From: Poseidonibacter parvus
Lineage (GTDB): Bacteria; Campylobacterota; Campylobacteria; Campylobacterales; Arcobacteraceae
DNA: 64,000 bases
Reading direction: 5' to 3'
Assembly: GCF_001956695.1 (NCBI RefSeq)
Contig: NZ_CP019070.1
Coordinates: forward strand, 186,001 to 250,000
Positions 1 to 64,000 of this stretch are shown piece after piece. Made by a program: the position numbers and the translations under genes. The notes beneath the pieces are model-generated. The model did not search any database. It worked only from the letters and a program-made list of their open reading frames with translations, and had not been told where the DNA came from. Every line of letters begins with the position of its first letter. Position 1 is the stretch's first letter.

Positions 1-2531
1 TAAAAGCATCGTTAGCCTCACTATTTAGTACAGTAACTTTAAAGCAAGAACCTGCACCACTTCTTATAGGTGAACGTTCAAACGCTACAGGTTCAAAAGC
101 CTTTAGAGAATTACTAAAAGCAAATGATTATGAGGGAACTTTAACTGTTGGACAACAACAAGTAAGAGCAGGGGCACATATTATTGATGTATCTGTTGGG
201 TTTGCAGGTCGAGATGAAAGAGAAGATATGGATAAGGTTGTTGAGCTTTATTCTCAAAAGATATCACTTCCTTTAATGCCAGATTCTACACAAATTTATG
301 CACTTGAAGCAGCACTTAAACAAATTGGTGGAAGACCAATTATTAACTCTGTTAACTTAGAGGATGGAGAAGAGAAATTTGATGCTGTTTGTAAGTTAGC
401 TAAAAAATTTGGAGCTGCTTTAGTATGTCTTACAATTGATGAAGTTGGAATGGCAAAAACTAAAGAAGATAAAATTAGAATTGCTGAGCGTATTTATGAC
501 TTATGTGTAAATAGACACGGTTTTGATCCTCATGATTTAGTATTTGATATGCTTACATTTACTATAGGTTCTGGTGATGATGAATATAGAACAGCAGGTA
601 TTGAAACACTTGAAGCTATTAGAGAATTCCAAATACTTCATCCTGAAGTAGGTACTACTCTTGGACTTTCAAATATCTCTTTTGGTTTAGACATAAAAGC
701 TAGAGCTTATTTAAATTCTATTTATTTAGATTATTGTGTGCAAGCTGGTTTAACATCTGCTATTGTAAATGTAAAGCATATTTTACCTCTTAATAAAATC
801 TCTGAAGCAGATAAAAAAGCTTGTGATGATTTAATCTTTAATAATCAAGAAAGTGGTGATCCTTTATTTACTTTTATTGAGCACTTTTCAAACGTTGATG
901 ATTTAGAAGAACAAAGTGATGAAGAATACCAAAATCTTGAACCTATTGAGAAAGTTAAGAAGTTATTACTTGATGGTGATAAAGATAGATTACTTCCTTT
1001 AGTTGAAGAATTAAGACATGATGTAAAACCAGAAATAATAGTAAATGAATGGCTAATTGATGGTATGAAAATCATTGGTGAATTATTTGGTTCTGGACAA
1101 ATGCAATTACCATTTGTATTGCAAAGTGCAGAAACTATGAAAGCTACAGTTGATGCTTTAAATCCATATTTACCAAAAGAAGAAAAAGCTAGTGAAACTG
1201 TAATTGTAGTAGGAACTGTAAAAGGTGATGTTCATGATGTTGGTAAGAATTTAGTTGATATTATTCTTTCAAACAATGGATTTAAAGTTATAAACATTGG
1301 GATAAAAGCTGATTTAAACTCTTTCTTAATAGCTGCAAAAGAGCATAAAGCACAAGCTATTGGAATGAGTGGATTACTTGTAAAATCAACTGCTGTTATG
1401 AAAGAAAACTTAGAAGAGTTACAAAAAATGGGTATTGATATTCCAGTACTTATTGGTGGAGCAGCACTTACAAAAGGTTTTGTAAATGATTTTTGTAGAC
1501 CTATTTATGATGGACCAATTTTCTATTGTAGAGATGCCTTTGATGGTGTAATTTCTATGCAAAGAATTGAAGAAGGTGACTTAGAAAATACTGCTTTAGC
1601 AGCTGATTTAATTGAAGTAGCAGATACAAGTGATAAAGTTGAAAAGGAAGAGGTTGTAATTCCTCCTTATGAAGAGATATCATTACCTCCTAAAGCACCT
1701 TTTGTTTTTCCTCCTTTATGGGATAGAATTGGAAAAAGTGGAAGTGCAATAGATAAAGAGTTAGTATTTAAATGGATAAACCATAGAGTTTTATTTAGAC
1801 AAAGATGGGGATATAAAAGAGGGAAACAAGATAGAGATGCTTTCTTAAAATATGAAGAAGAAACAGTAGAGCCATTATATAGAAAACTAAAAGATGATTT
1901 ACTTGATAAAGATATCTTTGATCCTATTGCTATATATGCTTATTATCCTTGTATTTCTCATGATAATAAACTTTATATTTTTTCTAAAGAACATTTATTT
2001 AACTCTGAAGAAGAAGCTAAAAATGTGCCACCTTTAGAAGAAGCTATAAAAGTTTTAGAGTTCCCTAGACAAAAGAGAAAACCATTTAGATGTATTCCTG
2101 ATTTCTTTGCAAATGATAGATTAGATGTAGTTGCATTTACACTTGCAAGTGCAGGACTTAAAATATCTGATTATGAAAGAGGGCTTTATGATGAAGGTAA
2201 ATTTACTGAATATTATCAAGTTCATGGACTTGGAGTTGAGCTAGCTGAAGCTTTAGCTGAGGTACTTCATAAACAAGTTAGACTTGATCTAGATATAGTT
2301 GCTAAAGAGGGACATACTTTAAATGATGTTCAAATGAAACAATATACAGGTTGTAGATATTCTCCAGGATATGCAGCTTGTCCAGACTTGGCAATGAATA
2401 AAGATTTCTTTGATTTACTTAATCCTGAAGAGTATGGAATTGAATTATCTGAAACATTCCAAATGCATCCAGAGCAAACAACTTGTGCAATAGTTGTGCC
2501 TCATAAAGATGCAAACTATTATAATATTTAA
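1..2531 (+). CDS. metH: Methionine synthase, cobalamin-dependent (5'-truncated by window)
   Basis: The reading frame is open from base 3, so the gene starts before the window; the visible ATG at 228 is internal. About 842 residues remain. The first codons encode the GERSNATGS motif of the methyltetrahydrofolate (pterin) barrel. The B12-binding Rossmann domain follows, with DVHDVGKN at 1227-1250 supplying the cobalt-ligating His. The C-terminal reactivation domain (about 1700-2531) carries a YSPGYAACPD motif typical of S-adenosylmethionine binding. The N-terminal homocysteine/zinc barrel lies outside the window. The enzyme methylates homocysteine from methyl-folate in the cytoplasm. The next gene starts 12 nt downstream. 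Confidence 0.96.
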   Translation, partial: KASLASLFSTVTLKQEPAPLLIGERSNATGSKAFRELLKANDYEGTLTVGQQQVRAGAHIIDVSVGFAGRDEREDMDKVVELYSQKISLPLMPDSTQIYALEAALKQIGGRPIINSVNLEDGEEKFDAVCKLAKKFGAALVCLTIDEVGMAKTKEDKIRIAERIYDLCVNRHGFDPHDLVFDMLTFTIGSGDDEYRTAGIETLEAIREFQILHPEVGTTLGLSNISFGLDIKARAYLNSIYLDYCVQAGLTSAIVNVKHILPLNKISEADKKACDDLIFNNQESGDPLFTFIEHFSNVDDLEEQSDEEYQNLEPIEKVKKLLLDGDKDRLLPLVEELRHDVKPEIIVNEWLIDGMKIIGELFGSGQMQLPFVLQSAETMKATVDALNPYLPKEEKASETVIVVGTVKGDVHDVGKNLVDIILSNNGFKVINIGIKADLNSFLIAAKEHKAQAIGMSGLLVKSTAVMKENLEELQKMGIDIPVLIGGAALTKGFVNDFCRPIYDGPIFYCRDAFDGVISMQRIEEGDLENTALAADLIEVADTSDKVEKEEVVIPPYEEISLPPKAPFVFPPLWDRIGKSGSAIDKELVFKWINHRVLFRQRWGYKRGKQDRDAFLKYEEETVEPLYRKLKDDLLDKDIFDPIAIYAYYPCISHDNKLYIFSKEHLFNSEEEAKNVPPLEEAIKVLEFPRQKRKPFRCIPDFFANDRLDVVAFTLASAGLKISDYERGLYDEGKFTEYYQVHGLGVELAEALAEVLHKQVRLDLDIVAKEGHTLNDVQMKQYTGCRYSPGYAACPDLAMNKDFFDLLNPEEYGIELSETFQMHPEQTTCAIVVPHKDANYYNI

Positions 2532-2543
2532 AGTTCTTAAACT

Positions 2544-3404
2544 TTGAGTAATAATGCAAAAGGTCTAGCACTTACATCGCTAGGCGTTTTGATTATGAGT
2601 TTAGAATCTCTTTTTGTAAAACTTACAAATATTGATGCACTTACTTTTTGTTTTTATCTTGGTATTTTTATATTTATTTCTATGACATCATTTTTGATTA
2701 TAAAACAAAAAGATATAATCAATAAAATCACAAGTACTTCTTTTCCAATGTTAATAATATGTGCTACTTTAATGGGAAGTTCTAATGTTTTCTTTATTTC
2801 AGGACTTAAAAATACAAGTGTTGCAAATGTTGTTTTAATTTTTGGAACAGCAGCACTATTTTCAAGTTTATTTGCTTTTTTGATTTATAAAGAAAGAATC
2901 ACAAAGAATATAATACTAGCTTCTATTTTTATGATAATTGGTCTTGTTGTAATTTTTGTTGATGAATTAAGCTTGGGAGGGATGAAAGGAAATCTTTTTG
3001 CTCTTTTATCAGTTTGTACTTTCTCTTTAGCTTTTGTATTTTTAGTAAGATATAAAAATATTAGTCGTGTAGTATTAACAGCATGTCTTGGAATTAGCAT
3101 GAGTATTATTTCATTAATTTTTAGCGATACCTTAAATATTGATTTAAGAACATTAGGAATTATTGCAATTATGGGATTGTTTATAACACCAGTTGCAAGA
3201 GTTTTAATGGGTAATGGTACAAAATATATAAATGCTAGTGAAGTTACACTTTTAATGATTATTGAAACAGTTATGGCACCTGTTTGGGTTTGGTTGTTTT
3301 TAAATGAAATACCAAGTTCAAATACTTTTATTGGTGGTTTTATAATAGTATTTACATTAATTATAAATTCATTGTATACTTTAAGAAAAGGAAATATAAA
3401 ATGA
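2544..3404 (+). CDS. DMT-superfamily (EamA) membrane transporter
   Basis: 286 residues made almost entirely of hydrophobic helices, about ten, arranged as two EamA halves (roughly 5-135 and 145-280). This is the usual size for drug/metabolite transporters that export metabolites or amino acids across the inner membrane. The start is TTG at 2544, 12 nt after metH; no convincing Shine-Dalgarno is visible and the first ATG nearby is out of frame. Its last codons overlap the rhodanese start by 4 nt (ATGA), which suggests translational coupling. The substrate cannot be read from the sequence. Confidence 0.85.
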   Translation: MSNNAKGLALTSLGVLIMSLESLFVKLTNIDALTFCFYLGIFIFISMTSFLIIKQKDIINKITSTSFPMLIICATLMGSSNVFFISGLKNTSVANVVLIFGTAALFSSLFAFLIYKERITKNIILASIFMIIGLVVIFVDELSLGGMKGNLFALLSVCTFSLAFVFLVRYKNISRVVLTACLGISMSIISLIFSDTLNIDLRTLGIIAIMGLFITPVARVLMGNGTKYINASEVTLLMIIETVMAPVWVWLFLNEIPSSNTFIGGFIIVFTLIINSLYTLRKGNIK

Positions 3405-3793
3405 CACAAATCCACTTTTATGAAGCAAAACTTGCTTTTGAAATTGATTCTTGGGATCTTAATGATGCCATAAGTAAAAATAGTAATATAGTTGTAATAG
3501 ATGCAAGAGCTGTTGACGCTTATAATTTAGAGCATATTCCAAATGCTATAAATATTCCACATAAAACAATGAATGAAGAAAGTACAAAGCATTTAGATAA
3601 AAACAAAAACTATGTTACATATTGTGATGGAATTGGATGTAATGCTTCAACAAAAGGAGCTTTAAACATGTCTAAGTTAGGCTTTAAAACAAAAGAATTA
3701 TTAGGTGGTCTTGACTGGTGGATTAGAGATGGTTATAAAACTTCTGGTAAAAATGCAAAAGCTGCTACAAATATTTCTTGTGGATGTAACTAG
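3401..3793 (+). CDS. Single-domain rhodanese, cytoplasmic
   Basis: 130 residues covering one rhodanese fold, with the VVIDAR strand at about 31-36 and the active-site loop CDGIGCN at 75-81. Cys75 is the expected sulfur-carrying residue; Cys80 sits in the same loop. The protein ends in an unusual SCGCN tail (Cys127, Cys129). No signal peptide is seen, so it should act in the cytoplasm as a sulfurtransferase. The start overlaps the stop of the EamA gene (ATGA), and the AraC gene begins 5 nt after its stop. The sulfur donor and acceptor are unknown. Confidence 0.88.
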   Translation: MTQIHFYEAKLAFEIDSWDLNDAISKNSNIVVIDARAVDAYNLEHIPNAINIPHKTMNEESTKHLDKNKNYVTYCDGIGCNASTKGALNMSKLGFKTKELLGGLDWWIRDGYKTSGKNAKAATNISCGCN

Positions 3794-3798
3794 TTTAC

Positions 3799-4608
3799 AT
3801 GAATAAAACTTTTACGAAAGTCTTTATTCATGAAAAACTTCCTTTTTTAGAATTAAGATACTCTAATTCTAATGCACATTATAAAAAACATTTTCATGAT
3901 ACTTTTTCTATTGGTGTAAATAAAAAAGGTACTAGTATTTATCAAAATAGAAATAAGTCTTATATTCTAAAAAAAGACATGTTAAGTATTATTAATCCAA
4001 AGGAAGTACATTCTTGTAATTCTTGCTCAGATATTTTAAATATTTACTATATGCTATATCTAGATATTTCCTGGTGCGAAAATATTCAAAGGTTGATTAA
4101 CCCTGATATTAAAGAGTTTGTAAATATTCCTATTTCAATTATCAAAGATAAAAAATATTATTTAGACTTCTTGCACTTATGTGAATATCTATTAAGTGAT
4201 AATTTAATACTTGATAAAGAAAATGAATTGTTAAAATTCTTTTTAGATTTCTTTTCATTAAATTTAGAAAAAAAAGAAGAAAAAATAGTTGATGAAAAAT
4301 TTTATGAAATTCAAGAGTTTATAAATGAAAACTTTCAAGAAAATATATCTTTAGAAGATTTATCAAAAGAGTTTAATCTAAATCCTTTTTATATTATCAG
4401 GCTTTTTAAGTCACAGATGAATTTAACTCCACATTCTTACCTTTTAAATGTAAGAATTAATAAAGCAAAAGAGTATTTAAAAAAAGGTTATTCAATTTCT
4501 GAGGTTGCTCAAGAATCAGGGTTTTTTGACCAAAGTCATCTTCATAGGAACTTTTTAAAGATTGTAGCAAATACACCTAATGAATATAGACTCAATTTTG
4601 TACAATAA
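3799..4608 (+). CDS. AraC-family transcriptional regulator with cupin N-domain
   Basis: 269 residues. The N-terminal half is a cupin-like sensing domain (HYKKHFHDTFSIG around 27-40). The C-terminal 100 residues contain two helix-turn-helix units, including SLEDLSKEFNLNPFYIIRLF and ISEVAQESGFFDQSHLHRNF, which is classical AraC/XylS DNA-binding architecture. The gene follows the rhodanese by 5 nt and precedes a LysE exporter, an arrangement common for regulators of small-molecule exporters. The ligand is unknown. Confidence 0.9.
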   Translation: MNKTFTKVFIHEKLPFLELRYSNSNAHYKKHFHDTFSIGVNKKGTSIYQNRNKSYILKKDMLSIINPKEVHSCNSCSDILNIYYMLYLDISWCENIQRLINPDIKEFVNIPISIIKDKKYYLDFLHLCEYLLSDNLILDKENELLKFFLDFFSLNLEKKEEKIVDEKFYEIQEFINENFQENISLEDLSKEFNLNPFYIIRLFKSQMNLTPHSYLLNVRINKAKEYLKKGYSISEVAQESGFFDQSHLHRNFLKIVANTPNEYRLNFVQ

Positions 4609-4626
4609 TATATTTTTGAATTACTT

Positions 4627-4645
4627 TATACTTTAAAAAAATTAG
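4627..4645 (+). promoter_or_regulatory. Likely -10 box and ribosome binding site of the LysE-type gene
   Basis: TATACT at 4627-4632 fits a sigma-70 -10 box. AGGAG lies shortly before the ATG at 4654. This suggests the exporter can be transcribed separately from the AraC gene. Inference from short motifs only. Confidence 0.4.
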
Positions 4646-4653
4646 GAGTATAA

Positions 4654-5253
4654 ATGACACTTACAATATTAATTGCTATGCTTAGTTTTTCTTTAGCTAT
4701 GTCAATATCACCAGGTCCTGTAAATATATTAATACTTTCATCTAGTATTAATAATGGATTTCTAAAAACTTTTGCTTTTATTAGTGGAGCTACTATTGGT
4801 TTTACACTATTATTAATTTTTGTTAGTTTTGGTTTAAGTACAATTTTACTTGATTATCCGGACTTCTTAAAATATTTAGGTTTATTCGGAGCTTTATTTA
4901 TAATATTTATGGGATATAAAATTGCATCTTCAACTCCAGATATTGAAATAAAAGATGATATAAAATACTTGAAGTTTTATGAAGGCTTTTTATTACAGTG
5001 GCTAAATCCAAAAGCATGGATAGCTTCAGTTTCTGGAACTTCTATGTTTTCAATTAATCAAAGCAGCTTACTCATTTTTGTTGTAATATATTTTATTGTT
5101 TGCTATTTAAGTCTTAGTTCTTGGGGACTTTTAGGCCAAAAAGCAAAGGTTTTATTAAACACAAACTCTAGATTAAAAGTATTTAATATTTTTATGGGAA
5201 GTATATTAATCTTTTCTGCTTTATCTTTAATTGTCATTAACTTTTCTAAATAG
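4654..5253 (+). CDS. LysE/RhtB-family amino-acid exporter
   Basis: 199 residues with six predicted membrane helices. The family signature SISPGPVNILIL is at about 17-28, and LLQWLNPKAWIAS at about 112-124 matches the conserved NPK(A/V) region of LysE/RhtB exporters. Length is typical (200-210). It probably exports an amino acid or derivative across the inner membrane. The neighbouring AraC gene is the obvious candidate regulator. A good AGGAG ribosome binding site supports the ATG start. Confidence 0.9.
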   Translation: MTLTILIAMLSFSLAMSISPGPVNILILSSSINNGFLKTFAFISGATIGFTLLLIFVSFGLSTILLDYPDFLKYLGLFGALFIIFMGYKIASSTPDIEIKDDIKYLKFYEGFLLQWLNPKAWIASVSGTSMFSINQSSLLIFVVIYFIVCYLSLSSWGLLGQKAKVLLNTNSRLKVFNIFMGSILIFSALSLIVINFSK

Positions 5254-5264
5254 ATAAACTCTTA

Positions 5265-5287
5265 TTTACTTTCATTTACTTTATATT
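5265..5287 (+). promoter_or_regulatory. Direct TTTACT repeats and -10 box before the RND operon
   Basis: TTTACT occurs at 5265-5270 and 5275-5280, one helical turn apart, immediately before TATATT at 5282-5287, which would be the -10 box. Transcription would then begin near 5294, just ahead of the ribosome binding site of the upstream ORF. The repeats sit where a -35 box or activator would be expected. Inference from position. Confidence 0.35.
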
Positions 5288-5315
5288 CATAAATGATTTA
5301 AGGAAGTGGATTACT

Positions 5316-5354
5316 ATGTCAAATAATAATTTGGCGGAGAATAAGAATGAGTAA
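5316..5354 (+). CDS. 12-codon upstream ORF overlapping the RND permease start
   Basis: ATG at 5316 is preceded by a strong AAGGAAG ribosome binding site (5300-5306) and encodes MSNNNLAENKNE followed by TAA. It ends 8 nt inside the permease gene, in another frame. Ribosomes finishing this ORF would stop on top of the permease ATG (5347), so it may couple or tune permease translation. The permease also has its own GGCGGAG before its ATG. No independent function is claimed for the peptide. Confidence 0.45.
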   Translation: MSNNNLAENKNE

Positions 5355-8300
5355 TGTAATAGAATATTTTTTAAAGAATTCACGTCTTAACTATACACTT
5401 TTAATTTTTATATTAATTATGGGGATTTTTTCTTATATAAAAATACCAAAAGAGATGTTTCCAACTGTTACTTTAGATAGTATTCAAGTTAGTGGAAGTT
5501 ATAGTGGAGCAAGTGCTGATAATCTAAATAATTTTGCTGTAATAGAAATAGAAAATCAAATAGATACAATTTCAGGTATTGAAGAAGTTACATCAACTAT
5601 TAGAAATGGAAGCTTTACTATTGAAGTTGAACTCCAAGATGGAGTTGATAAACAAACTGTACAAGATGAGATTAGTGATGCCGTAAGTTCAGCAAAGCAA
5701 TATCTTCCAAGTGATATGACAGAGCCTACTGTTTCAAGTGTACAAAGACAAAAATCACTTTTAAATGTTTCTATATCTTCACAAAATAAAACAAAAGCTC
5801 AAATATTAAAAATAGCAGAAACTATAAAAACAAAACTATATCAAGTACCAAGTATTAGTGAGATTATGATATTTGGGGATAGTGATTTACAAATAGATTT
5901 TTACTTAGATCATAAAAAGATAAATATGTATGGATTGCAAAGTGATTCTGTTATATCAGCCTTACAAAATTTATCTTATATCTATCCTGTTGGTCAAATT
6001 GAACAAGTTGGAAATCATATCTACTTAACTGCTAATAATAACAAATTTGATAAGAAAATTTGGGAAAATACAATTATAAAAGTAAATGATAAAAAAGTTT
6101 ACTTAAAAGATATTGCTAATATTTCAATTGATTATCCCTTAGATGAGACAATATCAAGATTGAATGGAAAAACTACTGTATCTCTTAATGTATATAAAAA
6201 TGATGAAGGTGATTCAATAGCTGTTGCAAACACTATTCAAGATATTTTAGAAAAATATGAAAAATCAAGTTCTGATTTAACTATTGATATTACAAGAGAT
6301 TCATCAGGCCCTGTTGATGATAGAATAAAAACAATCATCTCAAATATTACTTTAGGTCTTATCTTAGTAGGACTTGCTATGCACGTACTTATTTCTACAA
6401 GATTATCTTTAGTAATTGTAATGGGAATACCCTTTTCTTTTATTTTAGGTCTTTTAATAATCGAAGCTATGGGATATAGTTTAAATATGATTTCTCTTAT
6501 GGCTATTCTTATGTCACTTGGAATTGTAGTGGATGATGCGATTATTGTAAGTGAAAATATTCAAAGGCATCTTGATGAAGGGGCTGACATTAATGATGCT
6601 GTCTTAAATGGTGCAAAAGAGATGATTGCACCTGTATTAATAGCAGCATTTACAACGATATTTGCTTTTTTACCAATGCTTTTAATTAGTGGTGAATTTG
6701 GAATTTTGATGATGCTTGTACCAATAGTTGTTTCTGTACTTATTTTTGCATCTTTGATTGAATCATTTATCTTTTTACCTCTTCATGCAAAACATCTTTT
6801 AAAAAGAAAAGATAAAATGCTTGATTGGACAAAAGCATATAATTTTTATGAAAGTATCTTACATAAAATAATCCATTATAAAAAAACTTTTTTGATGATG
6901 TTTTTTATAACTGTTCCATTAATTACATATTTTCTAATCAGTCAAAGTAGATTTCAAATGATGCCTGATATGGTTTCTAGAAATGTAACACTATCTTTTA
7001 AACTTGATGAATCAAAATCACTAGAAGAGACAGATATTATCACTAAAAAGTATGAAGAAATTCTTTTGAAAAATTCAAAAGATTTATTTATAAAAAATAT
7101 TGATTCAACTGTTGGAAGATTTACAAATGTTGCAAGTTCAAGTGAAACAATTGAAAATGGTTTTACCTTATCTTTAGAACTTGAAGATGCAAAAGAAGAT
7201 GATTTTTTAAATAGATATATAAATCCAGTATTAAACTTTAGTTTTGATTTTGAACAAAAAAGTAAGATAAGAACAACTTCTACAAATGAAGCAATGGAAC
7301 AAATAAGAGAGCTTGTAACTGCTCAAACAAAAGAAGACAAAGTTGTAGAGTTCAATGTAGTTACAAGTAGAATTGGTATCGTAAGAACTGATATTGAGCT
7401 AAAACTAAGCAGTGATAATAAAACAGCTTTACTAGAAGGTATTAATACTTTAAAAAGTGCAATTAGTAAAATGAAAGGTACAAAAGATATTGCGGATGAT
7501 ACACAACTTGGTGATTGGGAATATAAATTTTCACTAAATAATTATGCAATGAATTTAGGACTTACAGATAAAGAAATAGCAACACAGATTACAAACTATT
7601 TTATGGAAAAAGACCAAGGTGATACTTTTAATAAAGATGGAGTAATTAATATAAAAACTCAATCTGTTTATAAAGATAGTTTAGATGAATTAAAACACTT
7701 TTTAATAGCAATTGATGATACAAAAGTTGAACTGTCACAACTTGTTGATTTTAAAATTGAGCGAAACTTTGAAAAAATTGAAAAAGAAGATGGTTTAATA
7801 CAGAAAAAAGTATTTGCAAATGTAGATACTAAAATTACAAGTGCAAATGAAGTAATAAAACAGCTTGACGCAACAATTAAAGAGATTGAAAAATCAGGAG
7901 TTACTATAGGATTTGGAGGTGAGAGAGAAAAAAGTTCTCAAATGGCAAGTGATATGTTAAAAGCTTTTATGGTTGGTCTATTTTTAATATTTTTAACACT
8001 ACTTATAAATTTCCCATCTTTTAAAAGTGCATTTATTATACTTTCTGTTATTCCCTTTACCGTTTTTGGGGCTGTTTTAGGACACTTTATTATGGGAATA
8101 AATCTAAATTCCCAATCATTTATAGGAATGCTAGGACTTGCTGGTGTTGTTATTAATGATGGAATTATTATGTTAGATTTCTTACACGATACAAAAAATA
8201 GAAAAGAGTTTTTTGTGAAAGCAAAACAAAGAGTAAGACCTATCTTAATCACATCAATTACGACAATCTTAGGACTTTCAACTTTAATATTCTTCCCAAC

Positions 8301-8424
8301 AGGAGAATCTGTAATGCTTCAACCAATTGCAATTTCATTAGGATTTGGGATTGCATGGGGAACTATTTTAAACCTAATATATGTACCTGCTTTATACGCA
8401 ACTTTATTTAAAATCAAGGATTAA
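5347..8424 (+). CDS. RND-family efflux permease (AcrB/HAE-like)
   Basis: 1025 residues, the usual size for inner-membrane proton-driven RND pumps. An N-terminal helix is followed by a long periplasmic domain, a bundle of helices (about 330-520), a second periplasmic domain, and a second helix bundle at 870-1020. The membrane proton-relay pair appears as VVDDAIIV (Asp396-Asp397). The gene comes first in its operon, before the adaptor (2-nt gap) and the outer-membrane channel, the reverse of the usual order. Substrate unknown. The start at 5347 is supported by GGCGGAG upstream. Confidence 0.93.
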   Translation: MSNVIEYFLKNSRLNYTLLIFILIMGIFSYIKIPKEMFPTVTLDSIQVSGSYSGASADNLNNFAVIEIENQIDTISGIEEVTSTIRNGSFTIEVELQDGVDKQTVQDEISDAVSSAKQYLPSDMTEPTVSSVQRQKSLLNVSISSQNKTKAQILKIAETIKTKLYQVPSISEIMIFGDSDLQIDFYLDHKKINMYGLQSDSVISALQNLSYIYPVGQIEQVGNHIYLTANNNKFDKKIWENTIIKVNDKKVYLKDIANISIDYPLDETISRLNGKTTVSLNVYKNDEGDSIAVANTIQDILEKYEKSSSDLTIDITRDSSGPVDDRIKTIISNITLGLILVGLAMHVLISTRLSLVIVMGIPFSFILGLLIIEAMGYSLNMISLMAILMSLGIVVDDAIIVSENIQRHLDEGADINDAVLNGAKEMIAPVLIAAFTTIFAFLPMLLISGEFGILMMLVPIVVSVLIFASLIESFIFLPLHAKHLLKRKDKMLDWTKAYNFYESILHKIIHYKKTFLMMFFITVPLITYFLISQSRFQMMPDMVSRNVTLSFKLDESKSLEETDIITKKYEEILLKNSKDLFIKNIDSTVGRFTNVASSSETIENGFTLSLELEDAKEDDFLNRYINPVLNFSFDFEQKSKIRTTSTNEAMEQIRELVTAQTKEDKVVEFNVVTSRIGIVRTDIELKLSSDNKTALLEGINTLKSAISKMKGTKDIADDTQLGDWEYKFSLNNYAMNLGLTDKEIATQITNYFMEKDQGDTFNKDGVINIKTQSVYKDSLDELKHFLIAIDDTKVELSQLVDFKIERNFEKIEKEDGLIQKKVFANVDTKITSANEVIKQLDATIKEIEKSGVTIGFGGEREKSSQMASDMLKAFMVGLFLIFLTLLINFPSFKSAFIILSVIPFTVFGAVLGHFIMGINLNSQSFIGMLGLAGVVINDGIIMLDFLHDTKNRKEFFVKAKQRVRPILITSITTILGLSTLIFFPTGESVMLQPIAISLGFGIAWGTILNLIYVPALYATLFKIKD

Positions 8425-8426
8425 TT

Positions 8427-9131
8427 ATGAAAAAATATTTACTTTTACTAATAACACCACTAATAGTTTTTGCACAATCATATATGGCAAAAGTTGAGCC
8501 TTATGATAGCTTTACAATATATGCACAAACATCAGGACAAATTACAACTCTTGATAAAAATGATGAAACGAAAGTTGTAAGTAAAACAATTATCAAGCTT
8601 GATTCATCTTTAGAAGAAAAAGAATTAGCAATTTATAATAAGCAACTAAGTTTATATAAAAAGAAGCTAAGTATTCTAAATGCTAGTTATAAAAAATATA
8701 TAACTATTAGAGGTAAAAGTCAGTCTGATAAAGATGATAAATTATATGATTTAATTGAACTTCAAATTTCTATTGAATCATTAAAATTAGATATTAAAAC
8801 TATTCAAGACACTTTAAAGAAAAAAACTATTGCAGTTAAGAATAAATATATAAAGCAGTTTAACGTTAATCTTGGAGATTATGTAACAGCAGGTACTGAA
8901 CTTGCAAGTGCTTATGATATTAGTAAATCAAAAGCTATCGTTTATATAAGTGATGATGATTACAGTGATATTGAAAATAAAAAAGTACTAATTAATGGAA
9001 AAGAAGGTTTAGCAAAGATTGAAAAAGTAGATAAAACTTTAGATGAAACTTTTGTATCAGCACATAAAGTTACTATTACTTTAGATGATAATAATTTTGG
9101 AAAAGTTTTAAAAGTGGAGTTTGTAAAATGA
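8427..9131 (+). CDS. Small periplasmic adaptor (membrane-fusion) protein of the RND pump
   Basis: 234 residues with an N-terminal signal peptide (hydrophobic to about residue 17). The mature part has split lipoyl/barrel-sandwich segments (TSGQITTLDKNDETKVV near 35-50 and VNLGDYVTAGTELASAYD near 148-165) around a lysine-rich coiled-coil hairpin (about 60-140), then a short beta domain. It is much shorter than typical adaptors (350-400 residues), so the membrane-proximal domain may be reduced or missing. Its stop overlaps the start of the TolC-like gene (ATGA). Position decides the assignment. Confidence 0.75.
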   Translation: MKKYLLLLITPLIVFAQSYMAKVEPYDSFTIYAQTSGQITTLDKNDETKVVSKTIIKLDSSLEEKELAIYNKQLSLYKKKLSILNASYKKYITIRGKSQSDKDDKLYDLIELQISIESLKLDIKTIQDTLKKKTIAVKNKYIKQFNVNLGDYVTAGTELASAYDISKSKAIVYISDDDYSDIENKKVLINGKEGLAKIEKVDKTLDETFVSAHKVTITLDDNNFGKVLKVEFVK

Positions 9132-10291
9132 AACAATTATCAAAATTAACACTATTGAGTTTAATTCCTCTACTTGCTTTTTCAAGTGAGCAAACAAGTC
9201 AAGTCTTATCAGATACAAAACAAGAGATAATTGAACTAAAGCAAAAACAAATTGAACAAAAAGAACAATATAATAAATATGATTGGCTTTCAGATATTAA
9301 TTTAAATGGAAGTATAAAAAAAGATCAAGACTCGGATACTACAAGAGATTTTAACCTATCAATTTCTCAAGATATATATAAATTTGGAGGAATTACTTCA
9401 CAAATTGATTATGCAAAACAGTTAAAAAAAATGGAAAGTCTTAGCTTGAGTATTAGTACAAAAGAGGATTTAGATACTATTTTTTCTACTTTACTTGATG
9501 CAAAAATAAATGAAATTAATTTAGAACAAAATAAACTAAATGTTTTAAACAGCGAAATTGATATAAGAAGTAAAAAATCTGAATATAAAGCAGGCGAGCT
9601 TGGCATTAGTGATTTAAATGATGCCATCATGACAAAAAATACATTAAGTGATACTCAAAAAGAATTAGCTTTAGCAAAGTTAGTAAATATCAATACAATA
9701 AAAAAATACACAAGTAAAAACTATAAAAATATAGAAATACCAAGTGTAAAATTAATGAGTAAGGAAATATATTTACAAAATGCAACATCAATAAACTATA
9801 TAAAAGTAGAAAATGAAGTGAATAATTCATTATATGAGATTAAAAAAAGTGATTATTTACCATCTTTAGCTGTTACAGGACAATATGGATATCAAGATAG
9901 CTCAACTATTGATGGTGATGATTATTATAATTATGGCTTAAATTTATCTATGCCCCTTAGTTACACTTCATCAAATGATATTGAGCAAACTAGACTTGAT
10001 TACTTAATTAGTAAAAAAGAGTTAAATGATGAAAAAGTGAGTAGTGAAACTACTTATGATGAAAAAGTCTTAACTATTAAAAGTTATGAAGAGCGAATTT
10101 TATTGGCTCAAAATGATATTAAATTATATGACGAACTTTTAGAGGTAAATGAAGAAGAGTATAAAGCTGGGTACAAAACAATTGATGATGTTGATACAAT
10201 TAGAAATTCTAAAATGATTCGAGCTTTAGATATAAAATTATATAAATTGAATATCCAAAAACAAATTTTAGAATTATATTTTAACATATAA
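9128..10291 (+). CDS. TolC-family outer-membrane efflux channel
   Basis: 387 residues with a signal peptide (to about residue 21). The rest is long amphipathic helices containing the repeated TolC pattern: KSEYKAGELGISDLNDA (about 152-168) and its C-terminal counterpart EEYKAGYKTIDDVDTIRNSK (about 340-360). Shorter than most members (430-490). It should form the trimeric outer-membrane duct for the upstream RND permease and adaptor. Start overlaps the adaptor stop by 4 nt. Confidence 0.88.
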   Translation: MKQLSKLTLLSLIPLLAFSSEQTSQVLSDTKQEIIELKQKQIEQKEQYNKYDWLSDINLNGSIKKDQDSDTTRDFNLSISQDIYKFGGITSQIDYAKQLKKMESLSLSISTKEDLDTIFSTLLDAKINEINLEQNKLNVLNSEIDIRSKKSEYKAGELGISDLNDAIMTKNTLSDTQKELALAKLVNINTIKKYTSKNYKNIEIPSVKLMSKEIYLQNATSINYIKVENEVNNSLYEIKKSDYLPSLAVTGQYGYQDSSTIDGDDYYNYGLNLSMPLSYTSSNDIEQTRLDYLISKKELNDEKVSSETTYDEKVLTIKSYEERILLAQNDIKLYDELLEVNEEEYKAGYKTIDDVDTIRNSKMIRALDIKLYKLNIQKQILELYFNI

Positions 10292-10301
10292 AGGAAGTAA
10301 A

Positions 10302-10433
10302 ATGAAAACAGTATTTAGAACAAGTATTATAATAACAATTATATCAATTACACTTATTGGTTGTGGTCCACGTTTTTGGGGTCATGATGGAGGACATGGT
10401 AGTCATTCTAAAGGAATGTCAAAACATAGATAA
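10302..10433 (+). CDS. Small His/Gly-rich lipoprotein
   Basis: A 43-residue ORF with a strong AAGGAAG ribosome binding site, 10 nt after the TolC-like gene. It starts with MKTVFRTS and a hydrophobic helix, ending in a lipobox (LIGC, Cys21), so it should be a lipid-anchored envelope protein. The mature part is short and rich in His and Gly (GHDGGHGSHSKG), suggestive of metal binding, then MSKHR. Not recognised as a known family. Its place at the end of the RND operon suggests a role with the pump; a metal role is only a guess. Confidence 0.6.
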   Translation: MKTVFRTSIIITIISITLIGCGPRFWGHDGGHGSHSKGMSKHR

Positions 10434-10435
10434 AA

Positions 10436-10504
10436 TATAACTTTATAGTTGCGGTCAGGAAAAGTTAGTAACAATCAAAAAATGACCGCAATTATAAAGT
10501 TATA
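10436..10504 (+). repeat. 22-bp inverted repeat downstream of the RND operon
   Basis: Arms at 10436-10457 and 10483-10504 are complementary over 22 bp with a single G-T pair; the 25-nt spacer is A-rich. It begins two bases after the lipoprotein stop codon. No T-run follows it directly, so it is not a classical terminator; a separate terminator lies just downstream. It may be an mRNA-stabilising 3' structure or a small RNA. Confidence 0.55.
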
Positions 10505-10507
10505 GTA

Positions 10508-10532
10508 GGGCTAGAAAAATCTAACCCTTTTT
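10508..10532 (+). terminator. Rho-independent terminator of the RND operon
   Basis: GGGCTAG (10508-10514) pairs with CTAACCC (10521-10527) with one mismatch around a 6-nt loop, followed by five T residues. The T-run fits plus-strand transcription. Confidence 0.6.
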
Positions 10533-10548
10533 ATAAAATGATTAACTA

Positions 10549-11259
10549 TTAAGAAAGAATTTCTTCAATAGTAATATAATCACCAACTCTACCAGTCATT
10601 TGCTCTACGTCAGTATTTACTGGAAGTGTTTTTTTACCTGGTCTCCAACCTGCAGGACAAACTTCACCTGTAGCAGTTGCATGTTGCCAAGCTCTAACTT
10701 GTCTTAAGAATTCATTTACGTTTCTTCCAACCATTGGTGCTTGAACTTCCTGTGCTACACAAATTCCTTCTGGATTGAATAAGAATCTACCTCTTAAAGC
10801 CATTCCTTCTTCTTCAATTAATACTCCAAATTTTTCACTAACTTCAGTAGTTGAATCAGCACCAATAGTAAGTTTTAAACCTTCTAAAATTGGTTCAGTT
10901 TCTACAAATCTTTTGTGAGAGAATTTAGTATCTGTTGATACTGCTAAAATTTCAACACCAAGTTCTTGGAACTCATCATAGTGTGCATTCATAGCTGCAA
11001 TCTCTGTTGGACAAACAAATGTAAAGTCTGCTGGGTAGAAACAAACTACTGCCCATTTACCTTTGTAATCTTCACTTGATACTGTTGTGTAGTGACCTGT
11101 TTTTGCATCATATGCATCCATTTTAAATTCTGGGATTTGTTTTTGTACCATTGTTGAGCTCATTTTCTTTCCTTTTTTCACTTCTGTGTTATTATCATTT
11201 TGACTAACTTCGTTAGCAACATTTTCTTCTCTAGCTTTAACACTTGTATCGCATGCCAT
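10549..11259 (-). CDS. 2-Cys peroxiredoxin (AhpC/TSA family)
   Basis: Reduces hydrogen peroxide and organic peroxides. The peroxidatic Cys is in DFTFVCPTE (Cys83 from the long start) and the resolving Cys in EVCPAGW (Cys201). The long ORF (236 residues) carries an extra 32-residue N-terminus containing MACDTS. An internal ATG at 11163 gives 204 residues with the catalytic Cys at position 51, the normal family layout. Both starts have good ribosome binding sites (AAGGAAAAG before 11259, AAAGGAAAG before 11163). A Fur/PerR-like palindrome precedes the gene. The short form is probably the main product. Confidence 0.93.
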   Translation of the reverse strand: MACDTSVKAREENVANEVSQNDNNTEVKKGKKMSSTMVQKQIPEFKMDAYDAKTGHYTTVSSEDYKGKWAVVCFYPADFTFVCPTEIAAMNAHYDEFQELGVEILAVSTDTKFSHKRFVETEPILEGLKLTIGADSTTEVSEKFGVLIEEEGMALRGRFLFNPEGICVAQEVQAPMVGRNVNEFLRQVRAWQHATATGEVCPAGWRPGKKTLPVNTDVEQMTGRVGDYITIEEILS

Positions 11260-11273
11260 AACTTTTCCTTATT

Positions 11274-11290
11274 AGGATAATAATTATCCT
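11274..11290 (-). promoter_or_regulatory. Fur/PerR-type palindrome upstream of the peroxiredoxin
   Basis: AGGATAATAATTATCCT is a perfect 8-1-8 palindrome. Its core matches the Fur hexamer arrangement GATAAT-N-ATTATC, and the inner ATAAT-N-ATTAT matches the PerR box. It lies 14 nt before the long start and just downstream of a candidate -10 box (TATAGAAT at 11302-11309, minus strand), well placed for repression by a peroxide-sensing Fur-family protein. Confidence 0.65.
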
Positions 11291-11301
11291 TTGATAAAAG
11301 T

Positions 11302-11309
11302 ATTCTATA
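11302..11309 (-). promoter_or_regulatory. Candidate -10 box of the peroxiredoxin gene
   Basis: TATAGAAT on the minus strand, about 12 nt upstream of the palindrome at 11274-11290. Transcription would begin near 11295, placing the palindrome in the initial transcribed region. Based on similarity to the sigma-70 -10 box only. Confidence 0.4.
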
Positions 11310-11465
11310 CCTTCTTTAATTAAATCAAGCTTAATTATAATACTAAATTATATAAATATTATAATTTTAACTTATTTAACTTTTTGTATTAACTTTGATT
11401 AACTTTTTATTTAAAGTGTATTTAATTCTTTGATATATACTTTTCAAAATTTAAAAGGAATTAAG

Positions 11466-11711
11466 ATGAATAGAATATTTTTAGCAATATTATTACTAGG
11501 TACAACACTGAGTTTTGCAAATGGACCACAAAATGGTCAAGATAGAGAAAAAAGAACTCCTCCACAAGAAGCAATAAGTGCTTGTGAAGGATTAAATAGT
11601 GGTGATACTTGTAATATGACAACTCCAAGAGGTGACTCGTTAAATGGAACTTGTCAGAATACTCCTGATGATAAGTATTTTGTATGTATGCCAAAAGGAA
11701 TGGAGTGGTAA
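11466..11711 (+). CDS. Small exported four-Cys protein, 3' end altered by IS insertion
   Basis: 81 residues starting at the ATG preceded by AAAAGGAATTAAG; an upstream in-frame start lacks such a site. A signal peptide (MNRIFLAILLLGTTLSFA) is followed by a mature part with four Cys (40, 49, 63, 74), probably two disulfides in the periplasm. The last codons and stop (GAG TGG TAA) belong to the left end of the IS element. Rejoining the flanks through the GAA target duplication restores a reading frame ending MKKR, so only three residues were replaced and the protein is probably still functional. Function unknown. Confidence 0.7.
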   Translation: MNRIFLAILLLGTTLSFANGPQNGQDREKRTPPQEAISACEGLNSGDTCNMTTPRGDSLNGTCQNTPDDKYFVCMPKGMEW

Positions 11712-11723
11712 CATGAATTCATA

Positions 11724-11746
11724 CTCGGAATTTAACAATTCTGAGA
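11724..11746 (+). other. Hairpin in the IS leader
   Basis: CTCGGAATT and AATTCTGAG pair over 9 bp with one G-T pair around a 4-nt loop, between the left inverted repeat and orfA. IS elements often carry such structures, which limit translation from outside transcripts; that role here is inference. Confidence 0.35.
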
Positions 11747-11772
11747 TAAAATAAAATGAATAAAGGTTACAA

Positions 11773-12069
11773 ATGAGAAAGAGTAAATACAGTAAAGAGT
11801 TCAAAGATTCCACAGTACAATTAATTTTAAATGATGGTGAAAGCGTTGTAAAAGTAGCAAAAGATTTAGGTTTAAATACAAAGACATTATATCATTGGGT
11901 TACTATATATAAAAAAGCTCATAATATACCAATACGAGATATAAATTCTTCTTCTAAAGAAAGTGATAATGAAGAACTAAAACGACTGAGACGTGAGAAT
12001 AAAATACTAAAACAAGAAAGAGACATTTTAAAAAAGGCAGCAGCATACTTCGCAAAAGAAACTCTATAA
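11773..12069 (+). CDS. IS3-family transposase OrfA
   Basis: 98 residues. An N-terminal helix-turn-helix (KYSKEFKDSTVQLI ... VAKDLGLNTKTLYHW, about 5-42) would bind the IS ends. A leucine-zipper-like stretch (ELKRLRRENKILKQERDILKK, about 68-88) would mediate dimerisation. The slippery heptamer A AAA AAG is at 12030-12036 in the correct phase, and the -1 frame beyond it is open into OrfB. OrfA alone normally represses transposition, while the OrfAB fusion is the transposase. Confidence 0.93.
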   Translation: MRKSKYSKEFKDSTVQLILNDGESVVKVAKDLGLNTKTLYHWVTIYKKAHNIPIRDINSSSKESDNEELKRLRRENKILKQERDILKKAAAYFAKETL

Positions 12070-12116
12070 GGTATGCTTGGATATTTGAGAATAAAAAGAG
12101 TTTTAGCATTAAGCTT

Positions 12117-12947
12117 ATGTGTAAAGTTGTTAAAGTAGATTTATCTTCTTATTACCATTGGATAAAAACAGGGTCTGTTGTAAAAAAAGTAGATAAAAAA
12201 CTTAATGAATTAATTGAGATTATTTTTCTTCAAGGTAGGAATAACTACGGTACTCGTAGGATTAGAGATAAACTAAAAGAATTATATGGATTAATTATTT
12301 CAAGAAGACGTATTTCAAATATCATGAAAGATTTAAATCTAAAAGTTAAAATGAAAAGAAGATATAAAAATACAACTGATTCTAATCATAATCTGCCAAT
12401 TGCACCTAATATCTTAAATAGAGACTTTTATGCTTCAAGTCCAGATCAAAAATATGTAGGGGATATTACTTACATTCCAACAGGTGAAGGCTGGTTATAT
12501 TTAGCAACGGTAATTGACCTATACTCAAGAAAAGTAGTTGGCTGGAGCATGGATGATACGATGAAAGTATCATTGGTAAATGATGCATTAAGTATGGCAA
12601 TACTTCATAGGAATCCACCTTCTGGACTCATTTGGCACACAGATAGAGGCTCACAATATGCTTCTTATAGCCATAAAGATTTATTATTAAAAAACAATAT
12701 TACACAAAGTATGAGTCGAAAAGGCAATTGCTGGGACAATTCTGTTGCTGAGAGTTTTTTTAAATCATTGAAACAAGAATTAGTTTATAACACATATTTT
12801 TATACAAAGAAACAAGCTAAAAAAGAGATATTTGAATATATTGAATTTTATTATAATAGAGTTAGAAGTCATAGTTATGTAGGAAATTTATCTCCTGTTA
12901 AATTTGAAGAAAAACAAAATGCGTTACAAAGTGAAATGGTGGCTTAG
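12117..12947 (+). CDS. IS3-family transposase OrfB (DDE integrase core)
   Basis: 276 residues from the first ATG, but the frame is open from the slippery site at 12030, so the natural product is probably an OrfAB fusion made by -1 frameshifting. It contains the HTH_21-like YGTRRIRDKLKE segment and an rve core with all catalytic residues: Asp in VGDITYI, Asp in HTDRGSQY, and Glu in WDNSVAESFFKSLKQE. The length and C-terminal FYNRVRSHSYVGNLSP motif are normal for an intact transposase. Confidence 0.93.
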   Translation: MCKVVKVDLSSYYHWIKTGSVVKKVDKKLNELIEIIFLQGRNNYGTRRIRDKLKELYGLIISRRRISNIMKDLNLKVKMKRRYKNTTDSNHNLPIAPNILNRDFYASSPDQKYVGDITYIPTGEGWLYLATVIDLYSRKVVGWSMDDTMKVSLVNDALSMAILHRNPPSGLIWHTDRGSQYASYSHKDLLLKNNITQSMSRKGNCWDNSVAESFFKSLKQELVYNTYFYTKKQAKKEIFEYIEFYYNRVRSHSYVGNLSPVKFEEKQNALQSEMVA

Positions 12948-13013
12948 GGATAAGCAAAAAAGTGTATGAATTTTAGTTACCTCTCCAGAATGAAAAAAAG
13001 ATAATATAGCTTA

Positions 13014-13029
13014 TTTGTATAAATTGACA
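13014..13029 (+). promoter_or_regulatory. Candidate AraC/YqhC-type operator upstream of yqhD
   Basis: TTTGTATAAATTGACA matches, at 14 of 16 positions, the elements upstream of the AraC-type gene and the DJ-1 gene (minus-strand sequence TTTGTAGAAATYAACA). It ends 80 nt before the yqhD start and about 44 nt before its -10 box, an activator-like position. The IS element ends 26 bp away and leaves it intact. Confidence 0.55.
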
Positions 13030-13040
13030 TATAATTTATA

Positions 13041-13079
13041 GGATTAGCTATTCTAATTCATATTTATTTCTTCTATAAT
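13041..13079 (+). promoter_or_regulatory. yqhD promoter with overlapping inverted repeat
   Basis: A consensus TATAAT -10 box lies at 13074-13079, 30 nt before the ATG. In the -35 region, GGATTAG (13041-13047) and CTAATTC (13053-13059) form a near-palindrome with one mismatch and a 5-nt centre. No good -35 box is visible, which fits an activator-dependent promoter. Confidence 0.5.
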
Positions 13080-13109
13080 ACATAAATTAAAAATTATGAA
13101 GGAAATATT

Positions 13110-14255
13110 ATGAGTTTAATTTACGATTATTCAAATCCAACAGCAATTCACTTTGGAAAAGGTCAAATTGCTTCAATAGTAAAACATATAAATAAAGACA
13201 ATAAAATATTAGTAGTTTATGGTGGTGGTTCAATTAAAAAAAATGGAGTTTATGATGAAGTATCAAAAGCTTTAAATGATTTTGATTGGATAGAGTTTTC
13301 AGGAGTTGAAGCAAATCCAAGTTATGAAACTTTATCAAAAGCAGTAGAACTTGCAAAAAAAGAAAAAGTTGATTTTATCTTAGGTGTTGGTGGTGGCTCT
13401 GTTATTGATGGTTCAAAATATATAGCAGCAGCTGCACTTTATGATGAAGATGGATGGGCTTTTTTAGATGGAAGTGCAATTATAGAAAAAGCATTACCTC
13501 TTGGTGCTGTTTTAACACTACCTGCAACAGGAAGTGAATCAAATGGAAACGCTGTAGTTTCAAAAAAATCAACAAATGAAAAAAGATTTTTTGGTTCACC
13601 TTTTGTATACCCAAAATTTGCAGTCTTAGATCCAAGTGTAATGAGTACATTATCAGACAGACAACTTGCAAATGGACTAGTTGATGCATTCGTTCATACA
13701 TGTGAACAATACTTAACATGTCCAAACACGTCTTTATTACATGATGGATATGCCCAAACTATCTTAAAAGGTTTATTTACTCTTGCAAATACTTGGGATA
13801 ATAGAAAAGATCCAATTTGGGAAGAGAACTTAATGCTTCTTGCAAATCAAGCATTAAATGGTTTTATTGGTTCCGGAGTTGCACAAGATTGGGCAACACA
13901 TATGATAGGACATGAATTAACTGCTTTTTATGGAGTTGACCATGCTCAAAGTTTAGCTGTTGTTCAACCATCATTATTAAGAGTAATGATTGAGCAAAAA
14001 AGTGAAAAAATAGCACAAATGGGTGAAAATGTTTTTGGAATTAAAAATGATAATGAAGCAGTTATTGTTGCAATTGAAAAAATGTACCAAAGTGTTGGCG
14101 TAACAACAAATCTAAACGATTACGAAAGTGTTGATGATAAAGTTATTGAAACTATCATTCCATCACTAAAAGCTCATGGAATGACTGCAATTGGTGAGAA
14201 TCAAAATATCACTTTAGATATTTGTGAAAAAATTCTTAAAATGGCTATGAAATAA
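13110..14255 (+). CDS. yqhD: YqhD-type iron-containing NADPH-dependent aldehyde reductase/alcohol dehydrogenase
   Basis: 381 residues, closely resembling E. coli YqhD along its length, including GVAQDWATHMIGHELTA and the C-terminal HGMTAIGENQNITLD. The nucleotide-binding GGGS motifs are at 38-41 and 94-97. Metal ligands Asp192, His196, His264 and His278 are present. YqhD reduces short-chain, toxic aldehydes such as glyoxal and methylglyoxal to alcohols. The YqhC-like AraC gene converges on its 3' end with a 7-nt gap. A good AAGGAAAT ribosome binding site precedes the ATG. Confidence 0.93.
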   Translation: MSLIYDYSNPTAIHFGKGQIASIVKHINKDNKILVVYGGGSIKKNGVYDEVSKALNDFDWIEFSGVEANPSYETLSKAVELAKKEKVDFILGVGGGSVIDGSKYIAAAALYDEDGWAFLDGSAIIEKALPLGAVLTLPATGSESNGNAVVSKKSTNEKRFFGSPFVYPKFAVLDPSVMSTLSDRQLANGLVDAFVHTCEQYLTCPNTSLLHDGYAQTILKGLFTLANTWDNRKDPIWEENLMLLANQALNGFIGSGVAQDWATHMIGHELTAFYGVDHAQSLAVVQPSLLRVMIEQKSEKIAQMGENVFGIKNDNEAVIVAIEKMYQSVGVTTNLNDYESVDDKVIETIIPSLKAHGMTAIGENQNITLDICEKILKMAMK

Positions 14256-14262
14256 TCTATCT

Positions 14263-15138
14263 TTAGATAATCACAAAAGAGGCTTTGGCTTCTTTTGGTG
14301 GATACCCATAATAACTTTTAAAATCTTTAGAGAACTGTGATGAGCTCTCATATCCAGTAGCATAGGCTGTTTCATTTACTTGAAAGTTCTGCCTTGTTAA
14401 TAAATCTTTTGCCTTATTTAATCTAATTTTCTTAATATATTGTAAGGGACTAAGAGTAGTTACTTTTTTAAAATGTGTATGAAAAGAGGATACACTCATT
14501 TCTTCTTCTTTAGCAAGTGTTGAAATATCTAAGTGTTCATTATATTGATTATGAATAGTTTTTAATGTTCTAGTCATTTTTGCTTCCATTTTATTTTCTA
14601 AAAACATTTTATGTAAGAAGTGAGAGTTTTCTCCTATTGCAATTCTATAGTAGATTTCTTTTAAAATTGCATCGCCTATAATTGCTGATTCTTCTTTTGA
14701 TTGAAGTGCTTTTAATAGTCTGTAAATTGAATCTTCTAAATCCATAGTTACTTTATCACTAAAAACAGCTCTTTGTACTAACTTACATTTTTTAGAATCT
14801 TCTTTACTTAAAGATGAAATTACATCATGCATAAGTTCTTTTTTAATATCAATTAAAATACATATATAAGGTTCTTCTTTTGATGCAATTGTTTCACACT
14901 CAAATGGAAGTGCAGCTGGTACTACAAGATAATTATTGCAGTCATACTCAAACCTCCTATTGGGAAGATAACCTATCTTTTTACCTTGTAGTACAAAAAC
15001 TAAACAAAAATCGTAAGTTAAAGGAGTTCTAGGTAAAAAAGTAGTTGTTTTATATAAATGCACACCTTTAATATTAGTTCTTGTTAGAGAATCTTCTTTT
15101 ATAAGTTTATTTGCTTCTTTTAATATTCTATTGTCCAT
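14263..15138 (-). CDS. AraC-family regulator, YqhC-like
   Basis: 291 residues. The N-terminal part (PLTYDFCLVFVLQGKKIGYL ... YLVVPAALPFECE) is the AraC-type regulator N-terminal domain found in E. coli YqhC, the activator of yqhD. The C-terminal 100 residues hold the two HTH motifs (ISTLAKEEEMSVSSFHTHFK and VNETAYATGYESSSQFSKDF). It lies tail-to-tail with yqhD. A copy of the shared 16-bp element lies 63 nt upstream of its start, suggesting autoregulation. Assignment to YqhC rests on domain type and neighbourhood. Confidence 0.88.
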   Translation of the reverse strand: MDNRILKEANKLIKEDSLTRTNIKGVHLYKTTTFLPRTPLTYDFCLVFVLQGKKIGYLPNRRFEYDCNNYLVVPAALPFECETIASKEEPYICILIDIKKELMHDVISSLSKEDSKKCKLVQRAVFSDKVTMDLEDSIYRLLKALQSKEESAIIGDAILKEIYYRIAIGENSHFLHKMFLENKMEAKMTRTLKTIHNQYNEHLDISTLAKEEEMSVSSFHTHFKKVTTLSPLQYIKKIRLNKAKDLLTRQNFQVNETAYATGYESSSQFSKDFKSYYGYPPKEAKASFVII

Positions 15139-15200
15139 AAAATTTCCAAATATTTTTTTATTTATTATAGTTAAAACTTTGTTAGATTATTTATAAAATG

Positions 15201-15216
15201 TGTTGATTTCTACAAA
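15201..15216 (-). promoter_or_regulatory. Candidate YqhC-type operator upstream of the AraC gene
   Basis: Reads TTTGTAGAAATCAACA on the minus strand, differing at one base from the element before the DJ-1 gene. It ends 63 nt before the AraC start codon. Its first bases overlap the terminator of the DJ-1 gene. It probably mediates autoregulation. Confidence 0.55.
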
Positions 15217-15244
15217 AAAGGACTTGTGTGTCAAGTCCTTTTTT
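15214..15244 (-). terminator. Terminator of the DJ-1/PfpI gene
   Basis: A 12-bp perfect stem (15214-15225 with 15233-15244) around a 7-nt loop, A-run on one side and T-run on the other, starting 4 nt after the DJ-1 stop codon. It separates DJ-1 and AraC transcription. Confidence 0.8.
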
Positions 15245-15247
15245 ATT

Positions 15248-15925
15248 TTATGAAAGAAGTTTAAGAAGTTCTTTTGCAACAGCTTGTGAAGAAGCTGGAT
15301 TTTGTCCTGTGATTAGTTTTCCATCAGTTATTGAATATGAATTCCAATCCTCTACTTTAGAATATAAAGCACCTCTTTGTTTTAATTCATCTTCAAGTAA
15401 AAATGGAACAATGTCTTGAAGTTGTACAGCTTCTTCTTCTGTATTAGCAAATGCAGTAACTTTTTTGCCTTTTACTAAATAATCACCATTTTCTAGTTTT
15501 ACATTTAATAAAACAGAAGGTGCATGACATACACTAGCTACTGGTTTATTTGCTTTTACAAAATCTTCAATTAAGGAAATAGAATCTTCATCGTTAGTTA
15601 AATCCCATAAAGGACCATGTCCTCCTGGATACATAACGGCATCAAAATCGCTTTCTTTTACACTTGAAAGTTTAATCGTATTTGCTAATATTTTGTTTGC
15701 TTGCTCATCAGCTTCAAATCTTTTTGTTGCTTGCGTTTGAAAATCTGGTGCATTACTTGAAGGATCTAAAGGTGGTAAGCCACCTTTTGGACTTGCAAGT
15801 GTAATTGTTGCTCCTGCATCTAATAATGTGTAATATGGAGATGCAAACTCTTCTAACCAAAATCCAGTTTTATTATCTGTGTCGCCTAATCTATCATGTG
15901 ATGTAAGTACTATAAGAATATTCAT
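15248..15925 (-). CDS. DJ-1/PfpI-family protein (glyoxalase III/Hsp31-like)
   Basis: 225 residues from the ATG preceded by AAAGGAAAAAAT; a start 12 codons upstream lacks a ribosome binding site. The nucleophile elbow SVCHAPS gives Cys133-His134, and YPGGHGPLWDL (99-109) is typical of the Hsp31/HchA-like branch of class I amidotransferase folds, whose members convert methylglyoxal/glyoxal to hydroxy acids without glutathione. Neighbours yqhD and a YqhC-like regulator support an aldehyde-detoxification role. Catalytic activity is inferred. Confidence 0.85.
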   Translation of the reverse strand: MNILIVLTSHDRLGDTDNKTGFWLEEFASPYYTLLDAGATITLASPKGGLPPLDPSSNAPDFQTQATKRFEADEQANKILANTIKLSSVKESDFDAVMYPGGHGPLWDLTNDEDSISLIEDFVKANKPVASVCHAPSVLLNVKLENGDYLVKGKKVTAFANTEEEAVQLQDIVPFLLEDELKQRGALYSKVEDWNSYSITDGKLITGQNPASSQAVAKELLKLLS

Positions 15926-16012
15926 ATTTTTTCCTTTTATTATATTAGTTTGTATTTGCATAATTATAAAATAATATTCAATATGAAGGAATATACAATT
16001 ATCTAAATAACA

Positions 16013-16028
16013 TGTTAATTTCTACAAA
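16013..16028 (-). promoter_or_regulatory. Candidate YqhC-type operator upstream of the DJ-1 gene
   Basis: Reads TTTGTAGAAATTAACA on the minus strand, ending 88 nt before the DJ-1 start. With the copies at 15201 and 13014 it defines a shared element in this cluster; weaker similarity continues downstream in each (T..T.TA.A..AT). Confidence 0.55.
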
Positions 16029-16030
16029 TT

Positions 16031-17080
16031 TTAAATTTGATTGTTTTTAATTCGTCTTATTTCTCTCATTTTAGTTCTAGCAACTTCTCTCATATCAATA
16101 TTTGTATCAAGTTCATCAACAATTTCAACACCTAAAAGTGTTTCAACAGCATCTTCTAGAGTTACAACTCCTTTTGTTTGTTCATAATTATCTACAACAA
16201 TAAACATATGTACTTTTTTTAATAAAAAGAGATCGATTAATTTAGATATAGGCACATTTTCATTTACACTAAAAACAGGTTTAATGATTTTTTCTTTATT
16301 TTTAATTTTATTTTTAATATATTCGTGAAAATACTCTTTAGAAATAACTATACCAATAATATCATCAATTCCATTATTATAAATAGGAACTCTAGAATAT
16401 TCTTTGAATTTTTCTAAATCCAAGATACTAGGGTCTTTGAAACTTTTGATTAAATCATTTTTTTGTACTGAAAAAAGTACATTTCTTGGAGTAAATATAT
16501 CTCTTACTTTAATATTATTTAACTGTAAAAGATTTTCAATTACACTGCTTTCACTCTCTTTTAAGATACCACTTTCTTCTGCAATATTTGCAGTTGCAAG
16601 AATCTCTTCTTTTGTAATAACTTCTTTATTCGTTGGCGTTATATAATGTGTAATTTTATTTAAAATAATAAGTAAAGGATAAGTAATAAAAATTAAAAAT
16701 TTAATACTTCTAGTAGAGAAACCAGATAAACTTTTCCAATAATACGCACCTAAAGTTTTAGGAATAATCTCAGAAAAAATTAAAATTAATAAAGTAAGAA
16801 TAGCAGAGATATAAAACATGTAGTCTTCACCAAATACTTTGGCAGCTTCCGCCCCAACTCCTGCTGCACCTAATGTATGAGCGAAAGTATTAAGTGTTAA
16901 AATAGCAGCAATAGAAAAATCAATATTATTTTTCTGTTTTAGCATTTCTTTGCCAAGTTTTTTGTTTTCTTTTTTTACAAGCTTTATATGTGAAGGTGTA
17001 ATAGACAGAAGAACTGCTTCTAAAATAGAACATAAAAAGGAGACGCCTACGGCTAATAAAAAGTAAATAAGTATTAACAT
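16031..17080 (-). CDS. CNNM-family membrane protein with CBS domains (HlyC/CorC group)
   Basis: 349 residues. The N-terminal DUF21/CNNM transmembrane domain (about 1-150, three to four helices) contains FSEIIPKTLGAYY, the family signature. A CBS pair follows (about 190-320, with RVPIYNNGIDDIIGIV and MFIVVDNYEQTKGVVTLEDAVETLLG). The C-terminal CorC_HlyC domain of longer homologues is absent. Members act in divalent-cation (Mg/Co) homeostasis; the older name hemolysin is misleading. It stands alone between the DJ-1 gene and a divergent membrane gene. Confidence 0.88.
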   Translation of the reverse strand: MLILIYFLLAVGVSFLCSILEAVLLSITPSHIKLVKKENKKLGKEMLKQKNNIDFSIAAILTLNTFAHTLGAAGVGAEAAKVFGEDYMFYISAILTLLILIFSEIIPKTLGAYYWKSLSGFSTRSIKFLIFITYPLLIILNKITHYITPTNKEVITKEEILATANIAEESGILKESESSVIENLLQLNNIKVRDIFTPRNVLFSVQKNDLIKSFKDPSILDLEKFKEYSRVPIYNNGIDDIIGIVISKEYFHEYIKNKIKNKEKIIKPVFSVNENVPISKLIDLFLLKKVHMFIVVDNYEQTKGVVTLEDAVETLLGVEIVDELDTNIDMREVARTKMREIRRIKNNQI

Positions 17081-17264
17081 TTAAAATCCTAGAAAATATT
17101 TTGTTGTAATTATAATAAAAGCATAGCAAAGGATTCATAAATCATGAGTGAAATACACTTTATTCACAATTAAAGTAGTAAAGAAATAAATTTCATCATT
17201 TTAAATTAACAAATTATTATCTTTTATTAGATAAAATGATTATAATTAATACATAGGGTTATAT

Positions 17265-17759
17265 ATGCCAAAAGAAAGAACATTTAAAGAAAGAATTTTA
17301 GATTATATATATATTGTTTCAAAGCAGCCAATTTTATTAAGAGACTTGCTTCTTGCAAATAGACAATACAAAGAAGGTATGCATGTGGATCCTGCTAAAT
17401 TAGGATTTAGATTAAAACTAACTCGTGCTTATATTGTATATACAGGTTTGATTTTATCCATTTTAGTACCTCTTTCCCTTCTTACTCATAAGCCACTAGC
17501 AAAAATTGATTCTCATATTTCTATAATTGGAGCTGTTGTTATTACTGCAATAATTTTTATTGGATTTAATTTCTTTAGAGCAAAAATGAGAGATGATATT
17601 ACTATTGAACTTATTAAAAAATCATGGAAACTACACTTTCCTTTCTTTTCATATGAAGAATATTCAGAAAAAATTGAAGAGATATTTGAACGTTCTTTAA
17701 AAGAAGAAGTTCCAAAGAGAGAGCTTGAAAAGTACATTTTAGATAATTTAGCAGAGTAA
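17265..17759 (+). CDS. Hypothetical membrane protein with two helices
   Basis: 164 residues, not recognised. Charged N-terminus (1-45), two hydrophobic helices (about 53-72 and 85-104, separated by LTHKPLAKIDSHIS), and an acidic/basic C-terminal helix region (KIEEIFERSLKEEVPKRELEKYIL). Probably an inner-membrane protein with both ends in the cytoplasm. The gene is isolated and converges on mnmD with a 22-nt gap. Confidence 0.7.
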   Translation: MPKERTFKERILDYIYIVSKQPILLRDLLLANRQYKEGMHVDPAKLGFRLKLTRAYIVYTGLILSILVPLSLLTHKPLAKIDSHISIIGAVVITAIIFIGFNFFRAKMRDDITIELIKKSWKLHFPFFSYEEYSEKIEEIFERSLKEEVPKRELEKYILDNLAE

Positions 17760-17781
17760 ACTCTTCTAAATTATTTCAAGT

Positions 17782-18528
17782 TTAATCATAAATAGCTTTT
17801 GCTTCTTTGTTTCTTTGTCTTTTTAAATCCATATCAATAAACTTTCCTAAAACATCTTTTTTGCTTTTAGTTGCAAGTGTAATTTTTCTTTTTTCTGGTC
17901 TATATTCATAGATAAAAAAACCAGCTTCATTCATTGATAATCTAATAGGTGTAGCAACAGAATAAGAGCTCATAACACAAGTATCATTACAAAGCCTATA
18001 GATATCATCAAAATACTCTTTTGTCCATAATTCAACATTAACTTCAGAAGAAAAAGCATCTTGGTATATAATATCGAAGCTTTGTTTTTCTAATGTTTTT
18101 ATATATTCTCTTGCATCACCAATATTTACTTCAATTTTTATATCTTCATCTTCATATTTTAGATTTTTAGTTACTTCTTTTATAATATGTTTTATATCTT
18201 CAAACTCTTTTGGAAAATCAAAGTTTTGTAGTGAAGAGACAAGATTACCATCAAGTTCAGGTGAATAAATACTTACTTTTTTATTTAATTTATTTTTTTT
18301 AATATGATAAATTGTTGAAAAAGTGTTATATCCAATTCCAAAACAGATATCTAGGATTTTTAATTCTTTTTTATTTTCATGATATTTAAAAGTTGGAAGT
18401 ATGTGTTTTGTAAGGGATTCATTGATTGCTCCATCATCGGGATTATGATAATGTTGATTGTACTTTTGTGAGAAAAGTGTGTGCGAACCATCTTTGGTTT
18501 GCACAACACTGTTTATGTTATCTTGCAA
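17782..18528 (-). CDS. mnmD: tRNA mnm5U-forming methyltransferase (MnmD/MnmC N-domain type)
   Basis: 248 residues. The N-terminal signature TKDGSHTLFSQKYNQHYHNPDDGAI (start near residue 11) and SAM-binding ICFGIGYNTF are characteristic of the methyltransferase half of MnmC, which makes mnm5U34 in tRNA anticodons. The FAD oxidase half of bifunctional MnmC is absent. IIYQDAFSSEVNVELWT provides the catalytic acidic motif. The start is TTG at 18528, 16 nt after the upstream gene; a nearby ATG is out of frame and closes after seven codons. Probably co-transcribed with luxS. Confidence 0.87.
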   Translation of the reverse strand: MQDNINSVVQTKDGSHTLFSQKYNQHYHNPDDGAINESLTKHILPTFKYHENKKELKILDICFGIGYNTFSTIYHIKKNKLNKKVSIYSPELDGNLVSSLQNFDFPKEFEDIKHIIKEVTKNLKYEDEDIKIEVNIGDAREYIKTLEKQSFDIIYQDAFSSEVNVELWTKEYFDDIYRLCNDTCVMSSYSVATPIRLSMNEAGFFIYEYRPEKRKITLATKSKKDVLGKFIDMDLKRQRNKEAKAIYD

Positions 18529-18543
18529 AGTTTGAAACCATTT

Positions 18544-18987
18544 TTAAAGACCATTGTCCCAATGATGCATTTTTTTTGCAGTGAAAATATAAGTATCATC
18601 AAAAAGTTCAATACAATTCCCAGCTTGAAATCCTAACTCTTCTAATAAGTCTAAAATCTCATATCTGTTATTGTTTTCAATTTTCTCTAAAATTATAATG
18701 TTTCCTGAATTTTCAATAGCTTTATACATAAGCTTTAAAATCTCTTTTTTATTTGGACAATAAGATAAAATATTTCCTAATACTATGTATTCGTATTCTC
18801 TTGCTGTTGCACGAAGCTTTGCAGAGGATTCATCTTCAAAAGGAATATATTTTATATTCCCTTCATTTTTTTTTCGCACTTGCTCTAACGCAGAATCAAC
18901 TAAACCCAAAGAGTTATCAATATGTAAGATTGCAATATTAATATAATCTGCAAATAACTCTTTAAATAGTGATAGTTTTTGTTCCAT
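18544..18987 (-). CDS. Hypothetical protein, resembles the C-terminal part of a class I methyltransferase
   Basis: 147 residues. The pattern YEYIVLGNILSYCPNKKEILKLMYKAIENSGNIIILEK resembles the second half of a Rossmann methyltransferase, but the glycine-rich SAM motif is missing. It ends AKKMHHWDNGL. It lies 5 nt after luxS and 15 nt before mnmD and is probably co-transcribed with both. Catalytic activity is doubtful from sequence; function unknown. Confidence 0.7.
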   Translation of the reverse strand: MEQKLSLFKELFADYINIAILHIDNSLGLVDSALEQVRKKNEGNIKYIPFEDESSAKLRATAREYEYIVLGNILSYCPNKKEILKLMYKAIENSGNIIILEKIENNNRYEILDLLEELGFQAGNCIELFDDTYIFTAKKMHHWDNGL

Positions 18988-18992
18988 TTAAA

Positions 18993-19508
18993 CTAGTTTC
19001 CTAGTGAAGTTAACTTTTCATCAGAAAGATATAAATCTTCATTTGACATTACACCAATATCACTATTTAAGATATTTTGTGCAATTTCTTTTGCTTCAGA
19101 AAGTGAATGCATTTCACATGTTCCACATTGGAAAATGTTTAATTCAGGAATATCATCTTGTTTCTTAACTTCAATAACATCTTGCATTGCGGCTCTCCAA
19201 GCCTTACCAACTGTTGCTTCATCAGGACTTCCTAATAAACTCATGTAAAAACCAGTTCTACAACCCATTGGTGAAACATCAATGATTTCTACTGTATCAC
19301 TATTTAAATGATTTCTAATAAATCCTGCAAATAAGTGCTCTAAAGTATGAATACCTTTTTCACTTAACATTGACTCATTTGGTACACAAAATCTTAAATC
19401 AAAAACTGTGATAATATCACCTGATGGTGATTTCATTGTTTTTGCAACTCTTACTGCTGGTGCTGGCATAATTGTATGATCAACTCTAAAACTGTCTAAT
19501 AATGGCAT
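18993..19508 (-). CDS. luxS: S-ribosylhomocysteine lyase LuxS
   Basis: 171 residues, the family's usual length. Metal ligands are in HTLEH (His54, His58) and QCGTC (Cys129); the catalytic Cys is in PMGCRTGF (Cys84). It cleaves S-ribosylhomocysteine to homocysteine and DPD, the AI-2 precursor, within the activated methyl cycle. First gene of a probable luxS-orf-mnmD operon, a group linked by SAM use and recycling. Confidence 0.97.
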
Positions 19509-19589
19509 GATTTAATTCCTTTAATTTTTTATATAAATATGTTTGTATTTAATTTGAGATTATATCAAAACTTGTTTAAGTAGCTGATT

Positions 19590-20126
19590 TTACAAACCAA
19601 AAGTAACAAGAAGTTCTGAATTTATTACCTTCACATCTTTAACTAAAGTACTTTTATATGAATCTTCTTTGATTTTATAAATTGGAATATTTTTAAATAA
19701 TTCATTAAGAAGTGGGTCTAATATTGAAATGAGTTCAGATGAAAAGCTTTGTGAAATTTGATTGTTTTCAAAACTTATATCATTAATTGAGATGTTTCTT
19801 AAAAAGAGTGCATTTTTTTCTTTTACAAAATATGGTTCGCCTGCAATAGCAAGTGTTGCAGTTGAATCAGGAATAAAAAATGCTTTTAAATCTAAACCAA
19901 CAATTGCAGTGATTTGATTCTCACTTATACCTAAACTAGGTTTGTTAACAATAATATTTGCAAGAGTAAAATCTTTTTTGATTGGAAAAATATTTGCTTG
20001 CATATTTAATTCATTTGGATTGATATTTAAGGTTAAACCCTCTTTACTAATATTATTTATACATCCTGAAAATAAAACTAAAAGTGAAATAATAAGTAGT
20101 AATTGCGTCTTTTTGAAAGCAAACAT
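19590..20126 (-). CDS. Lipoprotein of the DUF1439 (YceB) type
   Basis: 178 residues with a lipoprotein signal peptide (LVLFSGC, lipobox Cys22). The mature part (LTLNINPNELN ... ITAIVGLDLKAFFIPDSTATLAIAGEPYFV ... LRNISI) resembles the beta-rich DUF1439 fold seen in YceB-like envelope lipoproteins. Location should be membrane-anchored in the periplasm. Function unknown. It stands 81 nt upstream of luxS and is probably transcribed separately. Confidence 0.75.
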   Translation of the reverse strand: MFAFKKTQLLLIISLLVLFSGCINNISKEGLTLNINPNELNMQANIFPIKKDFTLANIIVNKPSLGISENQITAIVGLDLKAFFIPDSTATLAIAGEPYFVKEKNALFLRNISINDISFENNQISQSFSSELISILDPLLNELFKNIPIYKIKEDSYKSTLVKDVKVINSELLVTFGL

Positions 20127-20270
20127 TTTTTACCTTTTGTTATGATAATTTCGCAATTGTAACATTTTATTTGTTGAACTTTACCTGATATTACTACCTT
20201 TCCAAAAAACTGTTCTAAAAGTAAGAGATTCCAGGACATATATATTTTTAAATGTATATTGTTGAAACTA

Positions 20271-20370
20271 TTAATTTCTTTTTTGAACTTCTACTGATTC
20301 CTCTGCCCACTCTACAAATTTATCAGAATCCTCAAGAACATACTCTTTGAAATTTTCTGATACAGTTATC
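20271..20370 (-). pseudogene. Short coding remnant after the MocA-like gene
   Basis: On the minus strand an open stretch of about 33 codons without a start reads like protein (NFKEYVLEDSDKFVEWAEES in part) and ends in TAA at 20271-20273. Its frame is +1 relative to the MocA-like gene, whose TGA it overlaps. It could be the original C-terminus lost by a frameshift, or the tail of a deleted gene. No family recognised. Confidence 0.35.
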
Positions 20371-20964
20371 TCATTTCCATATTATTTTATTTAAATAAAA
20401 CTCTTTATCTTCTAGTGTATCAATATCTAAAGCAAGTTTATTATCAAGTTCTACAAATTCTACAGGATTATTCTCCAAGAATTTTCTTGCACCATAATCA
20501 GCATTTAATTCAATTAAATGCTTAAAATATTTTTTAGGAAATATTGAAGGAACAGCAAATCTATTATAATATTTTGAACAAACAATTTTACTCTTATTTA
20601 TTACAGACTTTTCAATCAACTTTTCGTAATGAGAGTTAGGTATTAAAGGTTGATCACAAAGCATAAGTAAAACATTTTCTGTAAGAGGAATATTTTTCAT
20701 AGCATAAGAAATTGAACTTCCCATACCTTCTTTATAATTTGAATTTACAATTATTGAAACAGGTAAATCTTTTATCTCTTTTCTTATTTCTTCACTCTTA
20801 TATCCTAAAACTACAACTATACTTGAAGTAAGTTTCAAAGCATTTTCAATTGCTTTTTCTAACAAAGATTTGTCTTTAACTCTTATAAGTTGTTTAGGTT
20901 CTCCTAATCTTTTTGATGAACCTGCAGCAAGAATTAAAATTGTCAAGTTATCAGATTTTTCCAT
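20371..20964 (-). CDS. Molybdenum cofactor cytidylyltransferase-like nucleotidyltransferase (MocA family)
   Basis: 197 residues. The N-terminal LILAAGSSKRLGEPKQLI (10-27) is the nucleotide-binding signature of MobA/MocA-type transferases, and MLCDQPLIP contains the metal-binding Asp. Members attach CMP to molybdopterin for xanthine-dehydrogenase-family enzymes. Its start lies 14 nt inside the XdhC gene, downstream of the XDH-type subunits, which fits cofactor supply for them. The C-terminus may be frameshifted (see 20271-20370). Confidence 0.85.
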   Translation of the reverse strand: MEKSDNLTILILAAGSSKRLGEPKQLIRVKDKSLLEKAIENALKLTSSIVVVLGYKSEEIRKEIKDLPVSIIVNSNYKEGMGSSISYAMKNIPLTENVLLMLCDQPLIPNSHYEKLIEKSVINKSKIVCSKYYNRFAVPSIFPKKYFKHLIELNADYGARKFLENNPVEFVELDNKLALDIDTLEDKEFYLNKIIWK

Positions 20965-21838
20965 TTTTCTTTGCCTCTATTTGAGAACATATTGAAAGAG
21001 CTATTGCTTGATGAGTATTCCCTCCAATATCAAAGCCAACTGGAGCAAAAAATCTTTTATCATTTTCTAATTTAAACTGTTCAATTTTTCTTTTCATATT
21101 CTTTTTATTCCCCATCATTCCAATATATTCTGCATTTGAATTAAGTAAAGCTTTTAAATAAATATCATCAGTTTTTGGACTATGACTTAATATAACTGAA
21201 GCATTATAAGAGCTTAAATCCATTGTTAGAATATCTTCTACTTTTTCTAATTCTATTAGTTCATCTGCTTCGTTTACATATTCTTTTATCTTTAGATCTA
21301 TCACCGTTGTTTTCCAAGCCATTAAATTTGCCATTGAAATAAGTGATTTTACATGGGCTCCTGAGCCAAAAATTAATAAATTATAAGGAGACTCAATAGT
21401 TTGATAAAACTCATCATTTTCAAGTTTAGTATCACATTTTTCATCAAGAATCTTGTAACTATTATCTTTAGTTGAACGAACTAGTGTTTTTCCTATATTC
21501 TCTTTTGCTAATCCTACTACTCCATAGTTTTCACTTAAAAAAAAAGGCTGCAGAAAATATTTACTATGTCCATGTCCAGATGATTCATCTTGAGGAATAG
21601 ATTCAAATATATAGGATTCTTTGCTATTAAAAATATCTTTTGAAGCTTCTAAAATCTTATTATGTAAGAAAGGACTTCCTAAAACACCTATAAACTCTCC
21701 AATTGAGTTTACAAGTAGCATATTCCCTGCTTTAGCATAAGTAGAGCCTTGTGTTTGGATAACACTAGCTACAACTATATCTAAAGCTTTTCTTCTAGAA
21801 TCTTCTATAAATTTCAAAAACTCTTTATTTGAAAACAT
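20951..21838 (-). CDS. XdhC-family molybdenum-cofactor insertion protein
   Basis: 295 residues. The N-terminal XdhC_CoxI domain (VVASVIQTQGSTYAKAGNMLLV, about 22-43) and the C-terminal Rossmann domain (LLIFGSGAHVKSLISMA, and IGMMGNKKNMKRK near 240) match XdhC, which binds Moco, promotes its sulfuration and delivers it to XDH-family enzymes. It lies 3 nt after the large-subunit gene and overlaps the MocA-like gene, so the four genes form one operon. Confidence 0.88.
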   Translation of the reverse strand: MFSNKEFLKFIEDSRRKALDIVVASVIQTQGSTYAKAGNMLLVNSIGEFIGVLGSPFLHNKILEASKDIFNSKESYIFESIPQDESSGHGHSKYFLQPFFLSENYGVVGLAKENIGKTLVRSTKDNSYKILDEKCDTKLENDEFYQTIESPYNLLIFGSGAHVKSLISMANLMAWKTTVIDLKIKEYVNEADELIELEKVEDILTMDLSSYNASVILSHSPKTDDIYLKALLNSNAEYIGMMGNKKNMKRKIEQFKLENDKRFFAPVGFDIGGNTHQAIALSICSQIEAKKNGKI

Positions 21839-21841
21839 TTT

Positions 21842-23971
21842 TTATCCCATTTTTATGGGCATTGAAGTATACAACTTACCTGTTGCATCAAAGATTGCAT
21901 TTGGAACGGCAGCTAAAATTGGAGGAGTTCCAGGTTCACCAATACCACCAATTTTTTCACCAGAGTTAATAATACTTACTTCAATATCAGGTACATCAGA
22001 AATTCTTGTAACTGTATAATCATAGAAGTTGCTTTGAATAGTTGCTCCATCTTTTATTGTAATTTCACTACTTAAAAGTGTTGCAAGACCAAAATTAATA
22101 CCTCCAACCATTTGATTTTCAACATTTTGAGGATTAAATGCAAATCCACAATCAACTGAACACCAAACTTTTTCAACTTTATAGCTATCTTTTGAAACTC
22201 TTACTTTTGCAACTTGAGCACATATAGAGCCAAATGATTCAACAATAGCTACTCCATATCCTACATTTTTCTCTTTTTTTCTATTTTTCCAGTTAGATTT
22301 CTTAGCTACATCATCAAGCAGGTCTATAAATCTTTGATTTGTTAACATAGATTTTCTATATTCAATTGGGTCTTTTTTTGCATAATATGCCGCTTGGTCA
22401 ATACTACACTCAACTGTTTGAGCAGATTGAGTATGTCCTACGGATCTCCACCATAATACAGGAATAGGTGAGCTTGTAATATATGCTTGCATATCATGAT
22501 TCTCAATACTATAAGGATGAGAAGCTAAGCCTTCTTTTTGTGCCCCATCTACACCATCTTTAAATCCAAAGCCTTCAAAAGGTGAACCTTTGAATATTGA
22601 TTGGCTTACCACTTTTGCATCAAAAGCAGTAATATCGCCATGTTCATCTAATGCTAGTTTAACTTTGTTTTTATATTTTGGTCTATAACTTCCAAGTTTA
22701 ATATCATCTTCTCTTGTCCATAAAGTTAAAATAGGATAACCTTCATCTTTTGCTACAAAAAGTCCTTCAAGTACAAAATCAAGGTTAATTGCACCTCTTC
22801 GACCAAAAGCTCCACCTAAATAAGGTGTATTATATGTAATGTTTGAAGCTTCAACTCCAAGAACTTTTAGTGCTGCAGCAAAAGCTAAAGTTTGTGATTG
22901 TGCTGTTGACCAAAGTGTTGCTTTCCCCTTTTTATGATGTGCTGCAAAACTTAAAGGTTCCATTGGTGCATGAGCAAGAAAAGGAAAGTTATAATTAAGT
23001 TCGATAACTTTTTTTGCTTCTTTAAATGCTTTTGCAGAATCACCATCTTTTCTCATTGATGCACCATCTTTTTCCATAAGTGAAGAGTACTCTTCATCCA
23101 TAGATTTAGTATTTACCTTAGAAAATTCTCCTAAGTCCCATTCAACTTTTAAATCATTTAAAGCCTCTTTTGCTACATACCAAGAGTCTGCAATAACTGC
23201 AATACCTGTTGGAATTTGCTTAACTTTGATTACACCTTTTCTTTTTTCTACATTACTTGCATCAAAGCTTTTAACTTTTGCTCCAAATACTGTGGGGTGA
23301 AGTACAGCAGCATACTTAAGTCCATCAACTCTAATATCTAAACCAAAATCAGCATTACCAGTAACTTTTGCCCAAGCTTCTTTAGGATGTCTTGAGTGAG
23401 GTTTTCCTACAATTGTACAATCATTTAAATTTTTAATTTTAGGATCTTTTGGAACTTTGATTGAAGCTAAATCAGATACTAACTGCCCAAAAGTAAACTC
23501 TTCTTTTGTTCTTTTATTTGTTACTTTTGAATCTTTTGTTTCAACATCATAAGCTCTTACTTTCCATTTTTTAGAAGCAGCTTCTTTTATCATAATATTT
23601 AAAGCAGAACCTATTTTTCTCATTTCTAACTGTTTTGCAACAATAGAACTTGAACCACCTGTAATCATAAGTGGACCATAAAAATGATTATATACAGGAG
23701 CAACTGTTGCAGCTTTGAAGTTAATCTCTTCCCAATTTACATTTAACTCTTCTGCAATACACATAGCTAAAGTTGTATATGTACCTTGACCCATTTCAAC
23801 TTGTCCCATAATAAAATTAATTGTATTATCAGAATTTATTTCAACAAAAGCATTTGGTTGTAAGGCTACTTCTTTTGTATCTTCTGCTCTTGATTTACTT
23901 GGAATATAAAAACCAATAACAAATGCAGATGCTGTAAGTGACGTAGTTTTTAAAAAATCTCTTCTTTCCAT
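21842..23971 (-). CDS. Molybdopterin-binding subunit of an XDH-family aldehyde/isoquinoline oxidoreductase (IorB-like)
   Basis: 709 residues with an N-terminal twin-arginine signal (RRDFLKTTSL, then a hydrophobic stretch), so it should be exported folded to the periplasm. Family motifs include MGQVEMGQGTYTTLA (about 54-68), GGAFGRRGA near 385 and IGEPGTPPILAAVPNAI near the C-terminus, with the catalytic Glu in the last of these. Length fits IorB-type subunits. It pairs with the 2Fe-2S subunit 1 nt upstream. The substrate is probably an aldehyde or N-heterocycle; it cannot be read from sequence. Confidence 0.9.
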   Translation of the reverse strand: MERRDFLKTTSLTASAFVIGFYIPSKSRAEDTKEVALQPNAFVEINSDNTINFIMGQVEMGQGTYTTLAMCIAEELNVNWEEINFKAATVAPVYNHFYGPLMITGGSSSIVAKQLEMRKIGSALNIMIKEAASKKWKVRAYDVETKDSKVTNKRTKEEFTFGQLVSDLASIKVPKDPKIKNLNDCTIVGKPHSRHPKEAWAKVTGNADFGLDIRVDGLKYAAVLHPTVFGAKVKSFDASNVEKRKGVIKVKQIPTGIAVIADSWYVAKEALNDLKVEWDLGEFSKVNTKSMDEEYSSLMEKDGASMRKDGDSAKAFKEAKKVIELNYNFPFLAHAPMEPLSFAAHHKKGKATLWSTAQSQTLAFAAALKVLGVEASNITYNTPYLGGAFGRRGAINLDFVLEGLFVAKDEGYPILTLWTREDDIKLGSYRPKYKNKVKLALDEHGDITAFDAKVVSQSIFKGSPFEGFGFKDGVDGAQKEGLASHPYSIENHDMQAYITSSPIPVLWWRSVGHTQSAQTVECSIDQAAYYAKKDPIEYRKSMLTNQRFIDLLDDVAKKSNWKNRKKEKNVGYGVAIVESFGSICAQVAKVRVSKDSYKVEKVWCSVDCGFAFNPQNVENQMVGGINFGLATLLSSEITIKDGATIQSNFYDYTVTRISDVPDIEVSIINSGEKIGGIGEPGTPPILAAVPNAIFDATGKLYTSMPIKMG

Positions 23972-23972
23972 T

Positions 23973-24428
23973 TTACACTTCCTTTGTAGCAGCTTTTATT
24001 GCTGTTTTGATTTTATTATATGTTCCACATCTACAAATATTTCCATCCATTGCTGATATAATCTCATCATCATTTGGGTTTGGGTTTTTCTTTAAAAGTC
24101 CTGCCGCATTCATTATTTGTCCTGATTGACAATATCCACATTGAACAACATCTTCTTTTACCCAAAATTTTTGAAGATTATGTACTGTTTTATCTTCTTT
24201 TGTTTCAATAGTGGTAATTCTTGCATTACCAACTGTGCTAATTGGCGTTGCACAACTCCTAACAGATTCTTCATCCATTAATACTGTACATGCTCCACAT
24301 TGACCAACTCCACATCCAAACTTTGTACCTGTTAGATTTAAGCTGTCTCTTAATACCCATAGAAGTGGAGTATCAGGAGATACATCAACTGAATAAACTT
24401 TTTCATCAACTGTTAATTTTATTGACAT
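23973..24428 (-). CDS. 2Fe-2S subunit of the XDH-family oxidoreductase (IorA-like)
   Basis: 151 residues with the two [2Fe-2S] sites of this family: plant-type ferredoxin Cys39, 44, 47 and 59 (CGVGQCGACTV) and the C-terminal helical site Cys97, 100, 132 and 134 (CGYC, CRC). It carries electrons from the molybdenum site to an external acceptor. No signal peptide of its own, so it is probably co-exported with the Tat-bearing large subunit. First gene of the operon; a decayed SDR gene lies immediately upstream. Confidence 0.92.
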   Translation of the reverse strand: MSIKLTVDEKVYSVDVSPDTPLLWVLRDSLNLTGTKFGCGVGQCGACTVLMDEESVRSCATPISTVGNARITTIETKEDKTVHNLQKFWVKEDVVQCGYCQSGQIMNAAGLLKKNPNPNDDEIISAMDGNICRCGTYNKIKTAIKAATKEV

Positions 24429-24469
24429 AGTTTTCCTTTTTATTTTTTATAATATATTAACCATAATAT

Positions 24470-24850
24470 TCCATACTTACCATACTAAAAAATACAAATT
24501 TCATATCAAATTCTACAAATTTAACATCCTCTTTTAATTTTTGAGTTATCTGCAAAATATTTAATATTTATATTATTACTTACAATTTTCTTGTAATTAC
24601 TTTATCAACAAGTGGAGAAATAAGCCAAGTTATCCATTTAGGCAGTACTTTTTTAGGTATGGGATATGCATTTTCATATTTTGGTGCTAATGCTTTTACC
24701 CTCTCTAATAATGAACTATTGTGTCCCATTGTGATATATCTTCGAGAAACTTCATGTATAAATCCAGCTGCAGTTGGTCTTTTTCATGTTCTTGCAACAG
24801 TATTAGTTTCAGTCTCAATTTTATTTGCTTTGGGTTCATTTATAGACTTA
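24470..24850 (-). pseudogene. Decayed NAD(P)-dependent SDR (dihydroflavonol-reductase/epimerase-like) gene
   Basis: The minus strand from 24783 to 24583 is open for 67 codons and includes PIPKKVLPKWITWLISPLVD, a signature of the C-terminal part of extended SDRs. It is closed by TGA at 24784-24786 upstream and TAA at 24580-24582 downstream. Beyond the TAA, a +1 frame continues the family pattern (SNNI, FADNSKIKR), and a further shift gives DVKFVEFD. The N-terminal NAD-binding half is missing. At least two frameshifts and one stop mark it as dead. It may once have belonged with the adjacent oxidoreductase operon. Confidence 0.65.
24502..24519 (-). promoter_or_regulatory. Weak fourth copy of the aldehyde-cluster element, before the XDH-type operon
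   Basis: TTTGTAGAATTTGATATG on the minus strand matches the DJ-1 upstream element extended by two bases at 15 of 18 positions and ends 74 nt before the 2Fe-2S subunit gene. It also lies within the decayed SDR coding remnant, so the match may be chance. Confidence 0.25.
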
Positions 24851-25003
24851 AAATAAATAAAAAACATTATATTAAGATAAATTAAATTGTTCTAAGTTAA
24901 TACTTTATAGAATAAGTTTAATAACCTGTAGGTTTTGAACTTCTGATAATTTTTAAACTATTATATAGTGTCTATGATTATATAATAGTGACTCAAAACG
25001 TTA
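24851..25003. other. Non-coding gap
   Basis: No ORF with coding character is seen. The only structure noted is an A/T-rich hairpin near 24960-24987 (ATTATATA with TATATAAT around an 11-nt loop), which could end transcription of the response regulator gene on the minus strand. Confidence 0.4.
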
Positions 25004-25687
25004 TTAAATACTAATTTTTTGTAGTTCTAATTTATAACCAATTCCCGAATAATTCACAATAATATTTTTATCAGTCTTTTTTCTCAAATCTCTAATAAGA
25101 GATTTTAATGCAGCACTTGTGCATTCATTATTCCATATAGTGTATTCTATTTCTTCATAAGAAATAATTCTTCCTTGATTTTGTATTAATAAATTAAGAA
25201 GTAAGCTCTCTTTTTTATTTAATACAAATGATTCATTGTTTTTGATGATACTTTGAGTTTGGAAATTGAAAAACATATCGTCAGATATTTTAAAGTTACT
25301 ATATATACGACGTTCTATGATTTCCATACATTTGTTTAGTGCTTGAATTAAAATTTCACTTTTAAAAGGTTTTATCAAATACTTTGTAATATAGAGTTCT
25401 AATAATTGGCTTAGATATTGATTGTCTTTATTATTTGAGATTACTATAAAAGCAGTTTTTATATCATCTTTTCTAAGTTCAACTAAAAAGTCAATAATAT
25501 CTTTATTTTCAAAATTACTATCAATTATGATTAAGCAAGGAGATTGTTTGATATATTGTAACTTTGCATCATCTATATTTGTAGTGCAACTAACTTTTTT
25601 TACACTCTCGCAAAGAAGGGAATATAGCTTCTCTTCTTTGTATTGATTATCCATGATATAAAGTACAGATAAATCACTAAGTTCCAT
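25004..25687 (-). CDS. Orphan OmpR-type response regulator
   Basis: 227 residues. The receiver domain (1-120) has the phospho-acceptor Asp56 (LIIIDSN) and Lys106 (YLIKPF). The N-terminal acidic pocket is reduced to one Asp (YIMDNQ), so phosphorylation may be altered. The C-terminal winged helix (about 135-225) has the family pattern (SFVLNKKESLLLNLLIQNQG, SLIRDLRKKT, YSGIGYKLE). No histidine kinase is adjacent. It follows the cysteine hydrolase gene by 8 nt, probably in the same operon. Confidence 0.86.
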   Translation of the reverse strand: MELSDLSVLYIMDNQYKEEKLYSLLCESVKKVSCTTNIDDAKLQYIKQSPCLIIIDSNFENKDIIDFLVELRKDDIKTAFIVISNNKDNQYLSQLLELYITKYLIKPFKSEILIQALNKCMEIIERRIYSNFKISDDMFFNFQTQSIIKNNESFVLNKKESLLLNLLIQNQGRIISYEEIEYTIWNNECTSAALKSLIRDLRKKTDKNIIVNYSGIGYKLELQKISI

Positions 25688-25695
25688 TTATTTCC

Positions 25696-26256
25696 TTATA
25701 TTTGTTTTAATATTTCTTCACTTGTTTGTACATTTGCATAAGCAAAACTAAGTGCTGCCATAATTGTGGCATGAGCTAATTTAGCTTCTACTTTTACACC
25801 GTTAAACTCTATATTGCTTGTAGCACAAGCATCATGTGCTAAAAAGCAATTATATCCATAATCACTAGCGGCTCTTGTCACTGCATCGATGCACATATAT
25901 GACATTGCTCCAACGATGATAACATTTGTAATATTAGACTCATCCAAAATAGCTTTTAAATCTGTGTTTAAAAAAGCATTTACACCATTTTTTAAAACTT
26001 GAGATTCATTTTCTTTTGGAGTTAAAGATTCATGAATTGTAGAACCTTTTGTATTTGGAGCAAAAAATGGAGGATTATCTCCTTGAAATTCATGTCTTAC
26101 ATGAACAATTTTTAAGTTTTTTTCTCTTGCTTTTGTAAGAATTTTTAATGTATTTTCTGCGGCTTCTTCTGTTTTGTATAAAGGCCATTTTGCATCTTTG
26201 ATGCTTCCAAAGTAGTCATTTTGTAAATCTATGATTATTAAAGCTGTATTTTCCAT
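25696..26256 (-). CDS. Isochorismatase-family cysteine hydrolase
   Basis: 186 residues. The catalytic triad is visible as Asp10 (LIIIDLQND), Lys89 (VLKNGVNAF) and Cys122 (SYMCIDAVTRAA). The family includes nicotinamidases, isochorismatases and other amide/ester hydrolases; the substrate cannot be assigned. Length is typical for the small single-domain branch. It is followed by an OmpR-type regulator 8 nt downstream. Confidence 0.87.
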   Translation of the reverse strand: MENTALIIIDLQNDYFGSIKDAKWPLYKTEEAAENTLKILTKAREKNLKIVHVRHEFQGDNPPFFAPNTKGSTIHESLTPKENESQVLKNGVNAFLNTDLKAILDESNITNVIIVGAMSYMCIDAVTRAASDYGYNCFLAHDACATSNIEFNGVKVEAKLAHATIMAALSFAYANVQTSEEILKQI

Positions 26257-26336
26257 TATCTTTCCTTTTATTTTTTTAATTGTTCTAACTAAAAGTATAT
26301 AAATTAATAGAGGGAAAAAAGAAGGATTATATATTT

Positions 26337-27374
26337 TTACAATTTTTTAGCAAAAATGGGAGCAAGATTCATAACAATTAAAAGCCTTACAATATGATGT
26401 AAAGTAATATATGGAACATTTGCAGCAATTAGTATGGCTATTAGGTTTATCTCCGCTTGTCCTCCTGGAGAGAAAGCTAGAAGAATTGATTCTATTGGAA
26501 AATCGAATAATACAGAAGCTAAAAATATAAAAGATGCTGAGGTTATTGCAAGAATTATAAAATGTCCAAAAGTTGAAACTAAAGTTTTTACGATAGTTTT
26601 AAATTCCACACCTTTAAAAGTAAAACCTATAATTGTTCCAAATACGACTTGTACAAACTTTAAAAACTCATCAGGCATTGGAGTATGAATTAACCCACTT
26701 GAATGTAAAAGGATACTAATTATCATAGGTCCCATTAGAAAAGCTGCTGACATATTAACTTTTTTTGCAAGCATTCCCGCAAGTGTACCTGCAAATAATA
26801 GTATTGTTAATTCAAATAAATCAATATTTATTATTGGAGTTGTTATGATTTTATTTCCACTAATATCAATATGAAAAATATATTGAATTATAAAAGGGAG
26901 AGAAACTACTACAAAAAATAATCGTGATGATTGAACTAGTGTTATCTTTGATATATCTGCTTTTATTTGCTCACCTATGATTACCATTTCAATAACACCA
27001 CCTGGCATTGAAGATAAATATGCAGTCTTTTTATCAAAGCCTATAAATCTGTGATAATAATACATTCCCAAAATAATAGTCAAAATAGAGTAGGGAATTA
27101 TAAGTAATAAACTTAAAAAATACACATCTAAAAACTGCAAAATTTCAGGAGTAAAAGCGCTACCAATTGTAAGACCAATCATAATTCGTGCAGGAGTTGA
27201 AAATATTTTAGGAGTTTGTATTGGAAGATTTTCAAATCTCATTAAAATTGCAGAAGCAAAAATAGAACCTAAAAGCCAAGGTAAAGGAAGTGATAAATAT
27301 ATGAAAAATATTGAGCCTAAGCTTGCAATAAAAAGAGTAAATGACATTTTAAATAAAGGTTTTATAATAGTCAT
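26337..27374 (-). CDS. AbrB-family membrane protein (PF05145-type permease)
   Basis: 345 residues, highly hydrophobic, with two related halves each containing the motif seen as LPWLLGSIFASAILM (about 31-45) and SAAFLMGPMIISILL (about 208-222), plus SMPGGVIEMVIIG and FSPGGQAEINLIA. This duplication is the hallmark of the AbrB/ammonia-monooxygenase-regulator-like family. About ten membrane helices. Function in this family is uncertain. It lies between the cysteine hydrolase and a chemoreceptor gene, with gaps to both. Confidence 0.83.
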   Translation of the reverse strand: MTIIKPLFKMSFTLFIASLGSIFFIYLSLPLPWLLGSIFASAILMRFENLPIQTPKIFSTPARIMIGLTIGSAFTPEILQFLDVYFLSLLLIIPYSILTIILGMYYYHRFIGFDKKTAYLSSMPGGVIEMVIIGEQIKADISKITLVQSSRLFFVVVSLPFIIQYIFHIDISGNKIITTPIINIDLFELTILLFAGTLAGMLAKKVNMSAAFLMGPMIISILLHSSGLIHTPMPDEFLKFVQVVFGTIIGFTFKGVEFKTIVKTLVSTFGHFIILAITSASFIFLASVLFDFPIESILLAFSPGGQAEINLIAILIAANVPYITLHHIVRLLIVMNLAPIFAKKL

Positions 27375-27409
27375 GTACTCTCTTTTTTAGTTTTTATATT
27401 AAGTTTGTT

Positions 27410-29773
27410 TTAACTTTTTCCGTCAAAATCGTTTTCTCTTACCTTTGCAACTGTATCATTTGCACTCTTATTTGTTTCCATTGCAATTGTGTTGGTTCTA
27501 TCTGCTACAGAAGCATTTTGTTGCGTAAATTTATCTAATTGATTTACTGCGTCACTTATTTGTGTCATTCCTGTATTTTGTTCTTGAGCTGCATTTGAAA
27601 CATCATCAATTAAGTGACTTGTTTCTTCAATTCTTGCTTCAAGTTCAGTAAAGCCTTCAATCATTGAAGAACTTATTTCTTTTCCTTCATTTGCTTTTAT
27701 CGTAGCTGATTCAACTAAGTCTTTAATCTCTTTTGCGGCTTCTGCACTTCTACTCGCAAGATTTCTTACTTCTGCTGCTACAACTGCAAAGCCTTTGCCA
27801 GCTTCTCCTGCAGTTGCTGCTTCTACAGCTGCATTTAATGAAAGAATATTTGTTTGGAAAGCAATTTGGTCAATTACTGAAATTGCGTCATTAATTGCTA
27901 TAACCGTTTCATTAATATCATCCATAGAATTTACAGTTTTAGTTGCTAAGTCTTTTCCAATATTTGCAGAGTTTTGAGTTTTTCTAGAAATTGCTAACAT
28001 TTCATGTGCTTTTTCACTTGTTTGTTTAATATTTCCAGTAATCTCTTCTATAGATGCAGCTGTTTCTTCTAATGAAGCAGCTTGACTATTTGCATTTTGG
28101 TTTAAGATATTTACATTTGATGTTAATTCTTCAGAGCGTTTTTGTAAACTTTGTCCATCATTTTGATTATCTTGTAAAATTTTCGTTATCATTTTATTCA
28201 TATTTATAATATCATTACCAATTTTTCCACTATTTGTAGGATCAATCTTTTCAGTAAAGTTTCTTTTTGCATATTGTTCTAAAACATCGCTTAGTGCGTT
28301 AATATTAGTTCCTACTAAAGTTTGTACATTATCAAGCATATTATTTAATAATGATTTTAACTCTTCTAAGGATTCATTATTTGTCGAACTAGAAATTCTT
28401 TTTTCTAAGAAACCTTCTCCTACATGGTTTACTATATCTTTTACATCATTAATTAAAACATTATCTTGCTCAATAATGTTTTTTGTCTTTTCTATATTTT
28501 CATTAATTAGTGTAGACATTTGTCCAATTTCATCATTTGATGTAATAACTAAACTTTTTATCTCTTTTTCTTCTTTATTAACATATTTAAAAAAGCTTAA
28601 TAATCCATTTTGAAAGTTTGTTAATGGAGTAAATATAATTTTTTTCATAAATAGAATAATTAAAAACGAAATAATTACAATTACAATAATAATTTGTGTA
28701 ACAATAGAAACTATACTACTATCAATACTCTCATTAGTCTCTTCATTCATCTGTGCTACTTTTTCTTCAATTTCAGTAACGTATGAACCTGTTCCTATTA
28801 TAAAATCCCAAGGCTCGAATTTTTTTACATATGAGAATTTTTCAAATTCTCCAGTTTTTCCTGGTATTCCCCAATAGTATTTTACTAATGAACCTTCTTT
28901 TTTTTCATTTGTACTTTTTACAATTTCTCTATATAAATACTTACCTTTCTTATCTTTAAAATCATAAAGGTTTTTTCCTGCTAATTCAGGTTTAGCACCA
29001 TGCATTAAAACAACATGATTCGAATCATTAATCCAATAATAACCATTTTTACCATATTTCATTTTTGAAATTGCATCTAATGCTTCAGCTTTCATTTTTT
29101 CTTCTACATCAGTTAAGTATGACCCTGTTCCTATAATCCAATTTAGAGGTTTAAACATTTTTACATAAGAGACTTTTAATTGGTCTTTCTCAAAGCCTGG
29201 TTTTGGCCATAAATATGTAATAAATCCATCTGCTTTTTCAGATTTTCCTGCTTTTAAAAGTTCTTGGATAATCATCACACCATTTGTATCTTTTAATTTT
29301 GATAAATCTTTACCTTCTAATGAGGGTTTAATAGGATGAACCATATTAATACCATTTGGATTATATGCAAAAAAATAACCACTTTCTCCAAATCTTGATG
29401 CTGAAATAATTGATTTTATTCTTTGTTTTAATTCTTCATTTGAAAGTGTGTCTTTATATTTATTATATTCACTATTTATAATAGTAAAAATAAAATTTGT
29501 TTGTTCTAATAAATAATTTTCAACTTCAGCTTGTATTTTATCTTGTGCAGTTCTTTCATGATATGATTCAATTGTTTTATATGCTAGAGAAACATAGTTT
29601 TTTAACTCTTCTTCCTTTGCTTTAAAAGCACTAGAGCTTGATTTTTCTATTATTGAATTTGATGTGGATTTTAAACTAATAATTGATTGAGCTAACATAA
29701 TTACTGTTATTAATACCATTGAACCTATTATTGTTGATAATAATTTTATCTTTATTGAACCATTTTTAAACAT
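27410..29773 (-). CDS. Methyl-accepting chemotaxis protein with two Cache modules
   Basis: 787 residues. A signal-anchor helix (about 8-30) precedes a periplasmic sensor with two Cache-like repeats: [16 protein letters not shown] ... [14 protein letters not shown] and [16 protein letters not shown] ... [15 protein letters not shown] second helix (about 350-372) follows, then a HAMP-like linker and a long coiled coil with the signalling tip [19 protein letters not shown]. The C-terminus has no NWETF-type methyltransferase-docking motif. It probably senses small organic acids or similar ligands; ligand unknown. Confidence 0.93.
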
Positions 29774-29919
29774 TATAACATCCTTCTAAAAAGTTACTTT
29801 TATGTAATATAATAACATAAGAATAGTAAAATTTGAGATTAAACATAAAAAATAATTTTTCTGAGTTTTGTATTAGTATTTATGGTGTATGGTGTAAGAG
29901 CTTTTTTATGTGATTAACT

Positions 29920-29953
29920 TAGAGCATTAAAATATAAATATTTTAATGCTCTA
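29920..29953 (-). terminator. Long A/T-rich inverted repeat after porB
   Basis: Perfect 16-bp arms (29920-29935 and 29938-29953) around a 2-nt centre, 8 nt after the porB stop codon. It may end the por operon transcript, though no clear T-run follows on the minus strand; a cruciform or mRNA-stabilising structure is also possible. Confidence 0.45.
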
Positions 29954-29961
29954 GGAAGAAA

Positions 29962-30918
29962 TTACATTCTAATTTCTTCTCTTTTTTGTAAGAATTCCCA
30001 TCTTTTATCAATTCTTGTTTGCCACTCATCAATAATGTATTCATATTGAGGTGTAAATAAGTGTTTAAATCTAGGTTGTGCTGCTAAATAATCTTTTACA
30101 GGAAGTATATTTTTAGGTCTATATGTAATATTTAGTTCTGTACCATCAATGATTTCATATAATGGAAATACAAGAGAATCGACTGCTAAATCAGAGACCT
30201 CAATAGTTTGATTTGGAGCAAATTTCCATTCAGTCGTACATGCTGACATTGCATTTATAAATACTGGACCTTCAGTATCAAAACCTCTTTGGATTTTTTT
30301 AACCATATCCTTCCATTTATTTGGTGCAACTTGTGCAACATAAGGTGAACCATGAGCAGCCATAATAGAAACAATATCTTTTTTCTGTCTTTTTTCACCA
30401 TAAGAGTCAGTTCCTGCTGGTGCTGTTGTCGTACTTGAACCAATTGGAGTTGATGATGACCTTTGACCTCCTGTATTTGCATAAACTTCATTGTCTAAAC
30501 AAACGTACATGAAATCATGTCCTCTTTCAAAACAACCTGAAATCCATTGGAATCCAATATCATAAGTTGAACCATCTCCTCCAAAAGTTACAAACTTAGG
30601 AGTTGGAGTGTCTTTACTTATTCTTCCTTTATTTCTTAGAGCTTTATTCATTGTCTCAACACCTGCCATTGCTGTTGATGAGTTTTCAAACCCAATATGA
30701 ATCCAAGAACAATCCCATGAAGTATGAGGATAAATTGCTGTACAAACTTCCAAACAACCAGTTGAAGCTGATACTACTAAGTTATCATTTGTTGCATTTA
30801 ATACTTCTCTTACAATAATAGAGTGAGCACAACCTGGACATAGAAGGTGTGAACCTTCGAATCTTTCAGCTGCAGTTGAAAATGATTTTAAATTTTTAAT
30901 TACTTTTTGAGTACTCAT
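29962..30918 (-). CDS. porB: Pyruvate:ferredoxin oxidoreductase beta subunit
   Basis: 318 residues. The thiamine-diphosphate site is visible as GGDGSTYDIGFQ followed by NEVYANTGGQRSSSTPIG, and Cys residues in LCPGCAHS help bind the [4Fe-4S] cluster. With the alpha, gamma and delta subunits it oxidises pyruvate to acetyl-CoA and CO2, reducing ferredoxin or flavodoxin, a central step in Campylobacterota carbon metabolism. It starts 2 nt after porA and ends the operon. Confidence 0.95.
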   Translation of the reverse strand: MSTQKVIKNLKSFSTAAERFEGSHLLCPGCAHSIIVREVLNATNDNLVVSASTGCLEVCTAIYPHTSWDCSWIHIGFENSSTAMAGVETMNKALRNKGRISKDTPTPKFVTFGGDGSTYDIGFQWISGCFERGHDFMYVCLDNEVYANTGGQRSSSTPIGSSTTTAPAGTDSYGEKRQKKDIVSIMAAHGSPYVAQVAPNKWKDMVKKIQRGFDTEGPVFINAMSACTTEWKFAPNQTIEVSDLAVDSLVFPLYEIIDGTELNITYRPKNILPVKDYLAAQPRFKHLFTPQYEYIIDEWQTRIDKRWEFLQKREEIRM

Positions 30919-30920
30919 AT

Positions 30921-32159
30921 TTATTTTCCTTTCACGTCGTAAAATTCTAATGTTGGACCTCTAACACCAATTAGTGTTTGGATTTTTCCAGAAATTTTCC
31001 CAGCTTTTGCATCTGAATCTAATTTTCTAAAGATATCTTTTAATTGTGCAACTGTCATATCTCTACCACCTAATCCATAAATTAAGTTTGTTACTAATGG
31101 TCTTGCTGGAGTGTTAATAAGTGCACCAGATATTTCATTATATAAAGCACCAACTGTTCCACCAGGAGCTGATCTATCCATGCAAGCAACTGCTTTTACA
31201 TTTTGCAAAGAATCTGCAATTTCTTCAAGAGGGAAAGGTCTAAATACTCTAGGCGCAACTATTCCTATTTTTATTCCCTCTTCTTTTCTAATTTGATCAA
31301 CTGCAAGTGTAGCTGTTTCAAAAGTTGAACCTAAACAAACAATTGCAATTTCTGCATCGTCCATTTTATATTGTTCTACTACTTTATATTCTCTATTTGT
31401 TAACTCTTTAAATTGCTTAAATGTATCTTTAATAACATCCATTGAAGCCATTAAAGCTGCATGTTGCTTAGCTTTATGTTCAAAGTGCCAATCTTGTTCA
31501 GTTTGCACACCATGAGTTACTGGCTTGTCAAAGTTTAATAGTGCATTAACAGCTAAGTAATCACCAATAAATTTTGAGGCAATTTCATCTTTTAATGGTT
31601 TAACATTTTGAGCTGTATGAGATGTCATAAAACCATCTTGGTTAGAAATAACTGGAAGTCTAACAGATGGATGTTCTGAAATTTTAAATGACATTAAAGT
31701 CATATCATAAGCTTCTTGTGGAGAGAAAGCATCTATTGAAACCCAACCAGCATCTCTAGTTAAATATAAATCTGAATGGTCACCATTTACATTTAATGGA
31801 GATGCTAAAGCTCTATTTACTAAACATAAAACAACAGGAATTCTCATTCCTGATGCTTGATATAAAGTTTCAATCATTAGTGCTAAACCTTGTGAAGAAG
31901 TTGCCGTTGCAACTCTACCACCAGCTGCTCCAGCTCCTATACATGCAGACATTGCAGCATGTTCAGATTCAACCATAATTACTTCGCCATCTACATATCC
32001 ATTTGCATGAAACATTGCATAATTTTCAACTGTAGCAGTTGATGGTGTAATAGGATATGCCGCAACAACATCAACATCAGCTTGTCTAATAGCTTGTGAG
32101 TTTGCCATGTTTCCATCCCAAACTTCAACGTCTTTTAGTATCATTTCTTTGCTATTCAT
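30921..32159 (-). CDS. porA: Pyruvate:ferredoxin oxidoreductase alpha subunit
   Basis: 412 residues. The N-terminal domain has AAYPITPSTATVE and VESEHAAMSACIGAGAAGGR, which line the active site with the beta subunit. The second domain (AIVCLGSTFETATLAVDQIR) is transketolase-C-like. Length and motifs match alpha subunits of four-subunit 2-oxoacid:ferredoxin oxidoreductases. It starts 2 nt after the delta subunit stop. Confidence 0.95.
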   Translation of the reverse strand: MNSKEMILKDVEVWDGNMANSQAIRQADVDVVAAYPITPSTATVENYAMFHANGYVDGEVIMVESEHAAMSACIGAGAAGGRVATATSSQGLALMIETLYQASGMRIPVVLCLVNRALASPLNVNGDHSDLYLTRDAGWVSIDAFSPQEAYDMTLMSFKISEHPSVRLPVISNQDGFMTSHTAQNVKPLKDEIASKFIGDYLAVNALLNFDKPVTHGVQTEQDWHFEHKAKQHAALMASMDVIKDTFKQFKELTNREYKVVEQYKMDDAEIAIVCLGSTFETATLAVDQIRKEEGIKIGIVAPRVFRPFPLEEIADSLQNVKAVACMDRSAPGGTVGALYNEISGALINTPARPLVTNLIYGLGGRDMTVAQLKDIFRKLDSDAKAGKISGKIQTLIGVRGPTLEFYDVKGK

Positions 32160-32161
32160 AC

Positions 32162-32572
32162 TTATTCACCCTTCTTTTTTTTAAGAGGCCATTTACCTAA
32201 AGCATCTTCTGTAGTTTCATATTCATTAAACATTAATAAAGATTTTGGATTAGTAGGACATACACTTACACATAATCCACATCCTTTACAGTGGTCATAA
32301 TCTACACCTTTCATCTCTTTATTTCTTGCAATAATAGATGTATCAGGACAGAAAATCCAACAGTTTTGACAGTCAATACATGTTTCTGAATTCCAAACTG
32401 GCTTAATTACTCTCCAATCGCCAACAGACATGCTTTGTGAGCTTGTTTGAGAATATAGCCTATCTTCTGGTTGTATTTGTGATATATCATAAGTTATTTC
32501 ACCTTCAAATGCATATAAAGCTGCACCAGGTACTAACTCATCCCATCCCATATCATTAATTGGTTTATTCAT
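32162..32572 (-). CDS. porD: Pyruvate:ferredoxin oxidoreductase delta subunit (2x[4Fe-4S] ferredoxin)
   Basis: 136 residues with two [4Fe-4S] motifs: CIDCQNCWIFCP and CKGCGLCVSVCP. It passes electrons from the catalytic subunits to the external carrier. An N-terminal extension of about 60 residues (MNKPINDMGWDELVPGAALY ...) precedes the ferredoxin fold, as in other Campylobacterota delta subunits. It lies 10 nt after porC. Confidence 0.94.
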   Translation of the reverse strand: MNKPINDMGWDELVPGAALYAFEGEITYDISQIQPEDRLYSQTSSQSMSVGDWRVIKPVWNSETCIDCQNCWIFCPDTSIIARNKEMKGVDYDHCKGCGLCVSVCPTNPKSLLMFNEYETTEDALGKWPLKKKKGE

Positions 32573-32582
32573 TTTATATCCT

Positions 32583-33146
32583 TTACTTCACTTCGTCATA
32601 AGCTCGTTGGATTGCAAGCATATTTGCATCAATAAGCTTTGGAGATAACTTTTTAAGTACACTCTTCATTTCTTCTTTGAAATACTCTAATTCAAACATA
32701 CCACTAACTTTCATAAAAGCTCCAAGCATTGGAGTATTAGGAATTGCTTTCCCAATTGTATCTCTAGAGATTTGGAAACAGTCTAAAACATAAACTCTAT
32801 CTTCTATTCCTTGAAGTTTTGGTACATTAGCTATAACTTCTTCTTTGCTAAGGTGGCTTGTAATAATATATTTAGTTTTGGGAGTACCATTTGCAGTGAT
32901 ATCGTCAGTATAAGTTAGTCCAGGATCACAAATAAATACATAATCAGGTTCCATATATTTTTCGTGATTTAAAATTACTTCATCATCAATTCTATTATAA
33001 GCAGTCATAGACGCACCTCTTTTAGCTGAGCCATAAAAAGCGAATGCTTGTACTTGTTTTCCAGTTTGGGCAACAACAGACCCAAGTCCTTTAGCACCTG
33101 TAACTGCACCTTGACCAGCACGGCTATGCCATCTAATTTCTAACAT
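32583..33146 (-). CDS. porC: Pyruvate:ferredoxin oxidoreductase gamma subunit
   Basis: 187 residues. The motif EIRWHSRAGQGAVTGAKGLG at the N-terminus and FAFYGSAKRGASMTAYNRI are characteristic of the gamma subunit. First gene of the operon porC-porD-porA-porB, all spaced by 2-10 nt. A candidate promoter and a 7-1-7 palindrome lie upstream. Confidence 0.95.
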   Translation of the reverse strand: MLEIRWHSRAGQGAVTGAKGLGSVVAQTGKQVQAFAFYGSAKRGASMTAYNRIDDEVILNHEKYMEPDYVFICDPGLTYTDDITANGTPKTKYIITSHLSKEEVIANVPKLQGIEDRVYVLDCFQISRDTIGKAIPNTPMLGAFMKVSGMFELEYFKEEMKSVLKKLSPKLIDANMLAIQRAYDEVK

Positions 33147-33197
33147 AGAAGCTCCTTAAAATTAATTTGTACTTAAATTTATAAATTAGTCTGTAAT

Positions 33198-33228
33198 ATT
33201 ATATATACTTTTAACTTAATAATTAAGT
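33198..33228 (-). promoter_or_regulatory. por promoter with a 7-1-7 palindrome at the -35 position
   Basis: On the minus strand a TATAAT -10 box lies at 33203-33198. ACTTAATAATTAAGT (33214-33228) is a perfect 7-1-7 palindrome 10 bp upstream of it, where a -35 box would be. It is a plausible operator for a dimeric regulator. The regulator is unknown. Confidence 0.45.
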
Positions 33229-33318
33229 ACTATTTTTATAATTATTTAACAAGTGTAACTTTTTTATACATAACTTGAGCTTATAATCTTTGTAGAATAT
33301 ATTGTGTTTTTTTAGAGT

Positions 33319-33975
33319 TTATTCAGAAATAGATTCTATAAATTTAACTGCACTTAAAGCATTTTGGCTAATGTTTTTTGTATAAGTTTTTAGTTCTTCT
33401 TCTTTTCCATAACCACAAAGCACTCCTATACTATCTACTTTTGAATCTTTTGCTGCTATTAAATCAAGTTTTGTATCACCAATCATCCATACTTTATGAA
33501 TGTCTTTATCATAGTTCATTTGTTCTAATGTATTTAATATAGGTTCTGGATGTGGCTTAGGATTTTCTACATTTTCTCTACCTGTAACAATCTCAAAATG
33601 TTCAGCCATTTCAAAATGCTCTAATAAAGGCATGGTATATAATCTAGTTTTAGTAGTAACCACTGAAACACGTGCTATTTTAGAAGCTAATTTTACAGCT
33701 TCTAAAGCTTGTGGTAAAAGTAATGTTTTTAATGTAGATATTTTTCTATATCTATTTTTATATGAAGCTACAAATTTAGGTGCTTGATCTTTGTGCACTC
33801 CTAAGTTTTCATACATAATTTCTAAAGGGTAACCAATAAAAGATTTTATATCTTCATCATTTCCTTTAAAATCATAGTTTAGCTCTTCAAATGAGTGATA
33901 AAATGTTGATACAATTGCATCTGTTGAATCTATTAATGTTCCGTCTAAATCAAATAATATTATATTTTGTTTCAA
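33319..33975 (-). CDS. HAD-superfamily phosphatase (phosphoglycolate phosphatase/PpaX-like)
   Basis: 218 residues. HAD motif I is ILFDLDGTLIDST (Asp9 nucleophile, Asp11), motif II contains VVTTKT, and motif III/IV GDTKLDLIAAKDS. The helical cap between them is that of the phosphoglycolate phosphatase/beta-phosphoglucomutase subfamily. The substrate is not certain. It precedes the por operon by about 170 nt and lies 20 nt after the peptide-binding protein gene. Confidence 0.87.
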   Translation of the reverse strand: MKQNIILFDLDGTLIDSTDAIVSTFYHSFEELNYDFKGNDEDIKSFIGYPLEIMYENLGVHKDQAPKFVASYKNRYRKISTLKTLLLPQALEAVKLASKIARVSVVTTKTRLYTMPLLEHFEMAEHFEIVTGRENVENPKPHPEPILNTLEQMNYDKDIHKVWMIGDTKLDLIAAKDSKVDSIGVLCGYGKEEELKTYTKNISQNALSAVKFIESISE

Positions 33976-33995
33976 GTTTTTCCTTTTGTTTTAAC

Positions 33996-35495
33996 TTATG
34001 GTTTTATCCAATCTTTTTGATTGTGTGTAACACCTGTAAATGCAGGCTCAATATTTTTAATATCTTTATTTACTACAGTTATTGAATTTGGAATATAAAG
34101 AAATAAGTAAGGAATATCATCAGTAATTTTTTTGAATATTGTTTTATATATTTTACTTAATTCCTTTCTATCTACAGTAACAGAACCTTCTTCTATTAGC
34201 TTATCAACTTCTGGATTTGAATATCCAACTAAATTGAAACGTCCAATTTTATCTGAACTTGAATGCCATAAAGGATAAGCATCAGGCATTAAAGATAGTG
34301 ACCAACCTAGTAAAACTGCTTCATAGTTTCTTGGATGAACAATAGTGTTTAAAAAAGCTTGCCATTCCATTACTCTAATTTTCATATTTATATTTACTTT
34401 TGCTAATTGATATTGCATGATTTGAGCTGCGTTTATTCTTGTGTCATTTCCTGTATTAGTTACAACTTCAAAAGTAAAGGGATTATTTTCATCATAACCT
34501 AACTCTTTTAATAATCTTTTGGCTTCTTTTAAATCAGGCTTTATTTGTTTTACTTCATCATTATAAGCAAAACTTCCAGGTAAAAAAGGACCATTACAAA
34601 CTTTTCCATGACCAAAAAAGAGTATATCAACTAACTCTTGTCTATTGATTGCTAATGATAAAGCTTTTCTAATTCTTAGGTCTTTAAACTTTTCATTTTT
34701 AAGATTTAAACCTACATATGAGTATGAAAAACTTTGACTTTCAATAATTTTAAAAGAATCTTTAAAATCATCATCTATTTGTCTATCAATTTGAAGTGGT
34801 GTTAATCCTGCTAAGTCTAGTTTTTTTTGTTTTAAAAATAAAAATGAAGTATTTGTATCTGGAATAAATTTATACAAAAGTTCATTAATTTTTGGTGCAC
34901 CTTCAAAGTAATCTTTATTTGCTTTTAGTTTTATATCTTGACCAACTTTAAAGCTTTCTAGTTTATAAGGACCTGTTCCTATTGGATTTTTATTAAAAGT
35001 ACTTGTCATAAGATTTTTTTCATCTTTTAATAAGTGATAAGGCAAAATTCCAACCATCCATATTTCTAAGGCTTTAAAATATGCTTTTTTATAAATAACT
35101 TCAATTGTATAATCATCAATAGCTTTTACACTTTTTACTTCTTTATAATTTGATTTAATTGAATTAAATACTTTTGGGTCTAAAATAGTATTGTAAGTAA
35201 AGATTATATCTTTAGCTGTAAGTTCAACTCCATCGTGCCATTTAACACCTTTTTTAAGCTTTATGATTAATTTTGTTTTTGTTTCAAAAGTGTAAGAGGA
35301 GGCTAAATCAACAGCAGGATTTCCATCTTTATCATATTTGAATAAGCCATTAAATAGCCAGTCAGCTATTTGAGAACTTGCAGTATCATTTGCTAAAATA
35401 GGGTTTAGTCTACTTGGACTTGAACTAATTGAAAGGTTTAGCGTACTTGCATTTATTGTTGTTAAGAGTAAGAATAATGTGATTAAAAATTTCAT
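33996..35495 (-). CDS. Peptide/nickel ABC transporter substrate-binding protein (family 5)
   Basis: 499 residues from the ATG that begins a good signal peptide (MKFLITLFLLLTTINA). Upstream in-frame starts would include the rpsI terminator sequence. Family-5 features include LNPILANDTASSQIADWLFNGL, VKWHDGVELTAKDIIFTYN and GPYKLESFKVGQDIKL. It binds oligopeptides or related ligands in the periplasm for an ABC importer, but no permease or ATPase genes are nearby. No clear Shine-Dalgarno precedes this start. Confidence 0.88.
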   Translation of the reverse strand: MKFLITLFLLLTTINASTLNLSISSSPSRLNPILANDTASSQIADWLFNGLFKYDKDGNPAVDLASSYTFETKTKLIIKLKKGVKWHDGVELTAKDIIFTYNTILDPKVFNSIKSNYKEVKSVKAIDDYTIEVIYKKAYFKALEIWMVGILPYHLLKDEKNLMTSTFNKNPIGTGPYKLESFKVGQDIKLKANKDYFEGAPKINELLYKFIPDTNTSFLFLKQKKLDLAGLTPLQIDRQIDDDFKDSFKIIESQSFSYSYVGLNLKNEKFKDLRIRKALSLAINRQELVDILFFGHGKVCNGPFLPGSFAYNDEVKQIKPDLKEAKRLLKELGYDENNPFTFEVVTNTGNDTRINAAQIMQYQLAKVNINMKIRVMEWQAFLNTIVHPRNYEAVLLGWSLSLMPDAYPLWHSSSDKIGRFNLVGYSNPEVDKLIEEGSVTVDRKELSKIYKTIFKKITDDIPYLFLYIPNSITVVNKDIKNIEPAFTGVTHNQKDWIKP

Positions 35496-35540
35496 TAAGT
35501 ATTGTATAGTTTTTTTGAATATTAATAACTTAAAGTGCAT

Positions 35541-35572
35541 AAAAAAAGGAAAGCAAAATTTGCTTTCCTTTT
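35541..35572 (-). terminator. Terminator after rpsI
   Basis: Stem 35544-35557 with 35559-35572 (14 bp as drawn; the GGAAAGC/GCTTTCC core is certain), followed on the minus strand by a run of T residues (35547-35541). It lies 37 nt after rpsI and just before the peptide-binding protein start. Confidence 0.8.
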
Positions 35573-35609
35573 GAAAATACAAAGATATAAAATCTTTGAA
35601 AAATTGTGT

Positions 35610-35999
35610 CTATCTTTTTGAGAACTGACCGCTTTTTCTTGCTTTTCTTCTTCCGTATTTTTTTCTTTCAACTGATCTAGCATCTCTAGTTAATAAACCG
35701 TAAGGTTTTAATACAGCTCTGAATTGCTCATCATAAGCAACTAAAGCTCTAGAAATACCATGTCTAACAGCATCAGCTTGTGCAGAGTATCCTCCACCTA
35801 AAGTTTTAACAACGATATTTACTGAAGTTTCTTGTTTAGTAACTTCTAAAGGTTGCATAACTCTTTTTTTAATTGCTTCGTGTCCACCTAACCATGCGTC
35901 TAAAGACTGACCATTGATAGTTAATTCTCCAGTACCAACTTCTAACCATACTTTAGAGATAGATGTTTTTCTTCTTCCTGTTGCATAAACTTTAGCCAT
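35610..35999 (-). CDS. rpsI: 30S ribosomal protein S9
   Basis: 129 residues. [14 protein letters not shown] at the N-terminus and the C-terminal [16 protein letters not shown] (ending in the conserved KR that contacts tRNA in the P site) identify S9. It follows rplM by 5 nt in the classical rplM-rpsI operon, with a strong terminator downstream. Confidence 0.98.
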
Positions 36000-36004
36000 T
36001 AGTC

Positions 36005-36424
36005 TTATCCTTTAATTTGTGCAGTATGTGGGTGATCTGAACCTGCATATACTTTTAATTTTTTTAACATATTTTTTCCAAGAGTAGTCTTTGGAAGCAT
36101 ACCTCTTGTAGAAAGTTTGTATAATTTTTCTGGGTTGTTTTCAAACATATCAGACATTTTGTGAGTTTTAGTACTACCAAAATACCCTGAGTGAGTGAAG
36201 TAATTTTTTGTTTCTAATTTATTACCAGAAAACTTTGCTTTAGAAGCATTAATGATTACAACGTAATCTCCACAATCAACATGAGGTGTATAGTAAGGTT
36301 TATTCTTACCTCTTAAAATAGTAGCAACTTCAGTGATTATTCTTCCGAATACTTTATCAGTTGCGTCGATTACTATCCAATCTCTTTCGATTTCGTTAGC
36401 TTTTGCCATTTGAGTAAATTTCAT
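36005..36424 (-). CDS. rplM: 50S ribosomal protein L13
   Basis: 139 residues. [19 protein letters not shown] and [25 protein letters not shown] are typical L13 segments. The start MKFTQMAK is supported by GCGGAGAAAATAA just upstream. First gene of the rplM-rpsI pair. Confidence 0.98.
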
Positions 36425-36500
36425 TTATTTTCTCCGCTTTTATTAATGAGGTGGAATAATAGTGTAGTAATACTTAAATAAACCTTAATTTAAGTATTAT

Positions 36501-37877
36501 TTAATATTTTATTCTAAATTCTGAACCTTTGTTAAATTCAGAGTTGATTTCTAGTTTAAAATTATGTAAAGATAGTATGGCTTGGACTATAAATAAACCA
36601 AGTCCTAGTGAGTTGTTCCAGCCGTTATTTGAGACTCTGTAGAATTTATTTCTGATTTTTTCTAATTCTTTTGCTTCTATTCCAATACCTTTATCTTTTA
36701 TTATAATTGAATTGTCTGTAAGTTCTACAAATACTTCATCCTCTGAATATTTCAAGGCATTTTCAATTAAATTTGATATTGCCATTGAAATTAGTGTTTC
36801 ATCTACTTTTAAATCTATATCTTCTCCAGATATAATAATTTCTCTATTTTTGTATTTATCTTCTAAATCAGATGTAATATCATTTAAGATATTTTTAATA
36901 GGGCAAGGTGTTAATAGAAGTTCTTGTTTCCCTTCTTCTAATTTTAGAGTTAATCTTAGTTTATCAATTATATGAGACATTTTATTTGCATTAGAATGAA
37001 TTTTACTTAAGAACTTCTCTTTCATAACGACAGGCATATCATTATCATTTAAAATAGTTTCACTATATCCTGAAATAATTGCAATAGGATTTTTAAATTC
37101 ATGTGATAATGCAGAAATGATTTCATCTTTTTGTCTATTTGCTATTTTTAATTTTGCTGTTTGTTTTGCTTTTTGTTTTTCTCTTTTTGATAATTTTAAA
37201 GCAACTTTATTTAATAGTCTTGTTATTTTGTAAAACTCTTGTGTATATCTAGATTTTAAAATATAAGTAGGTTTTTTATCAGATAATTGGGTTAAAAAGT
37301 TTAAAATGTTATCTGTTTCTTTTTTGATTTTTATACTTATTGAGTAAGTTATAAAAAATCCAATAATTAAAAAGAATGCAATAAATCCAAAAATCTGTGC
37401 AGTAAGTTTTATAAAGTTATCTGTGATTTTATTTGTATAATCAGCCATTCTTATAAAATATATGTTTTTATTGATTGTTACTTTTTTTGCAATATATAAA
37501 AGCTCTTTATTTACTGTGTTCGAGAATCGAACAATTTTTCCAATTCCAAAATCTTTTGCTTGAAGAACTTCTTCTCTATTTGAATGATTATCCATTGATT
37601 CTTTATTTTTATCACTTTCTGCAATTACATTACCTTTTTCATCGATAATGGTAATACGAAGGTTTACACTAGCTTTTAAATCTTTTAAAATTGTATCAAT
37701 ATTATCTAAATCTTTTACTACAATAGAAAAAGTATCAATATTTTGAATAAGATTTTTTTCTATTTGATTCATATAAATATTTTTTGACCAAAAATAAGTA
37801 ACAATTGTCAACGTAAAAAGTATTCCTAAAAATATTAAAACAAATGTTCTTAAAAACAGTTGGTGAATTTTTAGCAA
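36501..37877 (-). CDS. Sensor histidine kinase (PhoR/PhosS-like)
   Basis: 458 residues. Two membrane helices (about 8-30 and 155-180) flank a periplasmic sensor domain. The kinase part has the H-box ALSHEFKNPIAIISGYSE, N-box NLIENALKYSE, G1 DKGIGIE and G2 GLGLGLFIV. Its start lies 7 nt inside the response-regulator gene, and the pair closes the pst locus, so it probably senses phosphate limitation, as the Campylobacter PhosS/PhosR pair does. Assignment by context. Confidence 0.88.
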   Translation of the reverse strand: MLKIHQLFLRTFVLIFLGILFTLTIVTYFWSKNIYMNQIEKNLIQNIDTFSIVVKDLDNIDTILKDLKASVNLRITIIDEKGNVIAESDKNKESMDNHSNREEVLQAKDFGIGKIVRFSNTVNKELLYIAKKVTINKNIYFIRMADYTNKITDNFIKLTAQIFGFIAFFLIIGFFITYSISIKIKKETDNILNFLTQLSDKKPTYILKSRYTQEFYKITRLLNKVALKLSKREKQKAKQTAKLKIANRQKDEIISALSHEFKNPIAIISGYSETILNDNDMPVVMKEKFLSKIHSNANKMSHIIDKLRLTLKLEEGKQELLLTPCPIKNILNDITSDLEDKYKNREIIISGEDIDLKVDETLISMAISNLIENALKYSEDEVFVELTDNSIIIKDKGIGIEAKELEKIRNKFYRVSNNGWNNSLGLGLFIVQAILSLHNFKLEINSEFNKGSEFRIKY

Positions 37878-38545
37878 AATATGTAACCTTCACCTCTTAC
37901 AGATTTTATATAATCTTTTGTAGAATCTGGGTCTATTTTTGCTTTTAATCTTTTTATTGCAACATTTACAGTTTTAACTTTTTTATCAAGAGAATCTTCC
38001 CAAACAGTTTCAAGTAAATGCTCTCTTGACATTAAAATATCTTTATTCTTTAGAAACTCTAAAAATAAATCATGTTCTAAGTGAGTTAGTTCTATTTCTT
38101 TTTCTTCTATGTAAAATTTTTTATTACTAGCTTTGTAAGTAATATCTCTAATTTTTAAGATATCAACTTTTTTTGAGGTTCTTTTAATAACAGCTTTTAC
38201 ACGTGCTATTAACTCTTTTACATTAAAAGGTTTTGTAATATAATCATCTGCATGTGCATCAAAACCTTCTAAAATATCTTCATCTTTATCTTTTGCAGTT
38301 ACATAAATTACAGGATTATTATAACCCTCTTTTTTTATATCATTTATAAAACTAGTTCCTTCACTTCCAGGAAGGTTTCTATCCATTAATATTAAACTAA
38401 TATCTTCTTGCTCTAAAACTTTTTTTAATGTTTTATCAACATTTAAAAAACCTATTGTTTCAAAGCCTTCTTTTTGAAGAGTATATTCAAGTAATTCTAA
38501 AATATCCTCTTCATCTTCAACAATTAAAATTAGTTTATTTTGCAT
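37871..38545 (-). CDS. OmpR/PhoB-type response regulator of the pst locus
   Basis: 224 residues. The receiver has the acidic pocket (IVEDEED), phospho-acceptor Asp55 (LILMDRNLP) and Lys105 (YITKPF). The C-terminal winged helix has IELTHLEHDLFLEFLKNK and VNVAIKRLKAKI. It overlaps both neighbours (PsiE-like by 11 nt, kinase by 7 nt). It probably activates pstS and pstC through the repeats at 42617-42633 and 43827-43843. A PhosR/PhoB role is inferred. Confidence 0.88.
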   Translation of the reverse strand: MQNKLILIVEDEEDILELLEYTLQKEGFETIGFLNVDKTLKKVLEQEDISLILMDRNLPGSEGTSFINDIKKEGYNNPVIYVTAKDKDEDILEGFDAHADDYITKPFNVKELIARVKAVIKRTSKKVDILKIRDITYKASNKKFYIEEKEIELTHLEHDLFLEFLKNKDILMSREHLLETVWEDSLDKKVKTVNVAIKRLKAKIDPDSTKDYIKSVRGEGYIFC

Positions 38546-38987
38546 CTTTCATCAACTTTTTATCTTCTTCAACTTTTTTACTTTCTCTATCATCTTCATA
38601 TTCAATAACTGTGTCTTTTGATACTTTAATAACACCAGGTGAGAATTTTATAGCTAAAATTCTAAAGATGAAAAATACACTAATAACTATCAATAAAAAA
38701 GAAATATCAAAGTAGTCCTTATTTACATGTGTTGTTAATATAATTACATCTCGAATTAAAAAGATAATAAAAATATCTATTACAAATCTAAGTCTTAACT
38801 TATGATTTTTAATAAAATCAGAAATCATTTTTACGACTTCCATAATAACAATAAATTCTAACATAAGAATAATTGCTTTATAAAAATCCAGACCAGTAGC
38901 AAGAATACCTACAAATATAATTGCTGCTGCGAGTACTTCAAAATTTGAAGAAAAGTATGTTTTTATTTTAGTAATTGCTTTTTTCAT
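38535..38987 (-). CDS. PsiE-like phosphate-starvation membrane protein
   Basis: 150 residues with four hydrophobic helices in the first 115 residues (FEVLAAAIIFVGILATGLDF; ILMLEFIVIMEVVKMISDF; VIDIFIIFLIRDVIIL; SFLLIVISVFFIFRIL) and an acidic/basic tail (EYEDDRESKKVEEDKKLMK). The pattern resembles PsiE (phosphate-starvation-inducible E). Its place between phoU and the two-component genes supports a phosphate link. Role unknown. Confidence 0.72.
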   Translation of the reverse strand: MKKAITKIKTYFSSNFEVLAAAIIFVGILATGLDFYKAIILMLEFIVIMEVVKMISDFIKNHKLRLRFVIDIFIIFLIRDVIILTTHVNKDYFDISFLLIVISVFFIFRILAIKFSPGVIKVSKDTVIEYEDDRESKKVEEDKKLMKDAK

Positions 38988-39007
38988 ACATGAATTATAT
39001 CATAAAT

Positions 39008-39676
39008 CTATGATTGTGTTATATCTCCACCCACTTGAGCAAAAAGTGCCAATGAAGCAATTGATGATGCTCTATCAGAAGTTCTTGCTAGACGTCTTAG
39101 ACTACTTAATACATCAAAATACTCTTTTGAAAGTTCAAGATTTTTTGTAATCAGTTTTAATATATTTTTTTCAACCATTGCATATAAATCATCTGCTTTA
39201 CTATCTTCAACCATTACTCTACCATATTTTTCTTCAGTGTGGTTGTCATTTGTTTCTTCAATCATTGACATTGCAGTTCTTAATGAAAGTAGGGCAGATT
39301 TATGTAAAGGAATAGTAAATTCTAAAATCGTGCTTGTGTTTAAATCATCTGAATATGCTTTTCTAAAGATTTTAATAAAACCTTTTACATTTGATGCAGC
39401 TCTGATTAATTCATTTGTAATTTTTAAAAAAGAAACCATCTCTCTTAAATCTTTTGCTTCAGGTGAATAAAGTGCAAGTGCTGTAACAATTAAATTATCA
39501 ATTTCATTAGATTTATTTGATAGTTTTTTTACAGATAAATCAATCTCTTTTAATGCAGATACATCATCACTTTTAAGTGTTTTTAATGATGTCTCAAGTG
39601 CTTCAACAACGCTATTACCAATAAGTAATACTTCATCTTTGATATTATTTCTTTTTTCTTCGTAAGTTTTTAACAT
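39008..39676 (-). CDS. phoU: PhoU-family phosphate signalling protein
   Basis: 222 residues of mostly helices in two PhoU repeats, with the acidic metal-binding patterns near EIDLSVKKLSNKSNEIDNLI and VEDSKADDLYAMVEKNI. PhoU links the Pst transporter to the phosphate sensor kinase. Its start abuts the pstB stop (1-nt overlap), so they are translationally close. Confidence 0.9.
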   Translation of the reverse strand: MLKTYEEKRNNIKDEVLLIGNSVVEALETSLKTLKSDDVSALKEIDLSVKKLSNKSNEIDNLIVTALALYSPEAKDLREMVSFLKITNELIRAASNVKGFIKIFRKAYSDDLNTSTILEFTIPLHKSALLSLRTAMSMIEETNDNHTEEKYGRVMVEDSKADDLYAMVEKNILKLITKNLELSKEYFDVLSSLRRLARTSDRASSIASLALFAQVGGDITQS

Positions 39677-40446
39677 TATCCAAATCTCCCTGTAATATAA
39701 TCTTCTGTTTTTTTGTTTGATGGGTTTACAAAAATAGTTTCTGTTTCATCATATTCTATTAGTTTTCCTAAATGGAAAAATGCTGTGTAGTCTGCTACTC
39801 TTGCTGCTTGTTGCATATTATGAGTTACTGTAATTATTGTGTAATCTTTTTTAAGCTCTAACATTAGTGCTTCAATTTTTTCTGTTGAAATTGGATCAAG
39901 TGCTGATGTTGGCTCATCCATTAAAATAACTTCTGGTTTAACAGCAATTGTTCTAGCAATACATAATCTTTGTTGCTGTCCCCCTGAAAGTGAAGTTCCT
40001 GGATCATTTAATTTATCTTTTACTTCATCCCAAAGTCCAGATTTTTTTAAAGATTGCTCAACTAAAGCATCACACTCTTTTCCTTTAGATACAATTCCAT
40101 GTTTAATAGGAGCATAGGCAACATTATCATAAATTGATTTTGGAAATGGATTTGGTTGCTGGAATACCATACCAATTCTTTTTCTAACACTTACTTCATC
40201 AACATCTTTATCATAAATATTCTTTTTATCAATTACTACTGAACCATCAATTTTTACAATTGGAATTAAATCATTCATTCTATTTAAGCATCTTAAAAAT
40301 GTAGATTTTCCACATCCTGAAGGTCCAATTAATGCAGTGATTTTATTCTCATAAATATCTACATCAATTCCATGTAAAGCATGATTATCTCCATACCAAA
40401 GATTTAGTTTATTAACTTTTACTTTTGTCTTATTATCTTTTGCCAT
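39676..40446 (-). CDS. pstB: Phosphate ABC transporter ATP-binding protein
   Basis: 256 residues from the ATG preceded by GAAGGAAAAG; an ATG 7 codons upstream, inside pstA, lacks such a site. Walker [10 protein letters not shown], signature [13 protein letters not shown], Walker [13 protein letters not shown] and the switch His (TVTHNM) are all present. RMNDLIP after Walker A is typical of PstB. It energises phosphate uptake through PstC/PstA. Confidence 0.97.
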
Positions 40447-40460
40447 TTTTACTTTTCCTT

Positions 40461-41645
40461 CTACCATTTAACTTCGAATTTTTTTCTTAAATAAATTGCA
40501 ACTGCATTAAGTGAGATTAAGATACTAAGAAGTACCATAATTCCAGCAGCTGTTTTCTCTATATACATTCTCTCTGGCATTCCTGCCCATGTAAATAATT
40601 GTGCAGGCATAACAGTTGCTGCATCCATTACAGACGTTGGTGCATCAGGTATAAATGCAATCATTCCTATAATAATAAGTGGTGCTGTCTCACCCATAGC
40701 TTGTGCTAAACCAATAATAGAACCTGTTAAAACTCCTGGAAAAGCAAGTGGTAAAACATGATCTTTTGTAACTTGTATTTTTGTTAATCCTAAACCATAT
40801 CCAGCTTGTCTAATACTATCAGGAACTGCTCTTAATGCTGCACGTGAGCTTACAATTATAATAGGTAAAGTCATAAGTGCAAGTGTAAGACCACCAACAA
40901 GTGGTGAAGAACGTGGCATTCCAAAAAGATTAATAAAAATTGCAAGTCCTAATAATCCAAATAAAATAGATGGAATAGCTGCAAGGTTATTAATATTTAC
41001 TTCAATAAATCTTGTAAATCTATTATCTTCTGCAAACTCTTCAAGATAAATTGCTGTCATAACTCCAAGTGGAAAAGCTACTAACATAGTAATACAAAGT
41101 GTTAAGATTGAACCAATCATTGCAGAGAATAGACCTGCATTTTCAGGAATCTTTGAATCTCCATGTAAAAAGAATATTGAATTAAATCTAGTTTCAATTT
41201 TTCCTTCAGCGTTTAATGTATCAACTAATGCCTTATCTTTTCTTTTTAATTTATAATGGTGACCTTTTAAATATTGATCAACTTGATCATCAGCTAAAAC
41301 CCATAAGGTTTGAGTTGTATTTAATAGCTTTGGATTTTGCTTAACTTGCATAGGTAAATCTCTAAGCCAAGACCTTGAAACTATTTTTCTATATTTTCTA
41401 TCAACTGCAAATCTTGAATCTTCAACAGATTTTTGATTATAAGCTACATTTACTTCTATGTATGTAACTTTAAATGCTGGTGTTCCTTTTCCAATTATGT
41501 CTATTAAGAAAAAGGCTAAAAATGCAATTGAAAAAATTAAAGATGTTAAAGTAAACTTCTTAAATCTCTTTGCACTTGCATGTCTTTTATCTAATGTTGG
41601 ATCGTAAAAAGGATTTTGTGTATTTTTCTTTTTTCTTTTAATCAT
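40461..41645 (-). CDS. pstA: Phosphate ABC transporter permease PstA (with long periplasmic insertion)
   Basis: 394 residues, about 100 more than usual. After a cytoplasmic lead and the first helix (about 30-50), a hydrophilic segment (about 55-165) precedes the ordinary permease core (six helices from about 170). The EAA-loop region is seen as [30 protein letters not shown]. The extra segment resembles the N-terminal domain found in some PstA proteins (DUF3333-type), probably periplasmic. Overlaps pstC by 4 nt. Confidence 0.93.
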
Positions 41646-42571
41646 AATGTATTCACTTTATATTTTTCTTTAAATTTTCTAATTAGTGACAATGAAATAA
41701 TATTTAAAATCAGTGTTACAACAAACAAAATAAGCCCTAATGCAAATGCTGAAAGAGTTTCTGGTGAATTAAATTCAAAGTCTCCAACAAGTGAGTTAAC
41801 AATCGTTACTGTAACTGTCGTCATATCTTCAAGTGGATTCCAAGAAAGATTAGGACGAAGACCTGCTGCCATTACAACAATCATAGTTTCCCCTAAGGCT
41901 TTTGATAAACCAAGTAATGAAGCTGAAATAATTCCAGGAAGTGCTGAAGGTATTACAATATCTCTTATTGTTTCACCTTGTGTAAGTCCTAGTCCTAAAG
42001 CTGCTTTTCTTTGTGAGTCTGGAACTGATCTTATTACATCATCAGATAATGATGAAATTACAGGAATAATCATAATTCCCATTACAACACCAGATGCAAG
42101 AGCAGAGTTAAATGTAGCTTCTAAACCAACAAAATCCGCCATTTTTACAATAAGAGGTGCTACTGTAATAGCTGCAAAGAATCCATAAACAACTGTAGGA
42201 ATTCCAGCTAATACTTCAAGAATAGGTTTTAGGTAATCTCTTGTATTAGAGCTTGCATACTCACTCATGTAAATAGCACTTCCAAGACCTATTGGAATTG
42301 CAACTAATAATGCAATTATTGTAATTACAAATGTACCTGCAAAAATAGGTACTGCACCAAATTTACTTCCTTCAACACCTGGAGACCATTCCGTTCCTGT
42401 AATGAAGTACCAAAAACTTCTCATTTGAAAAAATTCTATTGATTCAAAAAGAATTGAGAAAAGAATACCAAATGTAGTTAATATTGAAATACCAGATGCA
42501 ATAATTAAAGCTGATTTAATTAAATTTTCTGTTAGTTCCCTTTGTTTGTTTCTTGTTTCAAAAGTGCTCAA
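41642..42571 (-). CDS. pstC: Phosphate ABC transporter permease PstC
   Basis: 309 residues with six to seven helices and the EAA-loop SDDVIRSVPDSQRKAALGLGLTQGETIRDIVIP. The start is TTG at 42571, preceded by AAAGG; no in-frame ATG competes. It does not follow pstS directly: a terminator (42684-42711) and a separate promoter with paired repeats (42617-42633) lie between them, so pstC heads its own transcript. Confidence 0.95.
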   Translation of the reverse strand: MSTFETRNKQRELTENLIKSALIIASGISILTTFGILFSILFESIEFFQMRSFWYFITGTEWSPGVEGSKFGAVPIFAGTFVITIIALLVAIPIGLGSAIYMSEYASSNTRDYLKPILEVLAGIPTVVYGFFAAITVAPLIVKMADFVGLEATFNSALASGVVMGIMIIPVISSLSDDVIRSVPDSQRKAALGLGLTQGETIRDIVIPSALPGIISASLLGLSKALGETMIVVMAAGLRPNLSWNPLEDMTTVTVTIVNSLVGDFEFNSPETLSAFALGLILFVVTLILNIISLSLIRKFKEKYKVNTL

Positions 42572-42601
42572 TACTTTTGCCTTTATATTAATTTATTTGT
42601 G

Positions 42602-42607
42602 ATTATA
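42602..42607 (-). promoter_or_regulatory. -10 box of the pstC promoter
   Basis: TATAAT on the minus strand, 9 nt downstream of the paired repeats, so the repeats take the place of a -35 box, as in PhoB-type activated promoters. Inference from spacing. Confidence 0.5.
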
Positions 42608-42616
42608 TATAAGGAT

Positions 42617-42633
42617 GGTTACAGATTGATTAC
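42617..42633 (-). promoter_or_regulatory. Pho-box-like direct repeat upstream of pstC
   Basis: On the minus strand GTAATC-AATCT-GTAACC: two hexamers 11 bp apart, 46 nt before the pstC start. The pstS promoter has GTAACC-AAATT-GTAATC at the identical distance. The 11-bp period is typical of OmpR/PhoB-family binding sites. Confidence 0.65.
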
Positions 42634-42683
42634 ATTAAGTATGAGTATAAAAAAGGGATTGTATTTATATTTATGAGAATTAT

Positions 42684-42711
42684 AAAAAAAGGAGTTTTGA
42701 CTCCTTTTTTT
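42684..42711 (-). terminator. Terminator after pstS
   Basis: A 12-bp perfect stem (42684-42695 with 42700-42711) around TTTG, A-run and T-run on the two sides, 8 nt after the pstS stop. Partial read-through could set a high PstS to PstCAB ratio. Confidence 0.8.
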
Positions 42712-42719
42712 AGTTTTAT

Positions 42720-43781
42720 TTAGTGTTTAGCAGATAAGTCAGCTAAAGTTAATTTACTTCTTTTAGAAACACTTTCTCTGATTTTATTTCTAGCTTCTGT
42801 AGGTAAAGCAATTAAACCAATTTCACCTAAGATACTATCTTCACCAATCATTTTTTCAGACATAAATAAATCAACATATTTATTCATAGCAGGTACTTCT
42901 TTTGAGTGAGAATTTTTAATATAGAAGAATAATGATCTAGATACTGGGTATTTAGAAGATGAAATATTTTCAGGAGTTGGTTCAACACCATCAATTGTAG
43001 CACCTTGAACTTTATCGTCATTTTCAACTAAGAAAGAAAAACCAAATACACCAAATGCAGCTTTATTCTTTTCTAATTTCTGAACAATTAAGTTGTCGTT
43101 TTCACCAGATTCAACATAAACACCATCTGTTCTTACTATAGAATATTTCTTATATTTTTTATTTGCTTTTTTGTCAGCTTTATAAAGGTCTGTGTATAAA
43201 GCCATTTTTTTGAAAATACTTTGCATTACTAGCTCTTCAAATGCATCTCTTGTACCAGATGATTTTGGTGGTCCATATACAATAATTTCTCTATTTGGTA
43301 ATGAAGCATCAATATCTGACCATTTTTTGTATGGGTTTGCGATTAATGATTTACCATCTTTTGAAGGAACTTCTTTTGCAACAGCTAATGCTAAGTTCTT
43401 TTTAGAAATATTAAATGGTGCATTTGAAATTGATTGTGAAAAAGCAATACCATCGTAACCAATTACTGACTCAGTAATATCTGTAACACCATTTTCTTGA
43501 CACATCTTAAATTCTTTAGTTTTCATTCTTCTAGAAGCATTTGTAATATCTGGAGTATTTAAATCATTTCCAGCACAAAATAATTTCATTCCACCACCTG
43601 AACCAGTTGATTCTACTACAGGAGTAGGAAACTTTGTAGTTGCACCGAATTCTTCAGCTACTGAAGATGAAAATGGATATACAGTTGATGATCCAACGAT
43701 TTTTATTTGATCTCTTGCACTTAAACTCATTGTTAAAGTTGCACTTGCTAATAAAGCTAATGATGTTTTCTTGATTGACAT
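42720..43781 (-). CDS. pstS: Periplasmic phosphate-binding protein
   Basis: 353 residues with a signal peptide (MSIKKTSLALLASATLTMSLSA). IKIVGSSTVYPFSSSVAEEF, ESTGSGGGMKLFCAGN and GPPKSSGTRDAFEELV are phosphate-binding loop segments of PstS-like proteins. It delivers phosphate to PstCA. First gene of the locus; a terminator follows, and its promoter carries a Pho-box-like repeat. GGAGAAC gives a good ribosome binding site. Confidence 0.95.
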   Translation of the reverse strand: MSIKKTSLALLASATLTMSLSARDQIKIVGSSTVYPFSSSVAEEFGATTKFPTPVVESTGSGGGMKLFCAGNDLNTPDITNASRRMKTKEFKMCQENGVTDITESVIGYDGIAFSQSISNAPFNISKKNLALAVAKEVPSKDGKSLIANPYKKWSDIDASLPNREIIVYGPPKSSGTRDAFEELVMQSIFKKMALYTDLYKADKKANKKYKKYSIVRTDGVYVESGENDNLIVQKLEKNKAAFGVFGFSFLVENDDKVQGATIDGVEPTPENISSSKYPVSRSLFFYIKNSHSKEVPAMNKYVDLFMSEKMIGEDSILGEIGLIALPTEARNKIRESVSKRSKLTLADLSAKH

Positions 43782-43826
43782 ATTGTTCTCCGTAATAATT
43801 TTTATGTTGGAAGTTTAATATGACTT

Positions 43827-43843
43827 GATTACAATTTGGTTAC
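43827..43843 (-). promoter_or_regulatory. Pho-box-like direct repeat upstream of pstS
   Basis: On the minus strand GTAACC-AAATT-GTAATC, hexamers 11 bp apart, beginning 46 nt before the pstS start, with a possible -10 box TATTAA at 43820-43815. Mirrors the repeat before pstC in sequence and distance. Confidence 0.65.
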
Positions 43844-43863
43844 TTTTAGTCTAGTACGCTTTT

Positions 43864-44049
43864 TTAGGGTTTTAAAATAAATTTTTCTTCGAATTCTTTG
43901 TATTCTCTTACAAATAATTCTTCACAATCAGCAGGTTTATATATAACTGCTTTAACCCAGATATCATTTTCTTGGATTTTACAAAAGTTTATTGTTATAT
44001 AAGATTGTTTATTTTTGTAGTGTGTATATGTTTGATTTAATTTAATCAT
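43864..44049 (-). CDS. Small DUF1653-like protein
   Basis: 61 residues. The pattern YTHYKNKQSYITI ... VIYKPADCEELFVREYKEFEEKFI resembles DUF1653, a small beta-rich domain of unknown function with a conserved N-terminal (Y)xHYK motif and a C-terminal acidic/aromatic segment. It lies between prfA and pstS, 34 nt downstream of neither in a clear operon. Likely a real gene given the match in pattern and size. Confidence 0.6.
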   Translation of the reverse strand: MIKLNQTYTHYKNKQSYITINFCKIQENDIWVKAVIYKPADCEELFVREYKEFEEKFILKP

Positions 44050-44083
44050 TTTTTGTAGGTATAAAAAACAAAACTAATGGATT

Positions 44084-45151
44084 TTATAATCCATTAGCCT
44101 CAATAAGTTTAGATTGATGATCAGCAATAAGAGGATCAATTACTTCATCAAATAAACCGTCATTCATAATATAGTCTAAACGATACAGAGTTAAATTAAT
44201 TCTGTGATCACTTACTCTATTTTGTGGATAATTATATGTTCTAATTCTTCCACTTCTATCTCCAGTACCAACTTGTTCTTTTCTGTCAGCACCTTCTTTT
44301 TCCATTTTCTCATTCATTTCTAAATCATAAAGCCTAGCTTTTAAAACTTTCATAGCTTTATCTTTATTCTTATGTTGAGATTTTTGATCTTGATTTGTTA
44401 CTACAAGTCCTGATGGAATATGTGTGATTCTAACCGCTGAATCTGTAGTATTTACAGATTGACCACCATTTCCACTAGCTCTCATAACATCAATTTTAAG
44501 ATCATTTGGATCAATATCGATTTCTACATCGTCAACTTCAGGCATAACTGCTACTGTAATTGCTGATGTATGAACTCTACCTTGTGATTCAGTTGCAGGA
44601 ACTCGTTGAACTCTATGTGTACCACTCTCGAATTTTAATTTCGAGTAAACAAGGTCACCTTTTATAAGAATTACAACTTCTTTGTATCCACCTGATTCAC
44701 TATCATTAGTGTTCATAACTTCAACTTTCCAGCCATTATTTTCTGCATATCTTAGGTAACCTCTATAAAGGTCACCAACAAAGATAGCAGCTTCATCACC
44801 ACCAGCACCAGCTCTAAGCTCTAAATAGATATTTTTATCATCATTAGGATCTTTAGGAATCATTAGAAATTTAATTTCTTCTTCTAATTCTGGTTTTCTA
44901 GGCTCCAAGTCTTTCAGCTCTTCTTTTGCAAGTTCACCTAACTCATCGTCATCAAGAAGTATTTTATTCTCTTCTATATCTTCGATTAATTGGATGTACT
45001 CTTTAGCTTTATTAACAATTGGAGCAATATTTGACTGTTCTTTTGAAAGTTCAGTCATTCTCTTTATATCACTAGTGATATCTGGAGAAATTAATAATTC
45101 ATTAATTTCTTCAGATCTATTAATAAAAGGCTGTAGTTTGTCTTGTAGCAT
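44084..45151 (-). CDS. prfA: Peptide chain release factor 1
   Basis: 355 residues. The catalytic GGQ is in [21 protein letters not shown]; the stop-codon-recognition domain and C-terminal [16 protein letters not shown] region are typical of RF1 (UAA/UAG recognition). It follows rpsT by 25 nt on the minus strand. Confidence 0.97.
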
Positions 45152-45176
45152 AATCTATTATTTAATTACAATATAA

Positions 45177-45437
45177 TTATATTGCGTTAACTGCAGTTTG
45201 TAATCTAGATACTTTTCTTGCAGCAGTTCCCTTTTTAAGGATACCTTTAGATACACAATGGTGTAAATATTTGTTTGCTGTTTTCATTGCAGTAGATGCA
45301 GCATCTTTGTCTGCAGCTTCGATTGCAGTGATTACTGCTTTAGTAACATTTTTGATTCTTGTTTTGTAGAATCTATTTCTTTCAGTCTTAACGATTGTTT
45401 GTCTAGCTCTTTTTTCAGCTGATTTATGATTTGCCAT
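45177..45437 (-). CDS. rpsT: 30S ribosomal protein S20
   Basis: 86 residues, Lys/Arg-rich helices beginning [13 protein letters not shown], with the conserved C-terminal [16 protein letters not shown]. It is transcribed with prfA downstream and divergently from glmM. Confidence 0.98.
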
Positions 45438-45520
45438 TTTATTTAACCTCTTTGTAAAATTTTTAAGGGTAGAATGTTACCCAAAGCAACTTAAAACAAG
45501 TTTAATTTTAGGAAGATTTA

Positions 45521-46855
45521 ATGAAACTATTCGGAACAGATGGAGTTAGAGGAGAGGCTGGTACTTTTTTAGATGCAATGACTGTATTAAAATTAGCAAA
45601 AGCCGCAGGTATTTATTTTAGGAAACATTCAACAACAAAAAGAATTCTTGTTGGAAAAGATACTAGAAGAAGTGGATATATGATTGAAAATGCTCTTGTA
45701 AGTGGTCTTACAGCAGTAGGGTATGATGTAATACAAATAGGTCCGATGCCAACTCCTGCAATTGCATATTTAACAGAGAGTATGAGATGTGATGCAGGTA
45801 TTATGATTTCTGCTTCACATAATCCTTATGAAGATAATGGAATTAAATTCTTTGATAACCATGGTAATAAATTAAACGTTGAATGTGAAAAGAAAATAGA
45901 AGAAATTTTTAATGATAATGACGCCATGATTTCTGAGCAAGTAACAGGAAGAAATATTGGAGCATCAAAAAGAATTGATGATGTAATTGGAAGATATATT
46001 GTTTCAATTAAAAGTTCATTTCCTAAAGATTTGTCTTTGCATGGATTAAGAATAGTTCTTGATTGTGCAAATGGAGCAGCATATAAAGTAGGACCAACTA
46101 TTTTAGAAGAATTAGGTGCGGATGTAATTACAATAAATAATAAACCAAATGGTTTTAATATTAATGAAAACTGTGGAGCAATGCATCCTGAAAATGTTGC
46201 TAAACTTGTACGCGAGTATAGAGCTGATGTTGGTTTAGCTTTAGATGGTGATGCTGACAGACTTGTAGTTGTTGATGAAAATGGTGATGTAGTTGATGGT
46301 GATAAATTAATAGGTGCACTTTGTAAATATTTAAAAGATGAGAAACTATTACAAGGCAATGGTTGTGTTGCAACAGTAATGTCTAATAAAGCTTTAGAAG
46401 ATTATTTAGAAAAAGATAAGATTAAATTACATAGATCAAACGTTGGAGATAAATACGTTCTTGAAGTTATGAAAAAAGAAGGTATTAATTTTGGTGGTGA
46501 GCAAAGTGGACATATTATTTTCTCAGATGCTGCAAAAACTGGAGATGGATTAGCTTCTGCACTGCAAGTTTTAGCATTAATTTTAAAATCAAAAAAGAAA
46601 GCAAGTGAAGTATTAAATCCATTTGAACTATATCCTCAAATCTTACATAATATGAAAGTTAGTGAAAAAATACCATTAGAAGAAATTGAAGGCTTAGAAG
46701 AATTAGTTAAACCTTTAAGACAAAAAGGTATGAGAGATTTAATTAGATATTCTGGGACTGAAAATAAAATCAGACTTCTTTTAGAAGGTAAAAATAAAAA
46801 AGATGTTGAAGTAGGAATGGAAACTTTAAAAGCATTTTTTAAAAAAGTTTTATGA
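45521..46855 (+). CDS. glmM: Phosphoglucosamine mutase
   Basis: 444 residues. The active-site phosphoserine is in [17 protein letters not shown], the metal-binding loop DGDADRL, the sugar-binding GGEQSGHI and the phosphate-binding [12 protein letters not shown]. It converts glucosamine-6-phosphate to glucosamine-1-phosphate for peptidoglycan and LPS precursors. Its stop overlaps the lspA start (ATGA). AGGAAG precedes the ATG. Confidence 0.97.
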
Positions 46856-47316
46856 AAACACAAGTAGTTTTATCAGTCATAATATTTGTTGTACTATTTT
46901 CAATTGACCAAGTTATAAAATTTGGATTTGCAAATTTCGATTGGAATGTGAAAGGTCCTTATATGTCATTGCATTTGGCATATAATTATGGTGTGGCATT
47001 TTCTATGTTCTCTTTTTTAGCACAATATTTAAAGTATATTCAATTAGCTATGGTAATAGTTGGATTTATATACTTGTTAAAAAATAAAGAGGTATTTAAA
47101 GATTACTGGTTTGCTATAACTTTATTGTTTGTAGGTGGATTATCTAATATTTTAGATAGATTTACTTATGGTGGAGTTGTTGATTACTTTTATTGGCATT
47201 ATGGTTTTGAGTTTGCAATATTTAATATTTCAGATGTACTTATAAACATTGCAGTTGCAATAATTATTTATACTCAAATTAAACAGTGGATGAAAGAGCG
47301 TAAACAAAAGAGTTAA
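46852..47316 (+). CDS. lspA: Lipoprotein signal peptidase
   Basis: 154 residues with four helices. Catalytic Asp residues lie in [19 protein letters not shown] and [10 protein letters not shown]. It removes signal peptides from prolipoproteins in the inner membrane; the two lipoproteins in this window are candidate substrates. Coupled to glmM by a 4-nt overlap. Confidence 0.95.
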
Positions 47317-47395
47317 AAAGAAATTTGAAAGCTTAAAATATAATTAGCTATAATGGCGAAAATTAATATTATAAAATTTATAGGAAGAGATAAAT

Positions 47396-48676
47396 ATGGG
47401 TCAAACAATAACAGAAAAAATTTTTAGTGAACATGTAGGACGTGAAGTTTTTGCAGGTGAGATAGTAAGAAGTCCAATTGATATGGTAATTGGGAATGAT
47501 ATTACAACTCCTATTTCTATTAAAGCATTTGAAGATGGTGGTTTTAAAAAATTAGCAAACCCAGAAGGTTTTGCAATTGTACTTGATCACTTTATTCCTG
47601 CTAAAGATATTGCATCTGCAAATCAAGCAAAAATTTCAAGAGATTTTGCGATTAAACATGATTTAAAATATTTCTTTGATGAAAAAGATATGGGAATTGA
47701 ACATGCATTATTACCTGAAAAAGGTTTAGTGTTACCAGGTGATGTTATCATTGGTGCAGATTCACATACATGTACACATGGTGGACTTGGTGCATTTTCA
47801 ACTGGTATGGGTTCTACTGATATTTCATTTGGAATGATTACAGGTGGTAACTGGTTTAAAGTTCCTGAAGCTATTAAAGTTGTTTTTAAAGGTAAGCCAG
47901 CAGATCAAATTACTGGAAAAGATTTAATTCTAGAAATCATTAGAATTTTAGGTGTTGATGGTGCTTTATATAAAACTTTAGAATTCACTGGTGAAGCAAT
48001 ACAATACTTATCAATGGATGATAGATTTAGTCTTTGTAATATGGCAATTGAAGCAGGTGCTAAAAATGGTATTGTTGCATATGATGATGTTACAAAAGAA
48101 TTTTTAGAGCAAACAGCTGAATTAAATGGTGGATTAAGAGCTGAACCTAAAATTCATTATTCAGATGAAGATGCAGTTTACACAAGAGTAATCGAAATTG
48201 ATACTGATAAATTAGAGCCTGTTATTGCATATCCTTTCTTACCATCAAATGGTCATTCAGTTTCAAAAGCTGTATCTGATGAAATTAAAGTTGATCAAAT
48301 ATTTATTGGGTCTTGTACAAATGGAAGACTATCTGATTTTAAAGTTGCTGCTGAGATTTTAGAAGGTAAAAAAGTTGCACGACATGCAAGACTTATCTTA
48401 ACTCCAGGAACTCAAAAAATTCTAAGAGATGCTACAAAAGCCGGATATATTGATATTTTAGTTGATGCAGGTGGTGTTGTATCTAATCCTACATGTGGAG
48501 CATGTTTAGGTGGATATATGGGAATTTTAGGAGATGATGAAGTTTGTATTTCTACAACAAATAGAAACTTTGTAGGTAGAATGGGTTCTAGGTCTTCAAA
48601 AATTTATTTAGCTAACTCTGCAGTAGCCGCTGCTTCTGCAATTTCTGGATATATTACAGACCCTAGAGGTTTATAA
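47396..48676 (+). CDS. leuC: 3-isopropylmalate dehydratase large subunit
   Basis: 426 residues, the shorter LeuC/HacA-like form. Cluster-binding Cys residues are in IGSCTNGRLSDF and NPTCGACLGGYMG; DSHTCTHGG carries active-site residues. It isomerises isopropylmalate in leucine synthesis with LeuD, which is not adjacent here. Preceded by AGGAAGAG and followed 2 nt later by mobA, probably the same transcript. Confidence 0.93.
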   Translation: MGQTITEKIFSEHVGREVFAGEIVRSPIDMVIGNDITTPISIKAFEDGGFKKLANPEGFAIVLDHFIPAKDIASANQAKISRDFAIKHDLKYFFDEKDMGIEHALLPEKGLVLPGDVIIGADSHTCTHGGLGAFSTGMGSTDISFGMITGGNWFKVPEAIKVVFKGKPADQITGKDLILEIIRILGVDGALYKTLEFTGEAIQYLSMDDRFSLCNMAIEAGAKNGIVAYDDVTKEFLEQTAELNGGLRAEPKIHYSDEDAVYTRVIEIDTDKLEPVIAYPFLPSNGHSVSKAVSDEIKVDQIFIGSCTNGRLSDFKVAAEILEGKKVARHARLILTPGTQKILRDATKAGYIDILVDAGGVVSNPTCGACLGGYMGILGDDEVCISTTNRNFVGRMGSRSSKIYLANSAVAAASAISGYITDPRGL

Positions 48677-48678
48677 AA

Positions 48679-49272
48679 ATGATTAAGCCATTTAAAATTC
48701 CATGTGTAATTTTATGTGGTGGTCAAAGTAGAAGAATGGGAGAAGATAAATCCCTTCTTCCTTTTTCAAACTCAAACTCACTAACACAATATCAATACAA
48801 CAAACTAAAACCTCACTTTAATGAAATTTATTTATCTTCAAAGGTGGATAAATTTGATTTTGATTTCAATAAAGATAAATATCTTGTTTTAGATAAAGGT
48901 GATGTTTTTTCACCTCTAATTGCTTTAGAAACTATTTTTAAGACAATTAAATCATCAAAAGTATTTATAATTACAGTTGATACACCATTAGTTACAATTG
49001 AGTCAATTTCTAGATTAATAAATGAATCAATTAATAGTGATATTTGTGTTGCACAAACACAAAGAACACACAATTTATGTGGTGTTTTTTCTACAAATTT
49101 ATTAGATGAAGTTAAGCAAATGTTATCAAAAGACATCCATAAGATAGGATATTTACTTAAAAACAATAAGACTAAATATATAGATTTTATAAACGAGGAT
49201 GAATTTATTAATCTGAACAATAAAGATGAATATAACAAAGCAATGAGTATTATAAGTAAATCAAATAAATAA
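48679..49272 (+). CDS. mobA: Molybdenum cofactor guanylyltransferase-like protein
   Basis: 197 residues. The N-terminal CVILCGGQSRRMGEDKSLLPF is the MobA signature, and ITVDTPLVT supplies the metal-binding Asp. MobA attaches GMP to molybdopterin to make the bis-MGD cofactor. This is the second nucleotidyltransferase of the window; the other (20371) is MocA-like and linked to the XDH-family operon. It follows leuC by 2 nt. Confidence 0.88.
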   Translation: MIKPFKIPCVILCGGQSRRMGEDKSLLPFSNSNSLTQYQYNKLKPHFNEIYLSSKVDKFDFDFNKDKYLVLDKGDVFSPLIALETIFKTIKSSKVFIITVDTPLVTIESISRLINESINSDICVAQTQRTHNLCGVFSTNLLDEVKQMLSKDIHKIGYLLKNNKTKYIDFINEDEFINLNNKDEYNKAMSIISKSNK

Positions 49273-49358
49273 AATATACTATTTAGCTATATTAAAGTTT
49301 CTTATTAAGTAAAATTTGCTATGCTATTTTATAGAATAAATAAGTTTAAGGAAGTCAA

Positions 49359-50828
49359 ATGGCAAAAAATGAATTAGATGACGCATTAGAATTAGTTGAT
49401 TCGGAAATTAAAAAAATTGGAATTTCAAGAAGAGAAGCATTTAAATTAGCTGGTCTTGGTTCTGCTGCATATTTAATGGGTGGAACAAGCGAAGCACAAG
49501 CAGCTACTGTTGCACAAGCTAGTGAAGCAAAAGGTAAAATCTTAATTATTGGTGGAGGTCTTGCAGGTATGTCAACAGCTGCTAGACTATCAAGTTCTTT
49601 AACAACACCTGATATTACAATTGTTGAACCTCTTAGTAATTCAGTTTCATATCAAGCAGGAACTACATTAGTGGCAAGTGGTGTTTATGAAAAATCTGAT
49701 ATTGTTTATAATACAAAAGATTTCTTACCAGCTGGTGTAAAACTTATAAAAGATAAAGCCGTTGAATTCAATCCAGATGCAAATAAAGTAGTATTAGGTT
49801 CTGGAGAAACACTCTCTTATGATTTCCTAATTATTGCAGCAGGACTTACTTTAGACTTTGGGAGAATTAAAGGTTTAGAAGAAGTTGGTGATGCTTATAC
49901 TGCAGGTGATGCTTCAAAAATATTAAAAGCCTTTGGTGATTCTGGAATCACATCTATGTATAATATTGACACTGCTACTGAAACTTGGACACAAATGCAA
50001 AAATTTGTTGATAAAGCTAAAAATGGAGAAAAAGTTAAAGGTATTTTTTCACATCCAGATACAGCCATTAAATGTGGTGGAGCTCCAAAGAAAATCATGT
50101 ATTTAACAAATTCTAGATTAGTAGAAGCAGGTGCAAGAGATAATGCTGAATTAACTTATTATGTAAATAGTGGCAAAATGTTTAGTGTTAAAGAATACCA
50201 TGATGCTATTGTAAAACAATTCGAAGCAAGAGATTTTAAATGGAATTACAAACATAATTTAACTACTGTTGATATTCAAAATAAAACGGCAATATTTGAT
50301 AAAAGATGGGATGAAAAAGGTCCTTATGATGAAGACTTAGAAGAGTATTCAATGATTACAAAACATCAAGAAGTTGAAGTACCATTTGATTTTATGCATA
50401 TCACACCTCCAATGAAAGCACCAGATGAAATAGGCAGCTCTGCGGTTGGTTCTGGAAAAGGTTGGGTTCCTGTTAATAAAGAAACTCTTCAGCATGTTAA
50501 ATATAAAAATATCTTTTCACTTGGTGATATCGCAGCTGTTCCTATGGGTAAAACAGGTGGAAGTGTAAGAAAACAATATAAAGTTTTAGTTGATAACTTA
50601 ATTGCTGCTATGGAAGGTAAAGAATTAAATGCAAAATACGCAGGTTATACTGTGTGTCCTTTAATTACTGATATTGGAAAAGTTATGTTAGCAGAGTTTG
50701 ATTGGACTAAAAAACCGACACCTTCATTTCCTTTAGATCCAACTCAAGAGAGATATATTTGGTGGTTACTAAAAGTTTATATGCTTAAACCAATGACACA
50801 ATATGGAATGTTGTCAGGTAAAGCATAG
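49359..50828 (+). CDS. Tat-exported sulfide:quinone oxidoreductase-like flavoprotein
   Basis: 489 residues. A twin-arginine signal (SRREAFKLAG, then AYLMGGTSEAQA) indicates export of the folded protein. The FAD-binding Rossmann motif is LIIGGGLAGMSTAARL (62-77). Cys239 (IKCGGAPKK) and Cys433 (YTVCPLITDIGK) match the redox-active Cys pair of SQRs; the third Cys of classical SQRs is not evident. SQR oxidises sulfide to sulfane sulfur and reduces quinone. Position next to an exported rhodanese supports a sulfur role; a flavocytochrome-c-type sulfide dehydrogenase is the alternative. Confidence 0.82.
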   Translation: MAKNELDDALELVDSEIKKIGISRREAFKLAGLGSAAYLMGGTSEAQAATVAQASEAKGKILIIGGGLAGMSTAARLSSSLTTPDITIVEPLSNSVSYQAGTTLVASGVYEKSDIVYNTKDFLPAGVKLIKDKAVEFNPDANKVVLGSGETLSYDFLIIAAGLTLDFGRIKGLEEVGDAYTAGDASKILKAFGDSGITSMYNIDTATETWTQMQKFVDKAKNGEKVKGIFSHPDTAIKCGGAPKKIMYLTNSRLVEAGARDNAELTYYVNSGKMFSVKEYHDAIVKQFEARDFKWNYKHNLTTVDIQNKTAIFDKRWDEKGPYDEDLEEYSMITKHQEVEVPFDFMHITPPMKAPDEIGSSAVGSGKGWVPVNKETLQHVKYKNIFSLGDIAAVPMGKTGGSVRKQYKVLVDNLIAAMEGKELNAKYAGYTVCPLITDIGKVMLAEFDWTKKPTPSFPLDPTQERYIWWLLKVYMLKPMTQYGMLSGKA

Positions 50829-50846
50829 TTTTTAATTAATTATTCT

Positions 50847-51071
50847 ATGAAAAAAGAACTCTTTATAATAGTAGGTATCTTCTTTGTACTTACTATTATT
50901 ATGCATTACCAAGAATTTCTTGATTATCCTCTTAAACAAATTGCAGCATTGGAAAATTCAGGTGCTTATGGTTTTGGATCTTTTCATCCTTTAATATTTA
51001 CTCTTATTATATATATATTATTTTTGATTCCTAGAGGAATCATAAAACTTTTCACTAAAAAATACAAATAA
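50847..51071 (+). CDS. Small two-helix membrane protein
   Basis: 74 residues, not recognised. Two hydrophobic helices (LFIIVGIFFVLTIIMHY, about 5-21, and LIFTLIIYILFLIPRGIIKLF, about 49-69) joined by a polar loop. It lies 18 nt after the SQR-like gene and 63 nt before the exported rhodanese, so it may belong to the sulfur module. Function unknown. Confidence 0.6.
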   Translation: MKKELFIIVGIFFVLTIIMHYQEFLDYPLKQIAALENSGAYGFGSFHPLIFTLIIYILFLIPRGIIKLFTKKYK

Positions 51072-51134
51072 ATTTCATTTTTAAATCCTAATAGTTATAT
51101 AATTTAATATAAGAAGTATAATAGAAGGAGAAAT

Positions 51135-52328
51135 ATGAAAACAAATAAATTTCTAGCAAGTATTGCTCTAATAGGATTATTATCAACTGGTTCTTTAGCT
51201 AACAGCTCAGAAAATACTTTAAGTCAACCAAATCAAAAGGTTCAGTCTTTAATTAATAAATATAATTTAGAAAGTGTAACTTTTGATTATGTTAATAAAA
51301 TAATTGCAAAGGGTACTCGAAGTAGTGCAAAAGCAATCTTAATTGATGCAAGACCAGAAGCAAAGTACAAGAAGGGTACTATTCCTTCAAGTATGAATAT
51401 TCCAGATACTAAATTTGATGAGTATGTATCTTTATTAAAAGATACACCTAAAGAAAAAGAATTAATAGTATATTGTGGTGGATATAAATGTGCTAAAAGT
51501 CCAAAAGTTGCTGCGATGTTAATTAAAAAAGGTTTTACTAATGTAAAAGTTTATCCAGCAGGTGAACCGGAATGGATTAAGAAGAGTTATAAAGAGATTG
51601 ATACAGTTGTATTACAAGCTGCTTATAAAAATAACTCAAGTTTAATTATGGATGCAAGACCATATAAAAAATTTTTACAAGAAACAGTTCCTGGAGCTAT
51701 TTCTATTCCAGATACAAAACTTGATAAGTTAAAGGGAAGATTTCCTGTAAGCAAAGATGAGAAGATAATTATTTTTTGCGGTGGATTTAAATGTGTTAAA
51801 TCACATATAGTTGCAAAAAAATTAATTTCATTAGACTATAAAAATGTATCTGTTTACTCTGCTGGTCTTCCAAGATGGAAAAAATTAGGTTTAGCCACTA
51901 CAGCTCAAACAAAAAAAGTAAAAGCAACAGCAGAAGTTAAAAAGAAAGAATTCAGTAATAATGGCTTAAAACTAGGAGTAGACGAAGGCTCAGTTGATGG
52001 AGAATGGTTTAAGAAACTAGTATTAGAGGATAAAGTTCCATCTTATATCCAAATAGTTGATGTAACAGCTCCAGAAGAGTTTAAATCAGGTCATTTAAAA
52101 GGTTCAATCAATATTGAAGCAGAAAAATTTAAAGCACAAGAATTTTTTGCAAAACTTCCAAAAGATAAAACAATTGTATTTAATTGTACTGCTGGAGGGA
52201 GGTCAATTGAAGCATGGAGTAAATTAAAAGATGCAAAGATAGATTTATCAGAAATATTCTATTTTGATGCAAATATTGATTGTAAAGGTACAGAGTGTAA
52301 AATAGAGGCTAATGAGCCTTTAGAGTAG
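51135..52328 (+). CDS. Exported protein with three rhodanese domains
   Basis: 397 residues with a signal peptide (MKTNKFLASIALIGLLSTGSLA). Domain 1 (about 48-155) has the loop CGGYKCAKS (Cys114, Cys119), domain 2 (about 155-255) CGGFKCVKS (Cys215, Cys220), and domain 3 (about 280-397) CTAGGRS (Cys351). The C-terminus has a further Cys pair (383, 388) in a DANIDCKGTECK motif. It probably binds or transfers sulfane sulfur in the periplasm, perhaps from the SQR-like enzyme upstream. Good AGAAGGAGA ribosome binding site. Confidence 0.88.
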   Translation: MKTNKFLASIALIGLLSTGSLANSSENTLSQPNQKVQSLINKYNLESVTFDYVNKIIAKGTRSSAKAILIDARPEAKYKKGTIPSSMNIPDTKFDEYVSLLKDTPKEKELIVYCGGYKCAKSPKVAAMLIKKGFTNVKVYPAGEPEWIKKSYKEIDTVVLQAAYKNNSSLIMDARPYKKFLQETVPGAISIPDTKLDKLKGRFPVSKDEKIIIFCGGFKCVKSHIVAKKLISLDYKNVSVYSAGLPRWKKLGLATTAQTKKVKATAEVKKKEFSNNGLKLGVDEGSVDGEWFKKLVLEDKVPSYIQIVDVTAPEEFKSGHLKGSINIEAEKFKAQEFFAKLPKDKTIVFNCTAGGRSIEAWSKLKDAKIDLSEIFYFDANIDCKGTECKIEANEPLE

Positions 52329-52332
52329 ACAT

Positions 52333-52370
52333 AAAAAAAGGGATTGAAGAAAACTTCAATCCCTTTTTTA
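52333..52370. terminator. Bidirectional terminator between the rhodanese gene and rplT
   Basis: A 16-bp stem (52334-52349 with 52354-52369) around a 4-nt loop with A-run and T-run flanks. It ends transcription from both converging genes. Confidence 0.85.
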
Positions 52371-52386
52371 GTTTATGCAAATTTAA

Positions 52387-52743
52387 TTATTTTAATGCAT
52401 CTTTTGCAGAATTAACTAATGATACAAATGATGTATAATCATTCATAGCCATATCAGCTAAGATTTTTCTATCTAAAGTAATTCCAGCTATTTTTAATCC
52501 GTTCATGAATCTAGAATAGTTGATATCATTTAATCTACAAGCAGCATTGATTCTTACAATCCAAAGCTTTCTAATATCTCTTTTTTTCTGTCTTCTATCT
52601 CTGTATGCATATACCATTGAGTGTTCTAATTGCTCTTTGGCCTTTCTAAAATGCTTACTTCTACCACTAAAAAATCCTCTAGCAGCTTTTAATACTTTCT
52701 TATGTCTTCTTCTTCTAACTACACCAGTTTTAACTCTAGGCAT
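52387..52743 (-). CDS. rplT: 50S ribosomal protein L20
   Basis: 118 residues, very basic: [19 protein letters not shown] at the N-terminus, then [18 protein letters not shown] and [21 protein letters not shown]20 is needed for 50S assembly and in other bacteria represses its own operon by binding the mRNA. The leader upstream contains three hairpins. Last gene of the thrS-infC-rpmI-rplT group. Confidence 0.98.
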
Positions 52744-52763
52744 GTATATTTCCTTTCTTTACC

Positions 52764-52822
52764 ATTATTTTAAAAAATAATAAGGTGTCAACAAAATTGT
52801 TGAACTTTTCCACTTTTGTGGA
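52764..52822 (-). promoter_or_regulatory. Three consecutive hairpins in the rplT leader
   Basis: Stems at 52818-52822/52809-52813 (TCCAC-TTTT-GTGGA), 52798-52803/52788-52793 (TCAACA/TGTTGA) and 52774-52781/52764-52771 (ATTATTTT/AAAATAAT) follow one another in the 105-nt rpmI-rplT gap. The last is directly before the ribosome binding site of rplT. Possible L20 autoregulatory leader; not tested. Confidence 0.35.
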
Positions 52823-52848
52823 GGGACTAAATAATCAATTATAAATGA

Positions 52849-53046
52849 TTACGCTTTGTTTAACATTCTTTTAACTCTTGTTGAATCCACTTCTGCAACA
52901 GTTTGTGGTCCTCTAAGATTTCTTTTTCTCTTTTGAGACATTTTTGTTAAGATGTGACTTCTAAAAGCTGATCCTCTTTTAATAGAACCATTTTTCTTGA
53001 TTTTAAATCTCTTTAAAGCGCCACTGTTAGTTTTCATCTTTGGCAT
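52849..53046 (-). CDS. rpmI: 50S ribosomal protein L35
   Basis: 65 residues: [25 protein letters not shown] and [15 protein letters not shown] are diagnostic. It lies between infC and rplT in the conserved cluster; a hairpin with a T-run separates it from infC. Confidence 0.97.
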
Positions 53047-53148
53047 TGAAAAATCCTTTTTTAAATTTGCAATTTCATTTATTAATGAAAAAGTCTTGGA
53101 TTATACTTAAATTTTGTTTAGATTATCTTTAAAGGAGTTTTGAAAGTT

Positions 53149-53180
53149 AAAAGAAGAGAGAGTAGAGTCTCTTCTTTTTT
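53149..53180 (-). terminator. Terminator/attenuator between infC and rpmI
   Basis: AAAAGAAGAGA (53149-53159) pairs with 53168-53178 (11 bp, 8-nt loop), with a T-run on the minus-strand side. It starts 14 nt after infC and could reduce read-through from thrS-infC into rpmI-rplT. Confidence 0.6.
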
Positions 53181-53193
53181 AATAAATTATTGA

Positions 53194-53733
53194 TTATTTG
53201 TGATTTTCATCTTTTTTAGGAAGAGCCATCATATTTACATATCTTCCTTCAAGTTTTGGTTCTTTATCCATTACAGCTAAATCTTCAACCATTGGCCATA
53301 CTCTTTTAAGTACATCAATACCTGCTTGTGGATTTGCCATTTCTCTACCTCTTAGGAAAACTCTAAACTTAACGTGGTGTCCAGCTTCTAAGAATTCTCT
53401 TGAGTGTTTTACTTTATATCCAATATCATTATCAGCAATTTTTACAGAAAGTTTAATTTCTTTAACAACAATTACTTTTTGATTTTTTCTAGCTTCTTTT
53501 TTCTTTTTTTCTTGTTGGTATTTAAATTTACCATAATCCATGATTTTAGCAACTGGTGGTTTTGCATCAGGTGCAATTAAAACTAAATCTAATCCTAAAT
53601 CATCTGCTGTTTGTTGTGCATCTCTTGTTGAAATAATTCCATAATTAGTTCCATCATCAGCTGTACATCTAACTTCTGTAGCTCTAATATCTTCATTCAT
53701 TATTACATTGTTTTTTTTGTTGTCTCTACTCAA
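53194..53733 (-). CDS. infC: Translation initiation factor IF-3
   Basis: 179 residues. [22 protein letters not shown], the linker [23 protein letters not shown] and the C-terminal [26 protein letters not shown] identify IF-3. The favoured start is TTG at 53733, which has AAAGGAAG upstream and overlaps the thrS stop (TTGA); an ATG 11 codons later lacks such a site. IF-3 itself selects start codons, so a non-ATG start may allow self-control, as the AUU start of E. coli infC does. Confidence 0.96.
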
Positions 53734-55538
53734 ATTCTGCTTCCTTTTTTAATTTCATTTAACATTGAGATAAATTCATCTTTACTCATGTTAGACTGTT
53801 CTCTTGTTCTTCTATTTCTTAATGCAATTGTTTGATTTTGAACTTCTTCATCACCAACAACAACAATCATAGGAACTCTTTGTTTTTCTGCCATTCTAAT
53901 TCTTTTATTTAAACTTTCGTTCATATCAAAGATTTTAGAATCCATTTCATCTTCTAATAACTCTTTTTGTAACTGTTTTGCATATTCAACATGTGTATCT
54001 GCAATTGGAACAAAAATAACTTGAGTTGGTGCAATAACAAATGGAAATTCACCAGCACAGTGTTCAGTTAAAATTCCAATAAATCTTTCAAATGAACCTA
54101 AAATAGCTCTATGAATCATTACTGGTTGTTCTTTATGCCCTTCATCATTGATATACTCAACATTAAATCTTGAAGGTAAGTTCATATCTACTTGTATTGT
54201 ACCACATTGCCATTTTCTTCCAATAGCATCTGTAATTTTTATATCAATTTTAGGTCCATAGAATGCTCCACCACCTTCATCAATTCCATAAGGTAGGTTT
54301 TCTTCATCTAAAGCTTCCATAATACCTTTAGTTGTAGTTTCCCAGAATTCATCATCACCTATTGCTTTTTTAGGTTTTGTTGAAACTTCCATTTCATATT
54401 CAAAATCAAAAGTTTTCATTAATGAATCAACAAATTCTAATACATCAATGATTACTTCTTTCACTTGTGCAGGTGTACAGAAAATATGTGCATCATCTTG
54501 AGTAAATTCTCTAACTCTAAATAATCCGTGCATTGCTCCAGACATTTCATGTCTATGTACAACACCATATTCAAATAATTTTTTTGGTAAGTCTTTATAT
54601 GAAACTAAATCATTTTTAAAAATTTGAATATGACCAACACAGTTCATAGGTTTCATTCCATATTGTTGACCATCAATCTCTGTGTAATACATGTTTTGAC
54701 CATAATTTGCATTATGTCCAGATATATCCCACATATCAGATTTTAAAATTTCTGGACCACGAACTGGTTCGTAACCTCTAACTCTGTGCGCTTTATATAA
54801 AAGATGCTCTAACTTTGATCTAAGTCTAGAACCATTTGGTAACCATAATGGTAACCCAGCACCTACATCTTCATTGAATGTAAATAGTTCTAATTCTGTT
54901 CCTAGTTTTCTATGATCTCTTTTCTTTGCTTCTTCAAGCATTCTTACGTAATCATTTAATTCTTTTTTATCAAAGAATGCGATTCCATAAATTCTTGTAA
55001 TCATTTCGTTTTCTTCATCACCACCAAGATAAGCACCAGCAACACGTGTAAGTTTAAATGCTCTAATCATTCCTGTTGTTGGTAAATGTGGGCCACGACA
55101 AAGGTCTTCAAAATCACCTTGTTTATACATAGTTAAAGTATTATCTGTGATTTTTGAAAGTACAGCTTGTTTTAATTCATCATCAGCGAATTTTGTAACA
55201 ATTTCTTCTCTTGTAGCCTCATATCTTTCTATTTTTAATTTTCTGTTTGCAATTTCTTTCATTTTCTTTTCAATAGTTACTAAATCATCATCAGTGATTT
55301 TAGCATCTACTTTAAAGTCATAGTAGAAACCTTCTGTAACAACTGGTCCTACGAAAAATTTTGCATCAGGATAAAGCTCTTTAATAGCTTGAGCCATCAT
55401 ATGAGCACATGAGTGTCTAAGAATCTCTAAAGATTCAGCGGAGTTATCTTGCTTTATAATATCACCTTCGATATTTAAAGCTTCAGCAGTTTGAAGATCA
55501 TAAATTTGACCGTCTTTTAATACACCTATTGGTTCCAA
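53730..55538 (-). CDS. thrS: Threonyl-tRNA synthetase
   Basis: 602 residues. Editing-domain histidines are in [10 protein letters not shown]; class II motifs include the zinc-site [33 protein letters not shown] and the C-terminal anticodon-binding domain. The N-terminal TGS domain is very short. The start appears to be TTG at 55538, with AAAGGAAAC upstream. First gene of thrS-infC-rpmI-rplT. Confidence 0.97.
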
Positions 55539-55650
55539 TAGTTTCCTTTGTTTATAAGTTTCATTAATTAAATTTAGCTTATTTTATCGCAAAGAGACTT
55601 AAACTTAATTACTTATAAGTTAATTTATAAAATTTTGGTTACAATAAAGT

Positions 55651-56166
55651 ATGATTTTAAACTTATCCAAAATAAAAACAGAAAGCTTACTATTGTTTTG
55701 TAAAGATTTAATTCTTTCATATAAAGATAAAGAAGAAATTAACATCACTGGTACTGATAAAGAATTGATAGAAAAATTTAATAAAATTAGTGATGTAATG
55801 CTAAAAGAAATTAATAAAGCAACTTTATCTAGTGATTATTATATGAAAAATAGAAAACATTATCGTGTAAAAGCTGTCTTAGATGGATATAACTATATAA
55901 ATAAACAAATATCAAAATCTTTAGAAAAGAAAAGGACATTCAACCCTTCAATGCTATATTTTTCTCTTCTAGCTCTTTGGTTTAAAGAACTAAACAAAGA
56001 ATCTCGCTCGAAAGAATATATTTTCTTCTCTTTATATACTTATGGAAATGTTTATGATGAATTATTAGTAAAAGTTAAGAATAGTGATTTCAAAAGATTA
56101 AATATTTCTATGATTGAAGTTGCTGAAGAGCTTATCTACAAGTTGGACTCTTATTCATTTAAATAA
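55651..56166 (+). CDS. Hypothetical protein, possibly leaderless
   Basis: 171 residues, not recognised; largely helical, Lys-rich, with no signal peptide or membrane helix. No Shine-Dalgarno precedes the ATG; instead a -10-like TACAAT ends 5 nt upstream (55640-55645), so the mRNA may start at the ATG. Divergent from thrS and 79 nt ahead of the exported rhodanese. Codon use looks like its neighbours, supporting a real gene. Confidence 0.6.
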   Translation: MILNLSKIKTESLLLFCKDLILSYKDKEEINITGTDKELIEKFNKISDVMLKEINKATLSSDYYMKNRKHYRVKAVLDGYNYINKQISKSLEKKRTFNPSMLYFSLLALWFKELNKESRSKEYIFFSLYTYGNVYDELLVKVKNSDFKRLNISMIEVAEELIYKLDSYSFK

Positions 56167-56245
56167 GTAATACTTATAATATTAATATGAATTAATTTTA
56201 TAATAATTAAGCTATAATTATCTCAATATCAAAATAAGGGAAATT

Positions 56246-57055
56246 ATGAAATCTTTAATTAGCAAAATTCTTGCGGTGTGTATTTTAGTTTCATTTGTAA
56301 AAGCAAATGATTTACAAGTGATTGATTTTACGAAAGCAAAAGAATTATTTGAAACAAAGAAAGCATTATTCATTGATGCAAGAGCGGAAAAACTTTTTAA
56401 AAGAGGTACAATTTTAGGTTCGTTAAACGTTACTGTAAAAGAATTTAAAGCAAAGCAAGGTTTCTTACCACAAGATAAGAATGCAAAGATAGTTTCATAT
56501 TGTAATGGAATTAAATGTGAAATGTCAGATGAATTAGCAGTTCTTTTACAAAATGCTGGATATACAAATGTTGTAGTATTTAAAGGTGGATATCCAAAGT
56601 GGAAAGAGATGCAAATGCCAAGTATGGTATTAAAAGTTGAAAAAGCTGTAGAAGTAGAAGACGTAAAAGCTAAAGGTGAAAAATATCAAGCTAAGGGTGC
56701 AACTATTTATCTAGGACAAGATAAAGGAATGGTTGATCAATATTGGTTTGAAAAAGTTGTATTAAACGATTTACCAAAAAATGTTCAATTAGTAGATGTT
56801 AGAAAAGCTGAAAGTTTTAAAGAAGGACATATAAAAGGTGCAATAAACGTAGCAGTAAATGATAAAAAAGAGATTATAGATATGAGTCAAATCTCTGATG
56901 ATAAATTATATGTACTTTATTGTAATACTGGAATGCAATCTGCAGAAGTTGCCTTGGGGTTAAAAGATAGAGTAGGTAAAGACGTATTCTATTTTGATGC
57001 AAATATAGATTGCAAAGTAAATGATTGTAAAGTAGAAGCTAACGAAGACTTATAA
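56246..57055 (+). CDS. Exported protein with two rhodanese domains
   Basis: 269 residues with a signal peptide (MKSLISKILAVCILVSFVKA). Domain 1 (about 22-130) has the loop CNGIKCEMS (Cys86, Cys91); domain 2 (about 150-269) has CNTGMQS (Cys226). The C-terminus DANIDCKVNDCK (Cys256, Cys261) and the whole last domain are clearly related to the three-domain protein at 51135. Probably a periplasmic sulfurtransferase or sulfane-sulfur carrier. AAGGGAAATT precedes the ATG; a terminator follows. Confidence 0.88.
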   Translation: MKSLISKILAVCILVSFVKANDLQVIDFTKAKELFETKKALFIDARAEKLFKRGTILGSLNVTVKEFKAKQGFLPQDKNAKIVSYCNGIKCEMSDELAVLLQNAGYTNVVVFKGGYPKWKEMQMPSMVLKVEKAVEVEDVKAKGEKYQAKGATIYLGQDKGMVDQYWFEKVVLNDLPKNVQLVDVRKAESFKEGHIKGAINVAVNDKKEIIDMSQISDDKLYVLYCNTGMQSAEVALGLKDRVGKDVFYFDANIDCKVNDCKVEANEDL

Positions 57056-57084
57056 AATAAGTAAAACTTATAATACTTAGATAT

Positions 57085-57120
57085 AAAAAAAGCTAATATC
57101 AAAAGATATTAGCTTTTTTT
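57085..57120. terminator. Bidirectional terminator between two converging genes
   Basis: A 16-bp stem (57085-57100 with 57105-57120) around AAAA, flanked by A-run and T-run. It serves the rhodanese gene (+) and the cytochrome-like gene (-). Confidence 0.85.
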
Positions 57121-57136
57121 TTGATTTAGTTATGAA

Positions 57137-57457
57137 TTAACAAGCAGGAACATTTCCTGAGTCATTTGCGAATTTATAAGAAAAATCATATAAGTGTTGA
57201 ATCCATTTGTCTTTTACTTCAGCTTCTTTTACATTTGGACAAATTTTAAGAAGTTCTTCTTTAAACTTACCACTCTCCATAATAGTTTCCCATTCGTCTT
57301 GAGAGTGTTTAGCTGCGAATTTATCACCACTGAAACCACAAGAACCCTTATATTTTTTAACAAATAGTTTTTGACCTTTTGTTGCATCTGCGAATAAAGA
57401 TGTTGAACAAACTCCTAAAATTAATGACCCAGCTATTGCGATTTTTAATAACTTCAT
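57137..57457 (-). CDS. Exported cytochrome-c-like protein without a haem motif
   Basis: 106 residues with a signal peptide (to about residue 23). ATKGQKLFVKKYKGSCGFSGDKFAAKHSQDEW resembles the N-terminal helix and haem region of class I cytochromes c, but CxxCH is replaced by SCGFSG, so haem cannot attach covalently. Cys40, Cys73 and the terminal Cys106 (DSGNVPAC) remain. Similar haem-less proteins with a GNVP(S/A)C ending are, to my recollection, found in other Campylobacterota. Role unknown; thiol or metal chemistry is possible. Confidence 0.65.
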   Translation of the reverse strand: MKLLKIAIAGSLILGVCSTSLFADATKGQKLFVKKYKGSCGFSGDKFAAKHSQDEWETIMESGKFKEELLKICPNVKEAEVKDKWIQHLYDFSYKFANDSGNVPAC

Positions 57458-57549
57458 ATTTATCTCCTAATGAAAATTTAGCTATAATTATATCTAATAC
57501 ATATAAAAATAAATCTTAGTTGATAATATTAGTTAAAAGTGGAGTAATA

Positions 57550-58878
57550 GTGAAGTATTTTTTATTAAAACAGTTAGTTGAGTATTTAGTAGAGAATACG
57601 CAAAATATAAAGCTTATAAAGCGAATTGACAATAATACTATTATAATAGAATTTAATAATAGGAATATAATATATTTTGATATGTCAAAAGGCTCTAGTA
57701 CAGTGTTTAAATCACAAAAAGTACTAAATTCTAAAAAGGATTTCAATGCTCCTTTTGATGTTGCTTTACAAAAAAGGTTGTATAACTCAAAAATAGAAAA
57801 AATTGAGTTATACAACGATGATAAGATTATAAATATACATGTAAATTCATCTTCTTCATATAAAAAACTAACAACTATCTTACAGTTAGAATTTACAGGT
57901 AAACATACTAATATTGTAATTTTAGATGAAAATAGAATTATAATTGAAGCTTTGAGACATGTAGATGAATTTTCATCAAGTAGAGTTGTTAAAGTTGGAA
58001 TAAAGCTTGATGAAATTCCAAAACAGAGTTATATTCCAAAAATGGAAGTTGTTGAGAATATTGAAAAGTATTTATATCAAATTTATGAAGAAAAAGAATC
58101 TAAAAATTTAGAAAATTTGAAGAAACAAAAAATCTCACAAATAAAGAAAAAGATCAAGAAACTTGAAAAAACAATAAGTTCATTAGCTAAAAAAGAAGAG
58201 TTAGAAGAAGAATCAAACTCTTTATATGAAAAAGCTAATTTGATTTTAGCAAATTTACATAATATAAAAGCCTACCAGAAGTCTTTTACAACATTTGATT
58301 ACAAAGGAGAAGAAGTAGAAATATCTCTAGAAGAGAGTGCTTCACCTTCAAGATACTCAAATGATTTATTCAAAAAAGCAAAGAAAGCTAAACAAAAAGC
58401 TCAGTACATTTCACTAGAAAAAGATAACTTAGATGAAAAGTTAGAGTTTCTTTATCGAATGGTAAATAGTTTAGAAAATGCAAAAGATATAGAAGAGTGT
58501 GAATTTTTATATCCTAAAAAAGAAAAGAATCAAAAAAGAACTAAAAAAGCACAACCTTATGAAAGCTTCTTTTTTGAAGGTTATAAAATTATGTTAGGAA
58601 CTAGTGAGAGAGAAAATATATTTTTATTAAAAAATTCAAAAGCAAGTGATTTTTGGTTTCACTTAAAAGATAGACCATCTTCTCATGTATTTGTACAAAA
58701 CACTAAAAAAACTATACCTGATAGTGTAATAGAACAAGCAGCTGTAATTTGTGCAAAATTTTCTGTAGATTTTCCAGGAGATTATGAAGTAGATTTCACG
58801 CAAAGAAGAAATGTAAAAATTCAATCAGGTGCAAATGTTTTATATAATCCTTATACTACTATAGGAATAAAGATTTAA
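57550..58878 (+). CDS. NFACT/RqcH-family ribosome quality-control protein
   Basis: 442 residues from GTG at 57550, which has GGAG 5 nt upstream; a TTG 10 codons earlier lacks a site. The N-domain contains LQLEFTGKHTNIVILDENRIIIEALRHV, a central coiled coil (about 190-330) follows, and the C-terminal NFACT-R domain has DFWFHLKDRPSSHVFV and the VDFTQRRNVKI segment. Homologues (RqcH, once called fibronectin-binding) add alanine tails to stalled nascent chains on 50S subunits. Shorter than the B. subtilis form (570). Confidence 0.86.
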   Translation: MKYFLLKQLVEYLVENTQNIKLIKRIDNNTIIIEFNNRNIIYFDMSKGSSTVFKSQKVLNSKKDFNAPFDVALQKRLYNSKIEKIELYNDDKIINIHVNSSSSYKKLTTILQLEFTGKHTNIVILDENRIIIEALRHVDEFSSSRVVKVGIKLDEIPKQSYIPKMEVVENIEKYLYQIYEEKESKNLENLKKQKISQIKKKIKKLEKTISSLAKKEELEEESNSLYEKANLILANLHNIKAYQKSFTTFDYKGEEVEISLEESASPSRYSNDLFKKAKKAKQKAQYISLEKDNLDEKLEFLYRMVNSLENAKDIEECEFLYPKKEKNQKRTKKAQPYESFFFEGYKIMLGTSERENIFLLKNSKASDFWFHLKDRPSSHVFVQNTKKTIPDSVIEQAAVICAKFSVDFPGDYEVDFTQRRNVKIQSGANVLYNPYTTIGIKI

Positions 58879-58981
58879 AAGATGTTTTTCTAGCAAAATT
58901 ATATTTTTATTTATTCAAAATATAAGCAAAAGCCAAATTTTTGTATAATCAATGTAATTTAAACAACACAAGGTTTACTTA

Positions 58982-59740
58982 ATGGCTAACATTATAAAAG
59001 AGAGTTCAACTCGTATAAAAACAGGTTTAGTTTTGATTATTGCTATGATAATCATAGGATATATTGATTCATATTTCATTATGTGGGCACTTTTTGGAAC
59101 ACTTCTTATGATTTCTATTTCTGAAGCAAAAAAACTTTTCCAATTAGAAAGTGATAGTATTTATGTTTATTCTGCACTTTTATGGTTCGCTGCGTATTTT
59201 TATCCAACACCTGAAGATTTGATTTTTATTGTTGCTATTGGTTATGCTTCACAACTTGCATACAAAAAAACACTTGATAAAAAAATGTTTCTACCTCTTT
59301 TTTATCCAACTGCATCTTTTCTTTTTCTTTTATCACTTTACAGTGAATACGGAGTTATGACTTTATTATGGTTACTTGTAGTTGTAGCTAGTGCTGATAC
59401 GGGTGCTTATTTTGTTGGTAAAAGTTTTGGTAAAACTAAATTTTGTGAAACTAGTCCTAATAAAACTATTGAAGGTGTTGTAGGTGGTGTTGTTGTAGCT
59501 GCAATTTTAGGAACATATTTTGCAAATGATAATCTTCATATTGTTTCAGCTTTCGTAATATCAATTATCGTAGCTTTTGCTTCTGTGTTTGGTGATTTAT
59601 TTGAATCATATTTAAAAAGAGAAGCTAATATAAAAGATAGTGGAAATATTTTACCAGGTCATGGTGGAATATTAGATAGAACAGATGGTTATCTTTTTGG
59701 TGCAATTGTAATGTTAGTATTACTTAGGGTTCTTGGATGA
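58982..59740 (+). CDS. cdsA: Phosphatidate cytidylyltransferase
   Basis: 252 residues with about seven membrane helices. The family signature near the C-terminus is KREANIKDSGNILPGHGGILDRTDG, carrying the metal-binding and catalytic residues. It makes CDP-diacylglycerol for phospholipid synthesis. Its stop overlaps the dxr start by 4 nt (ATGA), an order found in many bacteria. Confidence 0.95.
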   Translation: MANIIKESSTRIKTGLVLIIAMIIIGYIDSYFIMWALFGTLLMISISEAKKLFQLESDSIYVYSALLWFAAYFYPTPEDLIFIVAIGYASQLAYKKTLDKKMFLPLFYPTASFLFLLSLYSEYGVMTLLWLLVVVASADTGAYFVGKSFGKTKFCETSPNKTIEGVVGGVVVAAILGTYFANDNLHIVSAFVISIIVAFASVFGDLFESYLKREANIKDSGNILPGHGGILDRTDGYLFGAIVMLVLLRVLG

Positions 59741-60804
59741 TAATACTAGGTTCTACTGGCTCAATTGGCGTTAATACCTTAAATATCGCACGTAAATTTA
59801 ACTTAAATGTTGAAGTATTAGTAGCTGGAAGTAATATTGAAGTATTAAATAAACAAATTGAAGAGTTTAAACCTAGTAAAGTAGTTATCGCAAACAAAGT
59901 TGATATTGTAAAAGTAAATCATTCTCATGTAACTTTTGGCGAAGATGAAATACTTAATGCAATTGAAAATTCTAAGAGTGAAACTGTTGTAAATGCACTT
60001 GTTGGATTTTTAGGATTAAAACCAACACTAAAAGCTATTGAGTGTGGTAAAAAATTAGCTCTGGCAAATAAAGAATCACTTGTCGTTGCTGGTAAATTTA
60101 TTGATTATACAAATCTTAGTCCTATTGATTCAGAGCATTTTGGCTTATGGTATTTAATTCAAGAAAAAGCTATTGATTCAATGACAATAACTGCAAGTGG
60201 TGGTTCTTTTAGAGATTATCCACTTGATGAGCTTAAAAATGTTTCAATCAAAGAAGCTTTAAATCATCCAAATTGGTCAATGGGAAATAAAATTACTATT
60301 GATTCTGCAACTATGACAAATAAAATATTTGAACTTATGGAAGCTGCTTGGTTATTTGATATACGAAAATTAGATGCGATTATTGAAACAAAATCACTAA
60401 TTCATGCAATGGTAAACTTCAAAGATGGAAGTACCACAGCACATATTGCAAACGCTTCAATGCAACTTCCAATTGCTTATGCAATTTTAGGAAAATGTGA
60501 TACTCCTGTTTTAGAACCAGTTGATTTAGTGAAAGTGGGTTCTTTAGAATTTAAGAAAATAGAAACTTCAAGATATCCAATTTGGGAAGCTAAAGATGAG
60601 ATTATAAATAACCTTGATTTAGGTGTAGTTTTAAATGCAGCAAATGAAGTAGGAGTTTCTAAGTTTTTAAACTCAGAAATTGGCTTTTTAGATGTATCAA
60701 GAATTTCACTTGAGGCATTAAATAAATTTAACAATGTAAAAATAGATAGTTTAGATGATATTTTTACAATTGATAAAGAAGTGAGAGCATACTGTGAGTC
60801 TTGA
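59737..60804 (+). CDS. dxr: 1-deoxy-D-xylulose 5-phosphate reductoisomerase
   Basis: 355 residues. NADPH-binding GSTGSIGVNTL at the N-terminus, ALANKESLVVAG, the metal-site PIDSEHFGLWYL, the loop ASGGSFRDYP and MGNKITIDSATMTNK are all present. It makes MEP, the first committed step of the non-mevalonate isoprenoid pathway. It overlaps cdsA at its start and the next gene at its stop. Confidence 0.97.
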   Translation: MIILGSTGSIGVNTLNIARKFNLNVEVLVAGSNIEVLNKQIEEFKPSKVVIANKVDIVKVNHSHVTFGEDEILNAIENSKSETVVNALVGFLGLKPTLKAIECGKKLALANKESLVVAGKFIDYTNLSPIDSEHFGLWYLIQEKAIDSMTITASGGSFRDYPLDELKNVSIKEALNHPNWSMGNKITIDSATMTNKIFELMEAAWLFDIRKLDAIIETKSLIHAMVNFKDGSTTAHIANASMQLPIAYAILGKCDTPVLEPVDLVKVGSLEFKKIETSRYPIWEAKDEIINNLDLGVVLNAANEVGVSKFLNSEIGFLDVSRISLEALNKFNNVKIDSLDDIFTIDKEVRAYCES

Positions 60805-61087
60805 TTTATTAATTCCTTTTGGAATACTTTTAATTTTAGTTGTTTATTTAATTTATTCAAGAAGTAAGTTTGAAAAAGAAATAGTTGAAGTTTATGAAGA
60901 AAAACTTCAAGAGTGGAAAAAACATGCAACAACTTCAAAAGAAAAAGAAGAAAAACCAGTAAAAAAACTTGCAGGATTAGTATTTAAAACTGGTTATAAA
61001 GTTAGTGTAGAATTGACAGATGAAAGTGCAAGAGGAATGTTGGAAAAAGGTAAGTTTGAAATAAGTGAGATAAAAAAGGATAAGTAA
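60794..61087 (+). CDS. Small membrane-anchored hypothetical protein
   Basis: 97 residues. Starts GTG at 60794, 11 nt inside dxr. One N-terminal helix (LLIPFGILLILVVYLIYS, about 5-22), a charged coiled region (EKEIVEVYEEKLQEWKKHATTSKEKEEKPVKK) and a C-terminal beta-like segment (VFKTGYKVSVELTDESARGML). Not recognised. Overlaps on both sides tie it to the dxr operon. Confidence 0.65.
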   Translation: MSLDLLIPFGILLILVVYLIYSRSKFEKEIVEVYEEKLQEWKKHATTSKEKEEKPVKKLAGLVFKTGYKVSVELTDESARGMLEKGKFEISEIKKDK

Positions 61088-61509
61088 TGAAGTACTTAAT
61101 TTTATTTCTTATTTTTGTATCTTTATTAGATGCACAAATATACAGAAAAAGCTCGAAAGTTGTTGTTGATACAAATGCAAAACTTATGTGGGTTGATGAT
61201 ATTTCAGTTGTAAAAGTTTTAAAAACTCATGATGAGGCTATTGATTATTGCGAGCAGTTAAGTTTTGCAGGATATTCAAACTGGAGAATTCCAAAGATTG
61301 AAGAGTTTGAATTAATAGTTGATAAAAAGAATTTCAAAAATTACATAAAAAAAGCTTTTAAATACAATGTACCCGATGGTTATTGGGCGCAAAAATCACA
61401 CTGGAGAACTTTATGGTTCTATGCTGATTATATGCATTTTGTAAGTGGAACACCTTATTTTGATAGTAGACATAAAAATAAATATGTTAGATGTATTAGA
61501 AATATATAA
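61087..61509 (+). CDS. Exported DUF1566 (Lcl C-terminal domain) protein
   Basis: 140 residues with a signal peptide (MKYLILFLIFVSLLDA). The family pattern is clear: LMWVDD, AIDYCEQLSFAGYSNWRIPKIEEFELIVD, GYWAQKSHWRTLWFY and the terminal YVRCIRN. The fold is related to C-type lectins and formylglycine-enzyme domains; two Cys (in DYCEQ and VRCIR) probably form a disulfide. Function unknown. It starts on the stop codon of the previous gene. Confidence 0.83.
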   Translation: MKYLILFLIFVSLLDAQIYRKSSKVVVDTNAKLMWVDDISVVKVLKTHDEAIDYCEQLSFAGYSNWRIPKIEEFELIVDKKNFKNYIKKAFKYNVPDGYWAQKSHWRTLWFYADYMHFVSGTPYFDSRHKNKYVRCIRNI

Positions 61510-61517
61510 AGAGAGAT

Positions 61518-62054
61518 TTGATTTTGAATAAAAAAGTTTTAATATTACACGGTCTTGGTGGAAGTGATTACCCTCATTGGCAAGCAAAATTAGCAGGTGA
61601 ACTAATTTCGCAACACTTTACAGTATCTTTTCCTTCTTTTCCAAACAGAGATAACCCAAAATTAGAAGAGTGGAGAGAGTGCTTAAGAAAAGAAATAAAG
61701 CATTTTAATCCTGACATTGTAATTTGTCACTCCCTTGCAAATGTTTTATGGTTTCACACTTGTGATGATTTAGATATATGCTTAGATAAATTAATGCTTG
61801 TTGCCCCTGTAAGTAGAAACAGAGTTGTAGATGCTGCTAGTACTTTTTACCCTTATCCTATTGCAAAAGATTTAAAAGCAAAAGAAGTGATTATGGTAGC
61901 TTCTACTAATGATCCATATATGAGTGAAGAGGAAGCTTTAGATTTAAAAGAAATTTTAAATGTAGAAATTAATGTATTAAGAAATGCAGGACACATAAAC
62001 GCAGACTCAGGTTTTGGCTCAATTGGTTTTGCATTAGACTGGCTAAATAAATGA
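61518..62054 (+). CDS. RBBP9/YdeN-type alpha/beta hydrolase
   Basis: 178 residues. [23 protein letters not shown] at the N-terminus, the nucleophile region [13 protein letters not shown] (Ser in CHSLAN) and the C-terminal His in [13 protein letters not shown] match the RBBP9/YdeN family of serine hydrolases. The start is TTG: 61518 or the second TTG at 61524, which is better spaced from the GAGAG upstream. It overlaps tsaD by 4 nt. Substrate unknown. Confidence 0.85.
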
Positions 62055-63052
62055 TTTTAAGTATAGAAAGTTCATGCGATGATAGCTCAATTGCAATAAC
62101 AGACATTGAAACTTTAGAGCTTGTTTATCACAAAAAAATATCTCAAGAATTACAACATAGTGTTTATGGCGGAGTAGTTCCTGAATTAGCTGCAAGACTT
62201 CATATTGAAGCCTTACCAAAAATACTTGAAGAGTGCGTGGAATATTTTCCAAAACTAAAAGCAATAGCCGTTACATCTGCACCTGGATTATCAGTTACAC
62301 TAATGGAAGGTGTGACTATGGCAAAGGCTTTGAGTCTTTCACTGGATATTCCTCTTATCTCAGTTAATCACTTAAAAGGTCATATATATTCTCTTTTTAT
62401 AGAAAAAGAAGAAGTATTGCCAATGACTATTTTATTAGTTTCAGGTGGACATACTCAAATAATAGAAGCAAATTCATTAAATGATATGAATCTAATAGCA
62501 AGTACAATGGATGATAGTTTTGGTGAGAGTTTTGATAAGGTATCAAAAATGCTAGGACTTGGATATCCAGGTGGTCCAGTTGTTCAAGAATATGCATTAA
62601 AGGGTGATGAGAATAGATTTGAATTGCCAGTTCCTTTAAGACAAAGTCCAAATATTGAGTTTTCATACTCAGGACTTAAAAATGCTGTTCGAATGAGAAT
62701 TGAAAAATGTGTCTGTGAAGATGGAAATATTCAGATCCAAGATAAATATGATATTTGTGCATCATTTCAAAAAACAGCAGTTGCACATATAATGCAAAAA
62801 ACAAAAAAACTGTTTAAGCAAAAAGCACCTAAGAACTTTGCAATTGTTGGAGGTGCAAGTGCAAATATTCACTTACGAACACAAATTGAAGAGTTATGCC
62901 AAAAAAATGGTACAGCTTTATATCTAAGCCAACTTAAGTACTGTAGTGATAATGCAGCTATGATTGGTCGAGTAGCAGTTGAGCAATATAAGATGAATGA
63001 TTTTATAAACGTAGATGAAATTGATATTCAATCAAGATTAAAAGGATTTTAA
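62051..63052 (+). CDS. tsaD: tRNA threonylcarbamoyladenosine synthase subunit TsaD
   Basis: 333 residues. [15 protein letters not shown] at the N-terminus, the metal-binding [11 protein letters not shown] (two His), [20 protein letters not shown] and [13 protein letters not shown] are diagnostic. With TsaB, TsaC and TsaE it makes t6A37 in ANN-decoding tRNAs. Overlaps the hydrolase by 4 nt and abuts the SUI1 gene. Confidence 0.97.
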
Positions 63053-63436
63053 ATGATATTTGAAATGGGTGCAAAACTTGATGGCGATAATCACGATACA
63101 TCAAAGTATGATGAGAAAGCAAAAAAGCCAAAAGCAAATAAAAAGAATAATAAAATTAATAAACCTACAGCTCCAAGTACTTTCAATAAAAATGAAATTT
63201 TACCAAAGAACCAACATCAATTAGTATTTACTTATGAAAAAAGAAAAGGGAAGCCTGTTACTTTAGTAGGTAGATTTTCATTAAGTGATGCAGATAAAAA
63301 AGAAGTATTAAAACTTTTAAAGAAAAAACTAGCTTGTGGTGGTGCTATTAGAGATGAATGGATTGAACTACAAGGCGATGTGAAAGAAAAAATTATCACT
63401 ATATTACAAAGTGATGGTTGGAAGTTTAGAAATTAA
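63053..63436 (+). CDS. SUI1/YciH-family translation-initiation-factor-like protein
   Basis: 127 residues. A Lys/Asn-rich, probably disordered N-terminus (1-55) precedes a SUI1/eIF1-type domain: YEKRKGKPVTLVGRF, LKLLKKKLACGGAIRDEWIELQGD and IITILQSDGWKFRN. Bacterial YciH-like proteins are thought to affect initiation fidelity. Starts directly after the tsaD stop. Confidence 0.85.
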   Translation: MIFEMGAKLDGDNHDTSKYDEKAKKPKANKKNNKINKPTAPSTFNKNEILPKNQHQLVFTYEKRKGKPVTLVGRFSLSDADKKEVLKLLKKKLACGGAIRDEWIELQGDVKEKIITILQSDGWKFRN

Positions 63437-63445
63437 AGAATAACA

Positions 63446-63865
63446 ATGATTAAAGAATCTTTTAAAAAAGCAATAATAGGTTTAGTTTCAATGCTTCCTA
63501 TGCTTTTTGCAATTATATTAGTACTTGGTCTTTTTGATACATATATTACAAAAGAAATGTTGGCTTCTATGTTTGTTTCTAATAATTTTATTGATAGTGC
63601 AATTGGAACTTCAATGGGGGCAGTTTTAACTGGCAATCCTATGATTTCTTATATCTTAGGTGGGGAATTAAGAGATTCTGGTGTTTCCTTATATGCTGTT
63701 ACTGCTTTTGTATTATCATGGGTAACTCTTGGAGTTGTTCAGTTACCAGCTGAGGTTGAAGTTTTTGGAGCAAGATTTACACTTTATAGAACTTTATTAG
63801 CTTTTATAACAACACTTACTATCTCTATTTTAACAGTTATAACGGTAACTTGGATTCAATCATGA
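63446..63865 (+). CDS. Permease-like membrane protein (ArsP_1/DUF318-like half)
   Basis: 139 residues with about four helices. MGAVLTGNPMISYILGGELRDSGVSLYAV and LGVVQLPAEVEVFG resemble the repeated half of DUF318/ArsP_1 permeases. The next gene starts on its stop (ATGA) and also encodes a membrane protein, so the two may form a split transporter. Substrate unknown. Confidence 0.7.
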   Translation: MIKESFKKAIIGLVSMLPMLFAIILVLGLFDTYITKEMLASMFVSNNFIDSAIGTSMGAVLTGNPMISYILGGELRDSGVSLYAVTAFVLSWVTLGVVQLPAEVEVFGARFTLYRTLLAFITTLTISILTVITVTWIQS

Positions 63866-64000
63866 ATAAAAACAAAAGTAATAAACAAAATAAGGAAATA
63901 GAATTTAAAGGACTTAAATTTTTATTTATTGTAATAATTGTTTATTTCGCACTTTTTATTTTCGATAAAGAAAATTCTTTTTTATCTTTAATAAAAAGCT
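63862..64000 (+). CDS. Membrane protein, partner of the preceding permease (3'-truncated by window)
   Basis: Starts ATG at 63862, overlapping the previous gene by 4 nt, and runs off the window end after 46 codons. A Lys/Asn-rich start (MNKNKSNKQNK) is followed by a hydrophobic helix (LKFLFIVIIVYFALFIF). Probably the second half of the split permease; identity uncertain from this fragment. Confidence 0.55.
   Translation, partial: MNKNKSNKQNKEIEFKGLKFLFIVIIVYFALFIFDKENSFLSLIKS

Follow-up and report, generated by a model that had tools for sequence, protein, structure and literature searches.

A lineage-specific PHO box predicted before pstS and pstC in the Arcobacteraceae

The pst locus of Poseidonibacter parvus

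The window analysed here, a 64,000-nt stretch of the Poseidonibacter parvus chromosome (NZ_CP019070.1, positions 186,001 to 250,000; window coordinates are counted from its first letter), contains a phosphate locus that reads, on the minus strand, pstS, pstC, pstA, pstB, phoU, a psiE-like gene, a PhoB-like regulator and a PhoR-like kinase. The phosphate-binding protein gene pstS (42720..43781; PBP_like_2, with TIGR02136 below its cut-off) is followed by pstC with a TTG start (41642..42571), pstA (40461..41645), pstB (39676..40467), a phoU-like gene (39008..39676), a psiE-like gene (38535..38987) and the genes for a PhoB-like response regulator (37871..38545), our proposed box binder, and a PhoR-like sensor histidine kinase (36501..37877), the proposed sensor of phosphate shortage. 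From pstC onward the genes overlap or nearly do so. The 148-nt gap between pstS and pstC holds a terminator-like hairpin (42683..42712, minus strand; −13.7 kcal/mol, z −5.9), which the terminator scan lists on the plus strand, the stem being nearly symmetric. The initial annotation took it for a terminator; the hairpin is real, but its U-run belongs to the stem, so that termination may be incomplete.

A direct repeat in place of the −35 element

Upstream of pstS lies the repeat GTAACC-AAATT-GTAATC (43827..43843, minus strand), with the −10 hexamer TAAACT (43812..43817, minus strand) spaced 9 nt past it; upstream of pstC, the corresponding elements are GTAATC-AATCT-GTAACC (42617..42633, minus strand) and, again 9 nt on, TATAAT (42602..42607, minus strand). 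Both 17-mers are present where the initial annotation placed them, with hexamer starts 11 nt apart in each, and the genome scan that it proposed recovers exactly these two sites as matches to GTAAYC-N5-GTAAYC in the 2.87-Mb, single-contig genome, compared with one match for a reversed-pattern control. Within the window, the two exact matches compare with none in 100 dinucleotide-preserving shuffles.

The position of the repeats had been misread: it is their last base, and not their first, that lies at −46 (43827 to 43781 for pstS, 42617 to 42571 for pstC); the first lies at −62. The distance is indeed the same for both genes of the window but varies in relatives, at 42–51 nt for pstS (60 in one case) and 40–48 nt for pstC, so that the equality is partly luck. 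The true invariant is a TANAMT −10 hexamer exactly 9 nt past the repeat, rather than the 46-nt distance, in keeping with the earlier suggestion that the box stands in place of a −35 element. This hexamer is also needed to find more sites, because the bare 17-mer with one mismatch allowed performs at noise level (22 matches in the genome compared with 31 in the control) and was dropped as a finder of new members.

Conservation across the family

The repeats are widespread in the pst promoters of relatives; their absence there, which the initial annotation would have taken as a refutation, is not observed. Among upstream regions of pst genes from 60 loci of relatives and the window, 36 of 39 for pstS (27 perfect) and 25 of 34 for pstC (17 perfect) score at least 10/12; L105 and L130 were left out, no pstC start having been located. 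The position of the boxes is retained even in relatives whose PstS identity is as low as 54%. In the resulting alignment of 61 pst sites, the hexamer columns are enriched by the selection itself, which does not apply to the other columns: a T precedes the second hexamer in 92% and an A follows the first in 80%. The −10 hexamer played no part in choosing these sites, yet each of the five bases that it specifies (T, A, A, A/C and T) is 98% conserved at +9. Together these columns give a promoter unit close to TGTAACCAAAA, in which an 11-bp direct repeat occupies the −35 position.

Searched as box-N9-TANAMT, this pattern occurs in 80 of 104 family genomes and, reversed as a control, in 0 of 104; the matches total about 130 by manual count of the table. 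The pstC box follows the layout of the locus, being present in 24 of the 27 loci in which pstC lies at least 90 nt from pstS and in none of the six in which the genes are closer. This is the pattern expected of two separate promoters, as the initial annotation had it, and the second promoter is therefore an option that accompanies separation of the genes.

Several further matches were noted. Those before the EF-Tu gene in three genomes (G022, G038 and G036; L321–L323) were taken as chance because their spacing to the −10 differs. The full promoter pattern stands 38–39 nt before a gene for a PotD-like solute-binding protein in two genomes (L192 and L193; G126 and G127), and at G014:C1:164777-164808 (L196) it falls within a gene and points towards a reading frame of 94 aa, which is probably a chance match. 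Outside the family but within the order, related repeats stand before phoU–regulator–kinase operons, for example GTTACC-N5-GTTACC in L118; L122 is another case. In G075 (L105), a divergent regulator (37–38% identity) adjoins a pst operon with a GTATCC-N5-GTATCC box, and there regulator and box may have drifted together.

We found no published PHO box for Arcobacter relatives in the literature searched, which covered few subscription papers. A Campylobacterales genome with pstSCAB, phoU and phoB has been reported (PMC4674564), and the passages of that report on these genes contain no promoter analysis. TGTAAYC-N4-TGTAAYC-N9-TANAMT provides a usable PHO-box definition for the family, whose phosphate regulon can therefore be read from genomes.

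Predicted regulon members beyond pst

In the P. parvus genome, box-N9-TANAMT matches the two pst sites without mismatch, three sites with one and six with two; at up to two mismatches, the 11 matches compare with 7 in the control. Two of the one-mismatch promoters, both outside the window, precede genes of phosphorus economy: one lies 32 nt before a gene for the ornithine-lipid synthase OlsF (716 bits, cut-off 620; G000:C1:591146-591177, L175) and the other 41 nt before a gene for the alkaline phosphatase PhoX (317.6 bits; G000:C1:1286907-1286938, L176). No gene follows the third (1792048) on the strand that it reads.

Both assignments recur elsewhere in the family. Of its 104 genomes, 75 contain an olsF relative, and a box of at least 9/12 with a perfect −10 at +9 is present at 27 of the 28 olsF loci with a located start (L303 is the exception; 30 loci were fetched, including that of P. 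parvus, and L309 and L313, which lacked a start, were dropped). Only 7 of the 104 contain a phoX relative; the five phoX loci whose start was located all carry a box that scores 11/12 or 12/12 (seven were fetched; L318 and L320 were dropped for the same reason). For comparison, 23 of 2,400 random 140-nt windows from pst loci score at least 15/17, a set into which the pst promoters themselves may fall. Boxes also precede phnF–phnC in G009 and a second pstS in G106; a Cj0069-family gene in G009 has one too, with an imperfect −10. The genes behind the boxes are mostly phosphate genes (pstS, pstC, phoX, olsF and phnF–phnC). From the shared promoter pattern, the same regulator very probably drives phoX and olsF in P. 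parvus too, making both predicted regulon members, to which relatives add a c-di-GMP enzyme (see below). As a separate observation, the full pattern lies 29 nt before a gene for a methyl-accepting chemotaxis protein in G025 (L194), possibly for phosphate taxis.

The candidate regulator

The initial annotation pointed to the response regulator at 37871 as the obvious candidate, and by synteny, homology and conserved DNA-contact residues it is the best one. Its best NCBIfam model is PhoB (TIGR02154 equivalog, 172 bits, below the cut-off of 296.2), that of the adjoining kinase is PhoR (TIGR02966 equivalog, 140 bits, below the cut-off of 334.2), and the regulator has both receiver and winged-helix domains. 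According to PMC3264566, PhoB makes base-specific contacts through T194, V197, R201 and R219, and its recognition helix carries D196, for which the window regulator has N. All four contact residues are kept, as T192, V195, R199 and R217, and the recognition helix TVNVAIKRLK, or a near-identical one, occurs in most family members. At the position of H198 in the E. coli helix, the window regulator has A.

In most of the family loci read, the operon behind the box includes the regulator gene. The strict promoter pattern is present in 33 of 41 genomes with the regulator and in 0 of 8 without it (Fisher p 2.9e-5; 49 family genomes, kinship ignored), and most of the eight also lack a pstS match. On both grounds only G015 is informative on the pairing of regulator and box: this genome keeps pstSCAB–phoU (L095) and has neither a regulator match nor a box (score 8/12). 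G049 has a similar recognition helix yet a TGTCAT-type box. Taken together, the product of 37871-38545 is most likely the protein that would bind the boxes.

A c-di-GMP enzyme in the pst locus of relatives

The pst locus of relatives (L090, L092, L097, L123, L141 and others) contains a gene for a c-di-GMP phosphodiesterase-like protein, about 575 aa long, in which EAL and GGDEF domains are combined; of three such proteins scanned, one also has a CBS domain scoring above cut-off. Relatives of this gene are detected by tblastn in 25 of 61 sequences (60 loci and the window piece). It mostly stands between pstS and pstC, ahead of the second box, and precedes pstS in L096 and L130; in L100 the match is apart from the pst genes and in L103 it is weak (33%) and on the opposite strand. 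The gene was not found in the window piece by tblastn, and the P. parvus genome has no match at E up to 1e-40, which is weak evidence of absence. G022 and G048 have no pstSCAB at the locus, which runs prfA, box, EAL gene, phoU, psiE, regulator and kinase.

We tentatively propose, giving it somewhat less than an even chance, that the Arcobacteraceae Pho regulon, with its own PHO-box spelling and OlsF lipid remodelling added, is coupled to c-di-GMP signalling within the pst locus. If this were true, the EAL–GGDEF gene would be expressed with pstS, and phosphate shortage would lower c-di-GMP, favouring departure from surfaces; the box, phosphodiesterase and phoU–psiE–phoB–phoR retained in G022 and G048 would then look as though c-di-GMP output alone were reason enough to preserve them.

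A model for the switch and its alternatives

From the box sequence, its genome-wide rarity, the fixed −10 spacing, the conservation in the family and the functions of the genes behind it, we infer the identity of the binding protein, the response to phosphate and activation. The two repeats are, with high confidence, PHO boxes through which the PhoB-like regulator, under the PhoR-like kinase, would drive the pstS and pstC promoters in phosphate shortage. In the proposed mechanism, phosphate shortage leads the kinase (36501-37877) to phosphorylate the regulator (37871-38545), two molecules of which would sit head-to-tail on the two 11-bp repeats, replacing the −35 element, and bring sigma-70 RNA polymerase to the −10 hexamer that follows after 9 nt. 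The pstS promoter would yield a pstS mRNA and the pstC promoter a pstCAB–phoU–psiE–phoB–phoR mRNA; with its own gene on the latter, the regulator is proposed to raise its own level too.

The identity of the binder is where this reading has its nearest competitor. OmpR-family proteins generally bind direct repeats, and some family genomes contain further OmpR/PhoB-type regulators (weaker matches), so the repeats could be true operators that serve a different member of this family encoded in the genome, and not the 37871 product. We consider this unlikely: most of the family loci read have the 37871-type gene itself inside the operon that the box precedes, phoU–regulator–kinase operons of other families (for example L118 and L122) carry their related repeats before phoU, and the boxed genes are mostly phosphate genes.

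That no dedicated activator is involved, the hexamers being parts of ordinary sigma-70 promoters with an odd −35, is very improbable. A good −10 at a fixed distance is what such promoters would show, but they do not account for a two-copy repeat with an 11-bp period that is confined to two promoters in the genome and marks phosphate genes throughout the family, and at neither of the two −10 hexamers does the promoter scan call a promoter of the TTGACA type. Least of all do we credit a chance resemblance in AT-rich intergenic DNA, to which the background-level count of bare one-mismatch 17-mers might seem to point; this negligible prospect is at odds with the empty shuffles and the constant place of the boxes in distant relatives, and is refuted by the reversed-pattern control across the 104 genomes. 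In agreement with the initial annotation, the boxes are very probably the familiar PHO switch with a lineage-specific half-site, TGTAAYC; we read them as a PHO-type switch in its own spelling because the same sign precedes the genes for alkaline phosphatase and for a phosphorus-free lipid.

Comparison with known systems

PMC4415409 describes the PHO box as a pair of direct repeats of 11 nt each, with a consensus that varies by species, and its description of two 7-nt direct repeats with an 11-bp period applies to the window repeats. As in E. coli and other Gammaproteobacteria, the half-sites are direct, 11 bp apart, begin with TGT and replace the −35 element, with the −10 at a fixed spacing (61 sites at +9), before genes of phosphate acquisition, here pstS, pstC, phoX, olsF and phnF–phnC; the homologous regulators share the four base-contact residues. 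The half-site differs, reading TGTAAYC here and TGTCAT/C in E. coli, a departure from the TGTCAT spelling that is compatible with a PHO box because the consensus varies by species (PMC4415409). A scan of named genomes for pstS relatives returned 80 records, 20 with gammaproteobacterial titles, and TGTCAT-N5-TGTCAT scores at least 10/12 upstream of pstS in 18 of these 20 (the misses are L255 and L272), in some records (L230, L242, L243) at 50–53 nt, like the window boxes. Seven records (L230, L234, L236, L239, L240, L242 and L243), mostly of methanotrophs or symbionts, combine gamma-type boxes with a PstS 68–72% identical to that of the window, an identity probably due to gene transfer. Such related pst operons with TGTCAY boxes form a natural pair with those described here for following the joint drift of the PhoB recognition helix and its site.

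Within the phylum, C. jejuni PhosS/PhosR is described, in passages of three reports, as a two-component system that activates pstS, pstC and phoX in phosphate shortage (PMC3197622, PMC6250842, PMC9449129). The system predicted here shares these three targets. The C. jejuni box reportedly reads GTTTC-N-AAAA-N-GTTTC, a spelling attributed to Wosten in 2006; this 16-mer is present in 13 of 149 genomes of the order, and the downstream genes seen were not pst-like by eye.

The two additions to the regulon have counterparts elsewhere. In V. cholerae, synthesis of phosphorus-free ornithine lipid by OlsF depends on PhoB, according to passages of PMC12186959; the family's olsF genes likewise have a promoter box, from which we predict similar regulation, although the spelling of the box differs, as judged from the gamma-type box. 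In P. fluorescens, low phosphate brings about expression of the c-di-GMP phosphodiesterase RapA (PMC3032545), so that a link between Pho and c-di-GMP is not without precedent. Like RapA, the predicted EAL–GGDEF enzyme belongs to a phosphate-linked setting, its gene lying within the boxed pst locus of relatives; unlike RapA, it is encoded between pstS and pstC, a place from which it is absent in the window genome.
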